64,000 bases of DNA from Iocasia fonsfrigidae (GTDB taxonomy: Bacteria > Bacillota > Halanaerobiia > Halanaerobiales > DTU029). Below the pieces are notes generated by a model, which made no database searches, was not told the origin of the DNA, and worked only from the letters and a program-made list of their open reading frames with translations. How positions within the stretch are numbered: the first letter of the stretch is position 1; the number at the start of each line of letters is the position of its first letter. The position numbers were made by a program, and so were the translations under genes. Where the stretch lies: the NCBI RefSeq assembly GCF_017751145.1, contig NZ_CP046640.1, positions 1,964,137-2,028,136 of the forward strand, given 5' to 3'. Positions 1 to 64,000 of this stretch are shown here, in pieces.

Positions 1-1061
1 CCAGAAAAAGTAAAAATAAATATAGTTAGAATAGCAGCCAGTATACCTTGTAATATCCTTGAAAAAAAATAGGGTTTAAGGCTAATATCAGTACCATTAA
101 CCATAGTAGCTACCTGGGCATGGACAGATAGACCACTCCAGGCTATAATGGCATTGGCTATGATTAGTTGATGAATCAAAGGTGCTTGAGCCTGGCTAGC
201 CAGATTAGAACCATTGGTAATCTCAAAAAAACCGCTTATTAATGGTAATATCATGGCTTCGGTTAATCCTAAAGGCCGTAGTAAGATGATTATCAGTCCC
301 CCAATAGCATCAAGAAAACTGGTAACAATGAAGATTCTGGTTACAACTGAAAAAAGGATAATAAAACCGCCCACCAGAAACAGGGTGTTGATCGATTCTT
401 TTATCGAATCACCCAGTAATTCACCAAATGTACGCCCATCATTTTTTTTAGCGGCTATTAATTCAGTAACTGCATAAGAAAAGATATTTTTCCTTCTACT
501 TCTGTGGTTATTTTTATATCTTGTATTTTGTATTTTACCTTCTGTTCCTTTATAGAATCGTAATAGGATGCCGATAATAATACTGGAGATATAATGAGCT
601 GCAGCGATTATTATGCCTAACTCTGCCTTGTGAAACATACCAACTGCAACAGCCCCAATCATAAAGAGGGGATCTGCAGTGTTGGTAAAACTTACCAGTC
701 TTTCGCCCTCAGTTTTAGTACAGAGATTTTTTCTTCTAAGGTTACCGGTTATTTTTGCTCCTATCGGATAACCGGAGGCCAACCCCATGGCCATGGCAAA
801 AGCCCCTACACCCGGGACCTTAAAAAGCGGCTGCATAAGGGGTTCAAGTAATGCCCCCATAAAATGTACTACTCCAAGCCCCATTAATATTTCTGCTATT
901 ATAAAAAAAGGTAGCAGTGAGGGAAAGACTACATCCCACCAGACTTTTAGTCCCTCTAAAGCTGCATTGAAAGCATCTTCAGAAAATACAATAATAAAAA
1001 CAGTAATCAGGATAGCAATTAATGCTGATATAATTATCCTTTCATTTTGTTTATCTCTCAT
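1..1061 (-). CDS. ylbJ: Sporulation integral membrane protein YlbJ (partial at window edge)
   Basis: A minus-strand frame opens with ATG at 1061 behind a GGGGG ribosome site and runs 353 codons without a stop to the left edge, so only the extreme C terminus is missing (the family is about 400 residues). Seen: a chain of membrane segments with the family motifs LLPFFIIAEILMG, GAFAMAMGLASGYPIG and FTNTADPLFM, and a second half-repeat with GGFIILFSV. These are the nucleoside-recognition (Gate) repeats of YlbJ. Known: in Bacillus YlbJ is a sporulation-specific membrane protein needed for normal spore formation; its exact transport role is not settled. It is divergent from the protease gene that follows. 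The plus-strand open frames here are shadows. Confidence 0.93.
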   Translation of the reverse strand, partial: MRDKQNERIIISALIAILITVFIIVFSEDAFNAALEGLKVWWDVVFPSLLPFFIIAEILMGLGVVHFMGALLEPLMQPLFKVPGVGAFAMAMGLASGYPIGAKITGNLRRKNLCTKTEGERLVSFTNTADPLFMIGAVAVGMFHKAELGIIIAAAHYISSIIIGILLRFYKGTEGKIQNTRYKNNHRSRRKNIFSYAVTELIAAKKNDGRTFGELLGDSIKESINTLFLVGGFIILFSVVTRIFIVTSFLDAIGGLIIILLRPLGLTEAMILPLISGFFEITNGSNLASQAQAPLIHQLIIANAIIAWSGLSVHAQVATMVNGTDISLKPYFFSRILQGILAAILTIFIFTFS

Positions 1062-1356
1062 TAAGATTAACCCCCTATATAAATTTGCTATAGTTAATAA
1101 TTATTTTTCAGCAAAGAGGATTATAACTAATAGAGATAATTAATTTGAATTTATACAGGAATTATTTTAATCCTAAAATTAATAAGAAAATTAACATATG
1201 TATAGGTATTTAAAAATGCCAGTAAAGCTTTTATCCAGATAATTAACAATAATTTATGAATTTATAGAGTATTAATATAAATAGAACAATAGATTTTAAA
1301 GAAAAATTATGGAAGTCTGTTTTACAGTAGATTTATTCATAAAAAATAAAAAGATG

Positions 1357-1385
1357 TTTACTTTCCAGTTAAAAAGGATTATAAT
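1357..1385 (+). promoter_or_regulatory. Sigma-A promoter of the aspartyl protease gene
   Basis: TTTACT (1357-1362), 17-bp spacer, TATAAT (1380-1385). It lies in the 415-bp non-coding stretch between divergent ylbJ and the protease gene. Apart from this promoter and the dyad just downstream I see nothing else in that gap. Confidence 0.6.
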
Positions 1386-1415
1386 AGAAAATATCTAATA
1401 ATAATAGGGATGCGT

Positions 1416-1440
1416 TTATTTACAATAATATTGTAAATAA
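1416..1440. promoter_or_regulatory. Perfect 11-3-11 palindrome, candidate operator
   Basis: TTATTTACAAT, then AAT, then its exact reverse complement ATTGTAAATAA. It sits about 25-50 bases downstream of the likely transcription start and 36 bases before the protease start codon. It could be a repressor operator or a 5' UTR hairpin; no regulator is assigned. Confidence 0.5.
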
Positions 1441-1476
1441 TAACATTTAAAAAATTAGTTACGAGGGGGAATTATA

Positions 1477-2706
1477 ATGTTGAGTAAGATAAGTATAATT
1501 ATATTATCATTGTTTTTACTATTTACTTTTTCTGTTCTGGCAGAAACGCCAGATATTATGCAAATTTTGACTGGAGGGCAAATAATAGATCAGAATGCTG
1601 AAAGTACTGTTCCTTTTGAAGCTATTGAAGCTATTAATGATATTGTAGTTAATGTAAAATTAAACTCTAATGATGAAGAATTTCGTTTTATTTTTGATAC
1701 TGGTGCTGGAGTAACAACGATAAACAAAAGCCTTGCTGACAAACTTGGTTTGGACAAGATAGCTGAGGTATCTGCTGGAGATGGTTTTCAATCACAAAAT
1801 ATATCTCTGGTGAGCTTAGATAGTATTGTTCTGGGAAACACAGGGGTAAAAGATTGTGGAGCAGCCATCTTTGATCTGGATAATGTATTTGATTCAATAG
1901 ATGGAATTCTTGGGAGTAATTTTTTGAAGAATTTTATTGTGAAAATTGATTACCAGTCTAAATTAATTTCCCTTTACACAAAATCAGATCTAATTAAGAC
2001 TTCAAATTATGATTATCATTTAAGACTAGATAAAGATCAGACAGGTTTGATTTCAACCCCATTAACTTTTGAAGGGCTTGAAAAACCTATTTTCTGTGGG
2101 ATAGATACTGGTGATTCTAAAGATATATATTTAAATATTCCGACAGGTTACCTTTCTCAATTTAAGCAAAATTTAAGTTCTCCATTGATTGAATCAGAAG
2201 GCGTTACACATGGTGGATTATTTGGTGAATCTAAAAGCCTGATTGGACGTCTTAAACATGTCCAGTTTGGTAATTTACAGCTTTCTAATCTACTAGTAGA
2301 CTTTGATGACAGTGATCTTTCTTTTGGAACGATTGGCAATAGTTTTCTATCTAATTTTAAGGTGATTATTGATTATCCCAAAAATTATATGTATCTTAAA
2401 AACGTTAAGGGGAAAAAGCTGAAGACTAATATCTATGATTTTGGGTTTTCATTACAGAAAGTTGAAGATAGTAGCTTGCAAATAGTCAGTCTGTGGCCAG
2501 GGTCTTCTGCTAAAAAAAGTGGCTTAAATATTGGGGATAAAATTATCAAAGTTACTACCAGGGATGGTAAGAGAGTTCCTTTAGATAAGAGTGAGATTAA
2601 AAAACATGATTTGTTATACTTACTTGTAAAACAGGGAACTAAGGAGAAAAAAATAATTATTAAAAAACAATTTTTATTACCTAAGCTAATTATTTCATCC
2701 CAATGA
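1477..2706 (+). CDS. Secreted retropepsin-like aspartyl protease with PDZ domain
   Basis: 409 residues, ATG start after GAGGGGG. An N-terminal signal peptide (residues 1-22, ending SVLA-E) sends it out of the cytoplasm. Two aspartyl-protease half-repeats follow, each with the catalytic signature: DTGAG at D74 and DTGDS at D210. The second departs from the usual DTG-A/S-x pattern but keeps the aspartate. The C-terminal ~80 residues (about 325-400, with SLWPGSSAKKSGLNIGDKI) form a PDZ-like domain. Family knowledge: clan AA retropepsin-like proteins with a C-terminal PDZ occur widely in bacteria, mostly uncharacterised; the PDZ would bind exposed C termini. In this diderm setting it is probably periplasmic. 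It appears to be a single-gene unit with its own promoter. Confidence 0.8.
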   Translation: MLSKISIIILSLFLLFTFSVLAETPDIMQILTGGQIIDQNAESTVPFEAIEAINDIVVNVKLNSNDEEFRFIFDTGAGVTTINKSLADKLGLDKIAEVSAGDGFQSQNISLVSLDSIVLGNTGVKDCGAAIFDLDNVFDSIDGILGSNFLKNFIVKIDYQSKLISLYTKSDLIKTSNYDYHLRLDKDQTGLISTPLTFEGLEKPIFCGIDTGDSKDIYLNIPTGYLSQFKQNLSSPLIESEGVTHGGLFGESKSLIGRLKHVQFGNLQLSNLLVDFDDSDLSFGTIGNSFLSNFKVIIDYPKNYMYLKNVKGKKLKTNIYDFGFSLQKVEDSSLQIVSLWPGSSAKKSGLNIGDKIIKVTTRDGKRVPLDKSEIKKHDLLYLLVKQGTKEKKIIIKKQFLLPKLIISSQ

Positions 2707-2829
2707 TTTATATTTAATAAAATTTATGATAGAATCATCTAGAAGGTTTTTTAAATCTAATTATGATAATAACATATATAACATTTATTATACATAAAAT
2801 GTTCATATTTAAACTATATTGCAAGGAAG

Positions 2830-3744
2830 ATGATTACTATTAAAAAAAATAATTTAGCATATTATTATTTAACTATAACAGTTAGTGCCTGGGGGAGTCT
2901 ATATGTAGCCAGTAAATATGTGCTTGATAAGATACCTGTTTTTACAGTCTTGTTTCTGCGTTATTTTATTGCAGGGATTGTTCTGTTTTTTTTCTTTAGG
3001 AAAAACGGCTCAGAAAAAATAGCAAGAAAGGATTATAAATATGTTTTTTCCATTGGCTTCATAGGTTATTTCCTGGCAATAGGGGCACAACTTGCAGGGA
3101 CAAAACTTTCCAATGCCTCATTTGCTTCACTAATTAACTCAATGAATCCGGTTTTTATCATATTGTTTGCTGCCCTGATACTTAATGAAAAATTAACTAT
3201 CAATAAGGTGATTTCTGTGATGGCAGCTATTTTAGGTACATATATTATTACAGGTGGAGGAAATGCTACAGGGCAAATATTAGGTATTCTTTTATCCTTT
3301 GTTTCTGTTATAAGCTGGTCACTTATGACAGTGATAGTAAGAAAAGTGACTCAAAAATATGATTCTTTTACTATTACTACCTATGGTATAATTATAGCTA
3401 TGTTTTGTACACTACCTGTTTCAATTTATGAACTCCATGTAACAGCTGATTTTGATTTTGTTCTGGAGTGGAAAGTTATTTTCTCTCTTATATATATAGG
3501 TGTTGTCTGTACAGCCATGGCACATATGTTGTGGAATAAAAGTATATCAATGATAGAAGCGGGAAGGTGTTCACTCTTTTATCCCATACAGGCAATGGTA
3601 TCAGTTCTATTGGGATGGATTATACTGGGCGAAAATATTGATATCAAATTTATTTTTGGTGCTGTTTTTATAGTTGCTGGTGTTTTGTTTAGTATTCTTG
3701 GTAAAAAGAAAGAGATATTATATACTGAGTCTTTAAATTCCTGA
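2830..3744 (+). CDS. EamA/DMT-superfamily metabolite exporter
   Basis: 304 residues with about ten hydrophobic segments in two EamA repeats (first ~10-140, second ~150-295). Typical family features are visible: SAWGSLYVASKYVL near the N terminus, ASFASLINSMNPVF in the fourth segment, and the equivalent CSLFYPIQAMVSVLLGW in the second repeat. Members export small metabolites (amino acids, drugs, nucleosides); the substrate cannot be told from sequence. The ATG is preceded by AAGGAAG at short spacing. It is a monocistronic gene ending before a terminator at 3782. Confidence 0.85.
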   Translation: MITIKKNNLAYYYLTITVSAWGSLYVASKYVLDKIPVFTVLFLRYFIAGIVLFFFFRKNGSEKIARKDYKYVFSIGFIGYFLAIGAQLAGTKLSNASFASLINSMNPVFIILFAALILNEKLTINKVISVMAAILGTYIITGGGNATGQILGILLSFVSVISWSLMTVIVRKVTQKYDSFTITTYGIIIAMFCTLPVSIYELHVTADFDFVLEWKVIFSLIYIGVVCTAMAHMLWNKSISMIEAGRCSLFYPIQAMVSVLLGWIILGENIDIKFIFGAVFIVAGVLFSILGKKKEILYTESLNS

Positions 3745-3781
3745 AAATTGTTTTTTGAAAAGTAAATATCTTATATTTTAT

Positions 3782-3815
3782 AACAATCTCTGTTGAACAA
3801 AGAGATTGTTTTTTT
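3782..3815 (+). terminator. Rho-independent terminator after the DMT gene
   Basis: Perfect 10-bp stem AACAATCTCT / AGAGATTGTT with a 9-base loop, followed directly by a T-run. It separates the exporter from adhE. Confidence 0.85.
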
Positions 3816-3876
3816 ATATAAAAATTATAATAAATTTTCTTATAGATACAAAAACTAAGCTGAAAGGGGGTTCTAT

Positions 3877-6552
3877 ATGAGTAAGGAATATAACTACGAA
3901 TTTGCGATACTGGAAGAAAAATTAACACAAGAGGAGAGATCTGACAAGAGGAAGATAGCTGGTAGAGAAAATGATGCTGCATTACAGGTAGAGGAGTTAA
4001 TAAAAAAGGGAAAAAATGCCTTAATGAAAATGGTTAGACTTGATCAGGACCAGATTGATTATATAGTCAAAGAGATGGCTATGGCGGGTCTAGCCAATCA
4101 TATGAAACTGGCTAAACTTGCTGTAAATGAGACAGGTAAGGGTGTTTATGAGGATAAAATAGTGAAAAACCTATTTGCTACAGAATATATATATCATAGT
4201 ATTAAGTATATAAAAACTGTTGGTGTTATTGATGAAAATCAAGAAGAGGATTATTATGAGATCGCAGAACCGGTAGGTGTTGTTGCTGGTATAACACCTG
4301 TTACTAACCCTACCTCTACTACATTATTTAAATGTCTGATTGCTATTAAAGCACGAAATCCAATTATATTTGCTTTTCATCCTGGTTCACAGCAATGTAG
4401 TGTTGAATCAGCCCAGGTAATGAGGGAGGCAGCTGTTAGAGCTGGGGCACCGATAGATTGTATCCAGTGGATTGAAAAACCTTCTATAGAGGCGACCCAG
4501 TTTTTAATGAAAAATGATGGTATATCTTTAATATTGGCAACAGGTGGTTCATCTATGGTAAAGGCTGCCTATAGTGCGGGAAAACCTGCTCTAGGGGTAG
4601 GTCCTGGTAATGTCCCCTGTTATATTGAAAAAACAGCTGATATAAAACGTGCTGTTACTGATTTGATTTTATCTAAAACCTTTGATAATGGAATGATCTG
4701 TGCTTCAGAACAAGCTGTTATTATAGATGATGAAGTATATGAAGATGTGACGGCATATATGCAAAAACTCGGCTGTTATTTTGTTAATGAAAATGAACTA
4801 ACGAGATTAGAGGATATTGCTATTAATAAGGAAAAAGAAGCAATGAATCCACAAATAGTTGGGCAATCTGCCTATAATATAGCCAGCATGGCAGGTATAG
4901 ATGTTCCTCAAGATACAAAAATTCTTGTAGCAGAACTGGCTGGGGTTGGCCCTGATTACCCCTTATCCCGGGAAAAACTAAGCCCGATACTGGCCTGTTT
5001 TCGGGTCAGTGGTTATAAAGAAGGGATAGAACGGTCCATAGAGATGGTTAATTTTGGTGGTTCAGGTCATTCAGCAGTTATTCATTCTAGTGATGAAATG
5101 GTAATTGAAGAGTTTGCTGAAAGGGTTAACACTGGCCGTTTGATAACAAACCAGCCATCCAGCCATGGTGCTATTGGTGATCTCTATAATACAACAATGC
5201 CGTCCCTTACTTTGGGCTGTGGTTCCTTTGGAAGAAATAGTACTACAGCAAATATTACTGTAGTAAACCTGATTAATAAAAAAAGGGTAGCGAAAAGAAG
5301 GTATAATATGCAGTGGATTAAAATACCAGAGAAAATCTATTTTCAACCTGGTTCAGTGCAGTATCTGGCTAAAATGCCTGATATTTCACGGGCCTTTATT
5401 GTAACAGATAAGACCATGACAGAATTTGGTTATGTAAATAAAGCCCTTTATCACCTCCGCAAGAGAGATGGTAGGAATTATGTCCATTCTGAAATTTTTG
5501 ATGAGGTTGAACCTGACCCTACTGTACAGACAGTTGAAATGGGTGTGGAAGCTATTAATACTTTTAAGCCTGATGTAATTATTGCCCTGGGTGGTGGTTC
5601 AGTAATAGATGCTGCTAAGGCTATGTGGCTGTTTTATGAACACCCGGAAACCGATTTTGCTGATTTGCGGATGAAATTTATGGATATCCGCAAAAGGGTT
5701 TTTAAGTATCCAGAATTAGGCAAAAGAGCAAAATTAGTTGCCATACCGACTACATCTGGAACTGGTTCAGAGGTGACTTCTTTTACAGTAATTACAGACC
5801 CAACCAACGAAACAAAATATCCACTAGCAGATTATGAATTGACCCCTGATGTTGCCATCATTGACCCTGATTTTGTTCAGACCTTACCTGCCAGTGTAAC
5901 CGCAGATACAGGGCTTGATGTCTTAACACATGCTATTGAGGCATATGTATCGGTGATGGCCTCTGATTATACTGATGGTCTGGCCATGAAAGCTATCCAA
6001 CTGTGTTTTGATTATTTACCGCAGGCATATAGAAATGGTGAAAACCAGGAAGCACGGGAAAAGATGCATAATGCCTCCTGTATTGCAGGGATGGCTTTTA
6101 CCAATGCCTTTCTGGGAATAAATCATAGTTTAGCCCATAAACTCGGTGGTGAATTCCATATTCCCCACGGCAGGGCAAATGCCATTCTATTACCCCATGT
6201 AATCAGTTATAATGCCTCTAGACCTACCAAGTTTAATTCTTTTCCAAAATACGAGTATTATATTGCTGATGAGAAATACTCAGAGATAGTAAAATACCTG
6301 GGTTTACCCTGTAGTAATACCCATCAAAATATTGGGTGTTTAATCCATAATATAATTGAACTATGTAAGGAACTTGATATGCCACTTTCAATTAGAGAAT
6401 GTGGTATAGCAGAAGATGAATTTATGGGGGTTGTTGATGAATTAGCAGATAAAGCCTTTGAAGACCAGTGTACAACTGCTAATCCAAGAATGCCTCTGGT
6501 AGAAGAATTGAAAGAGATCTATATCAGAGCATACCATGGGTATCAGGGATGA
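3877..6552 (+). CDS. adhE: Bifunctional acetaldehyde-CoA/alcohol dehydrogenase AdhE
   Basis: 891 residues, the same length as Escherichia coli AdhE. The N-terminal aldehyde dehydrogenase half (about 1-450) has the catalytic cysteine C275 in MICASEQAV and the nucleotide-binding ALGVGPGN region. The C-terminal half (about 480-891) is an iron-dependent alcohol dehydrogenase with GGGSVIDAAKAMW and the metal ligands in GLDVLTHAIEAY and HSLAHKLGGEFHIPHG. It reduces acetyl-CoA to ethanol in two NADH-dependent steps and normally assembles into long spirosomes. With Pta and AckA in this window it gives the fermentative ethanol/acetate branch. Start: ATG after GAAAGGGGG. Monocistronic, bounded by terminators on both sides. 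Confidence 0.97.
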   Translation: MSKEYNYEFAILEEKLTQEERSDKRKIAGRENDAALQVEELIKKGKNALMKMVRLDQDQIDYIVKEMAMAGLANHMKLAKLAVNETGKGVYEDKIVKNLFATEYIYHSIKYIKTVGVIDENQEEDYYEIAEPVGVVAGITPVTNPTSTTLFKCLIAIKARNPIIFAFHPGSQQCSVESAQVMREAAVRAGAPIDCIQWIEKPSIEATQFLMKNDGISLILATGGSSMVKAAYSAGKPALGVGPGNVPCYIEKTADIKRAVTDLILSKTFDNGMICASEQAVIIDDEVYEDVTAYMQKLGCYFVNENELTRLEDIAINKEKEAMNPQIVGQSAYNIASMAGIDVPQDTKILVAELAGVGPDYPLSREKLSPILACFRVSGYKEGIERSIEMVNFGGSGHSAVIHSSDEMVIEEFAERVNTGRLITNQPSSHGAIGDLYNTTMPSLTLGCGSFGRNSTTANITVVNLINKKRVAKRRYNMQWIKIPEKIYFQPGSVQYLAKMPDISRAFIVTDKTMTEFGYVNKALYHLRKRDGRNYVHSEIFDEVEPDPTVQTVEMGVEAINTFKPDVIIALGGGSVIDAAKAMWLFYEHPETDFADLRMKFMDIRKRVFKYPELGKRAKLVAIPTTSGTGSEVTSFTVITDPTNETKYPLADYELTPDVAIIDPDFVQTLPASVTADTGLDVLTHAIEAYVSVMASDYTDGLAMKAIQLCFDYLPQAYRNGENQEAREKMHNASCIAGMAFTNAFLGINHSLAHKLGGEFHIPHGRANAILLPHVISYNASRPTKFNSFPKYEYYIADEKYSEIVKYLGLPCSNTHQNIGCLIHNIIELCKELDMPLSIRECGIAEDEFMGVVDELADKAFEDQCTTANPRMPLVEELKEIYIRAYHGYQG

Positions 6553-6584
6553 ATGGACTATAATATTATTATAGATTTTTAAAC

Positions 6585-6615
6585 AAGGCCTTCTAAGAAA
6601 TTAGAGGGTCTTTTT
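6585..6615 (+). terminator. Terminator after adhE
   Basis: Stem AAGGCCTTCTAA / TTAGAGGGTCTT with two G-T pairs and a short loop, running into TTTTT. Confidence 0.75.
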
Positions 6616-6821
6616 GCTTATATTTATATGTTTTGTTTCTATAGCCAGGAAAAAAATAAAAGGAATTTCAAATTATTAATTGAAATATTATAAATATACA
6701 AAAATAGATTTTACTTTTGAGGAATTTTTTAATAAAATACTGTTATTAAGTGTTATAATATTATCTATTAATTATAATTACTATTATTTGATATTTCGTT
6801 TGGAATAATTGGAGGGTAATT

Positions 6822-8204
6822 ATGAAGCAAAGTAGTCTATTGATTATTGATGATGATAATGGCTTGCGGACCAGTTTAGCTGCTTTTCTAGGGAAAAATA
6901 ATTATAAGATTATTACTGCTAAAAATGGCGAAGAGGGTATAAAACAGGTAGAAACTCATGACTTTGATCTGGTATTACTTGATATACGTATGCCTGGTAT
7001 GGATGGAATAACTGCCCTTAAAAGAATTAAAAACCTATCTCCTTATGTTAATGTGATTGTAATAACTGGCTTTGGGAGTGTTGAAAGTGCGGTTGAGGCA
7101 ATGAAAGAAGGGGCACTCGATTATATTACTAAACCATTTAATCTCTCTGAACTTAAAGAAAAGATTGAAAAATACCTGAGAATAGAATATTTAGTTATTA
7201 AGAATAAAATGGCTCAGGAAAATGAAGAGAAGGAAGAAAAAGTAACAGGGTTTAATGATATAATAGGGAAAAGTTCTGAAATGCAGGATATATATAAATT
7301 AATAAAAAAAATAGCTCCCAGTGATGTGACTGTTTTGTTACTTGGTGAAAGTGGTGTAGGTAAAGAAATGATTGCTAAAGCCATCTATCAAAACAGTCAA
7401 AGAAAAGAAGGGCCGTTTGTAAAACTGAACTGTGCAGCAATACCAGAACATTTACTGGAATCTGAACTTTTTGGCTTTGAAAAAGGGGCCTTTACTGGTG
7501 CCAGTCAACAAAAAAAAGGATTGTTTGAACTTGCTAATAATGGAACAATTTTTCTTGACGAAATTGGTGATATGAGTTTAGCAACACAATCCAAGGTTTT
7601 AAGGATATTACAGGAAGGAGAATTCCAAAGAGTTGGAGGTGTAAAAGCCCTGAAAGCTAATGTCAGGGTTATTGCTGCAACTAATATTGATATTCAACAG
7701 GCAATAGACAGAGGAGATTTTCGTGAGGATTTATATTACCGACTTAATGTTGTAAAAATTAATATACCACCACTAAGAGAAAGAAGAGAAGATATTCCAT
7801 TACTAGTAAATGAATTTATTGATTATTATAATAAAAAATATCACAAGAAAGTTCAAGGTGTGACACCAGATGCACTCCGATTACTAATGTGCTATGAGTG
7901 GCCGGGGAATGTCCGTGAATTAAAGAATGTCTGTGAACAGGTTATAGTTCTTACTGAAACTGATATAATTACAGCTGATGACCTGCCAGATGAGATTAAG
8001 GATAAAGGATTAAATTTTGATTCCAGCAATTCCCCTCAGACCCTTAAAGATATTACTAAAAATCTCACGACAGAGATTGAAAAGAAAATAATTCTTGATA
8101 CCCTGGAAGAAAACGATTGGAATCGTAATGACACTGCAGAAAAATTAGGAATAACACCCCGTACACTATATAACAAAATTAAAGACTATAGCTTAGATAA
8201 ATGA
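6822..8204 (+). CDS. NtrC-family sigma-54-dependent response regulator
   Basis: 460 residues in the classical three-domain order. Receiver domain 1-120 with phosphoacceptor D54 in LLDIRMPGMDG; AAA+ domain about 145-385 with Walker A GESGVGKE (175-182) and an intact GAFTGA loop (222-227) that contacts sigma-54; and a Fis-type helix-turn-helix at about 418-457 (DTAEKLGITPRTLYNKIK). It should bind upstream dyads and open a sigma-54 promoter when phosphorylated. It overlaps the sensor kinase gene by four bases (ATGA). A -24/-12 promoter and two tandem dyads lie just past the kinase, before the sugar operon, which is its probable target. Upstream, ATTTCAA (6665-6671) and TTGAAAT (6680-6686) form an inverted repeat that might mark autoregulation. 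Confidence 0.95.
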   Translation: MKQSSLLIIDDDNGLRTSLAAFLGKNNYKIITAKNGEEGIKQVETHDFDLVLLDIRMPGMDGITALKRIKNLSPYVNVIVITGFGSVESAVEAMKEGALDYITKPFNLSELKEKIEKYLRIEYLVIKNKMAQENEEKEEKVTGFNDIIGKSSEMQDIYKLIKKIAPSDVTVLLLGESGVGKEMIAKAIYQNSQRKEGPFVKLNCAAIPEHLLESELFGFEKGAFTGASQQKKGLFELANNGTIFLDEIGDMSLATQSKVLRILQEGEFQRVGGVKALKANVRVIAATNIDIQQAIDRGDFREDLYYRLNVVKINIPPLRERREDIPLLVNEFIDYYNKKYHKKVQGVTPDALRLLMCYEWPGNVRELKNVCEQVIVLTETDIITADDLPDEIKDKGLNFDSSNSPQTLKDITKNLTTEIEKKIILDTLEENDWNRNDTAEKLGITPRTLYNKIKDYSLDK

Positions 8205-10335
8205 AGGTGATTAGAAAAATGAAGTTAAGGAGAAAAATAATTTTAGCACTTATTATTATAACATTTATACCTATGTTTGTTTCTTCATATTATGTAATTA
8301 ATAAAGTTAAAGAACAAAATAAGCAAGAGGTTGATTTAAAAATAAATGAGACACTTCAGGGGGTAATTAATGAACTGAATCAACTTAAGGATGATTATGG
8401 AAAAAAAGTAACGGATTTTGCCCGGTCTGAGAAAATAGCACTCCCCACTTACATTCTGCATAAGTATGGAAATTATAGGTATCTTGATGCATCTAATAAG
8501 GAAGAACTAACTCAGTCTATTGTAGATAGTACTTTGCTTTTTAATCTGGCTTTGAATTTTAATGTAGCTGAGGTTAGGAAATTAGATAAAGATTTAATAG
8601 TTGCCCTGGAGAATCAGCGTCAGATAGGTGAAAATTTAATACCTGGTTCTTTACGTGGGGAGATCAGTGATATTAACAAAGTGGATTTTATCCGTCATGA
8701 AAATCGTTTTTTATTACAGGCTCAAGCAGCAATAATCTGGAAAGAACAGAAGGTTGGTATCTTATTAATTAAAAAATATATTGATGAAGACTACCTTAAT
8801 ACTTTAAAGAAGACTCAAGGGGTAAAAATAGTTATCATAAACGATCAAAAAGTCCTTGTTAGTACCCTTCATCAGTCCCTATTACCGGCTAATTTTTACC
8901 GTTTAAATGATAAATCAGATGGGGTAATCAGAAATATCGAAATACAGGGTGAATCCTATAACTTTTTTCATAAAAGTATAGAGATCGAAGGTGATGAGGC
9001 AACTATACTTGTTGGCTTATCGACCAGACCCAGTCTGGATAGAATCAATAGTATAAAATTGATATTATTACAGACCAGTTTTTATATCTTTATTATTGTC
9101 TTTTTATTAATCTTATCTATTACTAAAAAGTTTAGTTCTTCTTTTAATGAAATGCTAATAGTTACTGATAAGTTAAAAAAGGCTATTTTGAAAAAGAAAT
9201 AAATATTAATAGTAATGATGAATTAGGGGTTCTTGCTTCAAATATTAATGAACTAGCTGATATGTTAGGAAATTACAGGGAAAATCTTAATCAAAAACAG
9301 GAATTTGAGGAAAATGTCTATGATAGTATTCGAGAGGGTATGATTATTATAGACAAACAGGGTACAATTCAATTAATTAATAAAGCCATTGCAGATTTAC
9401 TAGCTATTGATTGTGAAAAGTATATAAACAAAACGATTTTTGCATTGCCGGCTTTTGATGAGCTGCGACAGGACTTCTGGGAAATAATTGAAGAGAAAGG
9501 AAGTTATATAAAAAATGATTTTTCTCTTCAAAATAATGAATCTACAATTTTATTAAATCTCAAGATATATCCATTAAAAGAAAAAGATATTAAAACCTGT
9601 GGGGCTGTTATTTTAGTAGAGGATGTTACTAAAAAAATAGAGATGGAAAAACAATTATTACTGAATGATAAATTGACCTCTATTGGCAGGTTTACTGCAG
9701 GGATTGCCCATGAAATTAATAATCCTTTAGGTACTATAGCTAATTTTGTAGAGACCATACTAATTGATGAAAAAGATGAAACAAAAAGGAATTACCTGGA
9801 GAGTATTCGTTCGGAGACAAACAGGATTTCTTCTATTGTTAAGGGTTTATTAAATTTTTCGCGACAGTCAAAAGCAGAATTTGGTATTGTTGATTTAAGA
9901 GAGGTAGTAGAATTATCTTTAAAGATCTGTCAATACCAGAAGGAATATGAACAATATGAGATTATTCGTGAGTTTAAAGAGGAACTCCCTTATGTAACTG
10001 GTAATTTCAACCAATTACAACAGGTTTTTATTAACATGATCTTAAATGCCTTTGAATCAATGGAAACTGGTGATACATTAACTATATCAATGCAGAACAG
10101 TCCTGATAGTGAGACAGTTAATGTTTCATTTATCGACACGGGAAGTGGTATTGAATCTCAGTATTTACAAAAGATATTTGATCCTTTCTTTACGACTAAA
10201 GAAGAAAGACAGGGTGTAGGATTGGGATTATCAATTAGTTATGGGATCATCAAAAACCATGGGGGAGATATTAAAGTTGAAAGCACTCTAAATAAAGGTA
10301 GTATCTTTACTGTTTCACTGCCTATATATCTGTAA
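8201..10335 (+). CDS. Membrane sensor histidine kinase, interrupted by a one-base shift
   Basis: Two consecutive open frames encode one kinase. Frame one (8201-9202) has a membrane segment near residues 8-27, a ~250-residue extracytoplasmic sensor region, a second membrane segment near 285-305 and the start of HAMP, then stops. Shifting back one base at the A-run 9175-9180 continues it in register as GYFEKEININSNDELGVLA (the rest of HAMP), a PAS domain, H-box IAHEINNPLG (His504 of the 711-residue joined product), and a catalytic domain with NMILNAFESM, DTGSGI and GVGLGLSISYG. Either the base is missing from a seven-A run (true mutation or sequencing indel) or ribosomes shift at A AAA AAG. Partner of the adjacent NtrC-type regulator. 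Confidence 0.88.
9175..9181 (+). other. A AAA AAG heptamer at the kinase frame junction
   Basis: In the zero frame the codons are xxA AAA AAG, the classical -1 slippery heptamer also used by dnaX. Slipping back one base gives AAA AAA and then GGC, exactly the frame that completes HAMP, PAS and kinase domains. The zero-frame stop TAA is at 9200-9202. I see no clear Shine-Dalgarno stimulator or strong downstream hairpin, so a simple homopolymer indel is at least as likely. Confidence 0.5.
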
Positions 10336-10340
10336 CAGTG

Positions 10341-10372
10341 AATAAAACCCGGGGCTACCGGGTTTTATTGTT
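10341..10372 (+). terminator. Terminator after the kinase gene
   Basis: 12-bp perfect stem AATAAAACCCGG (10341-10352) / CCGGGTTTTATT (10358-10369) with a 5-base loop; the descending arm supplies the T-rich tract. Confidence 0.8.
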
Positions 10373-10390
10373 ATATATACAAAAAAAATC

Positions 10391-10436
10391 GGAAATCAAT
10401 TTCACTTTAGTTCTACATTATAGGAAATAAATTTCC
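10391..10436 (+). promoter_or_regulatory. Two tandem dyads, candidate activator (UAS) sites
   Basis: GGAAAT-CA-ATTTCA (10391-10404) and GGAAAT-AA-ATTTCC (10423-10436) are two copies of the dyad GGAAAT-NN-ATTTCC with centres 32 bp apart, three helical turns. They lie about 185-220 bp upstream of the predicted sigma-54 start, a normal place for NtrC-type activator sites. The outer arms (10381-10396 and 10431-10446) also make a perfect 16-base inverted repeat with a 34-base loop. Confidence 0.62.
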
Positions 10437-10588
10437 GATTTTTTTTATTAATTATATATTTTTTAAAATACTCAGTTAAAATATAATATAAAATCAAACT
10501 AAATTTTTACTGAAGAAATCCCATTATACAGGTATTAATTAGTATATAAAAATAGAATTTAATTAAAATTTCATTATAAAAACTATTG

Positions 10589-10606
10589 TTGGCATATAAA
10601 ATGCAA
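10589..10606 (+). promoter_or_regulatory. Sigma-54 (-24/-12) promoter of the sugar transport operon
   Basis: TTGGCATATAAAATGCAA: the -24 GG (10591-10592) and -12 GC (10603-10604) have the required 10-base separation and match TGGCA and TGCA of the consensus TGGCAC-N5-TTGCA. Predicted transcription start near 10615, about 25 bases before the binding-protein start codon. Confidence 0.72.
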
Positions 10607-10639
10607 TATATTATTTGCGAAAAAATAAAAGGAGGAATT

Positions 10640-11569
10640 ATGATGATCAAAAAAATTGTTGTAATGATGATGGTTGCAGTCTTAGTTTTAGGATTAGCTA
10701 GTTTTTCCTTTGCTAAATCCCATGAAGGAATTAAAGTTGGTATTACTTTTATGACTACCAACAATCCTTTCTTTGTGGCAATGCTTGATGCTGTTAAAGA
10801 TGAGGTAGAGGGTGAACTTAATGGTCAGGTGATTGTATCAGATGGTCAGTTTAATGTGGCCAAACAGTTATCTGATGTAGAGGATATGATTGTTCAAGGT
10901 ATTGATCTCTTACTATTTAATGCCGTTGACTCAGATGCCGCAGAACCTGCTGTTGAAATGGCTAAAGAAGCAGGAATTCCAGTTGTTTGTCTTGATGTTG
11001 ATGCAGCAGGTCCACGGGATATGTTTATAGGTTCTGACAATTATCAAGCAGGTGTTTTAGCAGGTGAATATACTGCAGAACGTCTGGGAGAGGAAGGAAA
11101 GGTTGTTATTATTAATGGTACACCGATTACTTCAGTACGTAACCGCTATAAAGGTTTTAAGGATGTTATAGCAAAATATCCTGACATTAAAATTGTTGCA
11201 GAACAAAATGGAGAAACTAATCTTACTAAATCCTTAGAAGTTATGGAAAATGTTTTACAGTCTCAATCAGAAATTGATGCTGTTTTTGGTATCAACGACC
11301 CAACTGCTTTAGGTATTTTAGCAGCTGTTGAGTCAGCAGGTCGTGAAGATGAAATGTTTATCAGCGGTGTAGATGGTTCCCCTGATGGTGTTCAGGCTAT
11401 ACTTGATGGAACTGCCATGGCAGCAACTTCTGCGCAAAATCCGGCAAAAATTGGCCGTCTTGGTGTTGAATATGGCTTAAAGATTCTTGATGGTGAGGAA
11501 GTTCCAGAAATTTTACCGGTTCCAGTAGAGTTAATAACTATTGAAAATGCTGAGGGATTCAGCTGGTAG
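10640..11569 (+). CDS. Periplasmic sugar-binding protein of a ribose/galactose-type ABC transporter
   Basis: 309 residues from ATG 10640 (ATG 10643 is equally possible; AGGAGG ends at 10635). An N-terminal signal peptide ends FSFA-KS with no lipobox cysteine, so it should be free in a periplasm, unlike the lipoprotein binders of single-membrane Firmicutes. The body is a type I periplasmic binding fold: GITFMTTNNPFFVAMLDAV at the first strand, NAVDSDAAEPAV, GSDNYQAG, FGINDPTALG, and AATSAQNPAKIG before the last strand. It captures a monosaccharide for the ATPase and permease downstream. First gene of the operon, directly behind the sigma-54 promoter and followed by a strong hairpin that probably keeps its mRNA level above that of the other genes. 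Confidence 0.92.
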   Translation: MMIKKIVVMMMVAVLVLGLASFSFAKSHEGIKVGITFMTTNNPFFVAMLDAVKDEVEGELNGQVIVSDGQFNVAKQLSDVEDMIVQGIDLLLFNAVDSDAAEPAVEMAKEAGIPVVCLDVDAAGPRDMFIGSDNYQAGVLAGEYTAERLGEEGKVVIINGTPITSVRNRYKGFKDVIAKYPDIKIVAEQNGETNLTKSLEVMENVLQSQSEIDAVFGINDPTALGILAAVESAGREDEMFISGVDGSPDGVQAILDGTAMAATSAQNPAKIGRLGVEYGLKILDGEEVPEILPVPVELITIENAEGFSW

Positions 11570-11585
11570 AATAATTTGCTTAATT

Positions 11586-11629
11586 AACCAGGAAGGCCTT
11601 AGCGAGGCCTTCCTGGTTATTAATTTTTT
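11586..11629 (+). terminator. Strong intercistronic hairpin after the binding-protein gene
   Basis: Perfect 14-bp stem AACCAGGAAGGCCT (11586-11599) / AGGCCTTCCTGGTT (11605-11618) with a 5-base loop and a T-run a few bases later. No new promoter is obvious before the ATPase, so it is probably a partial terminator or mRNA-stabilising hairpin inside the operon. Confidence 0.75.
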
Positions 11630-11651
11630 TTAGTGATAGGGGGTGCTTTCT

Positions 11652-13139
11652 TTGGAAAATATACTGGAAATGAGAAATATCAATAAATCTTTTTATGGGG
11701 TACAGGCTTTAAAAAATGTAAATCTTAATGTTCATAAAGGTGAAGTCCATATTCTTATTGGTGAAAATGGGGCAGGAAAATCTACTTTGATGAAAATTTT
11801 ATCTGGTGCTTACCAGAAAGATACTGGGGAAATAATTTTCGCTGGTGAAAAATTAGATATTTTAAGTCCACTTGATGCCCAGGAAAAGGGAATTAGTATT
11901 ATATATCAGGAATTTAACCTTATACCTGGTTTAAGTGTTGCTGAAAATATTTATTTAGGTAGAGAAGCATTAAATAATGGTTTAATAGACTGGGATACCT
12001 TATACAATAATACCCAGAATATACTGAATAAATTAAAAGCAGATATTAACCCTAAAACACTTGTGAAAAAACTTAGTGTTGCTGAGCAGCAGTTTGTTGA
12101 AATTGCCAAAGCCCTTTCTTTTGGTGCAAAATTGCTCATAATGGATGAACCATCTGCCACTTTAACTCCCAGGGAATTAAAAAGGTTGTTTGCAGTAATT
12201 AGAGATTTAAAGGCACAGGGTGTGTCAATAATATATATATCACATCACTTGGATGAATTGTTCGAAATTGGGGATAGTGTTACTGTTTTAAGAGATGGTC
12301 AATGGATTGTCAGTGATGATATCAACAAAATGAATAAAAATAAGATAATTAAATTAATGGTAGGTAGGGAATTAACTGACTCTTATCCACCCAGGAATGT
12401 AACACCAGGAGAGGTTGTTTTAGAGGTTAAAAACCTCAGTCGTAAGGGAGTAGTTGATGATATTAGTTTTGAACTTCGAAAAGGAGAGATCCTTGGTATA
12501 GCTGGTTTAGTTGGTTCAGGTAGAACAGAACTAGTAAGACTGCTATATGGTGCTGACCCAAAGGATAGCGGGGAGATTATACTAAATGGTAATAAAATAA
12601 ATATTAATTCTCCTAGAGATAGCATTTCAACAGGGATCGGCCTTTTGCCTGAAGACCGCAAACAACAGGGGCTGGTATTAGAACAATCAGTTAAAAATAA
12701 TATTACTTTAGCTAATTTAAGTAGGCTAGTAGATAAAATGTTGATTAATAGTAATCAAGAAATGAGAGAAGTAAACAACTATATAGATGAATTGGGTATT
12801 AAAACTCCAAGTTCTACAATTTTAACCCAGAATTTAAGTGGTGGAAATCAACAAAAGGTTGTTCTGGCTAAGTGGTTATTTACTGATAGTGATATTTTAA
12901 TATTTGATGAGCCTACTAGGGGTATTGATGTAGGTGCTAAATATGAAATATACCTATTGATGAATCAATTAACTGAACAGGGAAAATCAATTATTATGAT
13001 TTCTTCTGAGTTACCAGAGATTATAGGTATAAGTGACCGTGTAATAGTATTACATCAGGGGAGAATTACTGGTGAATATAATAAAAAAGAATTTAATCAG
13101 GAAAAAATAATGAAAAGTGCAGCAGGGGAGGTAAGTTAA
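11652..13139 (+). CDS. Sugar ABC transporter ATPase, RbsA/MglA type (two ATPase domains)
   Basis: 495 residues from a TTG start at 11652, eight bases after AGGGGGTG; the GTG at 11643 lies inside that ribosome site. It carries two fused nucleotide-binding domains, as in RbsA and MglA. The first (about 1-240) has Walker A GENGAGKST, signature LSVAEQQ and Walker B LLIMDEPSA. The second (about 250-495) has a degenerate Walker A (GLVGSGRTEL), signature LSGGNQQKV and Walker B ILIFDEPTRGIDVG. It powers import through the permease that begins two bases downstream. Confidence 0.95.
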   Translation: MENILEMRNINKSFYGVQALKNVNLNVHKGEVHILIGENGAGKSTLMKILSGAYQKDTGEIIFAGEKLDILSPLDAQEKGISIIYQEFNLIPGLSVAENIYLGREALNNGLIDWDTLYNNTQNILNKLKADINPKTLVKKLSVAEQQFVEIAKALSFGAKLLIMDEPSATLTPRELKRLFAVIRDLKAQGVSIIYISHHLDELFEIGDSVTVLRDGQWIVSDDINKMNKNKIIKLMVGRELTDSYPPRNVTPGEVVLEVKNLSRKGVVDDISFELRKGEILGIAGLVGSGRTELVRLLYGADPKDSGEIILNGNKININSPRDSISTGIGLLPEDRKQQGLVLEQSVKNNITLANLSRLVDKMLINSNQEMREVNNYIDELGIKTPSSTILTQNLSGGNQQKVVLAKWLFTDSDILIFDEPTRGIDVGAKYEIYLLMNQLTEQGKSIIMISSELPEIIGISDRVIVLHQGRITGEYNKKEFNQEKIMKSAAGEVS

Positions 13140-13140
13140 G

Positions 13141-14121
13141 ATGACTGAAAAAGAAACACATAATAATGAAAACAACTTGTTTTATAAGATTAACAATAGT
13201 TATTATAAACCTGAAATCTATGCAGGAATTGGTTTGGTATTACTAGCTATTTTTCTATCTTTTGCTAGTCCATATTTTCTTGAGGCTAGAAACCTTATTA
13301 ATCTGGCCCGTCAAATTTCTCTTTATGCTATTATAGCTGCTGGAATGACTTTTGTAATTTTAACTGGTGGTATAGATTTATCTGTTGGTTCAATTGTAGC
13401 AGTTACAGGTACTTTTATAGCTGGATTTATTAAAAGTGGTATACCTATCTTGCCTGCGATTTTATTAGGTATAGGTATTGGTGTGTTATTTGGTCTGTTT
13501 AATGGTTTTATTGTAGCTAACACAAGAATACCAGCAATTATTGTTACACTGGCTACTATGTCTATTGGTCGTGGGACTGCTCTATTATATTCTAATGGCT
13601 ATCCAATTTCCGGTTTGGCCGACAGTTTCAAGACCTTAGGGAGAGGATATCTAGGACCATTACCAATTCCTGTTTATATAATGATTATTATCTTTATCTT
13701 TGCTTATGTAATTCTAAATAAAACTAGATTTGGGCGTCATGTTTATGCCTTAGGTGGTAATGAAGAAACAGTTCGATTGTCTGGAATTAATATACGGAGA
13801 TTAAAGATGAAGGTTTATATTATCTCAGGTTTAATGGCTTCTATTAGTGGGCTTATACTTGCTTCCAGGCTTGGCTCTGGCCAACCATTAGCTGGAGATG
13901 GTTGGGAACTTGATGCTATTGCTGCAGTTGTAGTTGGTGGTACAGATATAGCCGGGGGACGCGGAACAATTATTGGTACATTAATCGGGGCATTTGTAAT
14001 CGGTGTTTTAAATAACGGTCTTAATTTGTTAAATGTTTCAGCATATTTGCAATTAGTTGTTAAGGGTTTTGTTATTATCGGTGCTGTTTTTGTCAGGGCT
14101 GGTAGGGTTAAGTATAACTAA
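13141..14121 (+). CDS. Sugar ABC transporter permease, RbsC type
   Basis: 326 residues, eight to ten membrane segments, with the family hallmarks LTGGIDLSVGSIVA and VVVGGTDIAGGRGTIIGTLIGA, the coupling region for the ATPase. ATG follows GGGAGGTAAG located in the end of the ATPase gene. It forms a homodimeric channel in the inner membrane for the sugar delivered by the periplasmic binder. It is followed at 12 bp by the isomerase gene, so transport and metabolism genes are co-transcribed. Confidence 0.95.
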   Translation: MTEKETHNNENNLFYKINNSYYKPEIYAGIGLVLLAIFLSFASPYFLEARNLINLARQISLYAIIAAGMTFVILTGGIDLSVGSIVAVTGTFIAGFIKSGIPILPAILLGIGIGVLFGLFNGFIVANTRIPAIIVTLATMSIGRGTALLYSNGYPISGLADSFKTLGRGYLGPLPIPVYIMIIIFIFAYVILNKTRFGRHVYALGGNEETVRLSGINIRRLKMKVYIISGLMASISGLILASRLGSGQPLAGDGWELDAIAAVVVGGTDIAGGRGTIIGTLIGAFVIGVLNNGLNLLNVSAYLQLVVKGFVIIGAVFVRAGRVKYN

Positions 14122-14133
14122 AAGGGTGATTTT

Positions 14134-14676
14134 ATGGATAAAGGAACTTATCTTAAGGCTAGAAACAGGGCTTTAGAGTATTTTTCTAAGGCCGGGATTA
14201 TTTTGACAGATAAAGAAAAAGAGAATATTGAAGTTGCTGATTTTGGATTAAATCGTTTAGAAGAGATAGGCTTACAATTAGTGACCTATATTAATACTAA
14301 ACGGGTTTGTGCTAAAGAGTTGATTTTATTTCCTGAGCAGACCTGTCCAGAACATCAACATCCTTCTTTGGGAGATTTACCGGGGAAGGAGGAAACCTTT
14401 CGCTGCCGTTGGGGTAAGGTATATTTATATGTTCCTGGAGAAGCTGAAACCAATCCTTCCTGTATACCTCCGGCAGGGAATGAAAGATACTATACGGTTT
14501 GGCATGAAATAGAATTAAATCCAGGTGAACAGTATACTATATATCCTGAAACACTCCATTGGTTTAAAGCAGGCAAGGAAGGTGCTGTTATCTCTGAATT
14601 TTCTACCAGAAGTGTAGATGAAAAAGACATTTTTACAAACCCTGATATTAACCGTATTCCTGATTTAGAGGAATAA
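14134..14676 (+). CDS. D-lyxose ketol-isomerase family protein (cupin)
   Basis: 180 residues of a cupin-type metal-dependent sugar isomerase, related to Bacillus YdaE and other D-lyxose/D-mannose isomerases. Metal ligands are visible: H74 and H76 in PEHQHPSLGDLPGKEE, E87, and H142 in PETLHWFKAG. Also seen are the conserved RCRWGKVYLYVPG strand and the C-terminal EFSTRSVDEKDIFTNP. Known members interconvert D-lyxose with D-xylulose, and some also D-mannose with D-fructose. It sits between the transporter and a sugar kinase, so it probably makes the ketose that the kinase phosphorylates. The family is secure; the exact substrate is not. Confidence 0.85.
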   Translation: MDKGTYLKARNRALEYFSKAGIILTDKEKENIEVADFGLNRLEEIGLQLVTYINTKRVCAKELILFPEQTCPEHQHPSLGDLPGKEETFRCRWGKVYLYVPGEAETNPSCIPPAGNERYYTVWHEIELNPGEQYTIYPETLHWFKAGKEGAVISEFSTRSVDEKDIFTNPDINRIPDLEE

Positions 14677-14703
14677 TATCTTTTAAGGAGGCGACTATTA
14701 AGT

Positions 14704-15636
14704 ATGCCAGAAATAGTATGTATAGGTATCCTGGTAGCTGATTTTATTGCCAGTGTAGTAAAAAAACTACCTGAACGTGGGAAACTTGAACTTGTTGATA
14801 ATACAAGTTTATTTACTGGTGGATGTGCAACAAATACAGCTATTGCCCTGGCTAAACTTGGAATTGATGTAGAAACTATGGGCATGGTCGGGGACGATAT
14901 TTTTGGTGAATATATTATTAAAGAATTAAAAGATAATAAAGTAGGTATTAAAGGAGTAAAAAAGAATAAAAATAAAGAAACTTCTACTACAATTGTAATG
15001 GTAGATCCGGACGGGGAGAGGAGGTTTATCCATAATACTGGTGCCAATGGGGAACTTAGATTATCTGATATAGACTGGGAGATTATTAAAAAAACCAGCA
15101 TTGTACATGTAGCAGGTTCTTTTCTACTTCCTGCTTTTGATGGGGAAGAGTGTGCTCAATTTCTTAAGGAATCTAAAAATTTGGGTATTACTACAACACT
15201 AGATACAGCCTGGGATTCCCGGGGTAAATGGATGGATTTATTAGAAGATTCATTACCCTATGTTGATTATTTTTTGCCCAGTTATGAAGAGGCTGTTATG
15301 CTTTCCGGGAAAAAAGATGAGGAAGAGATTTGTAATTATTTTTTAAATATGGGTGTAGGTACAGTAGGATTAAAGATGGGGAGTAAAGGTTGTTTGATTA
15401 AAAATAAAGAAAATAAAATACATTGTCCTCCCTTAAAAGTCAAGGCAGTTGATACTACTGGTGCTGGTGATTCCTGGGTTGCCGGTTTTTTGACAGGTCT
15501 GTATAAAGGCTGGCCACTTGAAAAGATTGGTAGATTTGCTAATTCAGTAGGTGCTTCCTGTGTTCAATCGATCGGGGCAAGTACTGGTATTAAATCATAT
15601 GAAGAGACATTGGAAATGTTAGTTAGGGGGGAATAA
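14704..15636 (+). CDS. PfkB/ribokinase-family carbohydrate kinase
   Basis: 310 residues. The N-terminal PfkB pattern (LFTGGCATNTAIALAKLG) covers the sugar-binding lid, and the C-terminal DTTGAGDSWVAGFL holds the anion hole and catalytic base D256. ATG is preceded by AAGGAGGCGAC. The family phosphorylates sugars, often ketoses or pentoses, with ATP. It stands between the isomerase and a class II aldolase (one base away), which implies that it makes the phosphoketose the aldolase cleaves. The position phosphorylated (1- or 5/6-) cannot be read from the sequence. Confidence 0.9.
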   Translation: MPEIVCIGILVADFIASVVKKLPERGKLELVDNTSLFTGGCATNTAIALAKLGIDVETMGMVGDDIFGEYIIKELKDNKVGIKGVKKNKNKETSTTIVMVDPDGERRFIHNTGANGELRLSDIDWEIIKKTSIVHVAGSFLLPAFDGEECAQFLKESKNLGITTTLDTAWDSRGKWMDLLEDSLPYVDYFLPSYEEAVMLSGKKDEEEICNYFLNMGVGTVGLKMGSKGCLIKNKENKIHCPPLKVKAVDTTGAGDSWVAGFLTGLYKGWPLEKIGRFANSVGASCVQSIGASTGIKSYEETLEMLVRGE

Positions 15637-15637
15637 T

Positions 15638-16507
15638 TTGTTAGTAAGTTTAAAAGAAATTTTAGCAAGGTCAATTGAGGAAAAATATGCTGTTGGGGCT
15701 TTTAATGTAACAAATCACCAAATGGTTGAGGCTATAATAGAAGCAGCTGAAAGTACGGATGTACCAGTTATTATTAATATTGCAGAAGTCCACTTTAAGT
15801 ACCTTGATTTAAAAAAATTTTTACCCTATCTAAAAAACAGAATAGAGGCTTCTTTTGTCCCAATAGCACTTCATCTTGATCACGGCTTAAGTTTTGAAAC
15901 TGTTATAAAAGCGATCAGGTTGGGATTTTCATCGGTTATGATTGATGCTTCAAGTCTTCCATTTGAAGAAAATGTGGCTTTAACAGCCAAGGTTGTTGAA
16001 GCGGCCCATGCAGCAGGGATCAGTGTTGAGGCGGAGTTAGGGCATGTTGCTGGTGGTGAAGGTAATTTAGATGGTGGAACTGAGGTTAACCGTGATACCT
16101 TTACACATCCCGAAGAAGCAAAAAAGTATGTTGCCAAAACTGGTATAGATGCCCTGGCAGTTGCCATTGGAACTGTACATGGACCATATAAAGGTCAACC
16201 AGAACTAGATTTTGATTTATTGGTAAAGTTAAGAAAAGAAGTAGATATACCACTTGTATTACACGGTGGTTCAGGTTTAAATGATAGTGATTTTCGTAAA
16301 GCCATTGAATTAGGTATCAATAAGGTTAATTTTTATACCCAAAATTCTATTCAGGCAGTTGAAGCAATATATAGACAAATACGGGATACGAAAGGAAAGA
16401 TAGGTTTTCCAGAACTTACTCTAACTGCACAGTCAGAAATACTAAAACAAACAAAAAAACAAATAGAGTTATTTGGAACAAAATCACTTAATATAAAAAA
16501 TAAATAA
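15638..16507 (+). CDS. Class II ketose-phosphate aldolase (Fba/GatY type)
   Basis: 289 residues from a TTG start, one base after the kinase stop, with AGGGGGG as ribosome site. Zinc-dependent aldolase fold with HLDHG (donor D81, zinc ligand H82), the active-site loop VEAELGHVAGGEGN, AVAIGTVHGPYKG and LVLHGGSGL with a further zinc histidine, then NKVNFYT for phosphate binding. Family members cleave fructose- or tagatose-1,6-bisphosphate, and some act on other ketose phosphates, yielding dihydroxyacetone phosphate. It ends the catabolic operon and is followed by a strong terminator. Confidence 0.92.
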   Translation: MLVSLKEILARSIEEKYAVGAFNVTNHQMVEAIIEAAESTDVPVIINIAEVHFKYLDLKKFLPYLKNRIEASFVPIALHLDHGLSFETVIKAIRLGFSSVMIDASSLPFEENVALTAKVVEAAHAAGISVEAELGHVAGGEGNLDGGTEVNRDTFTHPEEAKKYVAKTGIDALAVAIGTVHGPYKGQPELDFDLLVKLRKEVDIPLVLHGGSGLNDSDFRKAIELGINKVNFYTQNSIQAVEAIYRQIRDTKGKIGFPELTLTAQSEILKQTKKQIELFGTKSLNIKNK

Positions 16508-16521
16508 TGATGTGATTTTTT

Positions 16522-16569
16522 CAACAGTGTTTTTCTATGTAAGCAGAGAAAAACACTGTTGTTTTTTTT
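16522..16569 (+). terminator. Terminator of the sugar operon
   Basis: Perfect 15-bp stem CAACAGTGTTTTTCT (16522-16536) / AGAAAAACACTGTTG (16547-16561), 10-base loop, then a run of eight T. Confidence 0.93.
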
Positions 16570-16640
16570 GAAATGGAATAATTTAGTCTATTCTTTGAAA
16601 ATTAGGGAGAAAAAATATAATTAAAGAATATAAATGTATA

Positions 16641-16669
16641 TTGACAACATACCTAACGTTTGGTATAAT
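16641..16669 (+). promoter_or_regulatory. tetR promoter with embedded operator (copy 1)
   Basis: Consensus sigma-A promoter TTGACA (16641-16646), 17-bp spacer, TATAAT (16664-16669). The near-palindrome ATACCTAACGTTTGGTAT (16649-16666) fills the spacer, so a bound repressor would block polymerase. The same motif recurs at 17362, 17751 and 19390. Confidence 0.85.
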
Positions 16670-16699
16670 ATCTATATAATTAATTTGGAGGAAATAATA

Positions 16700-17284
16700 A
16701 TGAGTACTAAAGACATTCTTATTCAAGAAGCCAGTAAACAATTTCTTAAAAAAGGTTATGAAAAAACCAGTATTAATGATATTACTGCCGCGTGTAATAT
16801 TACTAAAGGGGCTTTTTACCACCACTTTAATAATAAAGATGAAATATTTATGATTGTTTTTGATAATATTTGTGCTGAAATAAAGGAATGGTATCTTAAT
16901 AGGTTGAAAAACAAATCCTCAATTGAACAATTTATTAAATCATTTTTTAATTATGATCAATATATAAAAAATAGTAATTTTTTTAAAAATATTAATGTCA
17001 ATATTTATACTGTGATTGCTGATGGCGTTAGAAGGTTTCCTGAATTGAAGTCAAAAATTTATACAGCTCTCTATAGTATTTTACCTATCTTTAAGCAAAG
17101 GATAAAAACTGCTCAAAAACAAGGAGTTCTTAAAGAGGATTTTGATCCAGAAGTTTTTGCCTTTATAATTATCAATCTTATTGAAGGTGGTATGTTTATA
17201 TCTACACTTACCGGTGATAATGTATCAATTGATAATAAATGTGAAATGGTTGCAAACACAATCTGGAATTTAATAAAAAAATAG
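16700..17284 (+). CDS. TetR/AcrR-family transcriptional regulator
   Basis: 194 residues from ATG 16700 behind GGAGG; an in-frame ATG at 16634 lies upstream of the promoter and is rejected. The N-terminal helix-turn-helix is typical (TSINDITAACNITKGAFYHHFNNKDEIF). The ligand-binding C-terminal domain ends in IWNLIKK. The operator inside its own promoter implies autorepression, and three further operator copies downstream suggest it also controls the Lnt-like gene and the MMPL export operon. Parts of its 3' end are repeated as remnants at 17449-17718 and 19311-19349. The ligand is unknown, perhaps a hydrophobic compound or lipid. Confidence 0.93.
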   Translation: MSTKDILIQEASKQFLKKGYEKTSINDITAACNITKGAFYHHFNNKDEIFMIVFDNICAEIKEWYLNRLKNKSSIEQFIKSFFNYDQYIKNSNFFKNINVNIYTVIADGVRRFPELKSKIYTALYSILPIFKQRIKTAQKQGVLKEDFDPEVFAFIIINLIEGGMFISTLTGDNVSIDNKCEMVANTIWNLIKK

Positions 17285-17352
17285 ATACAGGGGTTTATAA
17301 AATATTTGGAATTGAAGATGGTATGTTAATATGCAAAAAGAGGAAAAATAAT

Positions 17353-17382
17353 TTGATAAACATACTGACCGTTTAGTATAAT
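17353..17382 (+). promoter_or_regulatory. Operator copy 2 within a promoter-like sequence
   Basis: TTGATA (17353-17358), 18-bp spacer, TATAAT (17377-17382), with ATACTGACCGTTTAGTAT (17362-17379) overlapping it as in copy 1. It now precedes only the decayed tetR copy. Confidence 0.7.
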
Positions 17383-17448
17383 AACAAAGTAAATGATAGG
17401 CTCGTAATCTATATAAATGATTGTAGAAATAGATTATTTATATTGTTT

Positions 17449-17718
17449 AAAGAATCTCTGACAGACCTATATATGTATAAATTATTTAATAGTATTATAC
17501 ACATCTTTAAAGAAAGGTTAAAGACCGCACTGCAATAGGGGTAGATTGAGACAGATTTTAATTTAGAGGTCTTTTCCTTTATTTTTATTAATTTTATAGA
17601 AGGTACTTTCTTTATTTCTACTCTTATGGGTGATGAACAATCACTTGATAAAATAGCTGAAATGATTGCCAGTAAAATCTGGGATCTAATCAAAAGGCAA
17701 CAGGAAGGTTGTGATTAA
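17449..17718 (+). pseudogene. Remnant of a second tetR gene (C-terminal half)
   Basis: This frame reads KESLTDLYMYKLFNSIIHIF, then FKERLKTALQ, two stop codons, then TDFNLEVFSFIFINFIEG, TFFISTLMGDEQSLDK and IASKIWDLIKR. It matches the second half of the intact upstream regulator (FKQRIKTAQKQ, DFDPEVFAFIIINLIEGG, ISTLTGD, IWNLIKK). The DNA-binding N-terminal half is gone. It is a degenerate tandem copy; the operator copy just upstream is still recognisable. This accounts for most of the gap between tetR and the Lnt-like gene. Confidence 0.82.
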
Positions 17719-17750
17719 AAATATAACAGTAAAAAAATTTTATAAACAAC

Positions 17751-17768
17751 ATACCTGACGGTAGGTAT
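17751..17768 (+). promoter_or_regulatory. TetR operator copy 3, before the Lnt-like gene
   Basis: ATACCTGACGGTAGGTAT, the most symmetric copy of the motif (ATACC-N8-GGTAT). It lies 54 bases before the Lnt-like start codon and overlaps a possible -10 TATTGT at 17766. Confidence 0.72.
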
Positions 17769-17821
17769 TGTTATTGATTAGTACAGACATACATTAGTCC
17801 TTAAAGAGGAGATTAATAATT

Positions 17822-19309
17822 ATGACAATAAGAAAGTACAACTCTATAATACTATTTATTACAGGATTCTTCCTATTCATGTTCACAAGAAGAAGTGAGC
17901 TATTTCCAACAATTCAAATAATGATAATAATTGCGCCAATTTTTATTTTGCGATTCATAAGGATTCAAAGTACTAAAAAAGGAATACTTTTGACATTCCT
18001 GGGATTCTTTTTAAGTTTGAACATAGCTCTCTTTGGACTTTTTGATCTGAGTGGTTCCTTAATGGAGATATTATTTAATACCGTTAGAAGCACAATTATT
18101 GCCCTAATGTATTTTGTACCTTATATGGTTGATAGACTCATATACCCAAAATTTAAAAAATATCCAATAATATCTTCTTTAATATTTCCGGTATCTGTAA
18201 CAGCAATTATGTTTTTATTTTCATTGGAAGGTCCAATAGATGGAACTGAAGCCAAGACCATTTTCTCATATGGTCCATTAATTTTTCAGCAGATTAATTC
18301 AATAACAGGACTTTGGGGATTCATTTTCATATTTTCCTGGATTGCTACAACTATCAATAATCTATGGGAATATAATTTTGAGATAAAGAAAAGTAAAACA
18401 GTACTAGTTGTTTTTGCTTCAATTTTTTTAGTCAGCTTGTTTTTTGGAACCATTAAGGTCAATACTACAAATCAATATGAAAATACAGTAAAAATTGCTG
18501 CAATAATTCTACTTCCAGAAGACGGGAAAGCCGTTTCAATGGAAAAAATAATAGAAGAAAGAAATACATCATCATTTAATAAAAGGTTGCTTAAAATTGA
18601 ACAATTAACAAAGACCGCATCCCAGAAAGGTGCAAAAATAATTTCATTTCAAGAGTTTGCTATGTTAATTAATGATGAAGATCAAGATTCATTAAGGAAG
18701 GAATACAAAAGAATAGCAAAAGAAAATAATGTATATTTAAGTATTACTTACGGATATTTCTCCAAAAAAGAAAAAGGTGAAAATAAACATCTTCTTATTA
18801 ATAATCAAGGAGAAATACTATTAGATTACACTAAAAGATATCTTTTAGGATTTGGAGATATTGGAGAGACTGCTGTCTTCAAAAAGGGTGTAGAAATCAT
18901 TCAATATACAGATACTCCTTATGGGCGACTTGCGATTTCAATTTGTAAAGATATGAATTACCCAGCTTACATAAGACAGGCAGGAGAAGCAGACGTAGAT
19001 ATAATGCTAAATCCTTCATACGATTTTCCGAAAAGCACATCACCTTCTTATTACGATAGGGCAATTGAAAATGGTTTTTCAATCATAAGACCAACCTACA
19101 ATGGGATAACTTATATGGAGGATTATAACGGAGAAATCATTGCTATGATGGATTCAGATAAAACAGAAACAGGTATTTTGTACGCAGATCTTCCAATTAA
19201 AGGGGTCGAAACAATTTATTATAAAATTGGAGACTTGCTTGGGTGGCTTTCTTTATTTGGACTTTTTGTATTAATCTTTATTAGTATTAGATTAAAGAAC
19301 AACTCCTAA
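17822..19309 (+). CDS. Lnt-like membrane carbon-nitrogen hydrolase
   Basis: 495 residues, near the 512 of Escherichia coli apolipoprotein N-acyltransferase. About six hydrophobic segments fill residues 1-215, followed by a nitrilase-fold domain (about 225-465) with a Glu-Lys-Cys triad at E278 (FQEFAML), K338 (DYTKRYLLGFGD) and C375 (SICKDMNYP); compare E267, K335 and C387 in the E. coli enzyme. A final membrane segment follows. The domain order equals Lnt, which N-acylates lipoproteins at the outer face of the inner membrane, but the regions around the triad diverge, so the acceptor may differ. It is inserted between two tetR remnants and preceded by the TetR operator. Confidence 0.75.
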   Translation: MTIRKYNSIILFITGFFLFMFTRRSELFPTIQIMIIIAPIFILRFIRIQSTKKGILLTFLGFFLSLNIALFGLFDLSGSLMEILFNTVRSTIIALMYFVPYMVDRLIYPKFKKYPIISSLIFPVSVTAIMFLFSLEGPIDGTEAKTIFSYGPLIFQQINSITGLWGFIFIFSWIATTINNLWEYNFEIKKSKTVLVVFASIFLVSLFFGTIKVNTTNQYENTVKIAAIILLPEDGKAVSMEKIIEERNTSSFNKRLLKIEQLTKTASQKGAKIISFQEFAMLINDEDQDSLRKEYKRIAKENNVYLSITYGYFSKKEKGENKHLLINNQGEILLDYTKRYLLGFGDIGETAVFKKGVEIIQYTDTPYGRLAISICKDMNYPAYIRQAGEADVDIMLNPSYDFPKSTSPSYYDRAIENGFSIIRPTYNGITYMEDYNGEIIAMMDSDKTETGILYADLPIKGVETIYYKIGDLLGWLSLFGLFVLIFISIRLKNNS

Positions 19310-19310
19310 T

Positions 19311-19349
19311 TTGATTGCCAGTACAATCTGGGGTTTAATAAAAAAATAG
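19311..19349 (+). pseudogene. Third tetR remnant (last 12 codons)
   Basis: Right after the Lnt-like stop, this frame reads LIASTIWGLIKK and a stop, equivalent to the last residues of tetR (TIWNLIKK) and of the 17.5-kb remnant (IASKIWDLIKR). It is a scar of repeated duplication; an operator copy again follows it. Confidence 0.7.
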
Positions 19350-19389
19350 GAGGTGATAAATAAATTTCGAAGACAAATATCCATTAACC

Positions 19390-19407
19390 ATACCTAACGT
19401 TCAGTAT
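19390..19407 (+). promoter_or_regulatory. TetR operator copy 4, before the MMPL operon
   Basis: ATACCTAACGTTCAGTAT, identical to copy 1 over its first 12 bases, overlapping a possible -10 TATTGT (19405-19410). It lies 51 bases before the transporter start codon. Confidence 0.75.
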
Positions 19408-19457
19408 TGTTAATGCGATTTTCCGATTTAGATAAAATAATGATAGGAGGAGATGGT

Positions 19458-22130
19458 ATGATAGATAACCTTTTTAAATGCTTAGCAAGAATAACTACCA
19501 AAAAGCCGGTTACAATATTACTTATTACAGGTATTATAACCGTTATTATGTTAATCCTCGCATCACATTTAAACTTGGAATTAAGTTGGGTGGCTCTGGC
19601 CCCCAAAGGGGACCCTTCACAATTTGAATATAAAAAGATATTAAATAACTATCCCTCTGCCAGTAAAATTTATATTACTATAAGAGATAAAAAAGGGAAT
19701 CCTGAGGAAGCTGCTAGAGTTGCAGCGGAGAGATTAAAAAAATTGGGTAAATATGTAGACAATGTAGAATATAAAGCTAATATAGAATATATGCTTAATA
19801 ATGGTATGTTGCTTTATAAAATAAAGGATCAGGAAAATATTACTTCAATACTAAAAGACCCTAATTTCACAGGATTTCTAAAAAACCTGAATGATTTATA
19901 TGATAGGAAATATAGGGAGAATAGTAATAATATTGAAGATGATAAAGATGATTTGGCTAGATCCTTCTGGGGATTAAAAGAGTTTTTACAGATATATGAT
20001 CAATCTCTGCAAAATGGTATAACAAATAAAGCATATGATAGAGGAATTAATCAATTATTAATTGGTGACCCATATATACGTTCTATTGGTGGGAATACAT
20101 TACTAATGACAGTTCAACCAACCTTTGGCGTTATGGATTATCAGAATCTCAAACCAGGGGTAAATGCTATTGAAAATGAGATTAAATCAATAGAAAAGGA
20201 ATATCCAAATTATCAATATGGTTTAACAGGTATGCATGTAATTAGTAGAGATGAACTGGTCACAAGTTTCAGGGATTCCAATATAGCTATGACTATTGGT
20301 TTTGTTTTGATAATTATAATCTTGATAATAGCATTTAAAATGTGGCTTTCACCTTTGTTATCTATTATTCCGCTTATAGTTGGGATTATTTGGGACATGG
20401 GATTCACGACAATTATTATTGGTAGATTAAATATTATGACTGTCTTTACTGCAGCTATGTTAATTGGTCTAGGGATTGATTTTTCAGTACATATTTTAAG
20501 CGGCTATACTGAGGCCAGGAGTAATAATAAGTCTGCGTATCAGGCTATCTATTATTCTTTACAGAAGACAGGTCCGGGAATATTAACTGGAGCACTTACT
20601 ACCTCAGCAGCATTCTTTGCTTTGACAATCAGCTCTTTAGGTCTGTTAGTAGAACTTGGTATTACTATGGGTATAGGTATTTTAACTATTATGCTGGCTG
20701 TTTTCTTTATTCTACCCTCTATTTTATATCTATGGGTGAATAAGCAAGGGAAAACAAAAACTGTTAAGCATGGAAGTTTTAAGATAATTGGTAGGTCAGC
20801 AGTATTTTTTAACCGATGGAAATATCCAGTTATGATACTGATATTATTAATAAGCATTTTGATGGGATGGTATGGTGAGAAGACCAATGTATATTTGAAT
20901 CTCAAAAAAATAGAGCCTCATGGTCTGGATTCCATTAAAGTTATGGATGATATTTCAGATAAATACGATATGAGTAATGATGCGGTTATGTATACGACTA
21001 ATAATCTGCTGGATACCTATAATTTAGCAGAAGAGTTAGATGATAAGCCCCAGGTTGATACTGTAAGTACGATAACTGATTATCTACCACCTGAAAGCAT
21101 TCAAAAAAAACGATTAAAAGAGTTAAGGAAAACAGGCATAAATGCTTTCATCGATAATCCACCGGTCTATCATAATATTGATAAAGGAGAATTGCTAAAG
21201 CAGTTTGAGCGTTTGAATGACAATATGATTGAAATGGGGCAGTTGTCTTTTATGGCCGGTATTGATGAAATTGTTACTGTTACTGATCAAATTACAGGAA
21301 CTCCCGATCAGGCAGGAATTCTACCTGCTATAATCAATAGGCTTAAAGAAGAAGGGTATAAGCATGAATATTTAAGTGATTCAGCGGCTTTGTTTTATCG
21401 GCTTTTTTCTGAGAAAAGTAAGATTATGAAAGTTTCAAGTTTGCTAACTATAGTAGATTTACCTGAAGATATCAGAAATAGGTTCCTGAATAAAAAGGGG
21501 GATTCATTTCTGACCAGTGTTTATGCAAAGGGGAACCTCTGGGATAATATCCAAAAACCCTATGGCAAAAATTTTATTTATATGTTAAGAGATAAGGTTC
21601 CCCAGATAACAGGCTCACCAATATTTTTACGCATTCTATATGACACATTATATAGTGAGGTGCCTGAAGCCTTGTTATTAGTAGGTATTACAGTTTTAAT
21701 ACTTTTATTATTCCATTTTAAATCTATTAAATTGGCTTTGATTACTATTTTACCACTCATAGTAGCTATGATAGTAACAGTTGGTGCAGTACATTTATTA
21801 AAAACTGAACTGGATATCTTCAGTGTACTGGCTTTTCCTCTTATTATAGGGATAGGTATTGATTATGGCGTACACTTTGTTCACCATCTGAAAATCAGGG
21901 GAGAGGGCTTAGAGGAATCCTTCAGTAGTGTTGGTCGAGCAGTATTTTTGACTACAATAACAACCATGGCTTCATTCGGAACACTAATGATTGCTAAATA
22001 TAGGGGAATTTTCCGAATGGGCGTAACTATGTTTATAGGAGTAGCTTTATGTTTTATCTTTGTTATTCTATTGATACCTATCTTTACTGAAAACAAACAG
22101 GAAAATAGGGAAGAAAAAAACAAATTTTAA
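19458..22130 (+). CDS. MMPL/RND-superfamily exporter (Patched/HpnN-like)
   Basis: 890 residues from ATG 19458 behind AGGAGG; an upstream in-frame TTG at 19407 overlaps the operator. Twelve membrane segments fall in two halves: a single N-terminal helix, a ~200-residue extracytoplasmic loop, then five helices with IGLGIDFSVHILSGYTEA. The second half repeats this with IGIGIDYGVHFVHHL. These GxGxD motifs carry the proton-relay aspartates of MMPL-type pumps. Relatives move lipids or hopanoids from the inner membrane. The two following genes encode a LolA-like periplasmic protein and a predicted outer-membrane barrel, so the three could form a complete lipid route under TetR control. Confidence 0.92.
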   Translation: MIDNLFKCLARITTKKPVTILLITGIITVIMLILASHLNLELSWVALAPKGDPSQFEYKKILNNYPSASKIYITIRDKKGNPEEAARVAAERLKKLGKYVDNVEYKANIEYMLNNGMLLYKIKDQENITSILKDPNFTGFLKNLNDLYDRKYRENSNNIEDDKDDLARSFWGLKEFLQIYDQSLQNGITNKAYDRGINQLLIGDPYIRSIGGNTLLMTVQPTFGVMDYQNLKPGVNAIENEIKSIEKEYPNYQYGLTGMHVISRDELVTSFRDSNIAMTIGFVLIIIILIIAFKMWLSPLLSIIPLIVGIIWDMGFTTIIIGRLNIMTVFTAAMLIGLGIDFSVHILSGYTEARSNNKSAYQAIYYSLQKTGPGILTGALTTSAAFFALTISSLGLLVELGITMGIGILTIMLAVFFILPSILYLWVNKQGKTKTVKHGSFKIIGRSAVFFNRWKYPVMILILLISILMGWYGEKTNVYLNLKKIEPHGLDSIKVMDDISDKYDMSNDAVMYTTNNLLDTYNLAEELDDKPQVDTVSTITDYLPPESIQKKRLKELRKTGINAFIDNPPVYHNIDKGELLKQFERLNDNMIEMGQLSFMAGIDEIVTVTDQITGTPDQAGILPAIINRLKEEGYKHEYLSDSAALFYRLFSEKSKIMKVSSLLTIVDLPEDIRNRFLNKKGDSFLTSVYAKGNLWDNIQKPYGKNFIYMLRDKVPQITGSPIFLRILYDTLYSEVPEALLLVGITVLILLLFHFKSIKLALITILPLIVAMIVTVGAVHLLKTELDIFSVLAFPLIIGIGIDYGVHFVHHLKIRGEGLEESFSSVGRAVFLTTITTMASFGTLMIAKYRGIFRMGVTMFIGVALCFIFVILLIPIFTENKQENREEKNKF

Positions 22131-22146
22131 CTAGGAGGTAATTGAA

Positions 22147-22905
22147 ATGAAATTAAATTTAAGAGTATTTAGTCTGATACTGATATTAGTTTTTGCTATG
22201 GGAGCAATGGCTACGGCTGCAGATATTAGCGGTAATGAAATAATGAAAAAAGCAGATGAGAATATGAATTATGGTAGTTACAAGGGGAAAGGTAAAATGA
22301 TAATTCATACAACTAGTGGTGATGAAAGGGTTTTAAAGATGGAGATGTGGGGCCAGGGAACTGAAGAATCAATTATGAAATACTATGAACCTCAACGAGT
22401 AAATGGTGTTACATTTCTTTTCCTTCATAAAAATATTTGGTCATATTTCCCCAGAACCGGTCGGGTACGCCATTTAGGAGAACATGTGAAGAATCAGAAG
22501 ATGATGGGTAGTTCATTTAGCTATGATGATTTTAATGGTAAAATCTTTGATGATTATCAGTCAAAATTAATCAAAGAAGAGGAATTTAACAATGAAAAAT
22601 GTTATTTTGTAAAAGGTGTGGCTAAAAACGCTCAGGCAGCTTATGATAGTTTTGAAGCCTGGGTTGCAGAAGATGGATTTAGACCACTAAAGGTTAATTA
22701 TTTTAAGGATAACCAGCAGGTAAAGGTAATGAACACTGAAAGTTTTCAGAGAATTAATGGTGAATTACGTCCCAGAAAAATTGTAATGAAAGACTTAGAG
22801 GATAATAATACGACTAGCTTTGAATATTTAGAGATGAAGACCGGAATTAAATTCAGACCTGATTTCTTTAATGAAAGAAACCTGAAAAGAATATCCCAGA
22901 GTTAA
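22147..22905 (+). CDS. LolA-like outer membrane lipoprotein-sorting protein
   Basis: 252 residues: signal peptide (1-25, ending ATA-AD), then an eleven-stranded LolA/LppX-like fold recognised by KMEMWGQGTEESIMKYYEP, NGVTFLFLHKNIWSYFPRTG and MMGSSFSYDDF, the hallmark of the family named outer-membrane lipoprotein-sorting protein. Such proteins hold acyl chains in a hydrophobic cup while crossing the periplasm. Start ATG lies behind AGGAGG, 16 bases after the MMPL gene. Its partners in many genomes are MMPL pumps or FtsX permeases; both types occur here, the latter as a remnant at 24.2 kb. Confidence 0.9.
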   Translation: MKLNLRVFSLILILVFAMGAMATAADISGNEIMKKADENMNYGSYKGKGKMIIHTTSGDERVLKMEMWGQGTEESIMKYYEPQRVNGVTFLFLHKNIWSYFPRTGRVRHLGEHVKNQKMMGSSFSYDDFNGKIFDDYQSKLIKEEEFNNEKCYFVKGVAKNAQAAYDSFEAWVAEDGFRPLKVNYFKDNQQVKVMNTESFQRINGELRPRKIVMKDLEDNNTTSFEYLEMKTGIKFRPDFFNERNLKRISQS

Positions 22906-22921
22906 GGAGGCCATAATTAGG

Positions 22922-24118
22922 ATGAGAAATAGAGTAATAGTAGTATTATTAATAATACTACTCTTTATCTCACTACAAATTAGGGCAGCTGATTTTTCTT
23001 ATAAAGCTATGTTTGAATCTTATCTGGAAGACTACCGGGAAGATGGGGAAGAGTATTTTACTTCATTGAATGAGTTTAATCTAAAAATTGATACAGGAAC
23101 TTTTAATTATACGTTGCATCTTGATGGTAGTGTACTGTTTAATGACAAGGGGTTTAAGGATTTAAATGAGCTTTCAATAAAGTGTAAATCAAAATTAAAT
23201 AAATTATTCCTGAATTGCTGGTTTACAGAGGGGCAGCTTAAATTTGGTAAACAGCGAATAGCCTGGGGTTCTGGTTATTTCTTTAATCCTACAGACTTGA
23301 TTAATCCCCTAAAAGAAGATGATAAAGGGGAGATAAATCCCCGTGATGCTACTGAAGGGGTATATGGCAGATATTATATAGGGGCTGCTACCCTGGAAGC
23401 TGTAGTGATAACTGATTTTCAACCCCTGGGACCGGATACAGATAAAGAAGCTGCTAATCTTGCACAACAATACAATCCGTTATTAACAGGGGAAGTAGAT
23501 TTACCAGAAAACTTTTCTGAGGAAAGGGAACTTGCTGTAAGGTATTCAACACTAATTAATATGTTTGACTTTTCCCTGTTATATTATCAGGGTAGGGAAG
23601 ATTATCCAGTAGTAGAGCTTAACCCAGCATCAGCTAAACTTTTACTTAAACATCCCCGAAAAGATGTCATAGGAATTAATTTATCAGGTACAGTCGGTGA
23701 TATTGCTGTCTGGAGTGAAGCCAGCTATTCCAATCCTGAAATAGGGGACAATTACTTACAGTCAATTATCGGGATGGATTATACTTTTGAAAATGGGATA
23801 CATCTACTGGGAGAATATTACTACGATAATAGTTTTTCTAATTTTGTTTCTGACCAGGAAGTTGATATAAAAGATTTTATTTGTCTTGAGGCTGATTATA
23901 ATTTGACTGATTTAATAAAAATAGAAGCTGATTATTTAACTCCTATTAATTCAGATTATTATCAGATATATGGAAAACTAACTTATCCTATCCGACAAAA
24001 TCTTGAACTAGAGACTGGCTTTAATAAAAGTGGCAATAAAGAGGGAACAATTTTTGAAAATAATAGTTTTTTCTCTATAAAAGATAAAATATACTTTAAA
24101 ATAAAATATTATTTTTAA
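22922..24118 (+). CDS. Predicted outer-membrane beta-barrel (DUF1302-like)
   Basis: 398 residues with a signal peptide (1-22, ending IRA-AD) and a body of alternating polar/hydrophobic strands. A conserved core GKQRIAWGSGYFFNPTDLIN resembles DUF1302-type barrels found with MMPL pumps in Gram-negative bacteria. The protein ends in an aromatic phenylalanine (KIYFKIKYYF), the usual signal for barrel assembly. Third gene of the TetR-controlled operon, 16 bases after the LolA-like gene with AAGGAGG between them. It is probably the outer-membrane exit or receptor for the transported lipid; no sequence proof of the cargo. Confidence 0.75.
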   Translation: MRNRVIVVLLIILLFISLQIRAADFSYKAMFESYLEDYREDGEEYFTSLNEFNLKIDTGTFNYTLHLDGSVLFNDKGFKDLNELSIKCKSKLNKLFLNCWFTEGQLKFGKQRIAWGSGYFFNPTDLINPLKEDDKGEINPRDATEGVYGRYYIGAATLEAVVITDFQPLGPDTDKEAANLAQQYNPLLTGEVDLPENFSEERELAVRYSTLINMFDFSLLYYQGREDYPVVELNPASAKLLLKHPRKDVIGINLSGTVGDIAVWSEASYSNPEIGDNYLQSIIGMDYTFENGIHLLGEYYYDNSFSNFVSDQEVDIKDFICLEADYNLTDLIKIEADYLTPINSDYYQIYGKLTYPIRQNLELETGFNKSGNKEGTIFENNSFFSIKDKIYFKIKYYF

Positions 24119-24198
24119 TTCTTCATGGATTTTAAAGAAAAGGCTTTTGAGGGGACAAAAGGAAACCTTTCTGTGTCGTTTTATCATTATAATTACTG

Positions 24199-24476
24199 TC
24201 AGAAGCTAGTGAGGAGAAACCAATATATAAGATTTTAAAAAATATTGGAGTTACTCAAAAGGAAATTAAAGCTTTACTTTTCAAGCAAACATTGTTTATA
24301 TTTTATGCCATTGATAGTAGGTATTACCCACAGCCTGGTAGCAGTAACTATTTTAGAGAAGTTATTAAGTACAAATTTAACAATACCAATCTCTATAACT
24401 ATTATAATCCATACCTAATCTATATGGTCTATTATATATTAACAGTAAATTCTTATAACCAGATATTAAGTGAATA
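24199..24476 (+). pseudogene. Remnant of an FtsX-type ABC transporter permease
   Basis: The frame from 24199 reads SEASEEKPIYKILKNIGVTQ, then KEIKALLFKQTLFIFYA. After a one-base shift it continues LIVGITHSLVAVTILEKLL and a stop. This is the conserved region before the last helices of FtsX/BceB-type permeases (a KIGVTKKEIKKLLF-like core, then VGIxHSxxAL). The rest of the gene and its ATPase are gone. The downstream part of the 24.1-24.9 kb gap holds the NifX-like remnant, a promoter and a terminator. Confidence 0.65.
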
Positions 24477-24545
24477 GTAAAGAATCAACAAAGTTATTTT
24501 TAACTAATATTCAGTTATAAATTAACAAATTTTTACTGATAAATA

Positions 24546-24574
24546 TTGACATATTATTCTATGTAGTCTATAAT
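24546..24574 (+). promoter_or_regulatory. Sigma-A promoter in the decayed region
   Basis: TTGACA (24546-24551), 17-bp spacer, TATAAT (24569-24574): a near-consensus promoter that now drives only the broken frame starting at 24610. Confidence 0.65.
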
Positions 24575-24609
24575 AAAAATTAGCAAATTTAAATAAGGAG
24601 AATTAGTAG

Positions 24610-24828
24610 ATGAAAATAGTTGTTTCTTAACTAGAAGCTAATTTAATAAATTTGGAATTTTGTAGCCAAGGGGTTAGTATGTCCTTTTTGTTCTTATTCC
24701 TATTTTTTGTTAAGAGCAATTGTTTTATATCAATATATAATAATTTCGGAAAAACAATAACTATATTTTATAGTATGTATTTGATATTATTATATTATCT
24801 ATTCTGGTTTAGATTCAAAGACCTGTAA
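24610..24828 (+). pseudogene. Possible NifX/NifB-type cofactor-binding protein remnant
   Basis: An ATG behind AAGGAG opens a frame MKIVVS, stop, LEANLI. The start resembles dinitrogenase iron-molybdenum cofactor proteins (MKIxVSSLEGNLDSxxxPRFGRC). In another frame a little further on PRG, stop, YVLFV appears, which would match PRFGRCxYFLFV. The identification rests on short matches and is tentative. A terminator follows directly. Confidence 0.38.
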
Positions 24829-24861
24829 GGGAACAGTATGTTCTTTTACAGATCTTTTTTT
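24817..24861 (+). terminator. Terminator before the acetyltransferase gene
   Basis: Stem AAAGACCTGTAAGGGAAC / GTTCTTTTACAGATCTTT with a few mismatches and a 5-base loop, running into a T-tract. Confidence 0.78.
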
Positions 24862-24932
24862 ATGGAGGAAAGGGAATTAAATTTATTTTAGAGAGATTTT
24901 TATAGCAATTAAAAAATGGAGGTTATTACTAT

Positions 24933-25805
24933 ATGGAATATAAGCTGTATGTTGATTATAAAAATATTGAGTGGTTGAGAAATAGTTTTTTTGATTTTTC
25001 ACAGGGGGTTTTTGGTATCTCCTTTAAAGAATGGTATGAATATGGTTTCTGGAATGACAAATATATTTGCTATTCGTTAGTTGATAACAGAAAGATGATT
25101 TCAAATATTTCTATATCAAAAATAAAAGTTTTTATAGATGGTAGTTTAAAAAATGCAATTCAATTAGCTACTGTAGGTACTTTAAAAGATTATAGAGGAA
25201 AAGGGCTTTCCAGATGCTTGATGGAAAGAGTACTAGCTGAATATGAAGATAGATGTGACTTGTTCTTTCTCTCGGCAAATAATTCGGTAATAGATTTTTA
25301 CCCTAAATTCGGTTTCCGCCGTATAATAGAATGCAAATATACAGCTAGGAAACCAGTTATTCGGAATAAAGGTACTGCCAGAAAAATGAACTTAAAAGAC
25401 AAAGACGATCTGACTATAATTCTGAACAGATCTCAGGGGAATATCCCATTAAGTAATATTTTTGAAATATCAGATTATACCCATATCTTGATGTGGTATT
25501 TAGTGAATTTTTACAAGGAATGCATATGGTATATTGAAGACAAAGGGATTGTTGTTATATGTAAAGTACTAGACCGGACCTTACATGTCTTTGATATATT
25601 AAGTAAAGATAATTTTCAATTTCTTGATATTCTTGTTTATCTGACTACAGAAGAATTTGAACTGATCAGGTTTCATTTTACACCTGATAAGATGGGAATA
25701 GAGGTTAATAGTGAGCCTATTATGGATGATGACCCTTTCTTTGTACAGGGTAGTTTTAGCCTGAAGGGAAAAGAGTTTAAGGTTCCTCAATTGGCACAGA
25801 CATAA
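24933..25805 (+). CDS. GNAT-family N-acetyltransferase
   Basis: 290 residues. The GNAT acetyl-CoA site is visible at about residues 85-105 (VGTLKDYRGKGLSRCLM, with the R/Q-x-x-G-x-G/A loop), followed by FLSANNSVIDFYPKFGFRRI, the usual C-terminal motif. The second half (about 145-290) is an additional, less conserved domain, as in Eis-like or YhbS-like two-domain members. It transfers an acetyl group to an unknown amine. The frame is intact although its surroundings are decayed; ATG follows GGAGG at slightly long spacing. Confidence 0.85.
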   Translation: MEYKLYVDYKNIEWLRNSFFDFSQGVFGISFKEWYEYGFWNDKYICYSLVDNRKMISNISISKIKVFIDGSLKNAIQLATVGTLKDYRGKGLSRCLMERVLAEYEDRCDLFFLSANNSVIDFYPKFGFRRIIECKYTARKPVIRNKGTARKMNLKDKDDLTIILNRSQGNIPLSNIFEISDYTHILMWYLVNFYKECIWYIEDKGIVVICKVLDRTLHVFDILSKDNFQFLDILVYLTTEEFELIRFHFTPDKMGIEVNSEPIMDDDPFFVQGSFSLKGKEFKVPQLAQT

Positions 25806-25811
25806 ATTGGA

Positions 25812-26227
25812 ATGGGGAAAAAGGTGAGATGTAATCGTAGCTGTACTCTTATTCTATTTTTGCAAAAAATATCAAGTTTTATGAGAGGTTATCTGATATA
25901 CTGTTCTTTGCTTTCAACCTGGTTTAGGCTGGTATATGCTGCAATTTTTGGGGATTTATTAGTTAATCTTCTTGAAGTTTCACATATCTTAAGTAATCCT
26001 GTATATTTAAAAGCCTTTGGAGCAGAGCAACTTAATGCCCAGGTGATATTACTACTTAATACATTTAACAATGGATGGGATGTAAGTTTTCTAATCTTTG
26101 GTCTACATTTATTTGTCCTCGCTTAGTTGGTATTCTGGTAATAATTTTATCTACAGGATATTTAGTAGATTCCACTGGGAAAATTATTTGTTCTAATTAT
26201 AATCTGTCAGTTGCTATGTATACTTTT
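25812..26227 (+). pseudogene. DUF4386-type membrane protein remnant
   Basis: Frame one (25812-26126) reads AEQLNAQVILLLNTFNNGWD and ISFxIFGLHLFVL-like membrane sequence, then stops. A shift of frame continues as LVGILVIILSTGYLVDSTGK and NYNLSVAMYTF. Together these match the second half of DUF4386 proteins (LNxFxxGWxIxxIFFGLHLLLLGYL, then GILLIIAGLGYLIDS). The first third of the family is missing. The last helix runs straight into a sigma-factor sequence, so a deletion has joined two genes. Confidence 0.62.
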
Positions 26228-26980
26228 GCTATCCGGATGACCGGTAATATTCATGATGCTGAAGATATTACACAGGAAATATTAATAAAAATAATTACCA
26301 GACTGGCTACATTTAAAGGAGAGAGCAGTTTTCGTACCTGGTTGTACCGTATTGTCTCAAATTATGTTTTAAATATGAAGAGAAAGAAACAGGAATACCT
26401 TTTTCCATCATTTGAGGAACATAGAAAGTTACTGTTACATTCTCCTGACATGGAAGTAAATGATTTTTATGGTAGTGATATAGAGCAGAAGGTATTGATT
26501 AGAGAAACATAGATCCGCTGTCTCATGGGGATGATTCTTTGCCTTGACAGAAAACAGCGGCTAGCTTTTATTTTAGGGTCTATTTTTTCTACAAATTCAA
26601 AAATTGCTGGAGAAATAATAGGAATTAGTCCGGTATATTATCGAAAGTTATTATCAAGAGCCAGGAGCCAATTGAAGTCTTATTTAGATGGGAGGTGCAG
26701 CTTATTAAATAAAAATGGCAGTTGTAAATGTGTTCATAAGACTAATGCTGCTATCAAAGCTGGATATATCAATCCAGACAACTTACAATTTGAAGCAGGA
26801 TATGTAAAGAAAGTAAAGGATTTTGTAAAACAGTATTCCCGTGAGGCTGAAGAGACATTAACTATACGTTTTGAGCAATTATTTAAAGAACAACCATTCT
26901 GGGAATCCCCAGACTATAAAAAATTTCTAAATCAAAAGATTAAAACAATGGAAATGGCCTGGAGAAATTTAAATAAATAA
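26228..26980 (+). pseudogene. ECF-type sigma-70 factor, truncated and with an internal stop
   Basis: Region 2 of a sigma factor is clear (MTGNIHDAEDITQEILIKII, FKGESSFRTWLYRIVSNYVL), then an in-frame TAG at 26510, then region 4 (GMILCLDRKQRLAFILG, ISPVYYRKLLSRARSQL) and a cysteine-bearing tail (NGSCKCVHKTNAAIKAGYIN) typical of this group. The first ~20 codons have been replaced by the end of a DUF4386 protein. The truncation together with the nonsense codon makes it a pseudogene; a GTG or ATG restart could at best yield region 4 alone. Confidence 0.8.
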
Positions 26981-27211
26981 TTAAAGAAATCTAGTTATAA
27001 AACAATACTTTTTTTAGAAAAACAGATGGTTAATATGGAAACTGCTTACTGGCAGGGGGTTTACCAGTAGAAATCTCTAAAAGATCTTGACAAATATAAG
27101 TCATCATTTCTGCTTTATCTTATGAACAAACGGGCTGTAAATGGCCCGGTTTCATAAATTGCATAACATTAGAAATATTTTACTATGAATAAAGGGAGGA
27201 TAAAGAAAAGC

Positions 27212-27700
27212 ATGGACACTATTTTTACTTATTTCCTGTATATTCTAACAGCTATTTTATTAATCATATCATATAGAAAAGATAAAATAAAAACTAAACT
27301 GGCCTTAAAAAGGGCAAGGAAAATTTTTTTATCTGTTCTCCCACAACTCCTCTCCATCCTTTTTCTTGTTAGTTTTTTACTTGCAGTCTTTGACTCAGAA
27401 ACTATACAAAGTATTATTGGTGTAGAATCAGGTTTTAAAGGTATGATTCTTTCTTCAGTATTTGGAGCTATTGCTTTAATTCCAGTTTTAGTTGCTTTTC
27501 CTGTTGCTTCAGAATTAGTGAAGAATGGTGCAGGATTAATGCAAATAGCAGTTTTCATTTCTACACTTACCACGGTCGGCTTTGTGACAATACCTCTGGA
27601 AATTAAATTCTTAGGAAAAAAAGTTACCTTGTTGCGGAACTCTTTATTTTTTCTGTTTGCTTTTTTCGTAGCTTTTATCATTGGAGTGGTATTATCATGA
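27212..27700 (+). CDS. COG0701-type half-size permease, subunit 1
   Basis: 162 residues from ATG 27212; GGGAGGA (27194-27200) sits between it and a possible earlier ATG at 27185. Four or five membrane segments. It resembles one half of YraQ/DUF318 permeases: ILSSVFGAIALIPVLVAFPV and the ISTLTTVGFVTIPLE segment. It overlaps the next gene by four bases (ATGA), so the two halves are probably translated together and pair in the membrane, in place of the usual single ~300-residue protein. Substrate unknown; a metal or metalloid is often suggested for the family. Confidence 0.7.
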   Translation: MDTIFTYFLYILTAILLIISYRKDKIKTKLALKRARKIFLSVLPQLLSILFLVSFLLAVFDSETIQSIIGVESGFKGMILSSVFGAIALIPVLVAFPVASELVKNGAGLMQIAVFISTLTTVGFVTIPLEIKFLGKKVTLLRNSLFFLFAFFVAFIIGVVLS

Positions 27701-28230
27701 ACAAAATAATTAAAAAATATGTTTTTTTTCTTATTGTTGTAGCAATTAATCTGTTGACAATGTTTTTCTATCCACAGGTAGAAAAGGATACCCTGATTTT
27801 TACAGGTGAAAATTTCATCAACTTTTTGTTTATGCTGACACCTATTTTCATTTGTATTGGACTGTTAGATGTATGGGTAGATAGAGAGACTATGATAAAA
27901 ATTATGGGAGAGAAGTCAGGCCTTCCAGGTATTTTTGTAGCTTTCCTTTTAGGAGTGGCTACGGCAGTTCCTCTATATGCCTTATTTCCAGTCGCAGGAA
28001 TGATGTTGAAGAAAGGTAGTAAGATAACAAATGTCCTTATATTTATCTGTTCCTGTGCCAGTATCAGAATACCATTATTGCTTTTTGAAGTTTCCTCTAT
28101 GGGATGGAAATTTACTATAATAAGGTTTATCGTAAATATATTTGTGGTCATGATCATTGCTTTTATAATCGAAAAAGTATTAACAGAAAAAAACAAAAAG
28201 TCAATTTATGATAAAGCTAAAAATATGTAA
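27697..28230 (+). CDS. COG0701-type half-size permease, subunit 2
   Basis: 177 residues with five hydrophobic segments. The stretch GIFVAFLLGVATAVPLYALF repeats the motif of the upstream partner (GMILSSVFGAIALIPVLVAF), followed by CSCASIRIPLLLFE. The pair thus looks like the two repeats of a YraQ-type permease encoded as separate chains. Translation is coupled by the ATGA overlap. It ends before a convergent terminator shared with the small-gene cluster. Confidence 0.7.
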   Translation: MNKIIKKYVFFLIVVAINLLTMFFYPQVEKDTLIFTGENFINFLFMLTPIFICIGLLDVWVDRETMIKIMGEKSGLPGIFVAFLLGVATAVPLYALFPVAGMMLKKGSKITNVLIFICSCASIRIPLLLFEVSSMGWKFTIIRFIVNIFVVMIIAFIIEKVLTEKNKKSIYDKAKNM

Positions 28231-28282
28231 TAATTACTTATGTATTAAAAATTTTCCTAAGTATATAAGAAAGTTTAAAGAG

Positions 28283-28328
28283 ATTAACCCATTTTAGAAT
28301 ATAAATATATACTAAAATGGGATTATTT
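28283..28328. terminator. Convergent bidirectional terminator
   Basis: Perfect 10-bp stem CCCATTTTAG (28288-28297) / CTAAAATGGG (28312-28321) extended by A/T pairs, lying between the plus-strand permeases and the minus-strand small-gene cluster. Confidence 0.7.
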
Positions 28329-28535
28329 TGAGTTACTAGAATTTATTATTTTAATTATATTGTATAAATCTTTTTTATTAATATGACAGTTTTCAAGTAA
28401 AGAATTTGTAAATTCCATAGGGTTAGCTGATGAATAAAAATCTTTGTTTTTTTCTATTTCTTTTAATATTTTTTTATATAACTTTAAATCATCGACTTCT
28501 AGAAGATCCTCATAATTTTTTATATTGTCTTTCAT
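28323..28535 (-). CDS. Small helical protein, last gene of the small-gene cluster
   Basis: 70 residues, not recognised. Predicted to be all helix (DDLKLYKKILKEIEKNKDFY, KKDLYNIIKIINSS), strongly charged, with one cysteine and no signal peptide. ATG lies behind AAAAAGGAG placed at the end of the preceding gene, so it is co-translated with it. It ends just inside the convergent terminator. Its position and size suggest an adaptor for the neighbouring beta-rich small proteins, but nothing in the sequence proves a role. Confidence 0.6.
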   Translation of the reverse strand: MKDNIKNYEDLLEVDDLKLYKKILKEIEKNKDFYSSANPMEFTNSLLENCHINKKDLYNIIKIINSSNSK

Positions 28536-28540
28536 TAATA

Positions 28541-28840
28541 TTACTCCTTTTTGTGTTTTACAATACCAAAAATAGATATACCAGGTTTAATTTCAATTAA
28601 TTCATATTCCTGGGCATTTATCCAGACATGACCTTTTTCATCCATATCAACTTCAAGTTCAGGTGCACCTTCTATTTTGAAATTTTCTAATCTATATGGG
28701 TCGATAAATATAAATACTGAATTGATCTGGTAGGCTGATATATCATTAACGTCTGTTAAATTGGCCTGGTTTGAAGCATTAATTAGAAATTTAGCAGAAG
28801 TATTTTCGATTGTATTACTATTTGACTTTTCCTTAACCAT
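28541..28840 (-). CDS. Small protein with NQxNL and GxVxINAQEY modules
   Basis: 99 residues from ATG 28840; an upstream GTG is part of the AAAGGGTG ribosome site. Unrecognised. It shares two modules with neighbours: an N-terminal NASNQANL...ISAYQINSVFIFID segment, like the genes at 28905 and 29767, and a C-terminal GHVWINAQEYELIEI, like GRVFIDAQEYDDND in the gene at 29452. It looks beta-rich, cytoplasmic and non-membrane. The INSVF segment is loosely reminiscent of GerP spore-coat permeability proteins; this is a hint, not an assignment. Confidence 0.6.
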   Translation of the reverse strand: MVKEKSNSNTIENTSAKFLINASNQANLTDVNDISAYQINSVFIFIDPYRLENFKIEGAPELEVDMDEKGHVWINAQEYELIEIKPGISIFGIVKHKKE

Positions 28841-28904
28841 GTAAATCACCCTTTTTATATAAATATTTAATAAACAAAAATAATTTAAAAAATTTAAAAA
28901 TATA

Positions 28905-29177
28905 TTATCCTTTAGTTATTTTTTTGTCAGTATATATATAGATATTATCGTCATTAATATTATTAACACCATTTATTTCTATTTCGCCTTCCTTATTCAA
29001 AAAGATGGAGATTAAAATTTCATCTAATGAAGGAGGCTCAACAGATGAATCTGATTGATTAAGAAAACCTAACCCTAAAATAGTACCAAGGTTGTATTGG
29101 CATAAAATGGTTTTATTGGCATTGCATAAGTTGCCCTGGTTGGAAAAATTAAGGGCTAGGTATTTTTTTTTATTCAT
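28905..29177 (-). CDS. Small protein with N-terminal SNQxNL module
   Basis: 90 residues, unrecognised. It opens with LALNFSNQGNLCNANKTILC, paralogous to LINASNQANLTDVNDISAYQ in the gene at 28541, followed by a glycine-rich hydrophobic stretch (GTILGLGFLNQ). The C-terminal half holds GEIEINGVNNINDDNIYIYT, an echo of the GxVxINAQEY strand of its neighbours. Two cysteines, no signal peptide. It starts six bases after the preceding gene, so it belongs to the same transcript. Confidence 0.6.
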   Translation of the reverse strand: MNKKKYLALNFSNQGNLCNANKTILCQYNLGTILGLGFLNQSDSSVEPPSLDEILISIFLNKEGEIEINGVNNINDDNIYIYTDKKITKG

Positions 29178-29183
29178 AGTAAA

Positions 29184-29432
29184 TCACTCCATGTAATTAT
29201 TAATAATTTTCTTTAATTTTTCTTCTTTTTGTTCTTTAGTTAAATTACTGTTGTGACCTATACTATAAAGTTGTTTCATTAAATCAAATGGGTTTATATT
29301 ACGAACATTGTTATTAATGGTTATCTTATAATCACCGGCCTTAACTATACTTTTGGGACTCCCTTTTTTTTTGTCTGAACTATTAAGACTATGGGTTCTA
29401 ACCCTACCATCATTAAGCTGATTTTGATTCAC
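29184..29432 (-). CDS. Small basic protein with C-terminal helix
   Basis: 82 residues from GTG 29432, behind GAGGATAGGGGG. Unrecognised. It has a lysine/serine-rich N terminus, a short beta segment (GDYKITINNNVRNINPFDLM) and a C-terminal amphipathic helix (SNLTKEQKEEKLKKIINNYM). It has no membrane segment. It lies between the two beta-module genes and is probably a structural or docking component of whatever they build. Confidence 0.55.
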   Translation of the reverse strand: MNQNQLNDGRVRTHSLNSSDKKKGSPKSIVKAGDYKITINNNVRNINPFDLMKQLYSIGHNSNLTKEQKEEKLKKIINNYME

Positions 29433-29451
29433 AATACTATCCCCCTATCCT

Positions 29452-29745
29452 CTAAAACTTGACTATCGTTTGTTCTTTTTTGTTTTGGTCAGCTATATCT
29501 TTTGCTATTTTACGCTCTCCAGGTTTAGAATCTTTTTGTAATTCTAGTAATCTCCTGGTATCTTCCCCCATATTAATATCACTATCTTTTTCCACAGAAA
29601 TACTAAAATTTCTATATTTAGGGTCATTATCATCATATTCTTGGGCATCAATAAATACTCTTCCCTCCCTGGTAATTCTGATAGAAGAAGGAACATCATT
29701 ATCTGCCTTTTTATTTAAGATCATAATCCAGTTTTTATTTAACAT
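29452..29745 (-). CDS. Small protein with GRVFIDAQEY module
   Basis: 97 residues, unrecognised. Its middle carries IRITREGRVFIDAQEYDDND, the same strand motif as GHVWINAQEYELIEI in the gene at 28541, followed by a long charged helical tail (EDTRRLLELQKDSKPGERKI). A start MLNKNWIMILNKK gives one hydrophobic strand, not a signal peptide. ATG follows TGGAGG, 21 bases after the upstream gene. Confidence 0.6.
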   Translation of the reverse strand: MLNKNWIMILNKKADNDVPSSIRITREGRVFIDAQEYDDNDPKYRNFSISVEKDSDINMGEDTRRLLELQKDSKPGERKIAKDIADQNKKEQTIVKF

Positions 29746-29766
29746 TTTTTATTCCTCCAATCTTTT

Positions 29767-29991
29767 TTAGTTATTAGAAACATTAATTTTAACTGTTGAA
29801 AAAGACTGAGTTATTACCGAATAAGCAGAGATAGTCATGTTAGATTGTTGATTATAGTTAATTTGATCTACTATATCTGATTGCATGAAAAGATCACTTG
29901 TATCTGTTTGTTTCTTTTGAATACTATTTTGCTCATCGGTGATACTATTCTTTTTTTCGGTCACATTATAACTATTATTTTGATCTGACAT
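29767..29991 (-). CDS. Small Asn/Gln/Ser-rich protein, first gene of the second unit
   Basis: 74 residues behind AGGAGG. It has a polar, disordered N terminus rich in N, Q, S and K, then INYNQQSNMTISAYSVITQ and SFSTVKINV, related to the NQxN...ISAYQINSVF module of the gene at 28541. Unrecognised. A hairpin at 30043-30070 separates it from the upstream three-gene unit, so it may start its own transcript. Confidence 0.58.
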   Translation of the reverse strand: MSDQNNSYNVTEKKNSITDEQNSIQKKQTDTSDLFMQSDIVDQINYNQQSNMTISAYSVITQSFSTVKINVSNN

Positions 29992-30042
29992 AAAAAAACC
30001 TCCTGTTAAAACATATTTATAGTATAGTTTGTAAATAAGTTA

Positions 30043-30070
30043 GGAGCCCCTTATGTTAAATAAGAGGCCC
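30043..30070 (-). terminator. Hairpin between the two small-gene units
   Basis: GGAGCCCCTTAT (30043-30054) pairs with ATAAGAGGCCC (30060-30070) using one or two G-T pairs. No T-run follows on the minus strand, so it may be a weak terminator or an mRNA-processing hairpin. Confidence 0.45.
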
Positions 30071-30080
30071 AAATTATTTA

Positions 30081-30245
30081 TTAGTGACAGTGATCTAATA
30101 ATTCATCATTATCCTGATTGGTAGAGAATCCAAACAAGGCTTCAAGTTCAATGAAGAATTGTACAGCAAAGGCTACCAATATTTGTTGTGCACTTTTATT
30201 TACAGCTTTTTGATTGATAACACTGGCTATAAATACATCACTCAT
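30081..30245 (-). CDS. 54-residue paralogue of the 61-residue hydrophobic protein
   Basis: ATG 30245 behind AAGGAGGT, stop at 30081. The core ASVINQKAVNKSAQQILVAF and the following hydrophobic FFIELEALFGF helix are almost identical to those of the protein at 30578, and the tail TNQDNDELLDHCH diverges. The nucleotide sequences are also very similar, so this is a recent duplication. The gene is shorter than most gene-finders accept. Function unknown; one long amphipathic helix capable of self-assembly is the main visible feature. Confidence 0.72.
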   Translation of the reverse strand: MSDVFIASVINQKAVNKSAQQILVAFAVQFFIELEALFGFSTNQDNDELLDHCH

Positions 30246-30284
30246 TATTTTCTTACCTCCTTTTTAAAAAGTCATGGATTTGGT

Positions 30285-30524
30285 CTAGATAAAATCATCA
30301 AATAGAGAACATAATATTGCTAGTTTCTTTTCTCTGCATTCTTCCTGATTAGCAGAAGACAGACATTCAATTGCATCAGAAGGTTTAATTATTTTGGGAT
30401 TAATTCCTGATTCAATACCATGACCTTCTACATCGATATTCAAAGGGTCTGCCATATCTATTCCTAACATATCATCCTTATTTGAATTTAACTTAATACC
30501 ATCCTTTTCAAGTTTGATTTTCAA
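30285..30524 (-). CDS. Small acidic protein between the two paralogues
   Basis: 79 residues from a TTG start at 30524, eight bases after AAAGGAG. Unrecognised. N-terminal beta-like MKIKLEKDGIKLNSN, a central acidic segment (DMADPLNIDVEGHGIESG), and a C-terminal stretch with three cysteines (ECLSSANQEECREKKLAILC). No signal peptide. It sits between the two near-identical hydrophobic proteins in one operon and may partner them. Confidence 0.58.
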   Translation of the reverse strand: MKIKLEKDGIKLNSNKDDMLGIDMADPLNIDVEGHGIESGINPKIIKPSDAIECLSSANQEECREKKLAILCSLFDDFI

Positions 30525-30577
30525 GGTTACTACTCCTTTCCATTATATTAATAGAATAATAGTTTTAAATTGATTAA

Positions 30578-30763
30578 CTAACAAACTAACTTATCATTAT
30601 CCTGATTAGTGGCAAATCCAAATAGGGCTTCAAGTTCAATAAAGAATTGTATAGCAAAGGCTACCAGTATTTGTTGTGCACTTTTATTTACAGCCTTTTG
30701 ATTAATGACACTGGCTACAAATACATCACCACATTTTCCAGTGATTTTACCGGGTTTTGTCAT
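30578..30763 (-). CDS. 61-residue hydrophobic-helix protein, first gene of the cluster
   Basis: ATG 30763 behind AGGAGG; a longer in-frame start at 30811 has no ribosome site and overlaps the promoter. Sequence: MTKPGKITGKCGDVFV, the shared core ASVINQKAVNKSAQQILVAF, then FIELEALFGFATNQDND and a C-terminal cysteine. The 54-residue gene at 30081 is its paralogue. It is too short and polar at the ends to be a transporter. The helix could pack into filaments or sheets. A candidate sigma-K promoter lies 31 bases upstream. Not recognised as any named family. Confidence 0.7.
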   Translation of the reverse strand: MTKPGKITGKCGDVFVASVINQKAVNKSAQQILVAFAIQFFIELEALFGFATNQDNDKLVC

Positions 30764-30793
30764 GTTTTTTCCTCCTATACTTAATTTTGCTAT

Positions 30794-30821
30794 TATATTA
30801 TGAAAGATCAATTAAATGTGT
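30794..30821 (-). promoter_or_regulatory. Candidate sigma-K promoter of the small-gene cluster
   Basis: On the minus strand AC, 17 bases, then CATAATATA fits the Bacillus sigma-K form AC-N16/17-CATANNNTA. It is placed about 30 bases before the first start codon. A TATAAT overlaps the same place but has no good -35 partner. The spacing match is seen; late mother-cell expression is inferred. Confidence 0.42.
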
Positions 30822-30896
30822 GATAATCTACTTTGATTTACATAATAAAAGTGTTAAAATAATTATAAAGATTAATATTTAAGGGGGTATTACATA

Positions 30897-31202
30897 ATGC
30901 TTGCCTATATAGTGGAGGTTTATGTTAAAAAAGAACATATTGAAGGCTTTAAAAAAGCAACAATTGAAAATCATTACAATACTGTTAAAGAAATAGGTAA
31001 TTATCGTTTTGATGTTCTACAGAGCAAAAAAGACCTGGGGCATTTTACTTTATATGAGGTTTATGAATCAGAAGATGCTGTTTCTGCTCATAAAGAGACT
31101 CCACATTATTTAAAATGGCGGGAGACTGTTGCTGAGTGGATGGTAGCACCGCGTAAGGGAATCAAATATGATGTAATAACACCTAAGGATGCAGGCCAAT
31201 GA
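30897..31202 (+). CDS. Antibiotic-biosynthesis-monooxygenase domain protein (LsrG-like)
   Basis: 101 residues of the ABM dimeric ferredoxin-like fold: IVEVYVKKEHIEGFKKATIE, NYRFDVLQSKKD, FTLYEVYESEDAVSAHKETP, the order seen in LsrG/YcnE-type proteins. LsrG isomerises phospho-AI-2; other relatives handle quinones or small ketones. It overlaps the alcohol dehydrogenase gene by four bases, so the two are translationally coupled and probably act on the same small carbonyl compound. ATG behind AAGGGGG. Confidence 0.85.
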   Translation: MLAYIVEVYVKKEHIEGFKKATIENHYNTVKEIGNYRFDVLQSKKDLGHFTLYEVYESEDAVSAHKETPHYLKWRETVAEWMVAPRKGIKYDVITPKDAGQ

Positions 31203-32398
31203 TAAATTCATTTAACTTTGCAGGGGTACCAACCATTAAGTTTGGAGCTGGTAATTTTAAAAAACTGGCTGACTTAGTATTGAATTATGGAGACTGTGTC
31301 TTGTTGCTTACTGGTGGCGAATCATTAAAAAAATCCGGTAGATTAGCGGCTTTAATGGATATGCTGGTAGAGAAATCTATTAATCCTTTTGTTGAAAGTG
31401 TAAAAGGGGAACCATCACCTGGCTTGGTTGACGAAATTGTTGGTAAATATCGGAACAAATCTATAAATTCAGTAGCAGCTATTGGAGGGGGAAGTGTTCT
31501 TGATACAGGTAAAGCGGTCTCAGCCCTCTTGACTAAAGGAGATTCGGTAATGAATTATCTGGAGGGGGTAGGGGTAGGGAAGGTCCATGATGGAGAAAAA
31601 ATACCTTTTATAGCTGTACCGACAACCTCTGGTACTGGGAGTGAAGCCACCAAAAACGCAGTTTTAAGTAGGGTAGGAGATAATGGTTTCAAAAAATCTC
31701 TGCGCCATGATAACTTTATTCCTGATATAGCATTACTTGATCCAGAATTAACCCTTAACTGTCCGGCTGATATAACGGCCGCCAGTGGTCTGGATGCCTT
31801 AACACAGCTTTTAGGGGCTTATACCTCTATTGAGGCTTCTCCCTTAACAGATTCACTTACATATCAAGGGATAAAATATGCTGTCGAAGCAATAATACCT
31901 GTCAGTACGTCCCAGCCGGAAAACCTGGAGCTAAGAACAAAAATGGCTTATGCCTCACTTATTTCTGGTATTGCACTGGCTAATGCAGGCCTGGGGATTG
32001 TTCATGGACTGGCTTCTCCTATTGGTGGTTTTTTTGATATACCCCATGGTGTTGTCTGCGGAACACTCCTGGCTGAAGCAACAGCATTAAATATTAGTTT
32101 ACTACAAGAGAAAGGTGGTAGTGAAGCAGATAAATATTTGCAAAAATATGCCCGGGTAGGGGTGTTATTTAGTAATTGTGAAAATGAGTTATCCCTTTTA
32201 ATTAATAGAGATAAGTACTGTGAAATTCTGGTTAATAAACTCAGGGACTGGATAGATAAACTGGCTATCCCTCGTCTGAGTGAATATGGAATTAGTGAAA
32301 ACGATTTAGAGCGGATTATAGAAAAGGCCGGGATAAAGAATAACCCTGTAAAATTAAGTAAAAAACAGATAAGGAATTTGCTTAAAAAAAGGCTTTAA
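31199..32398 (+). CDS. Iron-containing alcohol dehydrogenase
   Basis: 399 residues of the group III Fe-ADH fold. Nucleotide-binding AAIGGGSVLDTGKAVSAL and PTTSGTGSEATKNAV, then metal ligands in ASGLDALTQLLGAY and IVHGLASPIGGFFDIPHGVV. One position that is usually histidine in the first metal motif (GLDxLxHAxE) is Gln here (GLDALTQLLGAY), a possible change in metal set or activity. Reduces an aldehyde or ketone with NAD(P)H. Coupled to the LsrG-like gene by an ATGA overlap. Confidence 0.9.
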   Translation: MINSFNFAGVPTIKFGAGNFKKLADLVLNYGDCVLLLTGGESLKKSGRLAALMDMLVEKSINPFVESVKGEPSPGLVDEIVGKYRNKSINSVAAIGGGSVLDTGKAVSALLTKGDSVMNYLEGVGVGKVHDGEKIPFIAVPTTSGTGSEATKNAVLSRVGDNGFKKSLRHDNFIPDIALLDPELTLNCPADITAASGLDALTQLLGAYTSIEASPLTDSLTYQGIKYAVEAIIPVSTSQPENLELRTKMAYASLISGIALANAGLGIVHGLASPIGGFFDIPHGVVCGTLLAEATALNISLLQEKGGSEADKYLQKYARVGVLFSNCENELSLLINRDKYCEILVNKLRDWIDKLAIPRLSEYGISENDLERIIEKAGIKNNPVKLSKKQIRNLLKKRL

Positions 32399-32408
32399 AA
32401 TAAAACAT

Positions 32409-32471
32409 ACCTCCATATCTATCTTAATAAAAATATTATAGGCTGATAATAATATAGATAGATATGGGGGT
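32409..32471 (+). promoter_or_regulatory. Hairpin that buries the ribosome site of the L,D-transpeptidase
   Basis: ACCTCCATATCTATCT (32409-32424) pairs with AGATAGATATGGGGGT (32456-32471), 16 bp with one G-T pair. The second arm contains the GGGGG ribosome site for the ATG at 32478, so the closed form would block initiation. Confidence 0.6.
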
Positions 32472-32477
32472 AACAAA

Positions 32478-34109
32478 ATGAAGAAGATTGTATTTTTAAT
32501 GCTTATTTTCTTCATCATAGTAAATGTTTTTCTATTAAACTATATTGTTAAAGCAGAATTCTTAAGTGACAGGATAATTCAGAGAATGGGAATACATGGT
32601 GATAACCATATTGAAGCCTTCAAAAGGATTGATAAGATTAACTCTGACTTATTAAAGGGCTTTTATAAACTAAGAAATTATCAACCTGCCTGGTGTAAGG
32701 AAACGAGAATATATCAAATTACTTATGATCTGCTTACAATTATTAAAAATTCTTATCAAAATGGTTTAAATCCAGATGATTATGCCTATACCTACCTTTA
32801 TTATTTAATTAAAGGCCTTGAAGCTGATATAAATAATGATAAAGTGGAGCTGGATAGATTGCTTAAGCTCGAACTACTACTAACTGAAATATATTTTAAA
32901 TTCAGTAATGACCTCTTATATGGTGTTAGTAAACATAAGGGATATGATCTGGGGTATCAAGAAATAGACCTCCCTGTTTTACTAAATAATGCGCTTGAAA
33001 CAGATAATCTAAGGGAAACAATCAAAAATCTTGATCCAATACAACCGCTTTATACCAGAATGCAGCTTGCTTTAAAGCGCTTATTAAAGATATTTAATGA
33101 TGGTGGCTGGCCGCTTATTAGTGACAAAATTGAGTTAAAAAAAGGTGTTTGTCATCAGGCAGTTCTCGACTTAAGAGAAAGGCTGTTGTTATCGGGTGAT
33201 CTTAAACCTGAGAACAATCATGCAGGGTTATTATTTGATGACAAATTAGCAGAAGCAGTTGCTTTATTTCAGTTAAGACATGGTTTGCCTGCAAGCGAAA
33301 TCCTGGATCAAAAAACCCTGACTGCTTTAAATACAAGTGTTGAAGAGAGAATCAGGCAGTTAAAAATAAATATGGACCGTTTAAGATGGCTTCCCCAAAA
33401 GAGGGAAGATATATATATAGTAATTAATATCCCTGATTTTAAATTAGAGGTTATGAAAGACTATTCCAGTATATTTGAATCAAGAGTAATTGTTGGGGAT
33501 AAAAATAATCAAAGCCCACTTTTTAGGGATGAAATAGAATATATAGTAATAAATCCATACTGGAAAATAACTGATAATATCGCTAAATACGAAATATTAC
33601 CAAAATTAAAGAATGATCCTGCTTATTTAGATAGGAATAAAATAAAAATTTTAGAAAGCTGGCATAATGATAGTAAAATAGTCTTACCAGAGAGTATAGA
33701 ATGGCACAACATTTCCCCTGAAAAGTTTACTTATAAATTACGTCAGGAGCCTGGAATATTCAATTCCCTGGGACAGATTAAATTCATTTTTCCAAATAGT
33801 TATCAGGTTTATCTGCATGATACACCATATAAGTATTTATTTAATTATCATGACAGGGCCAAAAGCCATGGCTGTATCCGGGTAGAAAAACCATTTTCTT
33901 TAGCATCCTGTTTACTGGGCAAGGACTGGAATGAGGAAGAAGTAGCTGAAATTATCAGACTCAATAAAAGAAAGGTTATTAATCTCAAAAAGAAAATCCC
34001 GATATATTTAGTATATTTAACATCATGGGTTGATGAAAATGGTATAATACAACACCGTGATGATATTTATAATCTAGACCAAGAATTATATGAAAAACTT
34101 AAAATATGA
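32478..34109 (+). CDS. YcbB-type L,D-transpeptidase (scaffold, PG-binding and YkuD domains)
   Basis: 543 residues with a signal anchor at 1-26. Order: YcbB scaffold (about 45-220, with LLTEIYFKFSNDLLYGV), a peptidoglycan-binding repeat (about 235-295, VALFQLRHGL), then the YkuD catalytic domain with YLHDTPYKYLFNYHDRAKS and SHGCIRVE, nucleophile C466. It makes 3-3 crosslinks in periplasmic peptidoglycan and in Gram-negatives can reinforce the wall when the outer membrane is stressed. The length and domain order are the outer-membrane-bacterium type, not the short Bacillus YkuD type. Confidence 0.93.
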   Translation: MKKIVFLMLIFFIIVNVFLLNYIVKAEFLSDRIIQRMGIHGDNHIEAFKRIDKINSDLLKGFYKLRNYQPAWCKETRIYQITYDLLTIIKNSYQNGLNPDDYAYTYLYYLIKGLEADINNDKVELDRLLKLELLLTEIYFKFSNDLLYGVSKHKGYDLGYQEIDLPVLLNNALETDNLRETIKNLDPIQPLYTRMQLALKRLLKIFNDGGWPLISDKIELKKGVCHQAVLDLRERLLLSGDLKPENNHAGLLFDDKLAEAVALFQLRHGLPASEILDQKTLTALNTSVEERIRQLKINMDRLRWLPQKREDIYIVINIPDFKLEVMKDYSSIFESRVIVGDKNNQSPLFRDEIEYIVINPYWKITDNIAKYEILPKLKNDPAYLDRNKIKILESWHNDSKIVLPESIEWHNISPEKFTYKLRQEPGIFNSLGQIKFIFPNSYQVYLHDTPYKYLFNYHDRAKSHGCIRVEKPFSLASCLLGKDWNEEEVAEIIRLNKRKVINLKKKIPIYLVYLTSWVDENGIIQHRDDIYNLDQELYEKLKI

Positions 34110-34115
34110 TTCAAA

Positions 34116-34319
34116 CACAAAAAGGTTATATTGAGCAAATAGCAAATTTTTTGTAAGGAATCTTGGCACGTAGGAATTCAAAATAAGGTCGAAGCACAGG
34201 ACGTGGTGAGCTAATCCTGGGTCAGGATGTCCCATGGATTAGGAAACCTTATTTTGAATGGATACGGGCCTTAGATGACTCAAAAAATTTGCCTTGCTGC
34301 GAGAGATGACCTTTTTGTG
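34116..34319. repeat. 204-bp nested-hairpin element (structured RNA or MITE-like repeat)
   Basis: Four nested perfect inverted repeats: CACAAAAAGGT (34116-34126)/ACCTTTTTGTG (34309-34319); GCAAATTTTTTG (34142-34153)/CAAAAAATTTGC (34281-34292); ATTCAAAATAAGGT (34176-34189)/ACCTTATTTTGAAT (34246-34259); CTAATCC (34211-34217)/GGATTAG (34236-34242). Unpaired GC-richer pieces lie between them. It fills the gap between the transpeptidase and hemolysin III genes. No coding frame of interest. Confidence 0.75.
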
Positions 34320-34408
34320 GGCAAACCAAAATATGATAAAATATAATATAATAAGTAGATTGTAGGGATTTAAGTAATGAGATAATTAATTTTAAAGGAG
34401 AAGATAAA

Positions 34409-35044
34409 ATGAGTGATGAAATGAAATACTCTAAAGGTGAAGAGATTACTAATGCTATTCTTCATGGGATTGGGCTGGGACTGGCAATTGCTGCTCTTGT
34501 TATTTTGATAGTATTTGCTAATCATTACGGCAATACCTGGCATATAATCGGTTTTACAGTTTATGGTAGTACTCTGATTATTTTATACCTGTCATCTACC
34601 CTCTATCATAGTTTTCCAGCAGGAAAGTTAAAGAGAATATTCAGGATATTTGACCATTCATCTATATTTTTGCTTATTGCTGGTACATATACTCCTCTGA
34701 CTCTGATTGCTTTACAGGGAACTCTGGGATGGACTTTTTTTTGTATAGTATGGAGCCTGGCTATCCTGGGAATAATTTTTAAGATATTCTGGATTAATAG
34801 GTTTAAATTATTTTCTACTGTTTTATATATATTGATGGGTTGGTTGATTATAATTGCTATTAAACCGTTATTAACGGCTTTAAATAACAAAAGTATTATT
34901 TTTTTGATAATTGGTGGAGGATTTTATACAGTTGGAACGATATTTTATTCCTGCCGAAGGATTAAGTATAATCATGCTATCTGGCACCTTTTTGTTCTAG
35001 CAGGCAGCATCTGCCATTTCTTTACTATTTTTTATATACTCTAA
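34409..35044 (+). CDS. Hemolysin III / PAQR-family membrane protein
   Basis: 211 residues with seven membrane helices and the family residues EEITNAILHGIGLGLA, STLYHSF, FDHSSIFLLIAGTYTPL and a C-terminal HLFVLAGSICHFF; the conserved histidines and aspartate form the metal site of PAQR proteins. Bacterial members (YqfA/TrhA) are linked to membrane lipid homeostasis. ATG behind AAAGGAG. It stands alone between the hairpin element and the DUF1015 gene. Confidence 0.92.
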   Translation: MSDEMKYSKGEEITNAILHGIGLGLAIAALVILIVFANHYGNTWHIIGFTVYGSTLIILYLSSTLYHSFPAGKLKRIFRIFDHSSIFLLIAGTYTPLTLIALQGTLGWTFFCIVWSLAILGIIFKIFWINRFKLFSTVLYILMGWLIIIAIKPLLTALNNKSIIFLIIGGGFYTVGTIFYSCRRIKYNHAIWHLFVLAGSICHFFTIFYIL

Positions 35045-35152
35045 AATACTAAGCATAATAATCCAGAACTTGACTAAGGTTTATTATTATGTTATTGTAT
35101 GGTTGAATATTTATCAAAAAATAATTAGCATTTAATCAGGGGGAGATTATAG

Positions 35153-36448
35153 GTGGCAAGAGTTTATCCATTTAAAGGTTATTGTTATAATGAGGAGAAA
35201 GTAGGAGACTTAAATAAGATAGTTACTCAACCCTATGATAAAATAGATCAAAACAAGCAGGATTATTATTATCAAGAGAGTGATTATAATATAGTAAGGC
35301 TTATTCTGGCCAGGGAAGAGGGGGAACAGGATAGGTATCAGACAGCTGCCAGTTATTTGAATAAATGGGTTAAGGAAGATGCCCTGGTACAGGATAAGGA
35401 ACCTGGATTTTATGCCTACTGGCAGGAATACAAAGTTGAGGGTAAGAAATATATCAGAAAGGGTTTTGTAGGTCTAGGTAAACTGGAAGGAGAAGAGGGT
35501 GTCAAGGCCCATGAAAATACCCTTGAAGGACCAAAAGCAGATAGGTTAAATCTTATAAGGGCTACAGAGGCAAATTTTGGGCATATTTTTATGCTCTATT
35601 CAGATCCTAAAAAAATAATCCTGGAACTGCTGGATAAGGGGGTAGCAGAACGTTCTCCTGCTATCAAAGTTAATGATGAAGATGGTAATACACACCTACT
35701 CTGGAAGATAACTGACCAGGTAATAATTAAAAACATTCAAGAAGCTATGATGGATAAGACCCTATATATTGCTGATGGTCACCATCGCTATCAAACTGCT
35801 GTTAATTATCGAAATGAATGCTATGCTAAAGGATGGCAGTCTACAGATAATGAGGGGTTTAATCATAGATTAATGACTTTTATAAACATAGATGACCCGG
35901 GATTAAACATACTGGCAACACATAGAATGCTCTATGGTCTTAGCAATTTTAAAATTGAGGATTTTATAGAAAAAGCCCGTAAAGATTTTATTATTCAGGA
36001 GTATGATCATAAGGATGATTTATTTGCAGTCCTGGATGATAATGAAGAACATATTTTTGGCTTTAAAGCCAGGAAAGATCAAAGATATTATAGTTTAAGA
36101 CTTGAAGATAATACAATTATGGAGAGATTTCTTGCAGGACGTTCAGCATACTGGAAGAATCTTGATGTTGTTATTCTTCATAAGATAATTCTGGAACAAT
36201 ATTTGGGTATTGATGAACAGGCCCTTGCTGCTAAAAGTAATATAGATTATGTGCGTTATCGTGAAACTGCTTTAAATAAGTTAGCAGAAGGAAATTATCA
36301 GGCTGCTTTTATTTTAAATCCAACAAAAGTAGCTGAAGTGAAAAATATTGCAGATGAAAATGAAAGAATGCCGCAAAAATCAACGGATTTTTATCCAAAA
36401 TTGCTGACTGGATTGGTAATAAACCGCTTGAATATCAAGAAGGATTAA
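35153..36448 (+). CDS. DUF1015-family protein
   Basis: 431 residues from a GTG start behind GGGGGAG. Family signatures: RVYPFKGYCYN and QPYDKI at the start, HENTLEGPKADRLNL, then YIADGHHRYQTAVNYR (a strongly conserved His-His motif), and FIINIDDPGLNILATHR-like sequence in the second half. The family is related to the ParB/sulfiredoxin superfamily by its DGHHR motif and is often found with sugar or amino-acid metabolism genes; its biochemical role is unknown. Confidence 0.9.
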   Translation: MARVYPFKGYCYNEEKVGDLNKIVTQPYDKIDQNKQDYYYQESDYNIVRLILAREEGEQDRYQTAASYLNKWVKEDALVQDKEPGFYAYWQEYKVEGKKYIRKGFVGLGKLEGEEGVKAHENTLEGPKADRLNLIRATEANFGHIFMLYSDPKKIILELLDKGVAERSPAIKVNDEDGNTHLLWKITDQVIIKNIQEAMMDKTLYIADGHHRYQTAVNYRNECYAKGWQSTDNEGFNHRLMTFINIDDPGLNILATHRMLYGLSNFKIEDFIEKARKDFIIQEYDHKDDLFAVLDDNEEHIFGFKARKDQRYYSLRLEDNTIMERFLAGRSAYWKNLDVVILHKIILEQYLGIDEQALAAKSNIDYVRYRETALNKLAEGNYQAAFILNPTKVAEVKNIADENERMPQKSTDFYPKLLTGLVINRLNIKKD

Positions 36449-36505
36449 TAATCATTCTGGATAATAAATAATTTTTTAAGTAAAATAATAAAGTAAAAAA
36501 GTATT

Positions 36506-36539
36506 AAAAACACCCCTTCCAGGCAGACGGGGTGTTTTT
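36506..36539 (+). terminator. Terminator after the DUF1015 gene
   Basis: Perfect 11-bp stem AAAAACACCCC (36506-36516) / GGGGTGTTTTT (36529-36539), 12-base loop, with the T-run as part of the stem. Confidence 0.88.
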
Positions 36540-36646
36540 CTCAAAATAAATTACAATTTTTTGAAATGGGTCTTAATGCCTAAGCTATATATATATATCT
36601 TGCCTTATAAAATTAGAAAAGATATAATTATTAAAGGGTGATACTT

Positions 36647-37735
36647 ATGCAAAAGAGACAGCTACATATTAAATATGGAAACAAAGCTAAGGAGATGGTT
36701 TATGACCTGCTGGATAAACTGAATATAGCAAGTGATATTGACAAAAGAAATAGCCTGATTGGAATCAAACCTAATCTTGTACTGCCAAGCCCTTCAAATA
36801 AAGGGGCAACAACTTCTCCAGATTTAGTAGAGGGTATTATCAGGTATTTGCAGGATAATGGATATAATAATATAGTAATTCTGGAAGGTGCCTGGGTAGG
36901 TGCCAGTACTGAAAAAGCCTTTGAAGTCTGTGGTTATAATGAACTTTCCAGAAAATATAAGATACCTTTAATAGATTTAAAAAAAGACAAATATAAAGAA
37001 ATCGATGTTGAAGGCCTATCACTAAAGGTATGTCAAAAGGCCTTAGAAATTGATTATTTAATCAACCTGCCGGTTCTCAAAGCCCACTGTCAAACACACC
37101 TGACCTGTGCCCTGAAAAATTTGAAAGGGTGTATACCGGATCCAGAAAAAAGGAGATTTCACCGTCTAGGTTTACATCAACCTATTGCGTTTTTAAATAA
37201 AGTCCTGGAGAGCAAGCTGGTAATAGTTGATGGAATAATTGGTGATCTTACATTTGAAGAAGGTGGTAACCCTGTCCAGATGGATAGGATTATTATTGGA
37301 CAGGACCCTGTTTTAATTGATACATATTGTGCAGCATTGATTGGTTATAGTAAAAATGATATATCATATATTGATATTGCAAATGAAATTGGTATTGGCA
37401 GTTCTAATCTAGAAGAAGCAGAGATTATTGAACATAATCCAGGATACAAATCAGATAAAGATTTTTATCATTCCACTCTGGTAAAAAAACTTGCCAGAAA
37501 AGTAACAGAGGATAAGTCCTGTTCTGCCTGTTACGGCAGTTTAATTCATGCCTTAAAACGCTTAGAAGAAAAAGGCATAAAACCAAAAGAAAAAATATTT
37601 ATCGGCCAGGGATTTAAAGGACTTTCAGAGTCAGGTATTGGTATTGGTAATTGTACATCAGGTTTTAGTAAGAATATTAAGGGTTGTCCACCTAGTGCAA
37701 AAGCAATTATCGATTATATTATCAGTCAACAATAA
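36647..37735 (+). CDS. DUF362 domain-containing protein
   Basis: 362 residues from ATG 36647; the GTG at 36638 belongs to the AAAGGGTG ribosome site. DUF362 fold with IGIKPNLVLPSPSNKGATTS, LEGAWVGAST, INLPVLKAHCQTHLTCALKN, LKGCIPDPEKRRFHRLG and VDGIIGDLTFEEGGNPV. A C-terminal cysteine region (CSACYGSLIHAL, GNCTSGF, KGCPPSAKAI) could bind a metal or iron-sulfur cluster, though the usual ferredoxin pattern is absent. Family function is unknown; iron-sulfur or redox roles have been suggested. Confidence 0.88.
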   Translation: MQKRQLHIKYGNKAKEMVYDLLDKLNIASDIDKRNSLIGIKPNLVLPSPSNKGATTSPDLVEGIIRYLQDNGYNNIVILEGAWVGASTEKAFEVCGYNELSRKYKIPLIDLKKDKYKEIDVEGLSLKVCQKALEIDYLINLPVLKAHCQTHLTCALKNLKGCIPDPEKRRFHRLGLHQPIAFLNKVLESKLVIVDGIIGDLTFEEGGNPVQMDRIIIGQDPVLIDTYCAALIGYSKNDISYIDIANEIGIGSSNLEEAEIIEHNPGYKSDKDFYHSTLVKKLARKVTEDKSCSACYGSLIHALKRLEEKGIKPKEKIFIGQGFKGLSESGIGIGNCTSGFSKNIKGCPPSAKAIIDYIISQQ

Positions 37736-37831
37736 CAGGCTATGTAATGTAATACTTTTATTTTGCAATCTGGTATATATTACTATATAATAATAAAATA
37801 ATGTCCATTAAAATTACAAGGAGGGACATTA

Positions 37832-38617
37832 ATGGACAGAAATCAGGAAATGAAGATAGGCTTAGCCCTGGGTGCAGGGGCTGTCCGCGGTTTAGCACAT
37901 CTGGCTGTTCTTGATGTATTAAAAAGAGAAGGTATTCGCATAGACTGTATTGCTGGTTGTAGTATAGGTAGTTTGATTGGTGGTGTTTATGCTGCTGGTT
38001 TACCAGTTAAATACATCAAAGAGCTTGCCCGTGAGATTGATTGGGACCATATTACCGATATAACCTTCCCCCGCCATGGTCTTGTTAAAGGGGATAAATT
38101 TTTGTCCTTTCTGGAGCTAATAACCCAGGGTAAGAATATTGAGGACTTAAATATTCCTTTTGCTGCTATTGCCTGTGATATTGAACAGGGAGAACACATA
38201 GTTATAAAAGAGGGGTCACTGGCAAAGGCTATCAGAGCAAGTACATCTATTCCAGGTATATATGTGCCCTTTAAACATAAGGGGCGTTTACTGGTAGATG
38301 GTGGTGTTTTAGACACCATCCCAGTTTCAACTGTGCGTGATATGGGTGCAGATATTGTGATTGCTGTTGATGTTGGAGTAAAAAAAGTCAATGATAGTGT
38401 AAAGAATATTTTTGACATCTTATTTAATACATTTGATATTATGCAGCATGAACTGGAAAAACATAAAACACTTGCTGCCGATATAATTATTAGACCAGAT
38501 TTAGCTGATTGTTCAGGTTTTGACCTGGATCAGGTAGATAAATGCCTATCGGTTGGTTATAGTGCTGTTGAAGATATTTTACCTGATTTAATAAAGCTAA
38601 TTAAGGAGAGGATTTAA
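37832..38617 (+). CDS. ylbK: Patatin-like phospholipase (YlbK/RssA type)
   Basis: 261 residues. Oxyanion loop GAGAVRGLAHLAVLDVL, nucleophile S44 in GCSIGSL and the catalytic aspartate D156 in DGGVLDTIPV form the Ser-Asp dyad of bacterial patatins. ATG is behind AAGGAGGG. Its stop overlaps the ATG of the PDZ-Lon gene, the same order as ylbK-ylbL of Bacillus. It probably hydrolyses membrane lipids; the substrate is not known. Confidence 0.92.
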   Translation: MDRNQEMKIGLALGAGAVRGLAHLAVLDVLKREGIRIDCIAGCSIGSLIGGVYAAGLPVKYIKELAREIDWDHITDITFPRHGLVKGDKFLSFLELITQGKNIEDLNIPFAAIACDIEQGEHIVIKEGSLAKAIRASTSIPGIYVPFKHKGRLLVDGGVLDTIPVSTVRDMGADIVIAVDVGVKKVNDSVKNIFDILFNTFDIMQHELEKHKTLAADIIIRPDLADCSGFDLDQVDKCLSVGYSAVEDILPDLIKLIKERI

Positions 38618-39615
38618 TGTTTAAGAGGAACGGTTTAGCCAGCAAGTTATTTGGTTTATTAATTATTTTTTTTATTATAATTAATTTTATACCTGCTAAT
38701 CAGATGATTATGGCACCAGGGATTGCCCAGGAATTGTCACCAATGGTTACTGTTGAGAATGGTTATAAAAATGAAAGCAGGGGGGCTTTTATGCTTACTG
38801 CTGTTTCAACCCAGCCGGCTTCCCTCTGGGATCTTATATATGTTTCATTAAAAAAACCCAGGGGTGTAGAAATAGAACCAATGGAGAGGCATATTCCACC
38901 TGGTATGGATATGAACGAATATCTTAAAATTATGAAAAGGTATATGGAAGACAGTAAGCTAAAATCCCAAGCTGCTGCTTTTAAAGAAGCAGGTTTTGAT
39001 ATTACAATTAAAAAGCATGGTGTGGTAGTTGAACAGGTGCTTGAAGATGGTTCAGCTAAAGGGAAATTGAAACAAGGAGATGTGATTATAGTTGTTGATG
39101 ACAAGCCTATCAAGGATGACCAAGATACAGTTGATTTTATACGGGAACATCAGATAGGCGAAGATGTAGAAATAACTGTTGAACGAGATGGTAAAGAAAT
39201 TGATTATACTATGAAAACAGTTGAAACAGAGTCTAATCCTGGTAAGGCTTCGATAGGTGTCATGATATTTACAAACTATTCTTATGATTTCCCAAGAAAT
39301 GTTATATTTAAAACCGATAATATTGCTGGTTCTTCTGCTGGAGGGATGTTTGCCCTCGAAATATATAATCAGCTTCTGGAAGAGGATATTACCAAAGGAC
39401 GGAGAATTGCAGGTACTGGGACAATTGACCTTGAGGGAAATATTGGTGTTATAGATGGTATTGTACAAAAGGTTATTGCTGCAGAAGAAAATAATGCTGA
39501 AATATTCTTTGTTCCAGTAGAGAATTATGAAACGGCAGAAAAAACCGCTACTAAAATGAAAGTAGTTTCTATTGAAACCATAGGTGATGCTATTAATTAT
39601 TTACTTAATAATTAA
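38617..39615 (+). CDS. ylbL: YlbL-type PDZ and Lon-like serine protease
   Basis: 332 residues: an N-terminal membrane anchor (about 9-28), a PDZ domain (about 125-205, LEDGSAKGKLKQGDVIIVVD) and a Lon-type S16 domain with the Ser-Lys dyad S240 (GSSAGGMF) and K285 (DGIVQKVIAAEENNAEIFFV). No ATPase domain, as in Bacillus YlbL, which helps clear the SOS division inhibitor YneA. Coupled to ylbK, and convergent with tmcAL 10 bp away with no terminator between them. Confidence 0.92.
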   Translation: MFKRNGLASKLFGLLIIFFIIINFIPANQMIMAPGIAQELSPMVTVENGYKNESRGAFMLTAVSTQPASLWDLIYVSLKKPRGVEIEPMERHIPPGMDMNEYLKIMKRYMEDSKLKSQAAAFKEAGFDITIKKHGVVVEQVLEDGSAKGKLKQGDVIIVVDDKPIKDDQDTVDFIREHQIGEDVEITVERDGKEIDYTMKTVETESNPGKASIGVMIFTNYSYDFPRNVIFKTDNIAGSSAGGMFALEIYNQLLEEDITKGRRIAGTGTIDLEGNIGVIDGIVQKVIAAEENNAEIFFVPVENYETAEKTATKMKVVSIETIGDAINYLLNN

Positions 39616-39624
39616 ATATTACCT

Positions 39625-40899
39625 TTACTTTACTTTTATCAGTGGTGTTGTAAAATCCCGATGACCTTTACGTTCTCTTTTATTTGGATATAATAGTGAA
39701 TAAATATCACTGGCCATAAGATCATAACTAAGTGATTTTATTAGGGGGTCATTACTTTTAGTATTAATAGACCTTAAAAAGCGGGCAGGTTTTATTATTA
39801 CAGGCAGTGAGGATTTACCAGTTAACTTTGAAAGTATTTTTTCACCCTGTTTATTTAACCCCAGTATCCGGAGATATTGGGGTCCTTTTTTGTCTAAAAA
39901 CTCAAAATCTTTCTGTCTTATATCAAATAAAATATGTAGTAAATTGCGTTCTATCCTGGTTCTGGTAAAAGACCTGGTTTTAATATTTTCAATTAACTCT
40001 TCTAAATCACCTGCCTGGTGTGCGGCCTCATATATCCTGTTCTCAAGCCCGGTGTTTATTTCTGCAAATTCAATAAGGTCATCTGGTCTCAGTTTCCTAA
40101 GTGTTGCTAAAATTATTGCTCCTAAATACTCATTTTTGATTGCTATTTTTTGATTTTTAACCCACTTTTCCAGAATTTGATAGCTCTCTGCAGGAAGATA
40201 ATCAGTAATAGCTGAAAGGCCCTGATTAAGAAAGCATTCTCTGATAGCTGTAGCACTGGAAATCTTATTGTTAATAGCTTTAGCATGGTAATTTTGCCCC
40301 TGTCTTTTAATAGTCAGAGGGGTTAAACTGCTATTGAGTTGAGATATTGCTTTAATATATTCAATTCCTAAAATGTTATTTGGTTCCATAATAATTTCTG
40401 TAATTTCTTTAATGTTAGATTGATAATTATTACTACCCTTTAGTTTCATAAAGTCAATAAGTGCTTTTTCCCGGGCATGTGGATAAGATAGACCGATAGT
40501 CAGGTATGATTTTATCCTTTCAATAAAATACTCATCTTCGTTTAATAGTATACTGGCTATTTCTTTTAAGGGTTTTAAATTACCACTTTCACTACCAAAG
40601 ACAATATTTTTAACTATATTTGTATTACTGAGTAGTTCTACAGCACCTCTTGCAAAATACTCTGCACTCCTTATTCCATATACTAATGGTAGCTCAATAA
40701 TCAAGTCTACTCCATTTTTGATAGCCATATGAGTTCTGGCCCATTTGTCCAGTAGAGCAGGCCTCCCCCGTTGCATAAAATTCCCGTTCATAACACAAAT
40801 AACTCCATCACTGTTTGTTATTTCCCGCGCCTTTTTTAAATGATAGAGATGCCCATAATGAAAGGGATTGTATTCGGTTATAATACCTAATATATTCAT
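39625..40899 (-). CDS. tmcAL: tRNA(Met) cytidine acetate ligase
   Basis: 424 residues on the minus strand. N-terminal nucleotidyltransferase fold with the HxGH-type motif EYNPFHYGHLYHLKKA, MNGNFMQRGRPALLDKWAR and IIELPLVYGIRSAEYFA; C-terminal helical tRNA-binding domain. This is Bacillus YlbM/TmcAL, which uses ATP and acetate to make N4-acetylcytidine at the wobble position of elongator tRNA(Met). In Bacillus the gene lies beside ylbL and ylbN; here it is inverted relative to them. The acetate it needs is made by the neighbouring acetate kinase pathway, perhaps by coincidence. Confidence 0.95.
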   Translation of the reverse strand: MNILGIITEYNPFHYGHLYHLKKAREITNSDGVICVMNGNFMQRGRPALLDKWARTHMAIKNGVDLIIELPLVYGIRSAEYFARGAVELLSNTNIVKNIVFGSESGNLKPLKEIASILLNEDEYFIERIKSYLTIGLSYPHAREKALIDFMKLKGSNNYQSNIKEITEIIMEPNNILGIEYIKAISQLNSSLTPLTIKRQGQNYHAKAINNKISSATAIRECFLNQGLSAITDYLPAESYQILEKWVKNQKIAIKNEYLGAIILATLRKLRPDDLIEFAEINTGLENRIYEAAHQAGDLEELIENIKTRSFTRTRIERNLLHILFDIRQKDFEFLDKKGPQYLRILGLNKQGEKILSKLTGKSSLPVIIKPARFLRSINTKSNDPLIKSLSYDLMASDIYSLLYPNKRERKGHRDFTTPLIKVK

Positions 40900-41096
40900 C
40901 GATAAACCACTTCCTGACTAAACAATTAAATACTATTTATAAGATTGATTAATATATCTTAATTTTTTGATAAGTTTTTCTTTTGATTTTACAAAGGATA
41001 ATTGCTGTTATTGTAGTATTATATAAATGATATCAGAAAAATAATCATTATACAAATTATACTAGGGAGAAAAACTTATAAAAAGGGGATGTGTGA

Positions 41097-42086
41097 ATGG
41101 ATTTATTAACTACTTTTAAAAAAAGGGCTAGAGAGAACAAAAAGAGTATTGTTCTGCCTGAAGGTACTGAGCCAAGAGTAATTAAGGCTGCAGCCTCAAT
41201 ACTTAAAGAGGGATTAGCGGAACTTATTATCCTGGGTAAAGAAGAAGAGATTATGAGTATTGCCCAGAAAGCAAGGGTAAGTATTGATGGTGCTGTTTTA
41301 ATTAACCCTGGAGAGTCAGAATTTATTGAGGAATTTACAGATATCTTTTTTGAATTAAGAAAACACAAAGGGATTTCAAGAGAAGATGCGAGTAGACAAG
41401 TAGTTAATCCCCTCTATTTTGGTACTATGTTAGTGCATACTGATCAAGCTGCTGGAATGGTTGCTGGTTCCATAAATGCGACTGGTGATGTATTAAGACC
41501 TGCCTTTCAGATTATTAAGACTAAACCTGGTATTTCAGTAGTTTCTGGTGCTTTTATAATGAATGTGCCGGACTGCCAGTATGGCAGTGATGGTGTTTTT
41601 CTTTTTGCTGATTGTGCAGTAAATCCGGCTCCTGATGCAGAGCAGCTGGCTGAAATTGCTGCTTCATCAGCAGAAACAGCTGAAACTCTATTAGGGCTAG
41701 AATCAAGAGTAGCTATGCTTTCTTTTTCTACAAAGGGTAGTGCTAAACATGATAATGTAGATAAAGTAGTAGCAGCAACAAAAATAGCCAGAGAAAAAGG
41801 AGATTTAATCATTGATGGAGAATTGCAGGCAGATGCTGCCTTGGTTGACTCTATTGCCCAGACAAAATCACCTGATAGTGATGTGGCCGGGAAGGCAAAT
41901 GTCCTTGTTTTTCCTGATCTACAGGCTGGTAATATTGCTTATAAACTGGTACAGAGGCTGGCTAATGCTGAAGCAATTGGTCCAATATTACAGGGTATAG
42001 CTAAACCAATCAATGATCTATCAAGAGGTTGTTCGGTGGATGATATTGTAAATCTAGTTTCTATTACATCAGTTCAGGCTGAATAA
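41097..42086 (+). CDS. pta: Phosphate acetyltransferase
   Basis: 329 residues, the compact Pta without the N-terminal DRTGG extension. Signatures: [55 protein letters not shown]-like [12 protein letters not shown], and [21 protein letters not shown], the CoA/phosphate region. Converts acetyl-CoA and phosphate to acetyl phosphate. It is followed by ackA at short distance, so acetate is made with substrate-level ATP synthesis. The pair is inserted between tmcAL and ylbN. Confidence 0.97.
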
Positions 42087-42104
42087 AATCGGGGAGTGAA
42101 AAAA

Positions 42105-43304
42105 ATGAAAATTTTAGTATTAAATAGTGGGAGTTCTTCTGTAAAATATCAACTAATAGACATGGATAATGAGTCAGTCCTGGCTAAAGGGGTAGTTGAA
42201 AGAATTGGTATTACTGATTCTGTTCTTGAACATGAACCTGCAGACAGAGAAGCAATTGTTATTAAAGAAGATATACCAGATCATGCTGCTGCAATTAAAA
42301 TGGTAATTGAGGCCCTGTTAAATGAAGAACATGGAGTTTTAAATGATATTGATGAAATTAATGCTGTAGGCCACCGGGTAGTACACGGAGGGGAAAAGTT
42401 TGCTTCGTCAATTTTAATTGATAAAGAGGTTATTAAAGAAATAGAGGATGTTTCTGATCTAGCACCCTTACATAACCCACATAATTTGACCGGTATAAGG
42501 GTTTGTAATGATCTGTTAGAAGATAAACCACAGGTAGCTGTGTTTGATACTGCTTTTCATCAGACAATGCCCAATAGGGCGTTTATGTATGCCCTGCCAT
42601 ACGAATATTATGAGAGATATGGTATCAGGAGATATGGATTTCACGGAACATCACATAAATATGTGGCCCAAAGGACTTCTGCCTTAATGGACAGACCACT
42701 TGAGGATTTAAAGATAATTACCTGTCATTTAGGCAATGGAGCCAGTATTACTGCTATAGATGGTGGTAAATCTATTGATACCAGTATGGGTTTAACTCCC
42801 TTAGAAGGACTTATGATGGGAACCCGTTGTGGTGATATTGATCCAGCAATTATACCCTTTGTTATGGAAAAAGAGGGTTTAACGATGGCAGAAATGGATA
42901 GTATAATGAATAAGAAGAGTGGACTTTTAGGTGTATCTGGTATTAGTAGTGATTCAAGAGATGTTGAAGCAGCAGCAGGAGAGGATAATAAAAGGGCAGA
43001 AATTGCCCTTGAGATGTTTGACTATAGGGTTGCCAAATATGTAGGGGCATATGTTGCTGCTATGGGAGGTGTAGATGCTATCGTATTTACAGCTGGTATA
43101 GGTGAAAATCAAAAAAGAACCAGAGCAGATGTAATTAATAATCTTAAATTCCTTAATATAAAATTAAATAAAGAAGCAAATAATTCGAGAGGAAAAGAGA
43201 TATTAATCTCAACTGAAGACTCCAGTGTCAAGGTGTTTGTAATACCTACTAATGAAGAGCTGATGATTGCCCGGGATACTCAGGAAATAGTGTCTGCTTT
43301 ATAA
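42105..43304 (+). CDS. ackA: Acetate kinase
   Basis: 399 residues from ATG 42105; the GTG at 42096 lies in the GGGGAG ribosome site. The ASKHA signatures are clear: [14 protein letters not shown] at the start, [37 protein letters not shown] and [31 protein letters not shown] at the end. It makes ATP and acetate from acetyl phosphate. Co-transcribed with pta. Confidence 0.98.
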
Positions 43305-43347
43305 AAATGTGTTTTGATTAAAATTAAATGATGTGGTTATTTTGTTC

Positions 43348-43376
43348 TTGACAAGTATATATAAGTTTCTTATAAT
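43348..43376 (+). promoter_or_regulatory. Sigma-A promoter of ylbN-rpmF
   Basis: TTGACA (43348-43353), 17-bp spacer, TATAAT (43371-43376): consensus in both boxes, 35 bases before the ylbN start. Confidence 0.85.
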
Positions 43377-43410
43377 TAAATATGGTCGCAAATTAAAGGT
43401 GGAATTAATC

Positions 43411-43899
43411 ATGTTAATTGATTTAAGCAGTCTAAAGGAAGTGGGGAGTCGTAAAAGTATTGATAGAAAGATAGAACTCCCTGATCTTTCATATAGAGAA
43501 CAGGAGATAGGCATACCTTTTCCCTTAGATCTTAAATTAGATATGTATAACACTGAAGATTCTTATACCCTAACAGGGAGCCTGGCGGGAAATCTTGTCT
43601 TAACATGTTCACGTTGTCTGGAGAGATTTGAATATAAGATAGATATTAAGATTAATGAGGAACTAATGAAAGATGAGATAAATAATATTAGTGAATTTGA
43701 TATAAGTAGTATCTTAATAGAGCACATATTATTAATCATCCCCATTAAACCTATTTGTTCTCAGGACTGTAAAGGCCTCTGTGTACAATGTGGTCAAAAT
43801 CTTAATGAGGGAGAATGTGATTGTGAAAAGGATATTATAGACCCTAGAATGGCGAAACTTAAAAAGCTTTTTGATGATAAAGACAATGAGGAGGTGTAA
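43411..43899 (+). CDS. ylbN: YlbN/YceD-family (DUF177) protein
   Basis: 162 residues from ATG 43411 behind AAAGGTGG; the frame extends upstream but the promoter lies in it. DUF177 features: LTCSRCLERFEYKIDIKINEEL, and four cysteines in CSQDCKGLCVQCGQNLNEGE, a probable zinc knuckle. The family is always next to rpmF and is linked to large-subunit rRNA accumulation in plants and bacteria. Here it precedes rpmF by three bases. Confidence 0.92.
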   Translation: MLIDLSSLKEVGSRKSIDRKIELPDLSYREQEIGIPFPLDLKLDMYNTEDSYTLTGSLAGNLVLTCSRCLERFEYKIDIKINEELMKDEINNISEFDISSILIEHILLIIPIKPICSQDCKGLCVQCGQNLNEGECDCEKDIIDPRMAKLKKLFDDKDNEEV

Positions 43900-43902
43900 A
43901 AA

Positions 43903-44076
43903 ATGGCTGTACCAAAGAGAAGAACTTCGAAATCTCGTAAACGCAAAAGACGTACTCACTGGAAATTAAATGCTCCTAATCTTGTGGAATGCCCACAATG
44001 TCATGAATTAAAATTATCTCATAGGGTATGTCCAGAATGCGGCTATTATAAAGGGAAAGAGGTAGTAGCAAAATAA
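43903..44076 (+). CDS. rpmF: 50S ribosomal protein L32
   Basis: 57 residues: [20 protein letters not shown], then a four-cysteine zinc ribbon CPQC and CPEC with spacing CxxC-N9-CxxC. Shorter than many gene-finding limits but unmistakable. ATG follows GAGGAGGTG. Ends before a terminator. Confidence 0.98.
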
Positions 44077-44091
44077 TTGTGATGAATTTAT

Positions 44092-44122
44092 AAAAGGTGA
44101 CCGTTTAGTGGTCACCTTTTTT
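44092..44122 (+). terminator. Terminator after rpmF
   Basis: AAAAGGTGACC / GGTCACCTTTT, 7-base loop, T-run. It separates ylbN-rpmF from the fapR operon. Confidence 0.9.
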
Positions 44123-44160
44123 CATAGTAATCATAAATAATATAGTAAATAATTTTTTTC

Positions 44161-44220
44161 TTGAAATAGTACCATGTATAGCTTATAATATAAGAGACAG
44201 TGTTAGTACCAGGTCATAAT
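44161..44220 (+). promoter_or_regulatory. fapR promoter and FapR operator
   Basis: TTGAAA (44161-44166), 17-bp spacer, TATAAT (44184-44189). TTAGTACCAGGTCATAAT (44203-44220) lies just downstream and resembles the Bacillus FapR box, which begins TTAGTACC. Malonyl-CoA releases FapR from such sites, so the fatty-acid operon would be feedback-controlled from here. Confidence 0.72.
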
Positions 44221-44232
44221 AGGTGGTCATAA

Positions 44233-44787
44233 ATGAAGATATCCAAAAGAGAAAGACAGAAATTATTAAAAAAGACATTAAGTGCTAATCCTTTATTAAC
44301 TGATCGTGAATTGTCTGAGAAATTTGGAGTAAGTATTCAGACGGTCAGATTAGATAGATTGGAGCTTGGTATACCTGAAGTAAGGGAGAGGACAAAGTCA
44401 GCTGCTTCAGCTTATGCCCGACTGAAATCTGTTAATGAAGGCGAAGTTATTGGTGAATTAATTTCACTTGAACTGGATAAGTCTGCTGAATCACATCTTA
44501 TTACCACCAAGGAGATGGCTTTACAGAGGAGTGAAATTGTACGTGGGCATTATCTGTTTGCTCAGGCCAATTCACTGGCTGTTGCAGTTATTAATGCTAA
44601 AGCGGTATTGACTGGTAGTGTTAAACTCAGGTTTCATAATGTTGTAGAGATCGGTAATAACATTAAAGCCAGGGCAGTTGTGAAAAAGAAAATTAATAAT
44701 AAATACTTTATTGAAGTAAACATTTATAATGCTGATGAAATTGTTTTTTCTGGAGAATTTATTATGTTTGCACAAATGGAGGGATAG
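44233..44787 (+). CDS. fapR: Fatty acid and phospholipid biosynthesis regulator FapR
   Basis: 184 residues. An N-terminal DeoR-like helix-turn-helix (LLTDRELSEKFGVSIQTVRL) is joined by a linker helix to a hot-dog domain (about 70-184) with GHYLFAQANSLAVAVINA and AKAVLTGSVKLRF, the malonyl-CoA pocket. It represses the fab genes until malonyl-CoA accumulates. First gene of fapR-plsX-fabH-fabK-fabD-fabG-acpP-fabF-rnc, with an operator in its own leader. Confidence 0.96.
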   Translation: MKISKRERQKLLKKTLSANPLLTDRELSEKFGVSIQTVRLDRLELGIPEVRERTKSAASAYARLKSVNEGEVIGELISLELDKSAESHLITTKEMALQRSEIVRGHYLFAQANSLAVAVINAKAVLTGSVKLRFHNVVEIGNNIKARAVVKKKINNKYFIEVNIYNADEIVFSGEFIMFAQMEG

Positions 44788-44790
44788 ACT

Positions 44791-45795
44791 ATGAGAATAG
44801 TAATTGATGCTATGGGTGGTGACCATGCCCCCCAAAAAATAGTTGAGGGTGCTGTTTTAGCCTCTCGTAAATATTCTGATATTGAATTAATATTAACCGG
44901 GAGGAAGGAAATATTAAATAAAATATTAGAAAATAATCATTCTCCAAAAAATATCACAGTCATTAATACATCTGAAAAGATTGATATGAATGAATCACCG
45001 GCCAGAGCAATTAAGAAAAAGAAAGATTCGTCAATTGTAAAGGGTTTAGATCTTTTACATAAAAAAGAAGCAGATGCCTTTGTCTCTGCTGGTAATACAG
45101 GGGCTGTTATGGCTGGCAGTCTTTTTAAACTAGGGAGGATTAAGGGGATAAAAAGACCATCAATTCTTGTTAGTTTCCCTTCAAAAAAGGGTGAAACAAT
45201 CCTGATGGACAATGGTGCTAATGTTGACTGTAAACCCATCAATCTATATCAATTTGCTATTATGGGACAGATATATGCTAAGTATGTTCTGGGGATTGAT
45301 AATCCGAAAACAGGTTTATTAAGTATTGGTGAGGAAAAGGCAAAAGGAAATCAGCTGGTAAAAGAAAGCTATGATTTAATTATTAATGCCCAGGAAATTT
45401 CTGATTTTGTCGGTAATGTTGAAGGTAGAGATATATATAATGGTAGTTGTGACCTGGTAATTTGTGATGGTTTTGTTGGTAATGTTGTCTTAAAGACTAC
45501 TGAAGGAGTGGCTTCTTTAATGTTTAGTCTACTTAAAGATGCCTTCACTACAAACTTAAGGGCAAAACTAGGGGCTTTGTTGCTTAAACCTTATCTTGCA
45601 AAGCTAATAAATAAAACTGATTATAGACAATATGGTGGTGCTCCATTATTGGGGGTTAATGGGGTAGTGATTATCAGTCATGGTAGTTCTGATGAGATTG
45701 CTATTATGAATGCAGTTAAAGTAGCCAGGGAAACAGTCATTCAAAATATTGTAAGTAAAATTGAAAATAAAGTTAATGAGGATGGTGAAAAATAA
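44791..45795 (+). CDS. plsX: Phosphate acyltransferase PlsX
   Basis: 334 residues with RIVIDAMGGDHAPQKIVEG at the N terminus, SAGNTGAVMAGSLFKLGRI, LLSIGEEKAKGNQLVKE and CDGFVGNVVLKTTEG. Converts acyl-ACP to acyl phosphate for glycerolipid synthesis on the membrane surface. It lies three bases after fapR and its stop abuts fabH. Confidence 0.97.
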   Translation: MRIVIDAMGGDHAPQKIVEGAVLASRKYSDIELILTGRKEILNKILENNHSPKNITVINTSEKIDMNESPARAIKKKKDSSIVKGLDLLHKKEADAFVSAGNTGAVMAGSLFKLGRIKGIKRPSILVSFPSKKGETILMDNGANVDCKPINLYQFAIMGQIYAKYVLGIDNPKTGLLSIGEEKAKGNQLVKESYDLIINAQEISDFVGNVEGRDIYNGSCDLVICDGFVGNVVLKTTEGVASLMFSLLKDAFTTNLRAKLGALLLKPYLAKLINKTDYRQYGGAPLLGVNGVVIISHGSSDEIAIMNAVKVARETVIQNIVSKIENKVNEDGEK

Positions 45796-46791
45796 ATGGC
45801 ACGCAAGGCGACTATAACAGGGTTAGGAAATTATATCCCCCCTAAGGTTTTAACTAATAAAGATCTTGAGAAAATGGTAGATACTTCAGATGAATGGATA
45901 ACTACGAGAACAGGAATAAAAGAAAGACACATTGTTGAAGATGATGTTTCAACCTCTGATATGGTTTATGTAGCTGCTCAAAAAGCCCTTAAAAATTCGG
46001 GGATGAAAGCTGATAAACTTGATTTGATTATTGTAGCTACTGTAACCCCTGATATGCCTTTTCCCGCAACAGCATGTTTAATTCAGGAGAGACTTGGTGC
46101 AGAAAAGGCTGCAGCTTTTGATCTGGAAGCAGGTTGTTCTGGATTTGTATATGCCTTAAGTGTGGCTACTCAATTTATAGAAACAGGTGTTTATGGAAAT
46201 GCTTTAGTAGTTGGGGCAGATATACTTACTAAGATAACAGACTGGGAAGACAGAAGTACTTGTGTATTGTTTGGTGATGGTGCTGGAGCAGCTATCCTGC
46301 AGGCGACAGATAAAGGGGGAATGTTGGCCTTTGACCTGGGATCTGATGGTAGTGGTGGTAAAAGTCTATATATGCCAGGTGGTGGTTCTTTAAGTCCTTC
46401 TTCAGAACTAACAGTTAAAGAAAGACAGCACTATATCAAAATGGAAGGTAATCAGGTATTTAAATTTGCTGTAAAAATAATGGAACAATCCTCAGTAGAT
46501 GTTCTCAATAAAGCCGGGTTAAAACCCGAAGATGTTAATCTGTTTATACCCCATCAGGCCAATACCAGGATTATTAATGCAGCAGCTAAAAGGTTAAAAC
46601 TTACTGATGATAAGGTCTTTGTAAACCTTCCCAAGTATGGTAATACCTCATCTGCTTCAATACCACTTGCTCTAGTTGAAGCAAAAGAAAAGGGACTTAT
46701 CAATGAAGGAGATATTATTGTTTTAGTAGCCTTTGGTGCTGGATTAACCTGGGCTTCTACAGTAATTAAATGGCATGAGGAGGGGCTTTAA
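45796..46791 (+). CDS. fabH: Beta-ketoacyl-ACP synthase III
   Basis: 331 residues. Catalytic C114 ([11 protein letters not shown]), His in IPHQANTRI and Asn in [11 protein letters not shown] give the Cys-His-Asn triad of the initiating condensing enzyme, which joins acetyl- or branched acyl-CoA with malonyl-ACP. No intergenic space after plsX. Confidence 0.97.
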
Positions 46792-46792
46792 A

Positions 46793-47746
46793 TTGAACTT
46801 TAGAAATAGGCTAACTGAGATATTAGAAATAGACCTGCCCATTATCCAGGGGGGGATGGCCTGGGTAGCTACTGGAGAACTAGCTGCTGCTGTGAGTCAG
46901 GCCGGGGGGCTAGGTGTTATAGGAGCTGGTAATGCCCCTGCTGATGTAATCAGAAAAGAGATCAACAAGGTAAAAGAGAAAACCAGCAAACCATATGCTG
47001 TAAATATCATGCTCCTTTCACCTTTTGTTGACGATATTGTTGATCTGCTTATTGAAGAAAAGGTACCAGTTGTTACTACAGGTGCAGGGAATCCAGGCAA
47101 ATATATTGAACGTTTTAAAAAAATTGGGACTAGAGTTATTCCAGTTGTTCCCTCAGTTGCCCTGGCCAGACGAATGGAAAAAATCGGTGCTGACTGTCTT
47201 ATAGCAGAAGGTACAGAGGCTGGCGGGCATATAGGTGAACTAACAACAATTTCTTTGATTCCCCAAATAGTAGATGCAGTGAATATACCTGTTATTGCTG
47301 CAGGTGGTATTGCAGATGGTAGGGGAATGGCAGCAGCTATGGCACTGGGGGCAGAGGGTGTACAATTAGGTACCAGATTTGTCTGTTCTAAAGAGTGCAC
47401 AGCACATGAAAACTTCAAAAAGGCTATTATAGATGCCAGGGATAGAGATGCAGTTGTTACTGGGCGGGTAACTGGTCACCCAGTAAGGAATTTAAAGAAC
47501 GACCTTACCCGTGAAATACAAAAATTAGAACGCAAAGGCGCGAGTAAGGATGAAATAGAAGAACTGGGAACAGGTAGATTACGTCTTGCTGTTAAAGAAG
47601 GTGATATTAATCAAGGAAGTGTTATGGCTGGACAGATTGCCGGATTAATCAATGATATTCAACCAGTAGAACTTATTATTAATAATATTATAGAAGAAAC
47701 CGAGGGAATATTAACAGACCTGGGAGGTAAAAATAATGAAGCGTAA
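46793..47746 (+). CDS. fabK: Enoyl-ACP reductase II (FMN-dependent)
   Basis: 317 residues from a TTG start behind GAGGAGGGG; an ATG at 46775 overlaps fabH and sits in the ribosome site. TIM-barrel 2-nitropropane-dioxygenase fold: PIIQGGMAWVATGELAAAVS, GAGNPGKYIERFK, AEGTEAGGHIG, IPVIAAGGIADGRG and GVQLGTRFVCSKE. Uses NADH and FMN to saturate enoyl-ACP, in place of FabI. Confidence 0.95.
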   Translation: MNFRNRLTEILEIDLPIIQGGMAWVATGELAAAVSQAGGLGVIGAGNAPADVIRKEINKVKEKTSKPYAVNIMLLSPFVDDIVDLLIEEKVPVVTTGAGNPGKYIERFKKIGTRVIPVVPSVALARRMEKIGADCLIAEGTEAGGHIGELTTISLIPQIVDAVNIPVIAAGGIADGRGMAAAMALGAEGVQLGTRFVCSKECTAHENFKKAIIDARDRDAVVTGRVTGHPVRNLKNDLTREIQKLERKGASKDEIEELGTGRLRLAVKEGDINQGSVMAGQIAGLINDIQPVELIINNIIEETEGILTDLGGKNNEA

Positions 47747-48662
47747 AACAGCCTTTCTTTTCTCTGGACAGGGTTCACAATATGTTGGTATGGGGCTTGA
47801 ACTTATAAATAATTACCCTCCTGGTTTACAAATCATGGAACAGGCCGAAGAATATCTCGCTCTTCCATTAAAGAAAATGTGTTTTGAAGGACCAGCAGAA
47901 AAATTAAACATCACTAAGAACACTCAACCGGCTATTTTTACAATTAGTTATATTATCTATAATTTTCTTATGGAAAATGCTCTAAAGCCTTCTGCTGTAG
48001 CAGGACATAGTTTAGGTGAATATAGTGCTTTAGCGTCTGCCAAATCTTTTTCTTTTGAAGATGGTTTAAGACTGGTTAGGCAGCGTGGAATTTTAATGGA
48101 TGAAGCAATGCCTGTTGGTTCAGGAACTATGGCTGCTGTTATTGGACTAAATAGTAATTTGATTACAGAGATATGTACTAATATTGAAGGGGTCTGTGAA
48201 GTTGCTAATTACAATTCCCCACAACAGACTGTTATCTCTGGTGAAGAAAAAGCCATTAATGAGGCTGTAGAAAGTTTAAAAAAATTAGGCGCTAAAAAAG
48301 TTGTTAAACTTGATGTTAGTGGACCATTTCATTCATCATTAATGAAACCGGCCAGAGATGAATTTGCCAAGATTGTTAACGACATAGAATTTAAGGAACC
48401 AGTCTATCCAGTGATTGCCAATGTGACTGCTGATTATATAAAAGATGCTAAAGAAATAAAGGGACTGCTACTGGAACAAATAACAGGTAGTGTATACTGG
48501 GTAGATAGTATAAAAAGATTAATAGATGATGGTTATAATACCTTTATAGAGGTAGGACCAGGTAGGGTATTAAAGGGTTTAATGCGTAGCATAGACCGTT
48601 CGGTTGATGCCTTTAATGTTGAGAGTTTTAAAGATTATGAGAAATTAATTAAAAAATTATAA
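47736..48662 (+). CDS. fabD: Malonyl-CoA:ACP transacylase
   Basis: 308 residues overlapping fabK by 11 bases. FSGQGSQYVGMG at the start, nucleophile S92 in GHSLGEYSAL, and the histidine in SGPFHSSLM. Loads malonyl groups onto ACP for the condensing enzymes of the same operon. Confidence 0.97.
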   Translation: MKRKTAFLFSGQGSQYVGMGLELINNYPPGLQIMEQAEEYLALPLKKMCFEGPAEKLNITKNTQPAIFTISYIIYNFLMENALKPSAVAGHSLGEYSALASAKSFSFEDGLRLVRQRGILMDEAMPVGSGTMAAVIGLNSNLITEICTNIEGVCEVANYNSPQQTVISGEEKAINEAVESLKKLGAKKVVKLDVSGPFHSSLMKPARDEFAKIVNDIEFKEPVYPVIANVTADYIKDAKEIKGLLLEQITGSVYWVDSIKRLIDDGYNTFIEVGPGRVLKGLMRSIDRSVDAFNVESFKDYEKLIKKL

Positions 48663-48683
48663 AAAAGAAAGGGTGATTCATTA

Positions 48684-49433
48684 ATGAGAATAGATGGCAA
48701 GGTTGCTCTTATTACTGGAAGTTCACGCGGTATTGGTGCTGCAACAGCAGTCAAACTGGCCAGTGAAGGTGCTGATATTATTATTAACTACCCTTTTGAA
48801 GCAGAGAAAGAACATGCTGATAAGGTAGTAGATAAAGTTAATTCACTCGGTCGTAAAGCAATATCTATTATGGCAGATGTCTCCAATATTGAACAGGTAA
48901 AGACTATGATCAAAACTGCTATCAAAGAATTTAGTAAAATAGATATATTAGTAAATAATGCGGGCATTACCCGGGATAATCTTATAATGAGAATGAAAGA
49001 AAAAGACTGGGATGCTGTCATGAATGTTAATCTTAAAGGTGTTTTTAATTGCACAAAGTCTGTTATCCGTCCTATGATGAAACAAAAATCAGGAAAGATA
49101 ATTAATCTTGCTTCTGTAGTAGGTATCATGGGAAATCCTGGTCAGGCAAATTATTCTGCTTCCAAGGCCGGAGTTATTGGCTTTACTAAGACTATTGCTA
49201 AAGAAGTTGCCGCCCGGGGAATTACCTCAAATGCTGTGGCACCTGGTTTTATTAAATCACATATGACAGAAAATCTCTCTAAAGAAGTGCAAGATAATAT
49301 GCTGGCTGCTATTCCACTTAAAAAATTTGGTAGTCAGGAAGATGTGGCTAATATAATCTGTTTTCTGGCATCATCAGCAGCAGATTATATTAACGGTCAG
49401 GTTATTAATGTTGATGGTGGTATGGTAATGTAA
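48684..49433 (+). CDS. fabG: 3-oxoacyl-ACP reductase
   Basis: 249-residue short-chain dehydrogenase: TGSSRGIGAATAVKL nucleotide motif, NNAG in LVNNAGITRDNL, catalytic Y157 and K161 (NYSASKAG). NADPH-dependent reduction of beta-ketoacyl-ACP. ATG after AAAGGGTGA. Confidence 0.97.
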   Translation: MRIDGKVALITGSSRGIGAATAVKLASEGADIIINYPFEAEKEHADKVVDKVNSLGRKAISIMADVSNIEQVKTMIKTAIKEFSKIDILVNNAGITRDNLIMRMKEKDWDAVMNVNLKGVFNCTKSVIRPMMKQKSGKIINLASVVGIMGNPGQANYSASKAGVIGFTKTIAKEVAARGITSNAVAPGFIKSHMTENLSKEVQDNMLAAIPLKKFGSQEDVANIICFLASSAADYINGQVINVDGGMVM

Positions 49434-49452
49434 ATAGAAAGGAGGTGAAATA

Positions 49453-49683
49453 ATGGATATTTTACAGAAAGTAATTGATATTGTTGTAGAGGAACTGGCT
49501 GTTGATTCTGAAGAGGTTACTCCTGAAGCATCTTTTATCGATGATCTGGGGGCTGACTCCCTTGATGTTGTAGAATTAGTAATGGCATTTGAAGAAGAAT
49601 TTGATATTGAAATTCCTGATGAAGAGGCTGAAAACATTCAAACAGTTCAGGATGCAGTTGATTATATTGAGGAAAATTTATAG
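49453..49683 (+). CDS. acpP: Acyl carrier protein
   Basis: 76 residues, acidic four-helix protein with the phosphopantetheine serine S36 in [18 protein letters not shown] after AAAGGAGGTG, a very strong ribosome site suited to the most abundant product of the operon. A hairpin follows. Confidence 0.98.
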
Positions 49684-49702
49684 GCCTAATAATATGGTGC
49701 TG

Positions 49703-49729
49703 GTCCCCACTGAGTTTCAAAGGGGGCCT
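49703..49729 (+). other. Intercistronic hairpin between acpP and fabF
   Basis: GGTCCCC (about 49703-49709) pairs with GGGGGCC (about 49723-49729) with a 13-base loop and one G-T pair. No T-run directly after it, so it is more likely a stabilising or processing hairpin that lets acpP mRNA outnumber the rest. Confidence 0.45.
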
Positions 49730-49776
49730 AAATCCACTTTTTTAAATCATTCTACCCATAAGGGAGGTTAAGGATA

Positions 49777-51015
49777 ATGAGCAAACGTGTTGTTATAACA
49801 GGTTTAGGTGTTGTTACATCCCTTGGTATGACAGTTGATGAATTCTGGAATAATATTATTAATGGAAAGTCTGGTATTTCCCGGATTAGTAAATTTGATA
49901 CTGAAGAATTTCCAAGTAAAGTTGCTGCTGAGATTAAGGATTTTAAAATAGATAAATATATTAACCCTAAAGAAGCCCGAAGAATAGGTATGTTTTCTCA
50001 ATATGCTATTTATGCTGCCTATGAGGCTTTAGCGGATTCAGGTATAGAAATTAATGATGAAATTGCTGATCAGATAGGTGTCCTGATGGGTTCTGGAATT
50101 GGTGGTATTGAAGTCTTTGAAGAGCAAATTGAAAGAATGGTAAAAAAAGGTCCAAGGCGTGTAAGCCCATTTTTCATTCCAATGATGATATCTAATATGG
50201 CTGCTGGTCATGTTTCTATTTATACCGGAGCTAAGGGCCCCAATAGTAATGCTGTAACGGCCTGTGCTTCAGGGACCTCTGCTATTGGTGAAGCAATGGA
50301 GATAATAAAACGCGGTGATGCTAGTGTTATGATAGCAGGTGGTACAGAAGCAGCTATTACTAAATCTGCTTTAGCAGGTTTTGGTAATATGAAAGCACTA
50401 ACAACGATGAATGATGAACCAGCTAAGGCAAGTAGACCATTTGATGCTAAAAGGGATGGGTTTATTATTGGTGAAGGTAGTGGTATTGTCATTCTGGAAG
50501 AACTTGAACATGCCCGGAAGAGAGGGGCTCAGATATATTGTGAACTCTTAGCTTATGGTGCTTCAGGTGATGCCTATCATATCACTCAGCCTGCACCTGA
50601 AGGAGAGGGTGCAGCAAGGGCGATGGAAATGGCTCTTAGAAAGTCAGGTCTTAATAAAAACAAGCTAAATTATATTAATGCCCATGGTACCTCTACACCA
50701 CTAAATGATAAAAATGAAACAATTGCTATCCGGAAGGTCTTCGGGGAAGACGCAGACAAATTAATGATTAGTTCCACAAAATCAATGACCGGTCATTTAT
50801 TAGGGGCAGCTGGTGGTGTAGAATCAGTTATCTCTGCACTGGCGTTAAAAAATAAAATAGTTCCTCCAACAATTAATTATGAATATCCAGACCCTGATTG
50901 TGACCTTGATTATGTACCTAATGAGGCCAGGAAAGTAAAGGAATTGAAGACAATAATGTCTAATTCTTTTGGCTTTGGCGGACAAAATGCCTGTCTTGTT
51001 TTTGGTGCCATATAA
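49777..51015 (+). CDS. fabF: Beta-ketoacyl-ACP synthase II
   Basis: 412 residues with catalytic C163 ([13 protein letters not shown]) and histidines in [11 protein letters not shown] and [12 protein letters not shown]. Elongating condensing enzyme. ATG after AAGGGAGG. Confidence 0.98.
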
Positions 51016-51038
51016 GATCTTAAAAAGGAGATAATTCA

Positions 51039-51749
51039 ATGGTATCATTATATAATGAAGATATTATTTCTGATTTAGAAAAAAAGATTAAAATGAGTTT
51101 TAATGATAAATTATTATTACAGAGGGCTATTACCCATAAATCATTTAGTAATGAAAATAGCCATCTCGATTTAAGGGATAATGAAAGACTTGAGTTTTTG
51201 GGTGATTCAGTCCTCAGTATTGTAATAAGTACTTTTATTTTTGATAATTTTCCTGATTATCCAGAAGGAGAACTGGCCAAGATGAGGTCTGTTATTGTCA
51301 GTGAGCCTATTCTTGCCATGCAGGCAAGGAAAATTCAGCTGGGAAAATATCTATTGTTAGGTAATGGCGAAGAATTATCAGGTGGTCGTGAAAGGGATTC
51401 TATTCTTGCAGATGCTATGGAGGCTTTAATAGGGGCTATTTATCTTGATTTAGGTATAGATATGGCCAGGAAATTTATTATTAGTAATTTTAATAAGATT
51501 ATTATTGATGTTGAAAAAGGAAAGTATATACAGGACTATAAAACTATCTTACAGGAATTACTCCAGAAAGATGGTTTTGGTAGACCTATTTATCAGGTAG
51601 TTGATGAAAAAGGTCCTGATCACAACAAATCTTTTGTTATAGATGTACTTTATCAGAATAAAAAAATAGGCTCTGGTAAGGGTTCAAGTAAAAAAGAAGC
51701 AGAACAAAATGCTGCAATGGCTGCCTTGAAAAATATGAATATTATCTAA
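51039..51749 (+). CDS. rnc: Ribonuclease III
   Basis: 236 residues: RNase III domain with the metal-binding signature NERLEFLGDSVLSIV and the second acidic cluster ADAMEALIGAIYLD, then a double-stranded-RNA-binding domain (about 160-232) ending GKGSSKKEAEQNAAMAAL. Processes rRNA and structured mRNAs. Last gene of the fap-fab transcript, as in many Firmicutes. Confidence 0.97.
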   Translation: MVSLYNEDIISDLEKKIKMSFNDKLLLQRAITHKSFSNENSHLDLRDNERLEFLGDSVLSIVISTFIFDNFPDYPEGELAKMRSVIVSEPILAMQARKIQLGKYLLLGNGEELSGGRERDSILADAMEALIGAIYLDLGIDMARKFIISNFNKIIIDVEKGKYIQDYKTILQELLQKDGFGRPIYQVVDEKGPDHNKSFVIDVLYQNKKIGSGKGSSKKEAEQNAAMAALKNMNII

Positions 51750-51756
51750 TCTTACG

Positions 51757-51800
51757 GGATATTTTTTTAATATATCTCATAAAGATATATTAAAATATCC
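51757..51800 (+). terminator. Hairpin between rnc and the next gene
   Basis: GGATATTTTTTTAATATATC... (51757-51777) pairs with 51783-51800 over 18 bp, with a bulge of three T. The GGAGG of the following gene starts two bases later, so it may act as attenuator or RNase III substrate instead of a full terminator. Confidence 0.45.
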
Positions 51801-51814
51801 TGGAGGTAGATAGT

Positions 51815-52294
51815 ATGAATAGGTTTTTTAGAAAGCTGGAGAGATTTTTTGTTAATCTCTTGCTAATTACTTTAATAGTTATAATTAGTTTTCAGATTAT
51901 TATGCGGGATGAATCAACTTATCAACATATTAAAAAGCTGGAGTACACAGTAAAAGGGCTTTTGAATACAGGAAATACTGTTGAGGTTACATCTATTAAG
52001 GAAATGGAAAGGAAGGCTTACCTTACCATAGACCTGTTGCATGATTACTCACTACCACAGGTTTATTTAGTTCAGAACGGGCTGCGGGTGGCTGACTTCT
52101 CTGATGGAGTTGTCAAAATAGAAGTAAACAGTGGTGATCTTATCAGTATTGATGCTACTCTATTAAAAAAAACCTTATGGTTTGAAATTACTTCTTTATC
52201 AGCTTCGATAAGTAATCTGAAACCTGGTCAACAGTTTAGAGTATCTGGTGATATTAAGAGCTTGGGTGTTATTGAGTTTTATAATAAGATTTAA
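51815..52294 (+). CDS. Hypothetical single-pass membrane protein
   Basis: 159 residues, not recognised. A basic start (MNRFFRKLERFFVN) and one membrane helix (about 14-29) are followed by an extracytoplasmic domain rich in short strands (KAYLTIDLLHDYSLPQVYLV, DGVVKIEVNSGDLISID, PGQQFRVSGDIKSLGVIEFY). The ATG follows CTGGAGG. It stands between rnc and the aromatic genes and ends before a terminator. Perhaps an envelope protein; nothing more can be said. Confidence 0.75.
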   Translation: MNRFFRKLERFFVNLLLITLIVIISFQIIMRDESTYQHIKKLEYTVKGLLNTGNTVEVTSIKEMERKAYLTIDLLHDYSLPQVYLVQNGLRVADFSDGVVKIEVNSGDLISIDATLLKKTLWFEITSLSASISNLKPGQQFRVSGDIKSLGVIEFYNKI

Positions 52295-52350
52295 TTATAT
52301 TCTTTCTTGATAATAAAAATAATATATGGTAAAATAATTTAAATTAGTAG

Positions 52351-52380
52351 AACACCTGCCAGTACAGGTGTTAATTTTTT
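52351..52380 (+). terminator. Terminator before the aromatic operon
   Basis: AACACCTG (52351-52358) / CAGGTGTT (52365-52372), 6-base loop, followed by AATTTTTT. Confidence 0.85.
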
Positions 52381-52428
52381 AAGTAATATTATTTCTAAAA
52401 TATATTTATTTGATTATGAGGTGTTAAC

Positions 52429-52812
52429 ATGAGGGGTATTAGAGGGGCTATATCTGTTGAAAAAAATACAAGAACTGCAATTCTTGAAAATACCAGTTTA
52501 CTCCTAAAAGAAATGATTGCCAACAATAAATTATCAGAAAATGATATAATCAGTATCTTTTTTACTGCTACTGATGACCTTGATGAAGTTTACCCAGCAG
52601 TTGCAGCCCGCCAACTGGGGTTTGCTGATATTCCATTACTATGTTATCAGGAAATGAAGGTTAAGGATTCACTAGAAAAGTGCATTAGGGTTTTAATGTT
52701 TGTTGATTTTGACTGTGCTTTACAGGAAGTAAAACATGTTTATCTAAAAAAGGCTAAAAAATTGCGGCCTGATTTATTAAATCAAGAGAATAGATTAGAT
52801 AAGGAGAGATGA
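52429..52812 (+). CDS. aroH: Chorismate mutase, AroH type
   Basis: 127 residues of the trimeric Bacillus AroH family: RGIRGAISVEKNT at the start, FFTATDDLDEVYPAVAARQ and PLLCYQEMKVKDSL. Converts chorismate to prephenate, which TyrA of the same operon oxidises. Starts four bases before aroF. Confidence 0.95.
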   Translation: MRGIRGAISVEKNTRTAILENTSLLLKEMIANNKLSENDIISIFFTATDDLDEVYPAVAARQLGFADIPLLCYQEMKVKDSLEKCIRVLMFVDFDCALQEVKHVYLKKAKKLRPDLLNQENRLDKER

Positions 52813-52816
52813 GAAA

Positions 52817-53836
52817 ATGATAATTGTTATGAAAGATAAGGCTAAGGAAAAAGAGATTAAACAGGTTGTCGACAGGGTAGAAGAATTAGGTTATACCCCA
52901 CATCCATCACGCGGGGCTAAAAAAATGCTGATTGGCATTATTGGTGATTTAAACCGGGAAGAATTAATTGATTCACTTGGTGCCTATCCAGGTATTGATA
53001 AACTTGTTCCGATTATGGAACCCTATAAATTGGTAGGCAGATCTTTTAAAGACAATACTAGTATTATTGACCTTGGTGATGGGGTTACAATAGGTGGTAA
53101 AGAGATATTGGTTATGGCTGGTCCCTGTGCTGTTGAAAGTGAAGAGCAGATCATAAAAACTGCTGCAGCAGTAAAAAAATCTGGCGCTAAGGTCTTAAGG
53201 GGTGGTGCTTTTAAACCCCGTACTTCTCCCTATAGTTTTCAGGGTATGCAGGAAGAAGGACTGAAACTGCTCAAAACAGCTTCAGATGAGACAGGCTTAA
53301 AAGTGATAACTGAGGTAGTTGACCCTAGAGATGTTGAATTGGTTGGTAATTATACAGATGTTTTCCAGATAGGTGCACGAAATATGCAAAATTTTTACCT
53401 ATTAAAAGAAGTAGGTAAATCAAACAAAGCTGTTTTATTAAAAAGGGGTATGAGTGCTACCTATAAAGAATTTTTGATGGCTGCGGAATATATTATGTCT
53501 GAGGGCAATTATAATGTGATACTTTGTGAACGTGGTATTCGTACTTTTGAGACATATACAAGAAATACACTTGATCTGGTAGGTATTCCAGTACTTAAGA
53601 AACTCAGTCATCTCCCTGTTGTTATAGACCCTAGTCATGGTACAGGACAGTGGGAACTTGTAACACCTGCTGCCAGAGGGGCGGTTGCTATGGGGGCAGA
53701 TGGTCTTATTGTAGAGGTACATCCGGAACCTACTAAAGCCCTCAGTGATGGGCAGCAGTCTCTGAAATTTAGTAAATTTACTGCTATGATAGATGATTTA
53801 AGTCAGATTGCAAATGCAGTTGGTCGTGAGATATAA
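52817..53836 (+). CDS. aroF: 3-deoxy-7-phosphoheptulonate synthase (type I-beta)
   Basis: 339 residues: an N-terminal ferredoxin-like regulatory domain (about 1-68) typical of the I-beta subfamily, then the TIM barrel with MAGPCAVESEEQI, KVLRGGAFKPRTSPYSFQG, GARNMQNFYLLKEVG, LKRGMSATYKEFL and VIDPSHGTGQWELV. Commits phosphoenolpyruvate and erythrose-4-phosphate to the shikimate pathway; the N-terminal domain often senses tyrosine or chorismate products. Confidence 0.97.
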   Translation: MIIVMKDKAKEKEIKQVVDRVEELGYTPHPSRGAKKMLIGIIGDLNREELIDSLGAYPGIDKLVPIMEPYKLVGRSFKDNTSIIDLGDGVTIGGKEILVMAGPCAVESEEQIIKTAAAVKKSGAKVLRGGAFKPRTSPYSFQGMQEEGLKLLKTASDETGLKVITEVVDPRDVELVGNYTDVFQIGARNMQNFYLLKEVGKSNKAVLLKRGMSATYKEFLMAAEYIMSEGNYNVILCERGIRTFETYTRNTLDLVGIPVLKKLSHLPVVIDPSHGTGQWELVTPAARGAVAMGADGLIVEVHPEPTKALSDGQQSLKFSKFTAMIDDLSQIANAVGREI

Positions 53837-53838
53837 TT

Positions 53839-54678
53839 ATGAAGATAGGGATAATTGGACTAGGTTTAATGGGTGGGTCACTGGCACTGGCCTTAAAGAA
53901 ATATAAGCAGGATATAACTATCTATGGCTATGACACCAATGAAAAACACCTTACTTATGCCAAGGAAAAGAAACTTATTGACCATACTTTGCTAGAAGAT
54001 AATCTACAAAATGTTTCTATTATTTTTGTCGCAACACCTGTCCGTTCAATTGTCAAGGTAATTGCTGATTTATATAATATAATTGATTTAGCTAATACTA
54101 TTGTTACTGATATGGGAAGCAGCAAAAAATTCATCTGTCAGGATATAAAACAGAGATTCCCCCTGCTGCGTTTTGTTGGGGGACATCCTATGACTGGTAG
54201 GGAAGTAAGTGGCCCAGAAGCAGCCCTGGCTGATCTCTTTCGAGATAAAAACTATATATTAATTAATAATAATAACCCAGGGGATCTTGCTCAGATAGCT
54301 GAAATAATCAAAGGAATTAGGAGTAAAGTTATAACCCTTAATCCTAAAAAACATGATAACCTTATCTCCTTTACAAGTCATCTACCACAATTTCTGGCTA
54401 CTGCAGTAGTAAATCTTTTAAATGATGTAGTTGCGGAAAACCCGGAAGTAATTGATTTAATTGGACAGGGGTTTCTTGATTTTACCAGGATTGCAGGTAG
54501 TGATCCCCAGATGTGGACAGATATACTTATTAGCAATAAAAAGGCTGTCTTAAGAAGTATAGCCAGGCTTAAGGGTAAAATAGCTGAATTTGAAGAAGCT
54601 ATTAAAATAGAAGATGAAGAATATATCTATGAGTTGATTAAAAAAGGCAGAGAACAGAGGAAGAAAATAGAGGTTTAA
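53839..54678 (+). CDS. tyrA: Prephenate dehydrogenase
   Basis: 279 residues: NAD-binding IGIIGLGLMGGSLALALK, VTDMGSSKKFI, the signature GGHPMTGREVSGPEAA and SHLPQFLATA with its conserved histidine. Makes 4-hydroxyphenylpyruvate for tyrosine. Two bases after aroF. Confidence 0.96.
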   Translation: MKIGIIGLGLMGGSLALALKKYKQDITIYGYDTNEKHLTYAKEKKLIDHTLLEDNLQNVSIIFVATPVRSIVKVIADLYNIIDLANTIVTDMGSSKKFICQDIKQRFPLLRFVGGHPMTGREVSGPEAALADLFRDKNYILINNNNPGDLAQIAEIIKGIRSKVITLNPKKHDNLISFTSHLPQFLATAVVNLLNDVVAENPEVIDLIGQGFLDFTRIAGSDPQMWTDILISNKKAVLRSIARLKGKIAEFEEAIKIEDEEYIYELIKKGREQRKKIEV

Positions 54679-54706
54679 TGACTTTAATGATTAGGAGAGA
54701 ATTCAA

Positions 54707-55999
54707 TTGAATCTCAAGACAAGAAAATGTCATAAATTAAAAGGCGATTTAACCATACCCGGTGATAAATCCATCTCACATCGGGCAATAATCTTTGCTT
54801 CACTGGCTAAAGGATATTCAAACCTTATTGGTTTGTTGGAAAGTGAGGATTGTCTTAAAACTTTAAATGCCTTTAGATTGATGGGTGTACCAATTGAGAG
54901 AAACTCTAAAGGCAATTATACTATCAAAGGTGTAGGTCTCAAAGGGCTCAAAGAAGCAGACAGGGTTATTGATTGTGGTAATTCAGGGACCAGTATGAGA
55001 TTATTGACTGGTTTATTGGCTGCACAGGATTTTTATACAGTTTTAAGTGGTGATACTTCATTGCGAAAGAGACCAATGGATAGAATTATAAAACCCTTAA
55101 GAGAAATGAAAGCAAAAATATGGGCAAGAAGAGACAATTATGCCCCCCTTAGTATAAAAGGTAGTCAGCTAAGTGCTATAAACTATACTCTACCTGTAGC
55201 AAGTGCTCAGGTTAAATCGGCCTTATTATTGGCAGGACTATATGCAGATGGAAAAACAATATTACGTGAGCCAGGTCTTTCCCGGGATCATACTGAAAGG
55301 ATGTTACAAGGGTTTGGGGTTAATTTAAAGAAATCAGGTCTGAGCATAGAATTAGACCTACAGAAAGATAGATTAGAGGGACAGGAGATAGTCATACCTG
55401 CTGATATTTCATCAGCTGCCTTTTTTATTACTGCTGCTTTAATAATAGATGATAGTGAACTATTATTAAGAAATGTTGGCATTAATCCCAGTAGAAGTGG
55501 TTTCCTAAAGGTAGTTAAAGATATGGGGGGGGACTGTCAGCTTATCAATAAGCGAGTGGTTAGTGGTGAACCAGTGGCTGATATAATTGTTAAAAGTAGT
55601 AAGTTAACAGGGGCAAATATCAGTGGTGATCTTATTCCGACTTTAATTGATGAATTACCTATTATTGCTATTCTGGCAAGTAGGGCTGAGGGTAGAACTG
55701 TTATCAAAGATGCTGCTGAATTACGGGTTAAAGAAAGTGATAGAATTACTAATATGATCAGTATATTATCCAATATGGGAGTAAATGTTCAGGAACTTAC
55801 AGACGGTATGATTATTAACGGTCCAGTTGAATTAAAAGGTGGGTTTGAAGTGGATAGTTCAGGTGACCATCGGATAGCAATGACAGTTGCTATTGCCGGT
55901 TTGCTGATTGATGAGCCAATCTTAATTAACAATAGTGATTCTATCAAAACCTCTTTTCCAGAGTTTATCGATTTATTGAACAAGTGTTCTATTACATAG
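54707..55999 (+). CDS. aroA: 5-enolpyruvylshikimate-3-phosphate synthase
   Basis: 430 residues from a TTG start behind TTAGGAGAG. Signatures: GDLTIPGDKSISHRAIIFAS at the start, DCGNSGTSMRLLTGLLA, SRDHTERML, RVKESDRITNM and DHRIAMTVAIAGL. The G-N-x-G-T-x-x-R loop is present without the glyphosate-insensitive class change being decidable. Ends before a terminator. Confidence 0.97.
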   Translation: MNLKTRKCHKLKGDLTIPGDKSISHRAIIFASLAKGYSNLIGLLESEDCLKTLNAFRLMGVPIERNSKGNYTIKGVGLKGLKEADRVIDCGNSGTSMRLLTGLLAAQDFYTVLSGDTSLRKRPMDRIIKPLREMKAKIWARRDNYAPLSIKGSQLSAINYTLPVASAQVKSALLLAGLYADGKTILREPGLSRDHTERMLQGFGVNLKKSGLSIELDLQKDRLEGQEIVIPADISSAAFFITAALIIDDSELLLRNVGINPSRSGFLKVVKDMGGDCQLINKRVVSGEPVADIIVKSSKLTGANISGDLIPTLIDELPIIAILASRAEGRTVIKDAAELRVKESDRITNMISILSNMGVNVQELTDGMIINGPVELKGGFEVDSSGDHRIAMTVAIAGLLIDEPILINNSDSIKTSFPEFIDLLNKCSIT

Positions 56000-56046
56000 T
56001 TTACAGTTTTGACTGATTAATAGAATATATTTACAAAGAATTGTTT

Positions 56047-56082
56047 AAATACCGATAATTTTATCGGTATTAATTTTATTTT
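56047..56082 (+). terminator. Terminator after aroA
   Basis: AATACCGATAA / TTATCGGTATT (56048-56071), tight loop, then an AT-rich T-tract. Confidence 0.7.
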
Positions 56083-56164
56083 TAAATAAATATTCCTTTT
56101 ATTAAATCAAAAGAAGGATTTTGAAAAAGAATATAGAATAGAATAAGCGAAAGAGGTGATAGAT

Positions 56165-56857
56165 TTGGTGGGGACAATAGCTATTGATGGTCCGGCTGGT
56201 GCCGGTAAAAGCACTATTGCCAGGATACTAGCTAAAAAACTGGGGTATAAATATATAGATAGCGGTGCAATATATAGAGCTATTACCCTTCTGGCTATTG
56301 AGCAAGGTGTTGAAGCAGAAGATGAAATTGGCTTAAATAGAATAGCAAATAATATTAAGATAGAATTTTCACCCCCTGATCAAAATGGAATAAATCGAGT
56401 AATACTTAATAAGGTGGATGTAACAGACAAATTAAGAGGGGGTATTATTGATAAGAATGTCTCCAGGATCGCCCGTGTGAAGGGTGTCAGGGATGCCCTT
56501 TTGATTATACAGCGGAGGCTTGCTGAGGATAATAATATTGTTATGGATGGAAGGGATATTGGTTCCAGGGTTTTACCAGATGCTGAGTTAAAATTATATA
56601 TAACAGCATCTATTGAAGAAAGGGCACAGCGACGTTTTACTGAATTAAAAGAAAAAGACATCGATGTAGACTATGAGGATATAAAATCAGAGATATATAA
56701 AAGGGATAAGCTGGATAAAGAACGCAAGATATCCCCTTTAGTTAAGGCAGAAGATGCCTTTTTGCTGGATACTACTGATATGTCTATCAATGAGGTTCTT
56801 GCCAAAATTATTGAAATTAAAAAAAAGGTGGAGAGGGATGAGGATGTTTCTTTATAG
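56165..56857 (+). CDS. cmk: Cytidylate kinase
   Basis: 230 residues with P-loop IDGPAGAGKSTIARILAKKLG, SGAIYRAITLL, VMDGRDIGSRVLPDAELKLY and DKERKISPLVKAEDA. Phosphorylates CMP and dCMP. A TTG at 56165 is chosen because the earlier GTG (56156) is part of the AGAGGTG ribosome site; GTG 56168 is the alternative. Confidence 0.95.
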   Translation: MVGTIAIDGPAGAGKSTIARILAKKLGYKYIDSGAIYRAITLLAIEQGVEAEDEIGLNRIANNIKIEFSPPDQNGINRVILNKVDVTDKLRGGIIDKNVSRIARVKGVRDALLIIQRRLAEDNNIVMDGRDIGSRVLPDAELKLYITASIEERAQRRFTELKEKDIDVDYEDIKSEIYKRDKLDKERKISPLVKAEDAFLLDTTDMSINEVLAKIIEIKKKVERDEDVSL

Positions 56858-57428
56858 TGTTGGATATACTGCTTTTAAACTATATTTTAAGCTGGCCTAT
56901 AAATTCAAAATAAATGGTCAAAATAATATACCTGAAAATGGTCCTTTTGTGGTAATGGCTAATCATATTACCCTATTTGATCCACCTATTGTAGCCTGCA
57001 GCCTGGAACGCAGAAAAACTGTGCATTTTATGGCTAAGCAGGAGCTTTTTAAGAATCCCTTATTTGGGTATATCTTAAAAAAGGTTGGTGCCTTTCCAGT
57101 AAAAAGGGGAAGGGCAGACAAAGGGGCAATAAGAAAGGCCTTCAATATTCTTGAAAATAGAGGTGTTCTAGGTATTTTTCCTGAAGGTAGTAGGCAAAAA
57201 CCGGGTAAACTGGGTAGAGCTAAATCAGGCTCTGTTATGATTCCTATCAAAATGAAAGTGCCTATCCTGCCGATGAGTATTAAAATTGAGAAGCGTGAAA
57301 TAACTGTTTCTATTGGTAAATTATTTGAACTAGATAAATACTATAATAGAAAAGTACCACGTAATGAATTAAAAGAGGCTGGTGATATTATAATGGAAAA
57401 AATAAATCAGCAGTTATTACTTTCGTAG
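56838..57428 (+). CDS. plsC: 1-acyl-sn-glycerol-3-phosphate acyltransferase
   Basis: 196 residues, overlapping cmk by 20 bases; ATG 56838 or 56844 behind GGTGGAGAGG. Catalytic H-x4-D in MANHITLFDPPI, then KQELFKNPLFGYILKKVGAFPVKRG and the acceptor motif FPEGSRQKPGKLG. Makes phosphatidate, using acyl chains from the fab operon. Confidence 0.95.
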   Translation: MRMFLYSVGYTAFKLYFKLAYKFKINGQNNIPENGPFVVMANHITLFDPPIVACSLERRKTVHFMAKQELFKNPLFGYILKKVGAFPVKRGRADKGAIRKAFNILENRGVLGIFPEGSRQKPGKLGRAKSGSVMIPIKMKVPILPMSIKIEKREITVSIGKLFELDKYYNRKVPRNELKEAGDIIMEKINQQLLLS

Positions 57429-57593
57429 TTTTTTTTTATTTTTTTCATTATTAAAGCAGGATTCTAAGAATTAATGAAGAAATCATATAATTGGTATGAA
57501 TTATATTTAATTAATAATGGGTATACTATTTTAAGTATCATTGAGTTGCTGTTGGAAGGTTTGTTCTTGTTGGATTGGAAGGAGGTGAAGGGT

Positions 57594-59736
57594 CTGGAGG
57601 TTTATACTGCCGAGGAAGCAGGATTTTGTTTTGGGGTTAAACGGGCAATCGAAATGGCAAAAAATGCCGCTGATGATGAAAGAAAACTTTCTGTCTATAC
57701 CCTTGGACCCATTATTCACAATCCACAGGTTGTTGAAAAATTAAAGGGATTAGGAATTGAACCAATTAATTCCATAGATGATATAGATGAAGGAATCATT
57801 ATTATCAGGTCACATGGTGTAGCACCTGAGATTATTACTAAAGCAAAAGAGAAAGGTTTACATATACTTGATGCAACATGTCCTTTTGTAAAAAAGGCTC
57901 AGCGGTATGCACAGCTACTCATTGAAGAAGATTATCAGACTATTATTTACGGAGATCATCAACACCCTGAAGTAGTTGGTATCTATGGTGCTACAGATAA
58001 AAAGGCTGTTATTTTAGACAATGTTGCTGACCTGGCTAGGATACCTTTGAAAATGCAGAGTTGGTCTAGTAGCACAGACAACAAAGTCTCCTGATTCTTT
58101 TAAAGAGTTAGTTTCATCAATTATTATTAGGGTAAAAGAATTAAAGGTTTACAATACAATTTGTAATACAACAGAAACTAGGCAGCTAGCTGCTGCTAAA
58201 TTAGCCCGTAAGGTTGATTTAATGTTTGTAATAGGGGGGCATAACAGTGCTAATACAAATAGATTAGCTGAAATTTGTAAGGACACTGGAACCCCTACTT
58301 TCCACATAGAAACTGTTGAAGAAATTAACCAACAGTTAATAGATGGTAAGAAAAAAATAGGTATTACTGCAGGGGCATCGACCCCAGATTGGTTAATCAA
58401 GGAGGTTATTGAGGCTATGAGTGAAGAAGAAAAGAAAGATGTACAGCTTGACGAGACTATTGAACAAGAAGATAATAAGACAGCAGCTGTCTTAGAGGAA
58501 GAAACAAGTGAAAGTGTTGATGTTGAGGTGACTGAGGAAACAGGGGATAACGTTGAGGATAAAGATCAGCAAGAAATTGATTATAGTGTTAATGATATTG
58601 CTGATTTAAAGAAAGGGCAGACTGTCAAAGGAACAGTAACACAAATTAAAGATGATGGTGTCTATGTAGACGTCAATTATAAATCTGATGGATTTATCCC
58701 ATTAAGGGAATTAAGTCATAAACCTGTATCTGACCCTAATGAAGTTGTAGAATTAAATGAAGAAATTAATGTAATTATACTTACCCTTGAAGATGATGAA
58801 GGTAATATGATTCTTTCTAAAAAACGTGCTGACTATGAAAAAGCCTGGGAAAATATTATGGAAGTATATGAAAATGATGAAGTAATAGAGGCTAAGGTTA
58901 GCAAGGTAGTTAAAGGTGGTTTAGTAGTCGATGTTGGTTTAAGGGGTTTTATACCGGCTTCTCATGTAGCAATAGGGTATGTAGAGGATTTAAATAAATA
59001 TGTAGACCAGACCCTGAGATTAAAGGTTATTGAAGTTGAAAGAAACAATAATAATGTAGTTCTTTCAGCCAAAAAAGTACTTGAAGAAGAAAGGGCAGAA
59101 ATGAAAGAAAAGACCCTTGATTCTCTAGAAGAAGGTCAAGAGATTGAGGGTACGATCACTAAATTGGTAGATTTTGGTGCTTTCGTTGATTTAGGTGGTG
59201 TAGAGGGATTACTTCATATATCTGAGATGTCCTGGGGTAGAATAGAACACCCTTCTCAAATATTTGAAGAAGGCCAGAAGATAAAGGTGAAAGTACTTGG
59301 TGTAAATAAAGAAGAGGAAAGAATTTCCCTTGGCTATAAGCAATTATTACCTGATCCCTGGGAAGAATTTGTCCGCAAACATTATGAAGGTGAAGTTGTG
59401 ACAGGTACCATTACAAAAATAGTAGATTTTGGTGCTTTTGTAGAGATAGAAGATGGTGTGGAAGGCCTAATTCATATATCCCAACTCTCACACCGCCATG
59501 TCAAAACCCCTGATGAGGTTGTATCTGTAGGGGAAGAAATACAGGTTAAAATAATTAATATTAGTGAAGGACAGAAAAGAGTTGGTTTAAGTATTAAGGA
59601 ATTAGAAGAAAAGCCCCAGTCCCAAAAGGAAGTAAAACCACAAGCATCTGCTAAAAAAGGAGAAACTGAAGAAGAGGGTAGTGGTGTAACACTCGGAGAT
59701 ATATTTGGCAGTATGTTTGATGATGATAATGAATAA
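57594..59736 (+). CDS. ispH-rpsA: IspH-S1 fusion: HMBPP reductase joined to ribosomal protein S1, with a frame break
   Basis: Joined product about 713 residues. IspH part (1-~285) has the three cluster cysteines: C12 (GFCFGVKRA), C96 (ATCPFV) and C190 (TICNTTE); the first two have the same numbers as in Escherichia coli IspH if translation starts at CTG 57594, six bases after GGAGGTGA. Then an acidic linker and four S1 repeats (about 330-690). The frame breaks at AAAA 58050-58053: removing one A restores VGLVAQTTKSP and the rest. Isoprenoid synthesis and mRNA binding are both essential, so the break is probably a sequencing indel. Such fusions are known in Clostridia. A start at TTG 57570 is the alternative. 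Confidence 0.9.
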
Positions 59737-59757
59737 ATAAAAATATAAAATAATTTT

Positions 59758-59788
59758 AAACCCCATCACAGCTGTGATGGGGTTTTTG
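59758..59788 (+). terminator. Terminator after rpsA
   Basis: AAACCCCATCACAG / CTGTGATGGGGTTT, an almost loop-free 13-14-bp stem, followed by TTT. Confidence 0.88.
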
Positions 59789-59870
59789 CTGTTTAACAGT
59801 ATTCTTCATGAATATAGAAATAGTAATCAGGGAAGGCTAAGGGTAAAGACTTTTATGGAGGTGTATGGAT

Positions 59871-60518
59871 ATGACAATAGGTGTTATTATATTAGTTATT
59901 ACAGGATTGTTAGTCTACTTTGGGGCAGCCCATCGAGTCCTGGACCGCTTGCATTTAACTGATTCTATGGCACTGTTTTTTATTGCCTTAATTATTATTG
60001 GTAGTTATTTTGAACTCACTATCAGGCGTTCACCCTTACTTACTATTAATATAGGTGGTGGTCTTATCCCCATTGCTCTGGCTTTTTATGTCCTGTATAG
60101 GGCAGATTCCAGTAAGGAATTAATCAGAGCTATAGTAGCAGTTGTTCTAACTGCCGGAGCTATTTATGGTATAAGTTATTTTTTTAGGGATTTTGGACAT
60201 GGTAGAGATATTATAGACCCCTTATATCTCTATGCAGTTAGCGGGGGTATAATAGCCTATATTTTAGGTAGATCAAGAAGGGCTTCATTTATAGCAGGTA
60301 CCCTGGGGTTTTTATTGTTTAATCTGTTTACATATTACAGGGTCTTAACAGGTAGGATTGTTTCTCAGGTGCGTATAGGTGGTGCTGGTGCCTTTGATAG
60401 TATCATTATTTCTGGAATTCTAGCGGTTTTACTGGCAGAAATAATAGGGGAATCAAGGGAACGATTACAGGGCGGACCTGCCGGAGAAAAAAACAGGGGG
60501 GATAGCAATGAAAAATAA
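59871..60518 (+). CDS. DUF1614 membrane protein
   Basis: 215 residues from ATG 59871, eight bases after TGGAGGT (ATG 59865 is too close to it). Six to seven membrane segments with GSYFELTIRRSPLLTINIGG and VRIGGAGAFDSIIISGILAVL, the two conserved blocks of DUF1614. Function unknown. Its end overlaps the spoIIP start, which suggests a sporulation or envelope role. Confidence 0.85.
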   Translation: MTIGVIILVITGLLVYFGAAHRVLDRLHLTDSMALFFIALIIIGSYFELTIRRSPLLTINIGGGLIPIALAFYVLYRADSSKELIRAIVAVVLTAGAIYGISYFFRDFGHGRDIIDPLYLYAVSGGIIAYILGRSRRASFIAGTLGFLLFNLFTYYRVLTGRIVSQVRIGGAGAFDSIIISGILAVLLAEIIGESRERLQGGPAGEKNRGDSNEK

Positions 60519-61581
60519 TAAAGTATATGCAGGATATATTTTCTGCCTGCTTTTATTCTTTTTTCTTTTTCCTACAGTAGTGCTCGGAGATGATTTTATT
60601 GGACATAGGGAAGAAGATACAGTAATGGTTTATGATGAACAGGGCAATTATGTTTTTGCAACTGCTATGGGTGTTAGTAGTGGAGATCGATATATTAATG
60701 AGGATAATATAGAATTTGAAGTTAAAAGCATTAATGGTAAAAGGGCTATTGCCCAAAACAAAGGAAAAGTTGATCTCTTTCAGGGTCTAAACAGAACAGA
60801 ACTTACCCCACTGGCAGCCCAGGGAAAAAAGTTAATTGGAATATACTTTACACATAATGATGAGAGTTATCGACCTGGGCCTGAGAGTATTGAGGGCCAA
60901 GGAGAAATACATGATATCGGCTATCAATTAAAAAATGCCCTGGAAAAAATGGGAATACAGGTAATAATAAAAGATAATCTACACCTGCCCCATGATGGTG
61001 CAGCCTATGAGCGGTCCAGGGCATCAGCTACAGATTTAATAAAAAATAGGCCTGATGCTATTTTTGATTTACACCGTGATGCAATACCCCAGGCACATGA
61101 ATACCTGGCCAAGATTAATGGACAGTTAATAAGCCAGGTACGGTTAGTAGTGGGGAGACAGAACCCCAACCTTAGTGTTAATGACAATTTTGCTAAACAA
61201 TTAAAGGCAGTTTGTGATGAAAAATATCCAGGTTTAATTAAGGGTATATTTTATGGTAGTGGCAATTATAATCAACAATTGTCAACCCATTCCCTATTAC
61301 TGGAATTTGGCACCCATGTTACAACTGAAGCCCAGGCTGCTTCAAGTGCTACAATGATTGCTGATTCTATAAATAGTCTTCTTTACGGTGATAATATTAG
61401 TAATCAGGAGGGTAGGAATATTGAATCAAAAAATGCCTATAAAACTATAGCCTGGATAGTGACTATTCTATTTGTTGGTATTCTTGCTTTTTTATTTATA
61501 AATGAAGGGAGCTGGCAGGGAGTAGTAAACAGGATAAAATCTTTTCTGGGGAGAGAGATAATAGATAGAGGAGAAAAATAA
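60508..61581 (+). CDS. spoIIP: Stage II sporulation protein P
   Basis: 357 residues: signal anchor (about 7-25), SpoIIP domain with IYFTHNDESYRPGPESIEG (family YHTHtsESY, catalytic His), GAAYERSRASAT, IFDLHRDAIP (His and Asp) and LLLEFGTHVTTEAQA, then a C-terminal membrane helix (about 312-332). SpoIIP is the amidase/endopeptidase that thins septal peptidoglycan during engulfment with SpoIID and SpoIIM. Note TH(N)DESY in place of THTSESY and THV where most have NxN. Confidence 0.93.
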   Translation: MKNNKVYAGYIFCLLLFFFLFPTVVLGDDFIGHREEDTVMVYDEQGNYVFATAMGVSSGDRYINEDNIEFEVKSINGKRAIAQNKGKVDLFQGLNRTELTPLAAQGKKLIGIYFTHNDESYRPGPESIEGQGEIHDIGYQLKNALEKMGIQVIIKDNLHLPHDGAAYERSRASATDLIKNRPDAIFDLHRDAIPQAHEYLAKINGQLISQVRLVVGRQNPNLSVNDNFAKQLKAVCDEKYPGLIKGIFYGSGNYNQQLSTHSLLLEFGTHVTTEAQAASSATMIADSINSLLYGDNISNQEGRNIESKNAYKTIAWIVTILFVGILAFLFINEGSWQGVVNRIKSFLGREIIDRGEK

Positions 61582-62471
61582 TGTTTAAATATGGTGAACT
61601 TTTAGTAGTGAGTTTTTTACTGGGCACCCTGGCCCGTGCCTTTATGCTGAGGATTGATTATCGTCAGTTCCCTAGTTTCCCTCATTCCTATGTAATTCAT
61701 TTGATCCTTGGTGGGATAGCTGCTGCCCTGGGGGCTCTGGTAGTACCAGTACTATTGGAGAAAGAATATATTGCCATTACCTTCTTAACCCTGGCTGCAC
61801 AGCAGTTTAGAGATGTTAGAAATATGGAGCGAGAGAGTCTAGCCCAGATTGAAGAGAATGAGCTTATTCCCCGTGGTAAGGCCTATATTGAAGGTATTGC
61901 TAAATTGTTTGAGGCTAGAAATTACCTTGCATTAGTAACTGCTTTAATAACAAGTCTGGTCTACTTTTACTTTAATTGGTATTTAGGGATTTTAGCTGGT
62001 TCTCTATCTGCTTATCTCCTTCATTTGTTTATGAAAGGCCCAACTGTTGCTGATATAGCAAGGGTTGAATTAAAAGAACTTACAATTAAAGGTTATAATA
62101 TTGGTGTAGATGATATTATAATAATGAACATAGGCGAAAAAGAGGCCCTTGAAAAATGGCAGCAAGAAGGCCTGGGGATTAAAATCATACCTAAAGATGA
62201 AAATGCCCGTACTACCCTATCAAATTTAGGTCAGAGACAAGCTATCTTACATGACCTGGCTGTTTTAATGGGGGTAAAATTAGATAAGGGCATGCAGCAA
62301 TTTACCCCCTTGGCCAGACTTGATCTTAACTATGGTACTTTAAATATAATTTTTCTACCTCAGGAACCGGACTGGGAATTTATTAAACAGGCCATTGAAA
62401 AGATACCTGTACTGGAAAGTTCTCAACAAAAACCATTAAAGTCTAAAATAGGACGGAAAGCAGCTGATTGA
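61581..62471 (+). CDS. YIEGIA-family membrane protein
   Basis: 296 residues; the eponymous motif is seen in KAYIEGIAKLFEARNYLAL. Four or five membrane segments in the first half and a cytoplasmic domain in the second (LDLNYGTLNIIFLP). The family is confined to spore-forming Firmicutes and is usually accompanied by a short partner, as here. Start codon overlaps the spoIIP stop. Confidence 0.88.
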   Translation: MFKYGELLVVSFLLGTLARAFMLRIDYRQFPSFPHSYVIHLILGGIAAALGALVVPVLLEKEYIAITFLTLAAQQFRDVRNMERESLAQIEENELIPRGKAYIEGIAKLFEARNYLALVTALITSLVYFYFNWYLGILAGSLSAYLLHLFMKGPTVADIARVELKELTIKGYNIGVDDIIIMNIGEKEALEKWQQEGLGIKIIPKDENARTTLSNLGQRQAILHDLAVLMGVKLDKGMQQFTPLARLDLNYGTLNIIFLPQEPDWEFIKQAIEKIPVLESSQQKPLKSKIGRKAAD

Positions 62472-62480
62472 TTTGGAGGG

Positions 62481-62684
62481 TTGGACATGGAAGTGGGAAT
62501 AACCGATAAAATAGTAGCTGTTATTACCTTAAAGAATAATGATTATAAAGTTGGTGGTGCCTTACCAATATTTTATACTGATACAAAAGAGGAACTGGAA
62601 GAGATAAGTGTATTACTGGCACGCATTACCCTTGGTATGGTACATGATCTGGGAAATGGGGTTAAATTGGTTATCAAACACTAA
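62481..62684 (+). CDS. Capping-complex subunit for YIEGIA
   Basis: 67 residues (MEVGITDKIVAVITLKNNDY, VGGALPIFYTDTKEELEEIS, LARITLGMVHDLGNGVKLVI). It matches the small protein always found after YIEGIA genes. ATG or the next ATG two codons on, behind TTGGAGGG. Function known only by name. Confidence 0.8.
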   Translation: MDMEVGITDKIVAVITLKNNDYKVGGALPIFYTDTKEELEEISVLLARITLGMVHDLGNGVKLVIKH

Positions 62685-62703
62685 TTTTCAGAGGAGTGTT
62701 AAA

Positions 62704-63126
62704 TTGTCAATAATTTTTTGTTGTCAGGAAATGAGTTTGTTGTCTTATTTTGCTGTAGAGGCTTATTTACATCAGAGCTGTAAGCCCTCATATGAAGAGA
62801 TTATGACTGTAATAGAAGAGAAATATACGATAATGAATAAACCTGCTGCTGGAGAATTAATTAGGTTGACCAATAACACCTATCTGTTGGAAGTAAAAAA
62901 ATACTATGAAATTGTCAGGAAGGCCCTGATTGGTTATAATAAAATATTTACTAATGACTGTAAAATTGTCTTTTTGAATTTAAATAAATATGAAAATTAT
63001 TTGATTAAGACCGGCTATTTTTTAAAGAAACTAAAATTAAATTATTTATCTAAAAAAATAATTACTTATGGTCTCAAATACTCTGCAGCTGAACTATTAA
63101 AGCAAAGCTGGAAATTAGAGACCTAA
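62704..63126 (+). CDS. DUF3189-family protein, diverged copy
   Basis: 140 residues from TTG 62704 behind GAGGAG. Start SIIFCCQEMSLLSYFAVEAY parallels IIIYHCYGGAHSSVLSAGIH of the next gene, the DUF3189 N-terminal motif, but with Glu-Met in place of Gly-Gly and without its histidines. A C-terminal helical part is poorly conserved. Probably a paralogue that lost the active or binding motif and now partners the intact copy. Confidence 0.7.
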   Translation: MSIIFCCQEMSLLSYFAVEAYLHQSCKPSYEEIMTVIEEKYTIMNKPAAGELIRLTNNTYLLEVKKYYEIVRKALIGYNKIFTNDCKIVFLNLNKYENYLIKTGYFLKKLKLNYLSKKIITYGLKYSAAELLKQSWKLET

Positions 63127-63147
63127 TATTAGTAAGTGAGTGATTAA

Positions 63148-63624
63148 ATGATTATTATCTATCATTGTTATGGAGGTGCCCATTCATCTGTTCTGAGCGC
63201 AGGAATACATACCAATAGATTGCCTGTGGACAGGGTTCCTAGCAGAAAAGAAATTCTTAAACTTCCTTATTTTGATAAAACAGAGAGTCAGGAAATTGGT
63301 ATACCATTTTATTTTGGAAAGGATGAATATAATAATAAGGTATATATTCAGGGCATGGGTAGGGCAGAAAAAATAGTGCTTAATACTTTAGATAGCTTCT
63401 TAGAAGAAAAAAAGATAAATAAAAATTTAGTATATGTTCAAAACACACTTAAAAAAGTGAATATTCTTGTCAGAATTGGTGGATTTATGTCCCGAGGGCT
63501 CGACATGGTCTTCCCTGGTAGATTGTTGACTGTTTATGGACTACAACTGGCTTATCCTAATTTTATTGGACTGGTAAGGACTGTAAAAGAGGAAATATCT
63601 ATTGCTTACAAAGATAAAATATGA
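63148..63624 (+). CDS. DUF3189-family protein
   Basis: 158 residues with the canonical IIIYHCYGGAHSSVLSAGIH and KVYIQGMGRAEKIVLNTL. A small cytoplasmic family of spore-formers with unknown function, conserved beside YIEGIA and the DUF512 radical-SAM gene. Confidence 0.85.
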   Translation: MIIIYHCYGGAHSSVLSAGIHTNRLPVDRVPSRKEILKLPYFDKTESQEIGIPFYFGKDEYNNKVYIQGMGRAEKIVLNTLDSFLEEKKINKNLVYVQNTLKKVNILVRIGGFMSRGLDMVFPGRLLTVYGLQLAYPNFIGLVRTVKEEISIAYKDKI

Positions 63625-63651
63625 TATTATTCCTTACAGGAGGTCAGTTGG

Positions 63652-64000
63652 ATGCTGGAGATAGCAGATGTAATAAAAGATAGTATTGCTGACGAAATGG
63701 GGTTAGCTAAAGGAGACCTGATTTTAGAAATAAATGGAGAATATATTAATGATTATATTGCTTATCAATATATAACAGCCGATGAAAGATTGGATATATT
63801 AGTAAAAAAGCTGAATGGTGAATACTGGGAGTTAAATATTAATAGAACTCCCGGGGAGGAACTGGGAATAATACCTTCAGGGATAATCTATGATGATTTA
63901 AAACTATGTCAGAATAATTGTCTCTTTTGTTTTGTGAAACAGCAGCCCTCCAATATGCGAGAGTCATTGATGCTTAGAGATGATGACTATCGTTTTTCCT
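63652..64000 (+). CDS. DUF512 protein with PDZ and radical-SAM domains (partial)
   Basis: 116 codons before the right edge; ATG behind ACAGGAGG. An N-terminal PDZ-like segment (SIADEMGLAKGDLILEINGE) is followed by the cluster motif CQNNCLFCFVKQ of DUF512 proteins. They are radical-SAM-like enzymes of unknown substrate; in Firmicutes the gene often precedes der (engA), a GTPase for ribosome assembly, which should lie just beyond the window. Confidence 0.9.
   Translation, partial: MLEIADVIKDSIADEMGLAKGDLILEINGEYINDYIAYQYITADERLDILVKKLNGEYWELNINRTPGEELGIIPSGIIYDDLKLCQNNCLFCFVKQQPSNMRESLMLRDDDYRFS

Follow-up and report, generated by a model that had tools for sequence, protein, structure and literature searches.

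One intact and two decayed tetR copies among four near-identical palindromes in Iocasia fonsfrigidae

Layout of the locus

The analysed stretch of Iocasia fonsfrigidae DNA (64,000 nucleotides, hereafter the window) carries four near-identical 18-bp palindromes, starting at 16649, 17362, 17751 and 19390, all within 2.8 kb and on one strand. We refer to them as operators 1 to 4. They lie among an intact tetR gene, two tetR remnants, a gene for a membrane protein with a carbon-nitrogen hydrolase (CN-hydrolase) domain, and an MMPL transporter operon. The features are as follows.

16522..16561, + strand: likely terminator, an A+T-rich hairpin then a T run (18-nt inverted repeat with arms 94% complementary and 4 nt apart)
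16641..16669, + strand: tetR promoter-like hexamers, TTGACA-17-TATAAT around operator 1 (12/12 consensus letters)
16649..16666, + strand: operator 1, ATACCTAACGTTTGGTAT (16/18 palindromic letters; 0 mismatches to ATACC-N8-GGTAT)
16700..17284, + strand: tetR, intact, 194 aa, with TetR_N (Pfam 3e-14) and TetR_C_13 (8.2e-08)
17353..17382, + strand: promoter-like hexamers at operator 2, TTGATA-18-TATAAT (11/12 letters), no intact gene behind
17362..17379, + strand: operator 2, ATACTGACCGTTTAGTAT (2 mismatches to ATACC-N8-GGTAT)
17473..17718 (about), + strand: tetR remnant 1, 75 codons corresponding to tetR residues 120-194, with two in-frame TAG codons and the DNA-binding half missing
17751..17768, + strand: operator 3, ATACCTGACGGTAGGTAT (0 mismatches to ATACC-N8-GGTAT), upstream of the CN-hydrolase gene
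17822..19309, + strand: membrane protein with C-terminal CN-hydrolase domain, 495 aa (PF00795, 2.3e-24)
19312..19349, + strand: tetR remnant 2, 3'-terminal codons and stop, beginning 2 nt past the stop of the CN-hydrolase gene
19390..19407, + strand: operator 4, ATACCTAACGTTCAGTAT (1 mismatch to ATACC-N8-GGTAT), upstream of the MMPL operon
19458..22130, + strand: MMPL/RND transporter (HpnN/BstA-related), 890 aa (PF03176, 1.1e-31)
22147..22905, + strand: LolA-like outer-membrane lipoprotein-sorting protein (PF17131, 1.4e-44)
22922..24118, + strand: likely outer-membrane protein, with a weak DUF1302 match (PF06980, 7.1e-4, under the gathering score)

Operators, promoters and tetR copies

The near-palindromes pointed out in the sequence-only reading are real. 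The bare pattern ATACC-N8-GGTAT is enriched weakly (49 matches with up to two mismatches, 31.9 expected, 2 of 100 shuffles as high), which by itself proves little. The full-length 18-mer is specific: a search of the 64-kb window with operator 1 finds sites with four or fewer mismatches at the four operators only, operator 2 being the furthest from operator 1 (4 mismatches). A 19-nt degenerate consensus has four exact matches in the 3,926,493-base genome, all at the locus; having been built from these four sites, it demonstrates their uniqueness and is no independent discovery. When two mismatches are allowed, the genome holds 13 matches (reversed-pattern control, 1), eight of which are the four operators read on either strand, and the remaining sites lie at genome positions 322760, 1624430, 1960831, 2183989 and 3388100. 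An Rfam search of 16000-20000 returned no match.

Operators 1 and 2 occupy the -35/-10 spacers of strong promoter-like hexamers, those at operator 1 belonging to tetR itself, and a 39-nt stretch around operator 2 is 74% identical to its operator 1 counterpart. The promoter scan found no consensus hexamers at operators 3 and 4. In the 20 nt downstream, operators 1 and 2 match at 12/20 positions and operators 3 and 4 at 11/20, mixed pairs matching at 5-7; the single-pair chance of such a match is 0.010 and 0.026, respectively. This pairing would fit two types of promoter, one serving tetR copies and the other effectors, a split that is confined to the 20-nt downstream flanks, the upstream flanks displaying no such division. 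The hairpin at 16522..16561 likely terminates an upstream sugar-metabolism operon, so the tetR unit begins after 16561. A G+C-based terminator scan, which misses A+T-rich terminators including this hairpin, gave a sole terminator-like match, which lies inside the CN-hydrolase gene; the stretch from operator 2 to the start of that gene gave none.

The intact gene encodes a member of the TetR family (PF00440, 53 bits against a cut-off of 24), with MtrR and QacR chains among the solved structures related to it by sequence. Remnant 1 retains 40/75 residues identical to tetR (E 1.3e-19) and lacks about 119 tetR codons; its DNA alignment scores 182, a value reached by none of 1,000 dinucleotide shuffles (maximum 73). 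Its start was set at 17473, since 17380-17472 bears no similarity to tetR (936 of 1,000 shuffles equally good). Remnant 2 is identical to 17247-17284 at 32 of 38 nt and scores 52 against tetR (0/1000 shuffles as high, maximum 45) and 56 against remnant 1 (again 0/1000). Used as a query on the 64 kb, the last 60 nt of tetR single out remnant 2 (score 46) and remnant 1 (45), the next segment scoring 26. Both remnants thus combine significant alignment with disabling lesions, as tetR pseudogenes do, and the proposal of one intact and two decayed copies, including the suggested check that the remnants align with tetR, is borne out. A third candidate remnant between tetR and operator 2 (17285-17361) was rejected, as 33 of 2,000 and 17 of 1,000 shuffles match its score and it aligns out of register. 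Operators 2-4 each lie 3' of a tetR 3' end, intact or remnant.

Genes behind operators 3 and 4

The protein encoded at 17822 had been called Lnt-like. The label holds at the level of the domain, as the protein resembles Lnt in having a membrane part followed by a C-terminal CN-hydrolase domain, but its lnt score (TIGR00546) is 31.2 bits where the cut-off is 132.9, and a canonical Lnt is found elsewhere in the genome. Residues Glu278, Lys338 and Cys375, which we take to be the catalytic triad, are invariant across three sequences. Two other genomes hold relatives with 60-61% identity, and neither tetR nor the operator lies alongside them. Furthermore, the operator motif is absent from all 16 loci of CN-hydrolase relatives, a TetR is nearby at one of the 16 (L065, Calditrichia; operator absent there), and the 16 flanking proteins scanned, which cover 12 of these loci, include no recurrent neighbour. 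The relatives occupy unrelated contexts, and the gene at 17822 therefore looks inserted.

The first protein behind operator 4 belongs to the MMPL family (PF03176, 110.4 against 20.5 bits). Specific assignments were rejected, both as HpnN (TIGR03480, 326.6, 3e-97, against 751.85; NF052374, 196.1 against 1100) and as a BstA sterol transporter (NF045600, 173.3 against 1400). In the HpnN/BstA lipid transporters (PMC10942540), as here, an MMPL protein is followed by partners in the periplasm and probably the outer membrane; the Iocasia protein differs in scoring under both cut-offs and in having a LolA-like partner. The MMPL-LolA-like pair is also linked to a TetR, a different one, in two other genomes, so the MMPL operon is possibly the original effector. 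The earlier idea that genes were captured behind each operator is accordingly narrowed: it suits the apparently inserted gene at 17822, while TetR may have controlled the MMPL operon from the start, and operator 2 is followed by a remnant alone.

History and function of the array

We consider it likely that an autoregulated TetR cassette was duplicated in tandem and decayed, that one gene was inserted behind a duplicated operator, and that the surviving repressor controls the effectors. The ancestral unit would have comprised operator/promoter, tetR, a second operator/promoter and an effector gene, and would have undergone two or more rounds of tandem copying. Of the resulting tetR genes, one would have been kept intact; the second would have shed its DNA-binding half and acquired stops, giving remnant 1; the third would have been mostly replaced by the CN-hydrolase gene behind a duplicated operator, leaving its 3' end as remnant 2. 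Duplication of an operator-tetR unit, as the sequence-only reading proposed, best explains why remnant 1 matches, among 41 genomes, the adjacent tetR only and why operators 2-4 follow tetR 3' ends. Its repetition is a weaker claim: the number and order of the copies lean on the 38-nt stub and short flanks, and no relative with an intermediate operator/tetR arrangement turned up in the genome contigs or a 398-genome phylum sample.

Alternatively, the broken copies might go back to an older arrangement in which two distinct tetR paralogues, one of them perhaps acquired from outside, stood in tandem and used a common operator until the redundant regulators decayed. The identity of remnant 1 to tetR, just 53-56%, speaks for such a pair; it would imply either an early divergence or rapid decay, between which the differences by codon position (26, 15 and 29 at positions 1, 2 and 3 in 75 codons) do not decide, although the least-changed second positions hint that both genes were once functional. 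Against it, the 57-aa stop-free end of remnant 1 has a sole match with E<=0.01 among 41 genomes, the adjacent tetR (56%), the next tetR of its own genome reaching 30% identity over part of the length; moreover, the operators and their flanks are alike. We regard distinct paralogues as unlikely; age and source are the main points on which they differ from an old duplication.

The duplication history also leaves room for selection on operator 2, which could now act as a decoy for the repressor or as an additional promoter into the CN-hydrolase gene. Its promoter keeps 11 of 12 letters though the gene behind is dead, and the terminator scan, blind to A+T-rich terminators, reported nothing before the CN-hydrolase gene; its position as the operator most diverged from operator 1 speaks against such a role, which we regard as improbable. 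Shuffling of short operator/promoter pieces carrying a tetR 3' end in front of new genes, with no whole cassette ever in tandem, would account for remnant 2, a 38-nt tetR end ahead of operator 4, but is very improbable given that remnant 1 retains at least 75 codons, is preceded by an operator whose promoter flank is of the tetR type, and so needs a larger copied unit.

Through the four operators, the surviving TetR probably controls both the enzyme gene and an operon for a lipid exporter. The repressor would bind the 18-bp palindromes as one or more dimers and, since the palindromes fill the -35/-10 spacer at operators 1 and 2, would block RNA polymerase there. Release by a probably hydrophobic ligand would then jointly induce tetR, the gene for the CN-hydrolase protein, and the operon encoding the MMPL, LolA-like and likely outer-membrane proteins. 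In such a circuit, a membrane protein with a CN-hydrolase domain, which may be an acyltransferase, and an export operon of the MMPL-LolA-like kind might be regulated jointly in a diderm Firmicute, perhaps in an envelope-lipid role.

Related loci and known systems

Like local autoregulated repressors of the QacR/MtrR/AcrR kind, the Iocasia TetR has a TetR_N domain, a palindrome over its own promoter and an adjoining exporter operon; unlike them, its locus has four dispersed single operators along 2.8 kb and two tetR remnants. In LacI-family regulons (PMC4052901), transcription-factor gene duplication was followed by gain of new regulated genes, which likewise brings a regulator copy and a new target gene under a common motif. 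The Iocasia case differs in concerning the TetR family, in being tandem, and in having decayed copies visible and old operators kept. Our literature search listed nothing comparable to a tandem tetR-operator array with decayed copies. When a regulon grows by copying of regulator and operator and later loses the extra regulator, the process is usually reconstructed from its end state. At the Iocasia locus, the dead tetR copies and all operators still lie on one strand within 2.8 kb, which suggests an ordinary route of small gene-circuit growth, unusually well preserved. As the remnants and operators are all present and the genome search gave no other such operator, four short probes and a single knockout could test the duplication steps.

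Close TetR relatives were sought in the 398-genome phylum sample, which held distant ones only, and by a pattern scan of genome contigs (50 pattern matches, 0 confirmed). In ten genomes, the counts of a 21-letter motif with one mismatch are not generally above the reversed control (motif/control: G000 5/3, G003 5/7, G004 11/3), so that finding the motif in another genome means nothing by itself. The sites in G004 do count, because two flank a tetR identified independently. This TetR is the nearest relative within the order (54/185 aligned residues, 29% identity), and among 29 TetR locus ids scanned with a 16-letter pattern, its locus (L031) is, besides the Iocasia locus, the only one with the full outer 18-letter motif. 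Specifically, ATACCAACTGGTCGGTTT (1471, one letter off the outer 18-bp motif) precedes tetR, and ATACCGACTAGATGGTAT (2138, exact outer motif) lies between tetR and the next gene, an unrelated one for a 4Fe-4S protein. The first site falls after the -10, outside the spacer, and the inner letters differ. The TetRs of G278 and G324 outscore that of G004, yet no such operator lies near them (loci L062 and L063). Speculatively, and with a low probability in our view, the operator-tetR-operator unit is a self-spreading cassette of this bacterial family that duplicates in place, gains genes behind its second operator and sheds surplus regulators, giving one repressor a growing row of single-operator promoters; operator 2 would then be kept as a decoy or feed-in promoter, and the G004 locus would be a second instance.

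The locus, its operators and their promoters

The unit at 16641–19407 lies entirely on one strand and is preceded by a likely A+T-rich terminator (an inverted repeat) of an upstream sugar-metabolism operon. It continues into an MMPL operon:

16649, + strand: operator 1, a near-identical 18-bp palindrome and candidate TetR site, as are operators 2–4
16700–17284, + strand: intact tetR
17362, + strand: operator 2
~17473–17718, + strand: remnant 1, a broken tetR
17751, + strand: operator 3
17822–19309, + strand: gene for a CN-hydrolase membrane protein
19312–19349, + strand: remnant 2, a tetR 3′ stub
19390, + strand: operator 4
19458–22130, + strand: MMPL transporter gene, downstream of operator 4, followed by a LolA-like gene and one for a probable outer-membrane protein

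The bare ATACC-N8-GGTAT pattern is common in the A+T-rich DNA of the window (49 matches where 31.9 are expected, allowing up to two mismatches), but full operator sites are not. Specifically, a query with operator 1 at up to four mismatches finds operators 1–4 as the sole places in 64 kb. A degenerate consensus drawn from all four matches the 3,926,493-base genome exactly at 4 places, all at the tetR locus; being built from the operators themselves, the consensus shows the absence of further good sites and carries no independent probability. The four repeated sites of the sequence-only reading are borne out by the full sites. Two more loose matches, ~60 nt apart, lie at 48494–48511 and 48538–48555 (2 and 1 mismatches), with inner letters unlike those of operators 1–4.

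In a promoter scan, operators 1 and 2 both occupy promoter spacers, the first within a perfect TTGACA-17-TATAAT and the second within TTGATA-18-TATAAT; no promoter is listed at operators 3 and 4. These end in TATTGT at the place corresponding to the −10, and at operator 3 a weak TAAACA can be seen by eye 17 nt before it. In the 20 nt downstream, operators 1 and 2 agree at 12 positions and operators 3 and 4 at 11 (chance when one pair of local intergenic windows is drawn at random, ~0.010 and ~0.026), while the four mixed pairs have 5 to 7 letters in common. One promoter type before tetR copies and another before effectors is a suggestion only, because the 20 nt upstream lack that split (13 letters for 1 with 3, 12 for 2 with 3, 8 to 10 for the remaining pairs).

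The tetR remnants and relatives of the TetR

Both remnants align to tetR, as the sequence-only reading had proposed, and in neither case did any of 1000 dinucleotide shuffles attain the alignment score. Remnant 1 matches tetR residues 120–194 with 40 of 75 residues identical (E 1.3e-19) and 142 nt of ungapped DNA at 75%; it contains two in-frame TAG codons and lacks the DNA-binding half, and alignment with shuffles found no similarity to tetR in 17380–17472. Remnant 2 has 32 of 38 nt identical to the tetR 3′ end, including the stop codon. The shuffle test gave no support for a possible third fragment in the stretch from tetR to operator 2.

The intact tetR and remnant 1 are sisters among the 41 genomes searched, since the sole match to the stop-free end of remnant 1 (E ≤ 0.01) is the neighbouring tetR, at 56% identity. 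The 53–56% identity points to either an old duplication or fast decay, between which the differences by codon position (26, 15 and 29 over 75 codons) do not decide.

No close relative of the TetR was found in the contig collection (0 confirmed), the order (38 genomes, own included) or a phylum sample of 398. Besides the own genome, only the same-family genome G004 passes 1e-13 in the order (54 of 185 aligned residues identical), and two distant genomes, G278 and G324, pass 1e-14 in the phylum sample. Operator-like ATACC-N8-GGT(A/T)T sites lie on both sides of the G004 tetR (locus L031, 1471–1488 and 2138–2155; L084, 5010 and 5677; G004:C88): ATACCAACTGGTCGGTTT 12 nt upstream, and ATACCGACTAGATGGTAT, one of two exact 21-letter motif matches in that genome, before the next gene, for a 4Fe-4S protein. 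This operator–tetR–operator–other effector order should be the arrangement expected of an ancestral unit. Against that likeness, the inner letters differ from operators 1–4, the first site follows the −10, and the G278 and G324 TetRs (L062, L063), which score better than that of G004 and stand before an ABC transporter gene, have no operator-like site of this type.

Genes behind the operators

The sequence-only reading had genes captured behind each operator. This fits the CN-hydrolase gene, whose relatives occur in G004 and G386, a distant genome of the phylum (60–61% identity), and at 16 loci in the contig collection, from organisms as distant from one another as Maribacter, Prolixibacter, a Deltaproteobacterium, an ANME-2 archaeal bin and Marimonas (two of these loci are probably on the same contigs as the G004 and G386 matches). 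The operator is absent from all 16, and one has a TetR nearby; this scattered occurrence supports insertion behind operator 3. The label "Lnt-like" stands for the domain (PF00795, 2.3e-24) but not for the family: the protein is not a proven Lnt, because it scores 31.2 bits against an lnt cut-off of 132.9. About 62 kb upstream, outside the window (C1:1918504–1919646), there is a canonical Lnt with 291.9 bits to TIGR00546, so the CN-hydrolase protein is an additional one. Elsewhere, a Marispirochaeta locus (L076) carries two almost adjoining CN-hydrolase membrane protein genes (3998–5503 and 5926–7440), and in Calditrichia (L065) a relative follows the apparent end of an RND-type pump gene and precedes a cluster that encodes, in this order, a TetR, a probable outer-membrane protein and an ABC transporter.

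The MMPL operon may be the original target of the TetR and not a captured gene. Among 41 genomes, MMPL relatives in G033 (59%) and G010 (56%) have the LolA-like gene after them and, before them, a different sort of TetR-like reading frame, ~26 bp upstream of the pair in G033 (L046). TetR_N was confirmed in G033 only; the G010 frame (L047) is truncated at the contig end. Neither locus has an operator of this type, and the comparison suggests that the regulator of the MMPL–LolA-like operon has been exchanged. The transporter is related by profile score to HpnN and BstA, below both family cut-offs; this relationship (PMC10942540) suggests a role in lipid export across the envelope.

A proposed history

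Most likely, judging from sequence comparison, the locus arose by tandem duplication, tetR decay and CN-hydrolase insertion. An autoregulated operator–tetR–operator–MMPL unit would have been copied in tandem at least twice, the surplus tetR copies would have decayed, and the CN-hydrolase gene would have replaced most of one, the operators being retained throughout. We infer that a single TetR would bind and repress all four promoters and that a ligand would release them.

A tandem tetR–operator array with decayed copies was not found in searches of an open-access library. Regulator copying of the same kind, with gain of new targets, is already known, for example in LacI-family regulons (PMC4052901). 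The present locus differs from that account in combining dead regulator copies with operators that are all still legible at one place, which we judge to be less common.

Follow-up and report, generated by a model that had tools for sequence, protein, structure and literature searches.

The window, i.e., the whole stretch of 64,000 nucleotides of Iocasia fonsfrigidae which was analysed (NZ_CP046640.1, positions 1,964,137 to 2,028,136), contains the following features, numbered from its first letter:

16648..16666, + strand: operator-like palindrome 1, within the tetR core promoter (TTGACA at 16641, TATAAT at 16669)
16700..17284, + strand: gene for a TetR-family repressor (PF00440, E 4e-14; TetR_C_13, E 1e-7)
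17361..17379, + strand: operator-like palindrome 2, within a promoter-like TTGATA-18-TATAAT ahead of a tetR remnant
17489..17695, + strand: degenerate remains of a second tetR, with internal stops, 72% over 208 nt (blastn E 2e-27, tblastn, repeat D2)
17750..17768, + strand: operator-like palindrome 3, ahead of the Lnt-like gene
17822..19309, + strand: Lnt-like membrane CN-hydrolase, 495 aa (PF00795, CN_hydrolase, E 2e-24)
19312..19349, + strand: 3'-terminal remnant of a tetR gene, 84% over 38 nt (blastn E 6e-8, repeat D2)
19389..19407, + strand: operator-like palindrome 4, ahead of the pump-carrier-barrel operon
19458..22130, + strand: HAE3/HpnN-like RND (MMPL) pump, 890 aa (PF03176, E 5e-32)
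22147..22905, + strand: periplasmic LolA-like carrier, 252 aa (PF17131, LolA_like)
22922..24118, + strand: outer-membrane beta-barrel, 398 aa, with a C-terminal Phe (OprD/AlgE-type fold, distantly DUF1302-like)

The open reading frames which the original prediction had placed between 17822 and 24118 were all found there, with two starts corrected. The tetR reading frame begins at 16634, within its own promoter, and the ATG at 16700 behind GGAGG is the better start; the TTG start of the MMPL gene at 19407 falls inside an operator, and the ATG at 19458 behind GGAGGAG is to be preferred. Gaps of 16 nt separate both the pump gene from the carrier gene and the carrier gene from the barrel gene, and these three genes form a tight operon, with 148 nt between the Lnt-like gene and the pump gene. 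A search of the window with Rfam gave no matches, no gene for cargo biosynthesis was identified near the module, and the operon contains no catabolic gene.

Upstream of the operon and of the Lnt-like gene are four near-identical palindromes, one tetR gene and two tetR remnants. An unprompted repeat search returned the palindrome regions as a family of 35-nt repeats (copies at 16632, 17345, 17734 and 19373), and operators 1 and 2 are located between -35 and -10 hexamers scoring 12/12 and 11/12. The 19-nt operator pattern, which was derived from the four sites themselves, so that exact matches there are by construction, gave seven strand-matches (four places) in the window with up to three mismatches; shuffled sequences gave 1.1, and none of 100 shuffles equalled seven. 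In the whole genome, exact matches were restricted to these four places, with one further place at one mismatch; with up to two mismatches, 13 and 15 matches were counted versus 11 and 12 in the reversed control, which is no clear excess, and therefore no wider regulon is claimed. The proposed shared operator is thus borne out as a repeated operator-like element ahead of tetR, the Lnt-like gene and the pump operon.

The best NCBIfam match of the pump was HpnN (TIGR03480, E 3e-97), with 326.5 bits below the cut-off of 751.85; for HAE3 (TIGR00921) the score was 202.8 bits, below the cut-off of 351.9, although the relationship is clear. The sequence of the HpnN crystal structure (5khn) matched with E 1e-33, and each half of the pump carries one of the motifs GLGIDF and GIGIDY. 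Export of hopanoids was considered and set aside, since the HpnN cut-off was not reached. The carrier belongs to PF17131 (152 bits, cut-off 30, near full length); its AF2 model (pLDDT 94) was closest to LolA3/DUF1329 structures, with a Z score of 28.2 to LolA3 of P. gingivalis (9tp6). Eight LolA-like genes are present in this genome, seven of them adjoined by a recognisable barrel.

The barrel protein scored 19.1 bits against DUF1302 (PF06980), below the cut-off of 23.2, which is exceeded by the orthologue in genome G041 (24.7) and by the paralogues L070 (31.8) and L072 (29.2) of I. fonsfrigidae itself. A search of PDB sequences with the barrel profile yielded chance hits only. The AF2 model (pLDDT 79.7, pTM 0.76; a weak stretch at residues 128-142 with pLDDT <50) folds as a barrel over the whole chain, as had been predicted, with OprD/Occ/AlgE as nearest folds (OpdQ, 3t24: Z 23.2, rmsd 3.0, 296 residues aligned; AlgE: Z 22). 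The terminal Phe was present in 53 of 53 aligned family members. An outer membrane is to be expected in this organism, whose genome contains genes of the Omp85/BamA type.

The Lnt-like protein reached 31.2 bits against TIGR00546 (cut-off 132.9). Since the genome encodes a separate canonical Lnt (291-292 bits), its identification as the housekeeping enzyme of lipoprotein maturation was rejected. In an alignment with the canonical Lnt, residues E278, K338 and C375 fall on its triad positions; E-K-C is the catalytic triad of apolipoprotein N-acyltransferase. At two acidic positions the canonical Lnt has E and the Lnt-like protein D.

The core of pump, carrier and barrel recurs in other genomes. 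Among 79 carrier loci in named genomes, which stem from the top 80 among 94 confirmed stretches and include those without exporter or barrel, a barrel was found in the strand chain of the carrier in 67, as labelled by a profile whose training set was the barrels of I. fonsfrigidae and its relatives, the unverified L075 reading frame among them; away from contig ends the count was 50 of 55. Six of the 12 loci without a barrel in the chain are near a right contig end, one is near a left end, and five (L093, L100, L133, L140, L141) are interior; in L141 a barrel-labelled reading frame is present beyond the gap limit of 300 nt. In a reverse search by barrel homology alone, the barrel had a carrier next to it in 28 of the 29 stretches that belonged to other genomes. 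The exporter at the 79 loci was of the RND type in 38 and of the ABC type in 25, with none recognised in 16; these proportions are not a census, because of this selection of stretches and because the query contained one ABC-type carrier. By hhalign, the barrels found with RND pumps are homologous to those found with ABC transporters (99.8%, E 9e-28, 264 columns). One carrier-barrel pair occurs with two exporter types, RND or LolCDE-like ABC. Switches between ABC and RND were few in the carrier tree, two at the minimum, and some branches were long (for I. fonsfrigidae, L075, L071, L069 and L070), so that the exact number of switches is unsafe and "exchangeable" should be read as a few old exchanges. 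A TetR gene was found in the upstream chain at 44 of these 79 loci. With operon spacing, structure models and this recurrence, the pump-carrier-barrel part of the original prediction is well supported.

Canonical LolA (PF03548) was detected in none of 59 genomes of the class, including that of I. fonsfrigidae (the search control was positive in 6 of 14), and this identity was rejected for the carriers; PF17131 carriers were present in 57 of the 59. Canonical LolCDE is absent at the locus in the window, where an RND pump is found instead, and an ABC form is located elsewhere in the genome. The ABC forms include LolCE-like permeases and a LolD-like ATPase, scoring under the cut-offs of the LolD and LolCE models. 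The statement that Lol pathways are poorly known in diderm Firmicutes holds in spirit, but a LolA/LolCDE cluster lacking LolB was reported for Halanaerobiales in 2016, according to excerpts of PMC5007114. Because of the distribution of PF03548 and PF17131, this "Lol system" is probably one, sister form of the same kit, and the ABC forms described here are most likely the loci of that report; in the window, the pump is of the RND type. No mention of a barrel beside the Halanaerobiales LolA was found in literature listings or in excerpts of PMC5007114 and PMC11784454, which is not proof.

The closest functional precedents are two proteobacterial systems, compared here from excerpts of the respective papers. 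AmeABCD of Castellaniella defragrans, whose deletion reduces monoterpene tolerance, likewise combines a DUF1302 barrel, a LolA-superfamily protein and an HAE3 RND pump in one cassette (PMC6394551). Its carrier is of the DUF1329 family and it has a fourth, periplasmic COG4447 protein. In the window, the carrier is from PF17131, the genes for pump, carrier and barrel follow one another without a COG4447 gene in between, and the set is extended by a TetR array and an Lnt-like gene. In P. putida, PP_0765/PP_0766 and PP_2018/PP_2019 share a Tween20 phenotype; a complex of DUF1302 barrel and DUF1329 carrier is predicted, as is a carrier with its transporter, although the two pairs are apart by their locus numbers (PMC10866462). 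This growth phenotype fits uptake and export equally. HpnN (5khn) and BstA (PMC10942540) resemble the pump in family and in the type of cargo proposed for it, a hydrophobic one bound for the outer membrane; the curated cut-offs were not reached, and BstB and BstC come from other carrier families.

We consider it fairly probable that the locus is a repressor-controlled trans-envelope export module for a hydrophobic or lipid-like cargo. Using the proton gradient, the RND pump would lift such a molecule from the inner membrane; the LolA-like half-barrel would ferry it, shielded, across the periplasm; and the OprD/AlgE-like barrel would receive it from the carrier and pass it into or across the outer membrane. 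Through the four copies of one operator, TetR could keep itself, the Lnt-like enzyme and the pump operon repressed, and a hydrophobic ligand, probably the cargo or a precursor, might relieve this repression. The Lnt-like enzyme may modify the cargo, with acyl-transfer or amide chemistry, as an optional, recently captured and non-core component.

A special case of this export module, with an external cargo, would be the efflux of toxic hydrophobes with TetR as the sensor; this has a precedent in AmeABCD (PMC6394551) and agrees with the frequency of TetR genes upstream of carriers, but the surroundings gave no sign of genes for catabolism or resistance, and a soluble LolA-like carrier with multiple paralogues would suit an endogenous lipid equally, so that we regard it as possible, if somewhat unlikely. 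The original prediction had gone further in making the Lnt-like enzyme a functional part, i.e., it would N-acylate a cargo whose export by pump, carrier and barrel would follow within a single dedicated system. The adjacent genes, the common operator type, the conserved triad positions and the nature of the enzyme, a membrane CN hydrolase other than the canonical Lnt encoded here, speak for it; however, a CN-hydrolase gene occurred in the strand chain of the carrier at none of the 79 loci (from the best 80 of 94 stretches), and the three closest orthologous pump-carrier-barrel loci are without an Lnt-like gene in the stretches read, one of which is a contig of 4.2 kb. The subtype is rare, being found in two other genomes (G004 and G400), where, as far as the sequence was read, it is not located near such a module, and the tetR remnants on both sides suggest capture. 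The data thus suggest a recent, optional addition outside the core; its role as a functional part is weakly supported, and the integrated acylating system seems unlikely.

OprD-type barrels are known as uptake channels, while RND pumps are exporters. An uptake system, in which the barrel would admit a hydrophobic nutrient, the carrier would move it inward and the pump would handle by-products, could be reconciled with the requirement of PP_0765/0766 for Tween20 metabolism (PMC10866462, from an excerpt) and with the increase of TOL_3187/3188 on long alkanes (PMC6304351); given an exporting pump and an operon without a catabolic gene, it appears distinctly doubtful. Still less probable, in our opinion, is a true lipoprotein-sorting route in which the RND pump replaces LolCDE and the barrel replaces LolB. 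The absence of canonical LolA from the 59 genomes of the class, beside widespread PF17131 carriers, is consistent with it, as are the Lol-like components of the ABC forms; of 19 genomes for which a single PF17131 gene was listed, 13 have the ABC form. Against it are the presence of as many as eight carriers in one genome and regulation by TetR, which are unlike housekeeping, characterised pump relatives which transport lipids and hydrophobes, scores below the LolD and LolCE cut-offs, and three genomes of one Halanaerobium-group genus in which the only carrier is RND-linked.

For the transit of lipids and lipoproteins to the outer membrane of diderm Firmicutes, the literature describes a Lol-like cluster that lacks LolB; were the barrel the partner of the carrier, the missing acceptor would already be visible in those operons. 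As a speculation, to which we assign a low probability, the LolA-to-LolB step would be replaced in the class of this genome by a hand-over from the PF17131 carrier to the OprD/DUF1302-like barrel, with an RND or LolCDE-type ABC engine, so that lipids, perhaps lipoproteins, would be delivered via parallel carrier-barrel lines with their own regulators; the line in the window would have gained an inducible acyl-transfer enzyme for tailoring the cargo. Since the kit recurs across many bacteria with either kind of pump, it offers a testable alternative to the textbook lipoprotein route, and a single carrier-barrel pair served by either RND or ABC engines would connect proteobacterial RND cassettes for hydrocarbons and terpenes to Lol-type ABC loci. 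The flexirubin locus, which serves a lipid other than a lipoprotein, also has a LolA-type carrier, LolA2; according to an excerpt of PMC11885536, its partner is LolB2, in contrast to the barrel in the window.

An Lnt-like enzyme, a pump, a carrier and a barrel with a common operator had been proposed to form one trans-envelope lipid or lipoprotein system. All four genes were confirmed at their places; the proposal holds for the pump-carrier-barrel part, and only weakly for the Lnt-like enzyme.

better start 16700, upstream of the four genes: TetR gene
17822–19309: Lnt-like gene
19407 or, with a better start, 19458–22130: MMPL (RND) pump gene
22147–22905: LolA-like carrier gene (PF17131)
22922–24118: barrel gene

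The last three genes, with 16 nt between each and Shine-Dalgarno sequences present, are read from the sequence as one operon. The carrier model (pLDDT 94) matched P. gingivalis LolA3 (Z 28.2), 3bk5 and the DUF1329 protein 4z48 (Z 27.1); E. coli LolA was a weaker structural match (Z 11.9). The barrel model (pLDDT 79.7, pTM 0.76) matched OprD/Occ channels and AlgE (Z 22–23), and a C-terminal phenylalanine was present in 53 of 53 aligned barrels. The pump resembles HpnN (E 3e-97), below the curated cut-off.

The order TetR-RND-carrier-barrel was found at the three closest orthologous loci (relatives' genomes G033, G041 and G010; the G010 contig, of only 4.2 kb, cuts the barrel and does not reach the upstream side), and no Lnt-like gene was found there within the stretches read. 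The best 80 of 94 confirmed stretches gave 79 carrier rows from 79 loci of named genomes, in Bacillota, Atribacterota, Acidobacteriota, Candidatus Aminicenantes, Neomarinimicrobiota, KSB1 and Synergistales, among others. In these rows the barrel lay in the strand chain of the carrier in 67 of 79 (50 of 55 without the rows close to a contig end), a TetR gene was upstream in 44, and the exporter was RND in 38, ABC in 25 and not recognised in 16. Of 29 stretches in other genomes that were found through barrel homology alone, 28 had the carrier next to the barrel; L023 was the exception. At five loci (L079, L094, L099, L105, L108) a large ORF (904–923 aa) with similar beginnings was seen upstream of a carrier-barrel-RND set; by eye it resembles a large regulator of LuxR/MalT type.

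The forms with an RND and with an ABC exporter belong to a single kit. Profiles of the barrels at the two types of locus (12 rows each) aligned over 264 columns (probability 99.8%, E 9e-28), with a common G-[KR]-Q ... N-P-x-D stretch. The carriers of ABC loci fell mostly into one group of the carrier tree, which requires two or more switches between the exporter types (a tree built by a quick method, with long branches). The own genome contains eight PF17131 genes, all with an adjoining exporter (RND in six, ABC in two, L074 and L075). By blastp to the window's barrel, a barrel was recognised beside seven, the window's included, and none beside L075, where a putative ORF of 344 aa follows. The ABC ATPase of L074 is LolD-like (232 bits vs. 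a cut-off of 308), its permeases LolCE-like (106 and 138 bits vs. 362).

Two RND modules of this genome (L072 and L073, at about 2.74 and 2.77 Mb) lie about 28 kb apart. Their barrels are alike at the start, their carriers are near-identical neighbouring tips in the tree, and the pump is intact (813 aa) in one and in two ORFs in the other, which suggests a recent duplication with decay. In L071 (about 2.72 Mb) the pump is also in two ORFs (450 and 304 aa), which may reflect a frameshift or a pump made of two pieces.

The Lnt-like protein is a membrane CN hydrolase by family profile; it scored 31 bits with the Lnt model (cut-off 132.9), whereas a separate Lnt elsewhere in the genome reached 291–292 bits. 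Its E278, K338 and C375 align with the triad positions of canonical Lnt. Two acidic positions are D instead of the E of the canonical proteins compared, and the stretch ahead of the cysteine is shorter. The close subtype was found, besides the own genome, only in G004 (61%) among 121 relatives, where 16 other matches were weak, and only in G400 (E 1e-269) among 398 phylum genomes. Pump, carrier and barrel were not found beside these two copies (about 20 kb and 11.6 kb read, respectively); thus, the enzyme is an optional part. No CN hydrolase occurred in the carrier's strand chain in any of the 79 rows from the best 80 of 94 stretches. Within one genus of the order, several genomes (G030, G014, G033, G026, G034 and others) possess a second Lnt-like protein of about 69–116 bits, below the Lnt cut-off.

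An unprompted repeat search showed a 35-nt element at four places, each with a palindrome-like ATAC ... GTAT core; elements 1 and 2 lie inside the region's two best sigma-70-like hexamer pairs (12/12 and 11/12). Exact genome-wide matches to the operator pattern, which was derived from these sites, occurred only at these four places, so the TetR-type regulator looks local. Remains of a second tetR, now degenerate (72% over 208 nt, E 2e-27), separate tetR from the Lnt-like gene, which is directly followed by a remnant of a tetR 3' end (84% over 38 nt, E 6e-8). The order is tetR, operator, broken tetR, operator, Lnt-like gene, tetR 3' remnant, operator, pump operon. Most simply, this would have arisen by duplication of tetR together with its operator and capture of the Lnt-like gene between the copies.

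LolA of type PF03548 was found in none of 59 genomes of the class Halanaerobiia (control found in 6 of 14), and PF17131 was among the matches listed for 70 of 121 relatives and 57 of the 59. Nineteen class genomes listed one PF17131 gene only (ABC form 13, RND form three, unassigned three), the barrel adjoining the carrier in 16. For Halanaerobiales, the available text of PMC5007114 reports LolA, LolC/E, LolD and Lnt and no LolB, and that of PMC11784454 proposes horizontal gain of lolCDE and lolA. Since the carriers found here are of PF17131 type with a barrel partner, the barrel may take the part of LolB, if such an acceptor is required at all.

The model with the best support is one of export, in which a hydrophobic cargo would pass outward from pump to carrier to barrel, under putative TetR control. 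The system is of a known, little-studied kind, of which the window holds a variant. Precedents, as far as the available texts describe them, are AmeABCD, whose deletion lowered monoterpene tolerance (PMC6394551), the BstABC sterol proteins (PMC10942540), LolA2/LolB2 of flexirubin loci (PMC11885536), PP_0765/0766/2018/2019, required on Tween20 and with a predicted barrel-carrier pairing (PMC10866462), and TOL_3187/3188, an alkane case (PMC6304351). The Tween20 and alkane cases could speak for uptake instead of export. What deserves testing is that carrier-barrel kits occur with either of two engines in a class where no canonical LolA was found.

Elsewhere in the window, 57474–59736 reads by eye as an IspH/LytB-like ORF (ending at 58094) and, starting at 58222, an S1-repeat-like ORF, an arrangement that a frameshift in a fused gene would give. 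Four small ORFs (82–102 aa) lie in a row on the minus strand at 28541–29745, two of them with a similar stretch (WINAQEY, FIDAQEY).

Follow-up and report, generated by a model that had tools for sequence, protein, structure and literature searches.

An Ordered Cluster of Small-Protein Genes behind a Sigma-K-Like Promoter in Iocasia fonsfrigidae and Other Anaerobes: a Candidate Accessory Spore-Envelope Operon

Results

Nine small, tightly packed genes on the minus strand

The window analyzed here is a stretch of 64,000 nucleotides (positions 1,964,137 to 2,028,136) of the single 3,926,493-base contig of Iocasia fonsfrigidae NS-1. Nine tightly packed ORFs lie on its minus strand, from position 30763 to 28323; they encode products of 54 to 99 amino acids, and each is preceded by a ribosome-binding site. 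From the first to the last transcribed, we named the genes A1, B, A2, C, D, E, F, G, and H (Table 1). For A1, we prefer ATG 30763 to TTG 30811 as the start. Judged by sequence conservation, the nine ORFs are real genes, far beyond chance, because their families recur in order in nine other genomes (see below). The nine-gene cluster proposed in a preliminary description of this DNA was thus real.

TABLE 1 Features of the cluster, with positions counted from the first nucleotide of the window
Feature	Position	Strand	Description
Sigma-K-like promoter	30794..30821	-	AC-N17-CATAATATA; some 30 bp ahead of the first ATG
Gene A1	30578..30763	-	61 aa; single long hydrophobic/amphipathic helix; motif ASVINQKxVNxxAQQxLxxxAxQ
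Gene B	30285..30524	-	79 aa, TTG start; acidic; DPLN...GIES motif; C-terminal part common with E
Gene A2	30081..30245	-	54 aa; second A copy
Intercistronic hairpin, A/B block to C	30044..30070	-	Hairpin at this place in 10/10 loci
Gene C	29767..29991	-	74 aa; NxNQQSNMxLSAYSxITQSxSxVKIN
Gene D	29452..29745	-	97 aa; WIxI...GxVxIDGxxYD...GEET
Gene E	29184..29432	-	82 aa, GTG start; distant paralogue of B
Gene F	28905..29177	-	90 aa; paralogue of G
Gene G	28541..28840	-	99 aa counted from ATG 28840; NASNQANL...QINS and GxVxI module
Gene H	28323..28535	-	70 aa; in Iocasia C-terminal part only
Hairpin after H	28288..28321	-	Common with the convergent plus-strand gene; probable operon end

According to calculated properties, none of the nine proteins has an N-terminal signal-like hydrophobic segment, in agreement with the signal peptides having been described as absent; the hydrophobic stretch of the A proteins is internal or C-terminal. 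Two near-identical hydrophobic-helix proteins had been said to flank an acidic Cys protein, and indeed A1 and A2 are 84% identical, and B, which sits between them, has a calculated pI of 4.6 and three Cys residues. Homologues of H mostly have an additional N-terminal Cys-rich (zinc-ribbon-like) part, for example in genome G809. Pfam and NCBIfam scans found no transporters or enzymes within the cluster.

The AF2 model of A is one helix of about 42 residues (core pLDDT, 84 to 94), the C-terminal half of which is strongly hydrophobic. SpoVM, which as a small amphipathic helix attaches the coat to the forespore, offers an analogy: A is likewise small, with one predicted hydrophobic/amphipathic helix, and is probably made in the mother cell, but it is about twice as long, is present in multiple copies, and carries an invariant NQK/QQ polar pattern. 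For G, an all-beta fold was predicted with low confidence (pLDDT, 59), and the model had no match in the PDB (best E = 0.58).

At the hairpin after H, the terminator scan detected no classical terminator. Convergent with the cluster are two consecutive half-size genes for ArsP_1-type permeases (27185 to 28230). Farther along, two adjacent ORFs (26075 to 26980) resemble one broken sigma-70-type factor, with region 2 at 26075 to 26512 (Pfam match) and a region-4-like part at 26525 to 26980.

Kinship within the cluster and lack of database relatives

Profile comparison with hhalign revealed that F is homologous to G (E = 1.3e-9) and B to E (E = 4.6e-9), the latter a kinship that the preliminary description had missed. 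The motif G[HR]V[WF]I[ND]AQEY, assigned there to two proteins, was recovered as a module GxVxI[DN]xxxY common to D and G over 20 columns (E = 9.6e-5). Modules of the NQxN...ISAY type had been assigned to three proteins; this was borne out by the F-G homology but not for C, whose comparison with G was not significant (E = 0.025 over 12 columns).

Pfam, NCBIfam, and PHROGs gave no significant match for the cluster families, and the Rfam search had no hit; PDB sequence searches with the A, C, D, G, and H profiles returned chance or low-complexity matches only. Among the latter searches, the D profile hit designed "Pizza" beta-propellers, a candidate that we rejected since it rests on a 17-residue GxVYIDG stretch. 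As stated earlier for this locus, no named family can be assigned, and in the libraries that we searched, the protein families appear to be undescribed.

Proteins that are this small and lack a known family might also be the remnant of a phage structural operon. We consider this exceedingly improbable: the PHROG search gave no significant match, and A has no relative in 2.9 million viral contigs, 50,697 phage records, or 72,556 plasmid records. This lack of matches essentially excludes a phage, plasmid, or viral origin. In addition, matches to phage structural or bacteriocin families, which had been named as evidence against a spore function, were not detected with PHROG, Pfam, or NCBIfam.

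The gene block is conserved across distantly related anaerobes

In ten genomes, these families recur in an identical order (A, B, A, C, D, E, F, G, H); the carriers belong to the Halanaerobiales, relatives of Alkaliphilus, and two other lineages. Protein searches identified the first relatives in a Halanaerobiaceae metagenome genome, Halothermothrix orenii, and Alkaliphilus peptidifermentans; profile searches added further carriers (G142, G374, G345, G403, G348, and G809). In the shared layout, two or three A copies mixed with B are followed by C, D, E, F, G, and H and usually by an acidic gene, J. H and J are absent in H. orenii, and J is absent in Iocasia; the contig of the Halanaerobiaceae metagenome stops within D, and later genes are not visible there. 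Within each family, identity to the Iocasia protein is typically 25 to 60%. A match in an additional genome (G088) was discarded as a chance hit inside a 1027-aa frame. A tree of the concatenated families gave an AU value of 0.465 for monophyly of the Halanaerobiales, which fits either vertical descent or transfer.

The G348 gene that takes the place of J (L041:3517-4107) encodes an N-terminal Se/S-carrier-like domain (Pfam) joined to a J-like acidic C-terminal tail, and a second gene of this type follows it.

A sigma-K-like promoter precedes the first gene at ten loci

A sigma-K-like promoter had been read upstream of A1 from the single Iocasia sequence, and the nine other loci provided an independent test of this reading. 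The element is present in Iocasia, and a putative promoter of its kind is conserved at the nine further loci. All loci (10/10) have the sequence CATANNNT[AG] no more than 100 bp from the first gene. At nine of them, a C stands 16 or 17 bases farther upstream, at the place of the sigma-K -35 element ([N]C-N16/17-CATANNNT[AG]), the -35 dinucleotide being AC in six of those nine. The exception, G809, has ATCAC and a spacer of 18. As controls, we used 84 upstream regions of other genes from the same sequences; 10 of them contained the -10 element and 6 the full pattern (Fisher p = 4e-8).

In Clostridioides difficile, sigma-E and sigma-K recognize the same -10 element, and the -35 element is ATA for sigma-E versus AC for sigma-K (PMC3789822). 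By this -35 rule, taken from C. difficile, sigma-K would be the better fit to the cluster promoter, because AC at -35 marks sigma-K rather than sigma-E; sigma-E would be the less likely alternative. A search of the Iocasia genome with the strict pattern TCAC-N17-CATANTATA gave two matches only, the second at a two-component locus.

The promoter type also bears on whether the cluster encodes a multipeptide antimicrobial of the leaderless bacteriocin type or another vegetative secreted system. Short, hydrophobic, near-identical helical peptides in tandem would suit such a role, but the sigma-K-type promoters, the nine or ten co-conserved partners, the lack of a transporter or immunity gene alongside, and the lack of a bacteriocin family match in Pfam and NCBIfam make it highly improbable.

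Similar promoter-like sites were seen near the cluster in two carriers. After the H. orenii cluster, a gene for a 280-aa protein with repeated LDTKIELEEDI segments and no family match (L010:8353-9195) has its own site, AC-N17-CATATATTG. Near the G348 cluster, there are two genes for Cys-rich proteins of unassigned family (L041:276-1238 and L041:2664-3170), the former with a sigma-K-like promoter site; that the two proteins resemble spore-surface proteins is an impression only.

A hairpin separates the A/B block from C to H

Between the A/B block and C, a hairpin was found at all ten loci (Iocasia and L003, L004, L010, L017, L038, L039, L040, L041, and L052), with energies of -14 to -31 kcal/mol versus a mean of -4.7 kcal/mol for the remaining gaps within the clusters (Mann-Whitney p = 7e-6). 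Its position is constant, and its stem sequences are unrelated among the ten loci. We interpret it as an attenuator or an RNA-processing/stability element; the label "terminator" is uncertain, because a clear T run follows the hairpin at roughly half of the loci only.

A second CATANNNT[AG] element lies within this gap in H. orenii, G345, G403, and G348 (gaps of 123 to 322 bases), and in 3/4 cases it has a correctly spaced AC at -35. Since the hairpin stands at the block boundary and sigma-K-like elements occur in the gap, A and B are probably made in excess of C to H. In the simplest reading, C to H would be reached by read-through or from a second late promoter.

The cluster co-occurs with SpoIVA but is accessory

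SpoIVA is the ATPase of the coat basement. It was detected in 9/9 carriers tested, G809 being outside this sample. The background frequency was 29/61 among relatives, where the carriers scored 3/3 (chance, 0.10), and 159/394 among genomes of the order of A. peptidifermentans, where they scored 5/5 (chance, 0.010). The combined value of about 1e-3, in which kinship among genomes is ignored, indicates a modest association. The expectation that sporulating relatives would retain the cluster was borne out only in part: it is missing from 26/29 SpoIVA-positive relatives and from 154/159 SpoIVA-positive genomes in the order of A. peptidifermentans. Since most SpoIVA-positive relatives do without it, the cluster is accessory and not a core spore layer.

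I. fonsfrigidae NS-1 was described as endospore negative (PMC8652127), as was strain SP3-1, and H. orenii is an unproven spore former. An intact spoIVA gene is located in the Iocasia genome at G000:C1:2032254-2032961, about 4 kb past the window end. Organisms called nonsporulating, such as Iocasia, seem to retain intact late sporulation genes.

The genes flanking the cluster are mostly not spore genes. In G345, a gene for a Mn-catalase of the CotJC kind (Pfam Mn_catalase; L039:8716-9411) is located directly upstream on the same strand. The C. difficile coat proteins CotCB and CotD are sigma-K-dependent Mn-catalases (PMC3789822). Clostridial coat operons (CotJ type; CD0596-cotF-cotCB and CD2399-cotJB2-cotD in C. 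difficile) resemble the cluster in encoding small proteins under apparent sigma-K control and, in this one carrier, in the proximity of a Mn-catalase gene. They differ from it in that the nine families match no coat family and the catalase is not in the cluster elsewhere.

Analogy to gerP without detectable homology

The preliminary description had suggested either a self-assembling spore layer or a GerP-like germinant-access complex. The gerP genes form a sigma-K-controlled operon for small, nonenzymatic proteins that affect coat permeability (PMC2817736), and the cluster is analogous in these respects. By this analogy, its products might form a permeability complex through which small germinants cross the coat, replacing gerPABCDEF. 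The putative sigma-K-type promoter ahead of the operon is as such a role would require, and searches for GerPB detected it in only 1/119 sampled genomes of the phylum and did not find it in Iocasia.

Homology searches did not support kinship. No protein matched the Pfam GerP families (GerPA/PF, GerPB, GerPC, and GerPE; E up to 1 to 10). When profiles were compared with five GerP modules, taken from the gerP operon of one sampled genome, A, B, and D to H scored at background; the best score was that of C (E = 0.005), in a noncorresponding register and reached by 3% of shuffles. GerP kinship thus found no support in the Pfam scans or the profile-profile comparison. The cluster and gerPABCDEF of Bacilli are alike in being operons for small nonenzymatic proteins without signal peptides, probably under mother-cell sigma-K control; they differ in gene number and order, in the internal hairpin of the cluster, and in its hosts, which are Halanaerobiales, Alkaliphilus relatives, and other anaerobes. 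Moreover, sporulating relatives mostly manage without the cluster. A GerP-like function therefore seems doubtful to us. What stands of the earlier suggestion is the spore-envelope role, which fits the conserved promoter, the presence of SpoIVA in 9/9 carriers tested, and the Mn-catalase gene in G345.

Discussion

We propose, as a reasonably probable explanation, that the cluster is an accessory late-sporulation operon of the mother cell whose products form a spore-envelope structure, with A and B as major components and with the hairpin lowering the expression of C to H. Transcription would start late in sporulation, in the mother cell, at the sigma-K-type promoter, and the small products would assemble without secretion on the forespore surface into a coat or outer-layer structure. 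A, with its one long hydrophobic helix and two or three tandem copies, would be the main constituent together with B. Past the A/B block, the hairpin would lower, without stopping it, transcription into C to H (and J) or the levels of their RNA, and in some genomes these genes might also be driven by their own sigma-K-like promoter. F, G, and D (G being predicted to be beta-rich), the B paralogue E, and H, which is Cys-rich in most genomes, would be minor components. The data show that the genes and their order are conserved, where promoter and hairpin lie, and that the cluster co-occurs with SpoIVA; the use of sigma-K, attenuation, assembly, a place on the spore, and any role in permeability are inferred.

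The same data bear on the proposal that the products constitute a cargo, a storage body, or a parasporal body, made in the mother cell outside the spore envelope and freed when the mother cell lyses. The conserved sigma-K-like promoter fits this proposal equally, and a surplus of one helical protein would suit a self-assembling body. The R-body (Reb) proteins are likewise small tandem paralogues, and A could self-assemble as they do; unlike them, however, none of 22 A proteins matched RebB (Pfam; E up to 1), and A has no Pfam match to any other described family. A toxin or enzyme component was not found in the cluster. We consider a body of this kind quite improbable.

Within the spore-envelope explanation, a more specific and rather unlikely possibility is that A polymerizes into an undescribed helical lattice or filament. 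In anaerobic Firmicutes, among them the diderm (outer-membrane) Halanaerobiales, this polymer would form an accessory layer or an appendage of the spore. B would be its partner, C to H and J would serve as minor scaffold, cap, or anchor, and the internal hairpin would set the stoichiometry.

Operons that the mother cell expresses late for small spore-envelope proteins are already known as a type of system; the families appear to be new. To our knowledge, spore coats in the carrier lineages are little described. The cluster comprises about seven protein families for which the databases have no model. Distantly related anaerobes keep them together in a single gene block with control elements of the late-sporulation type, and this block provides, by name and order, candidate components of an accessory spore structure.
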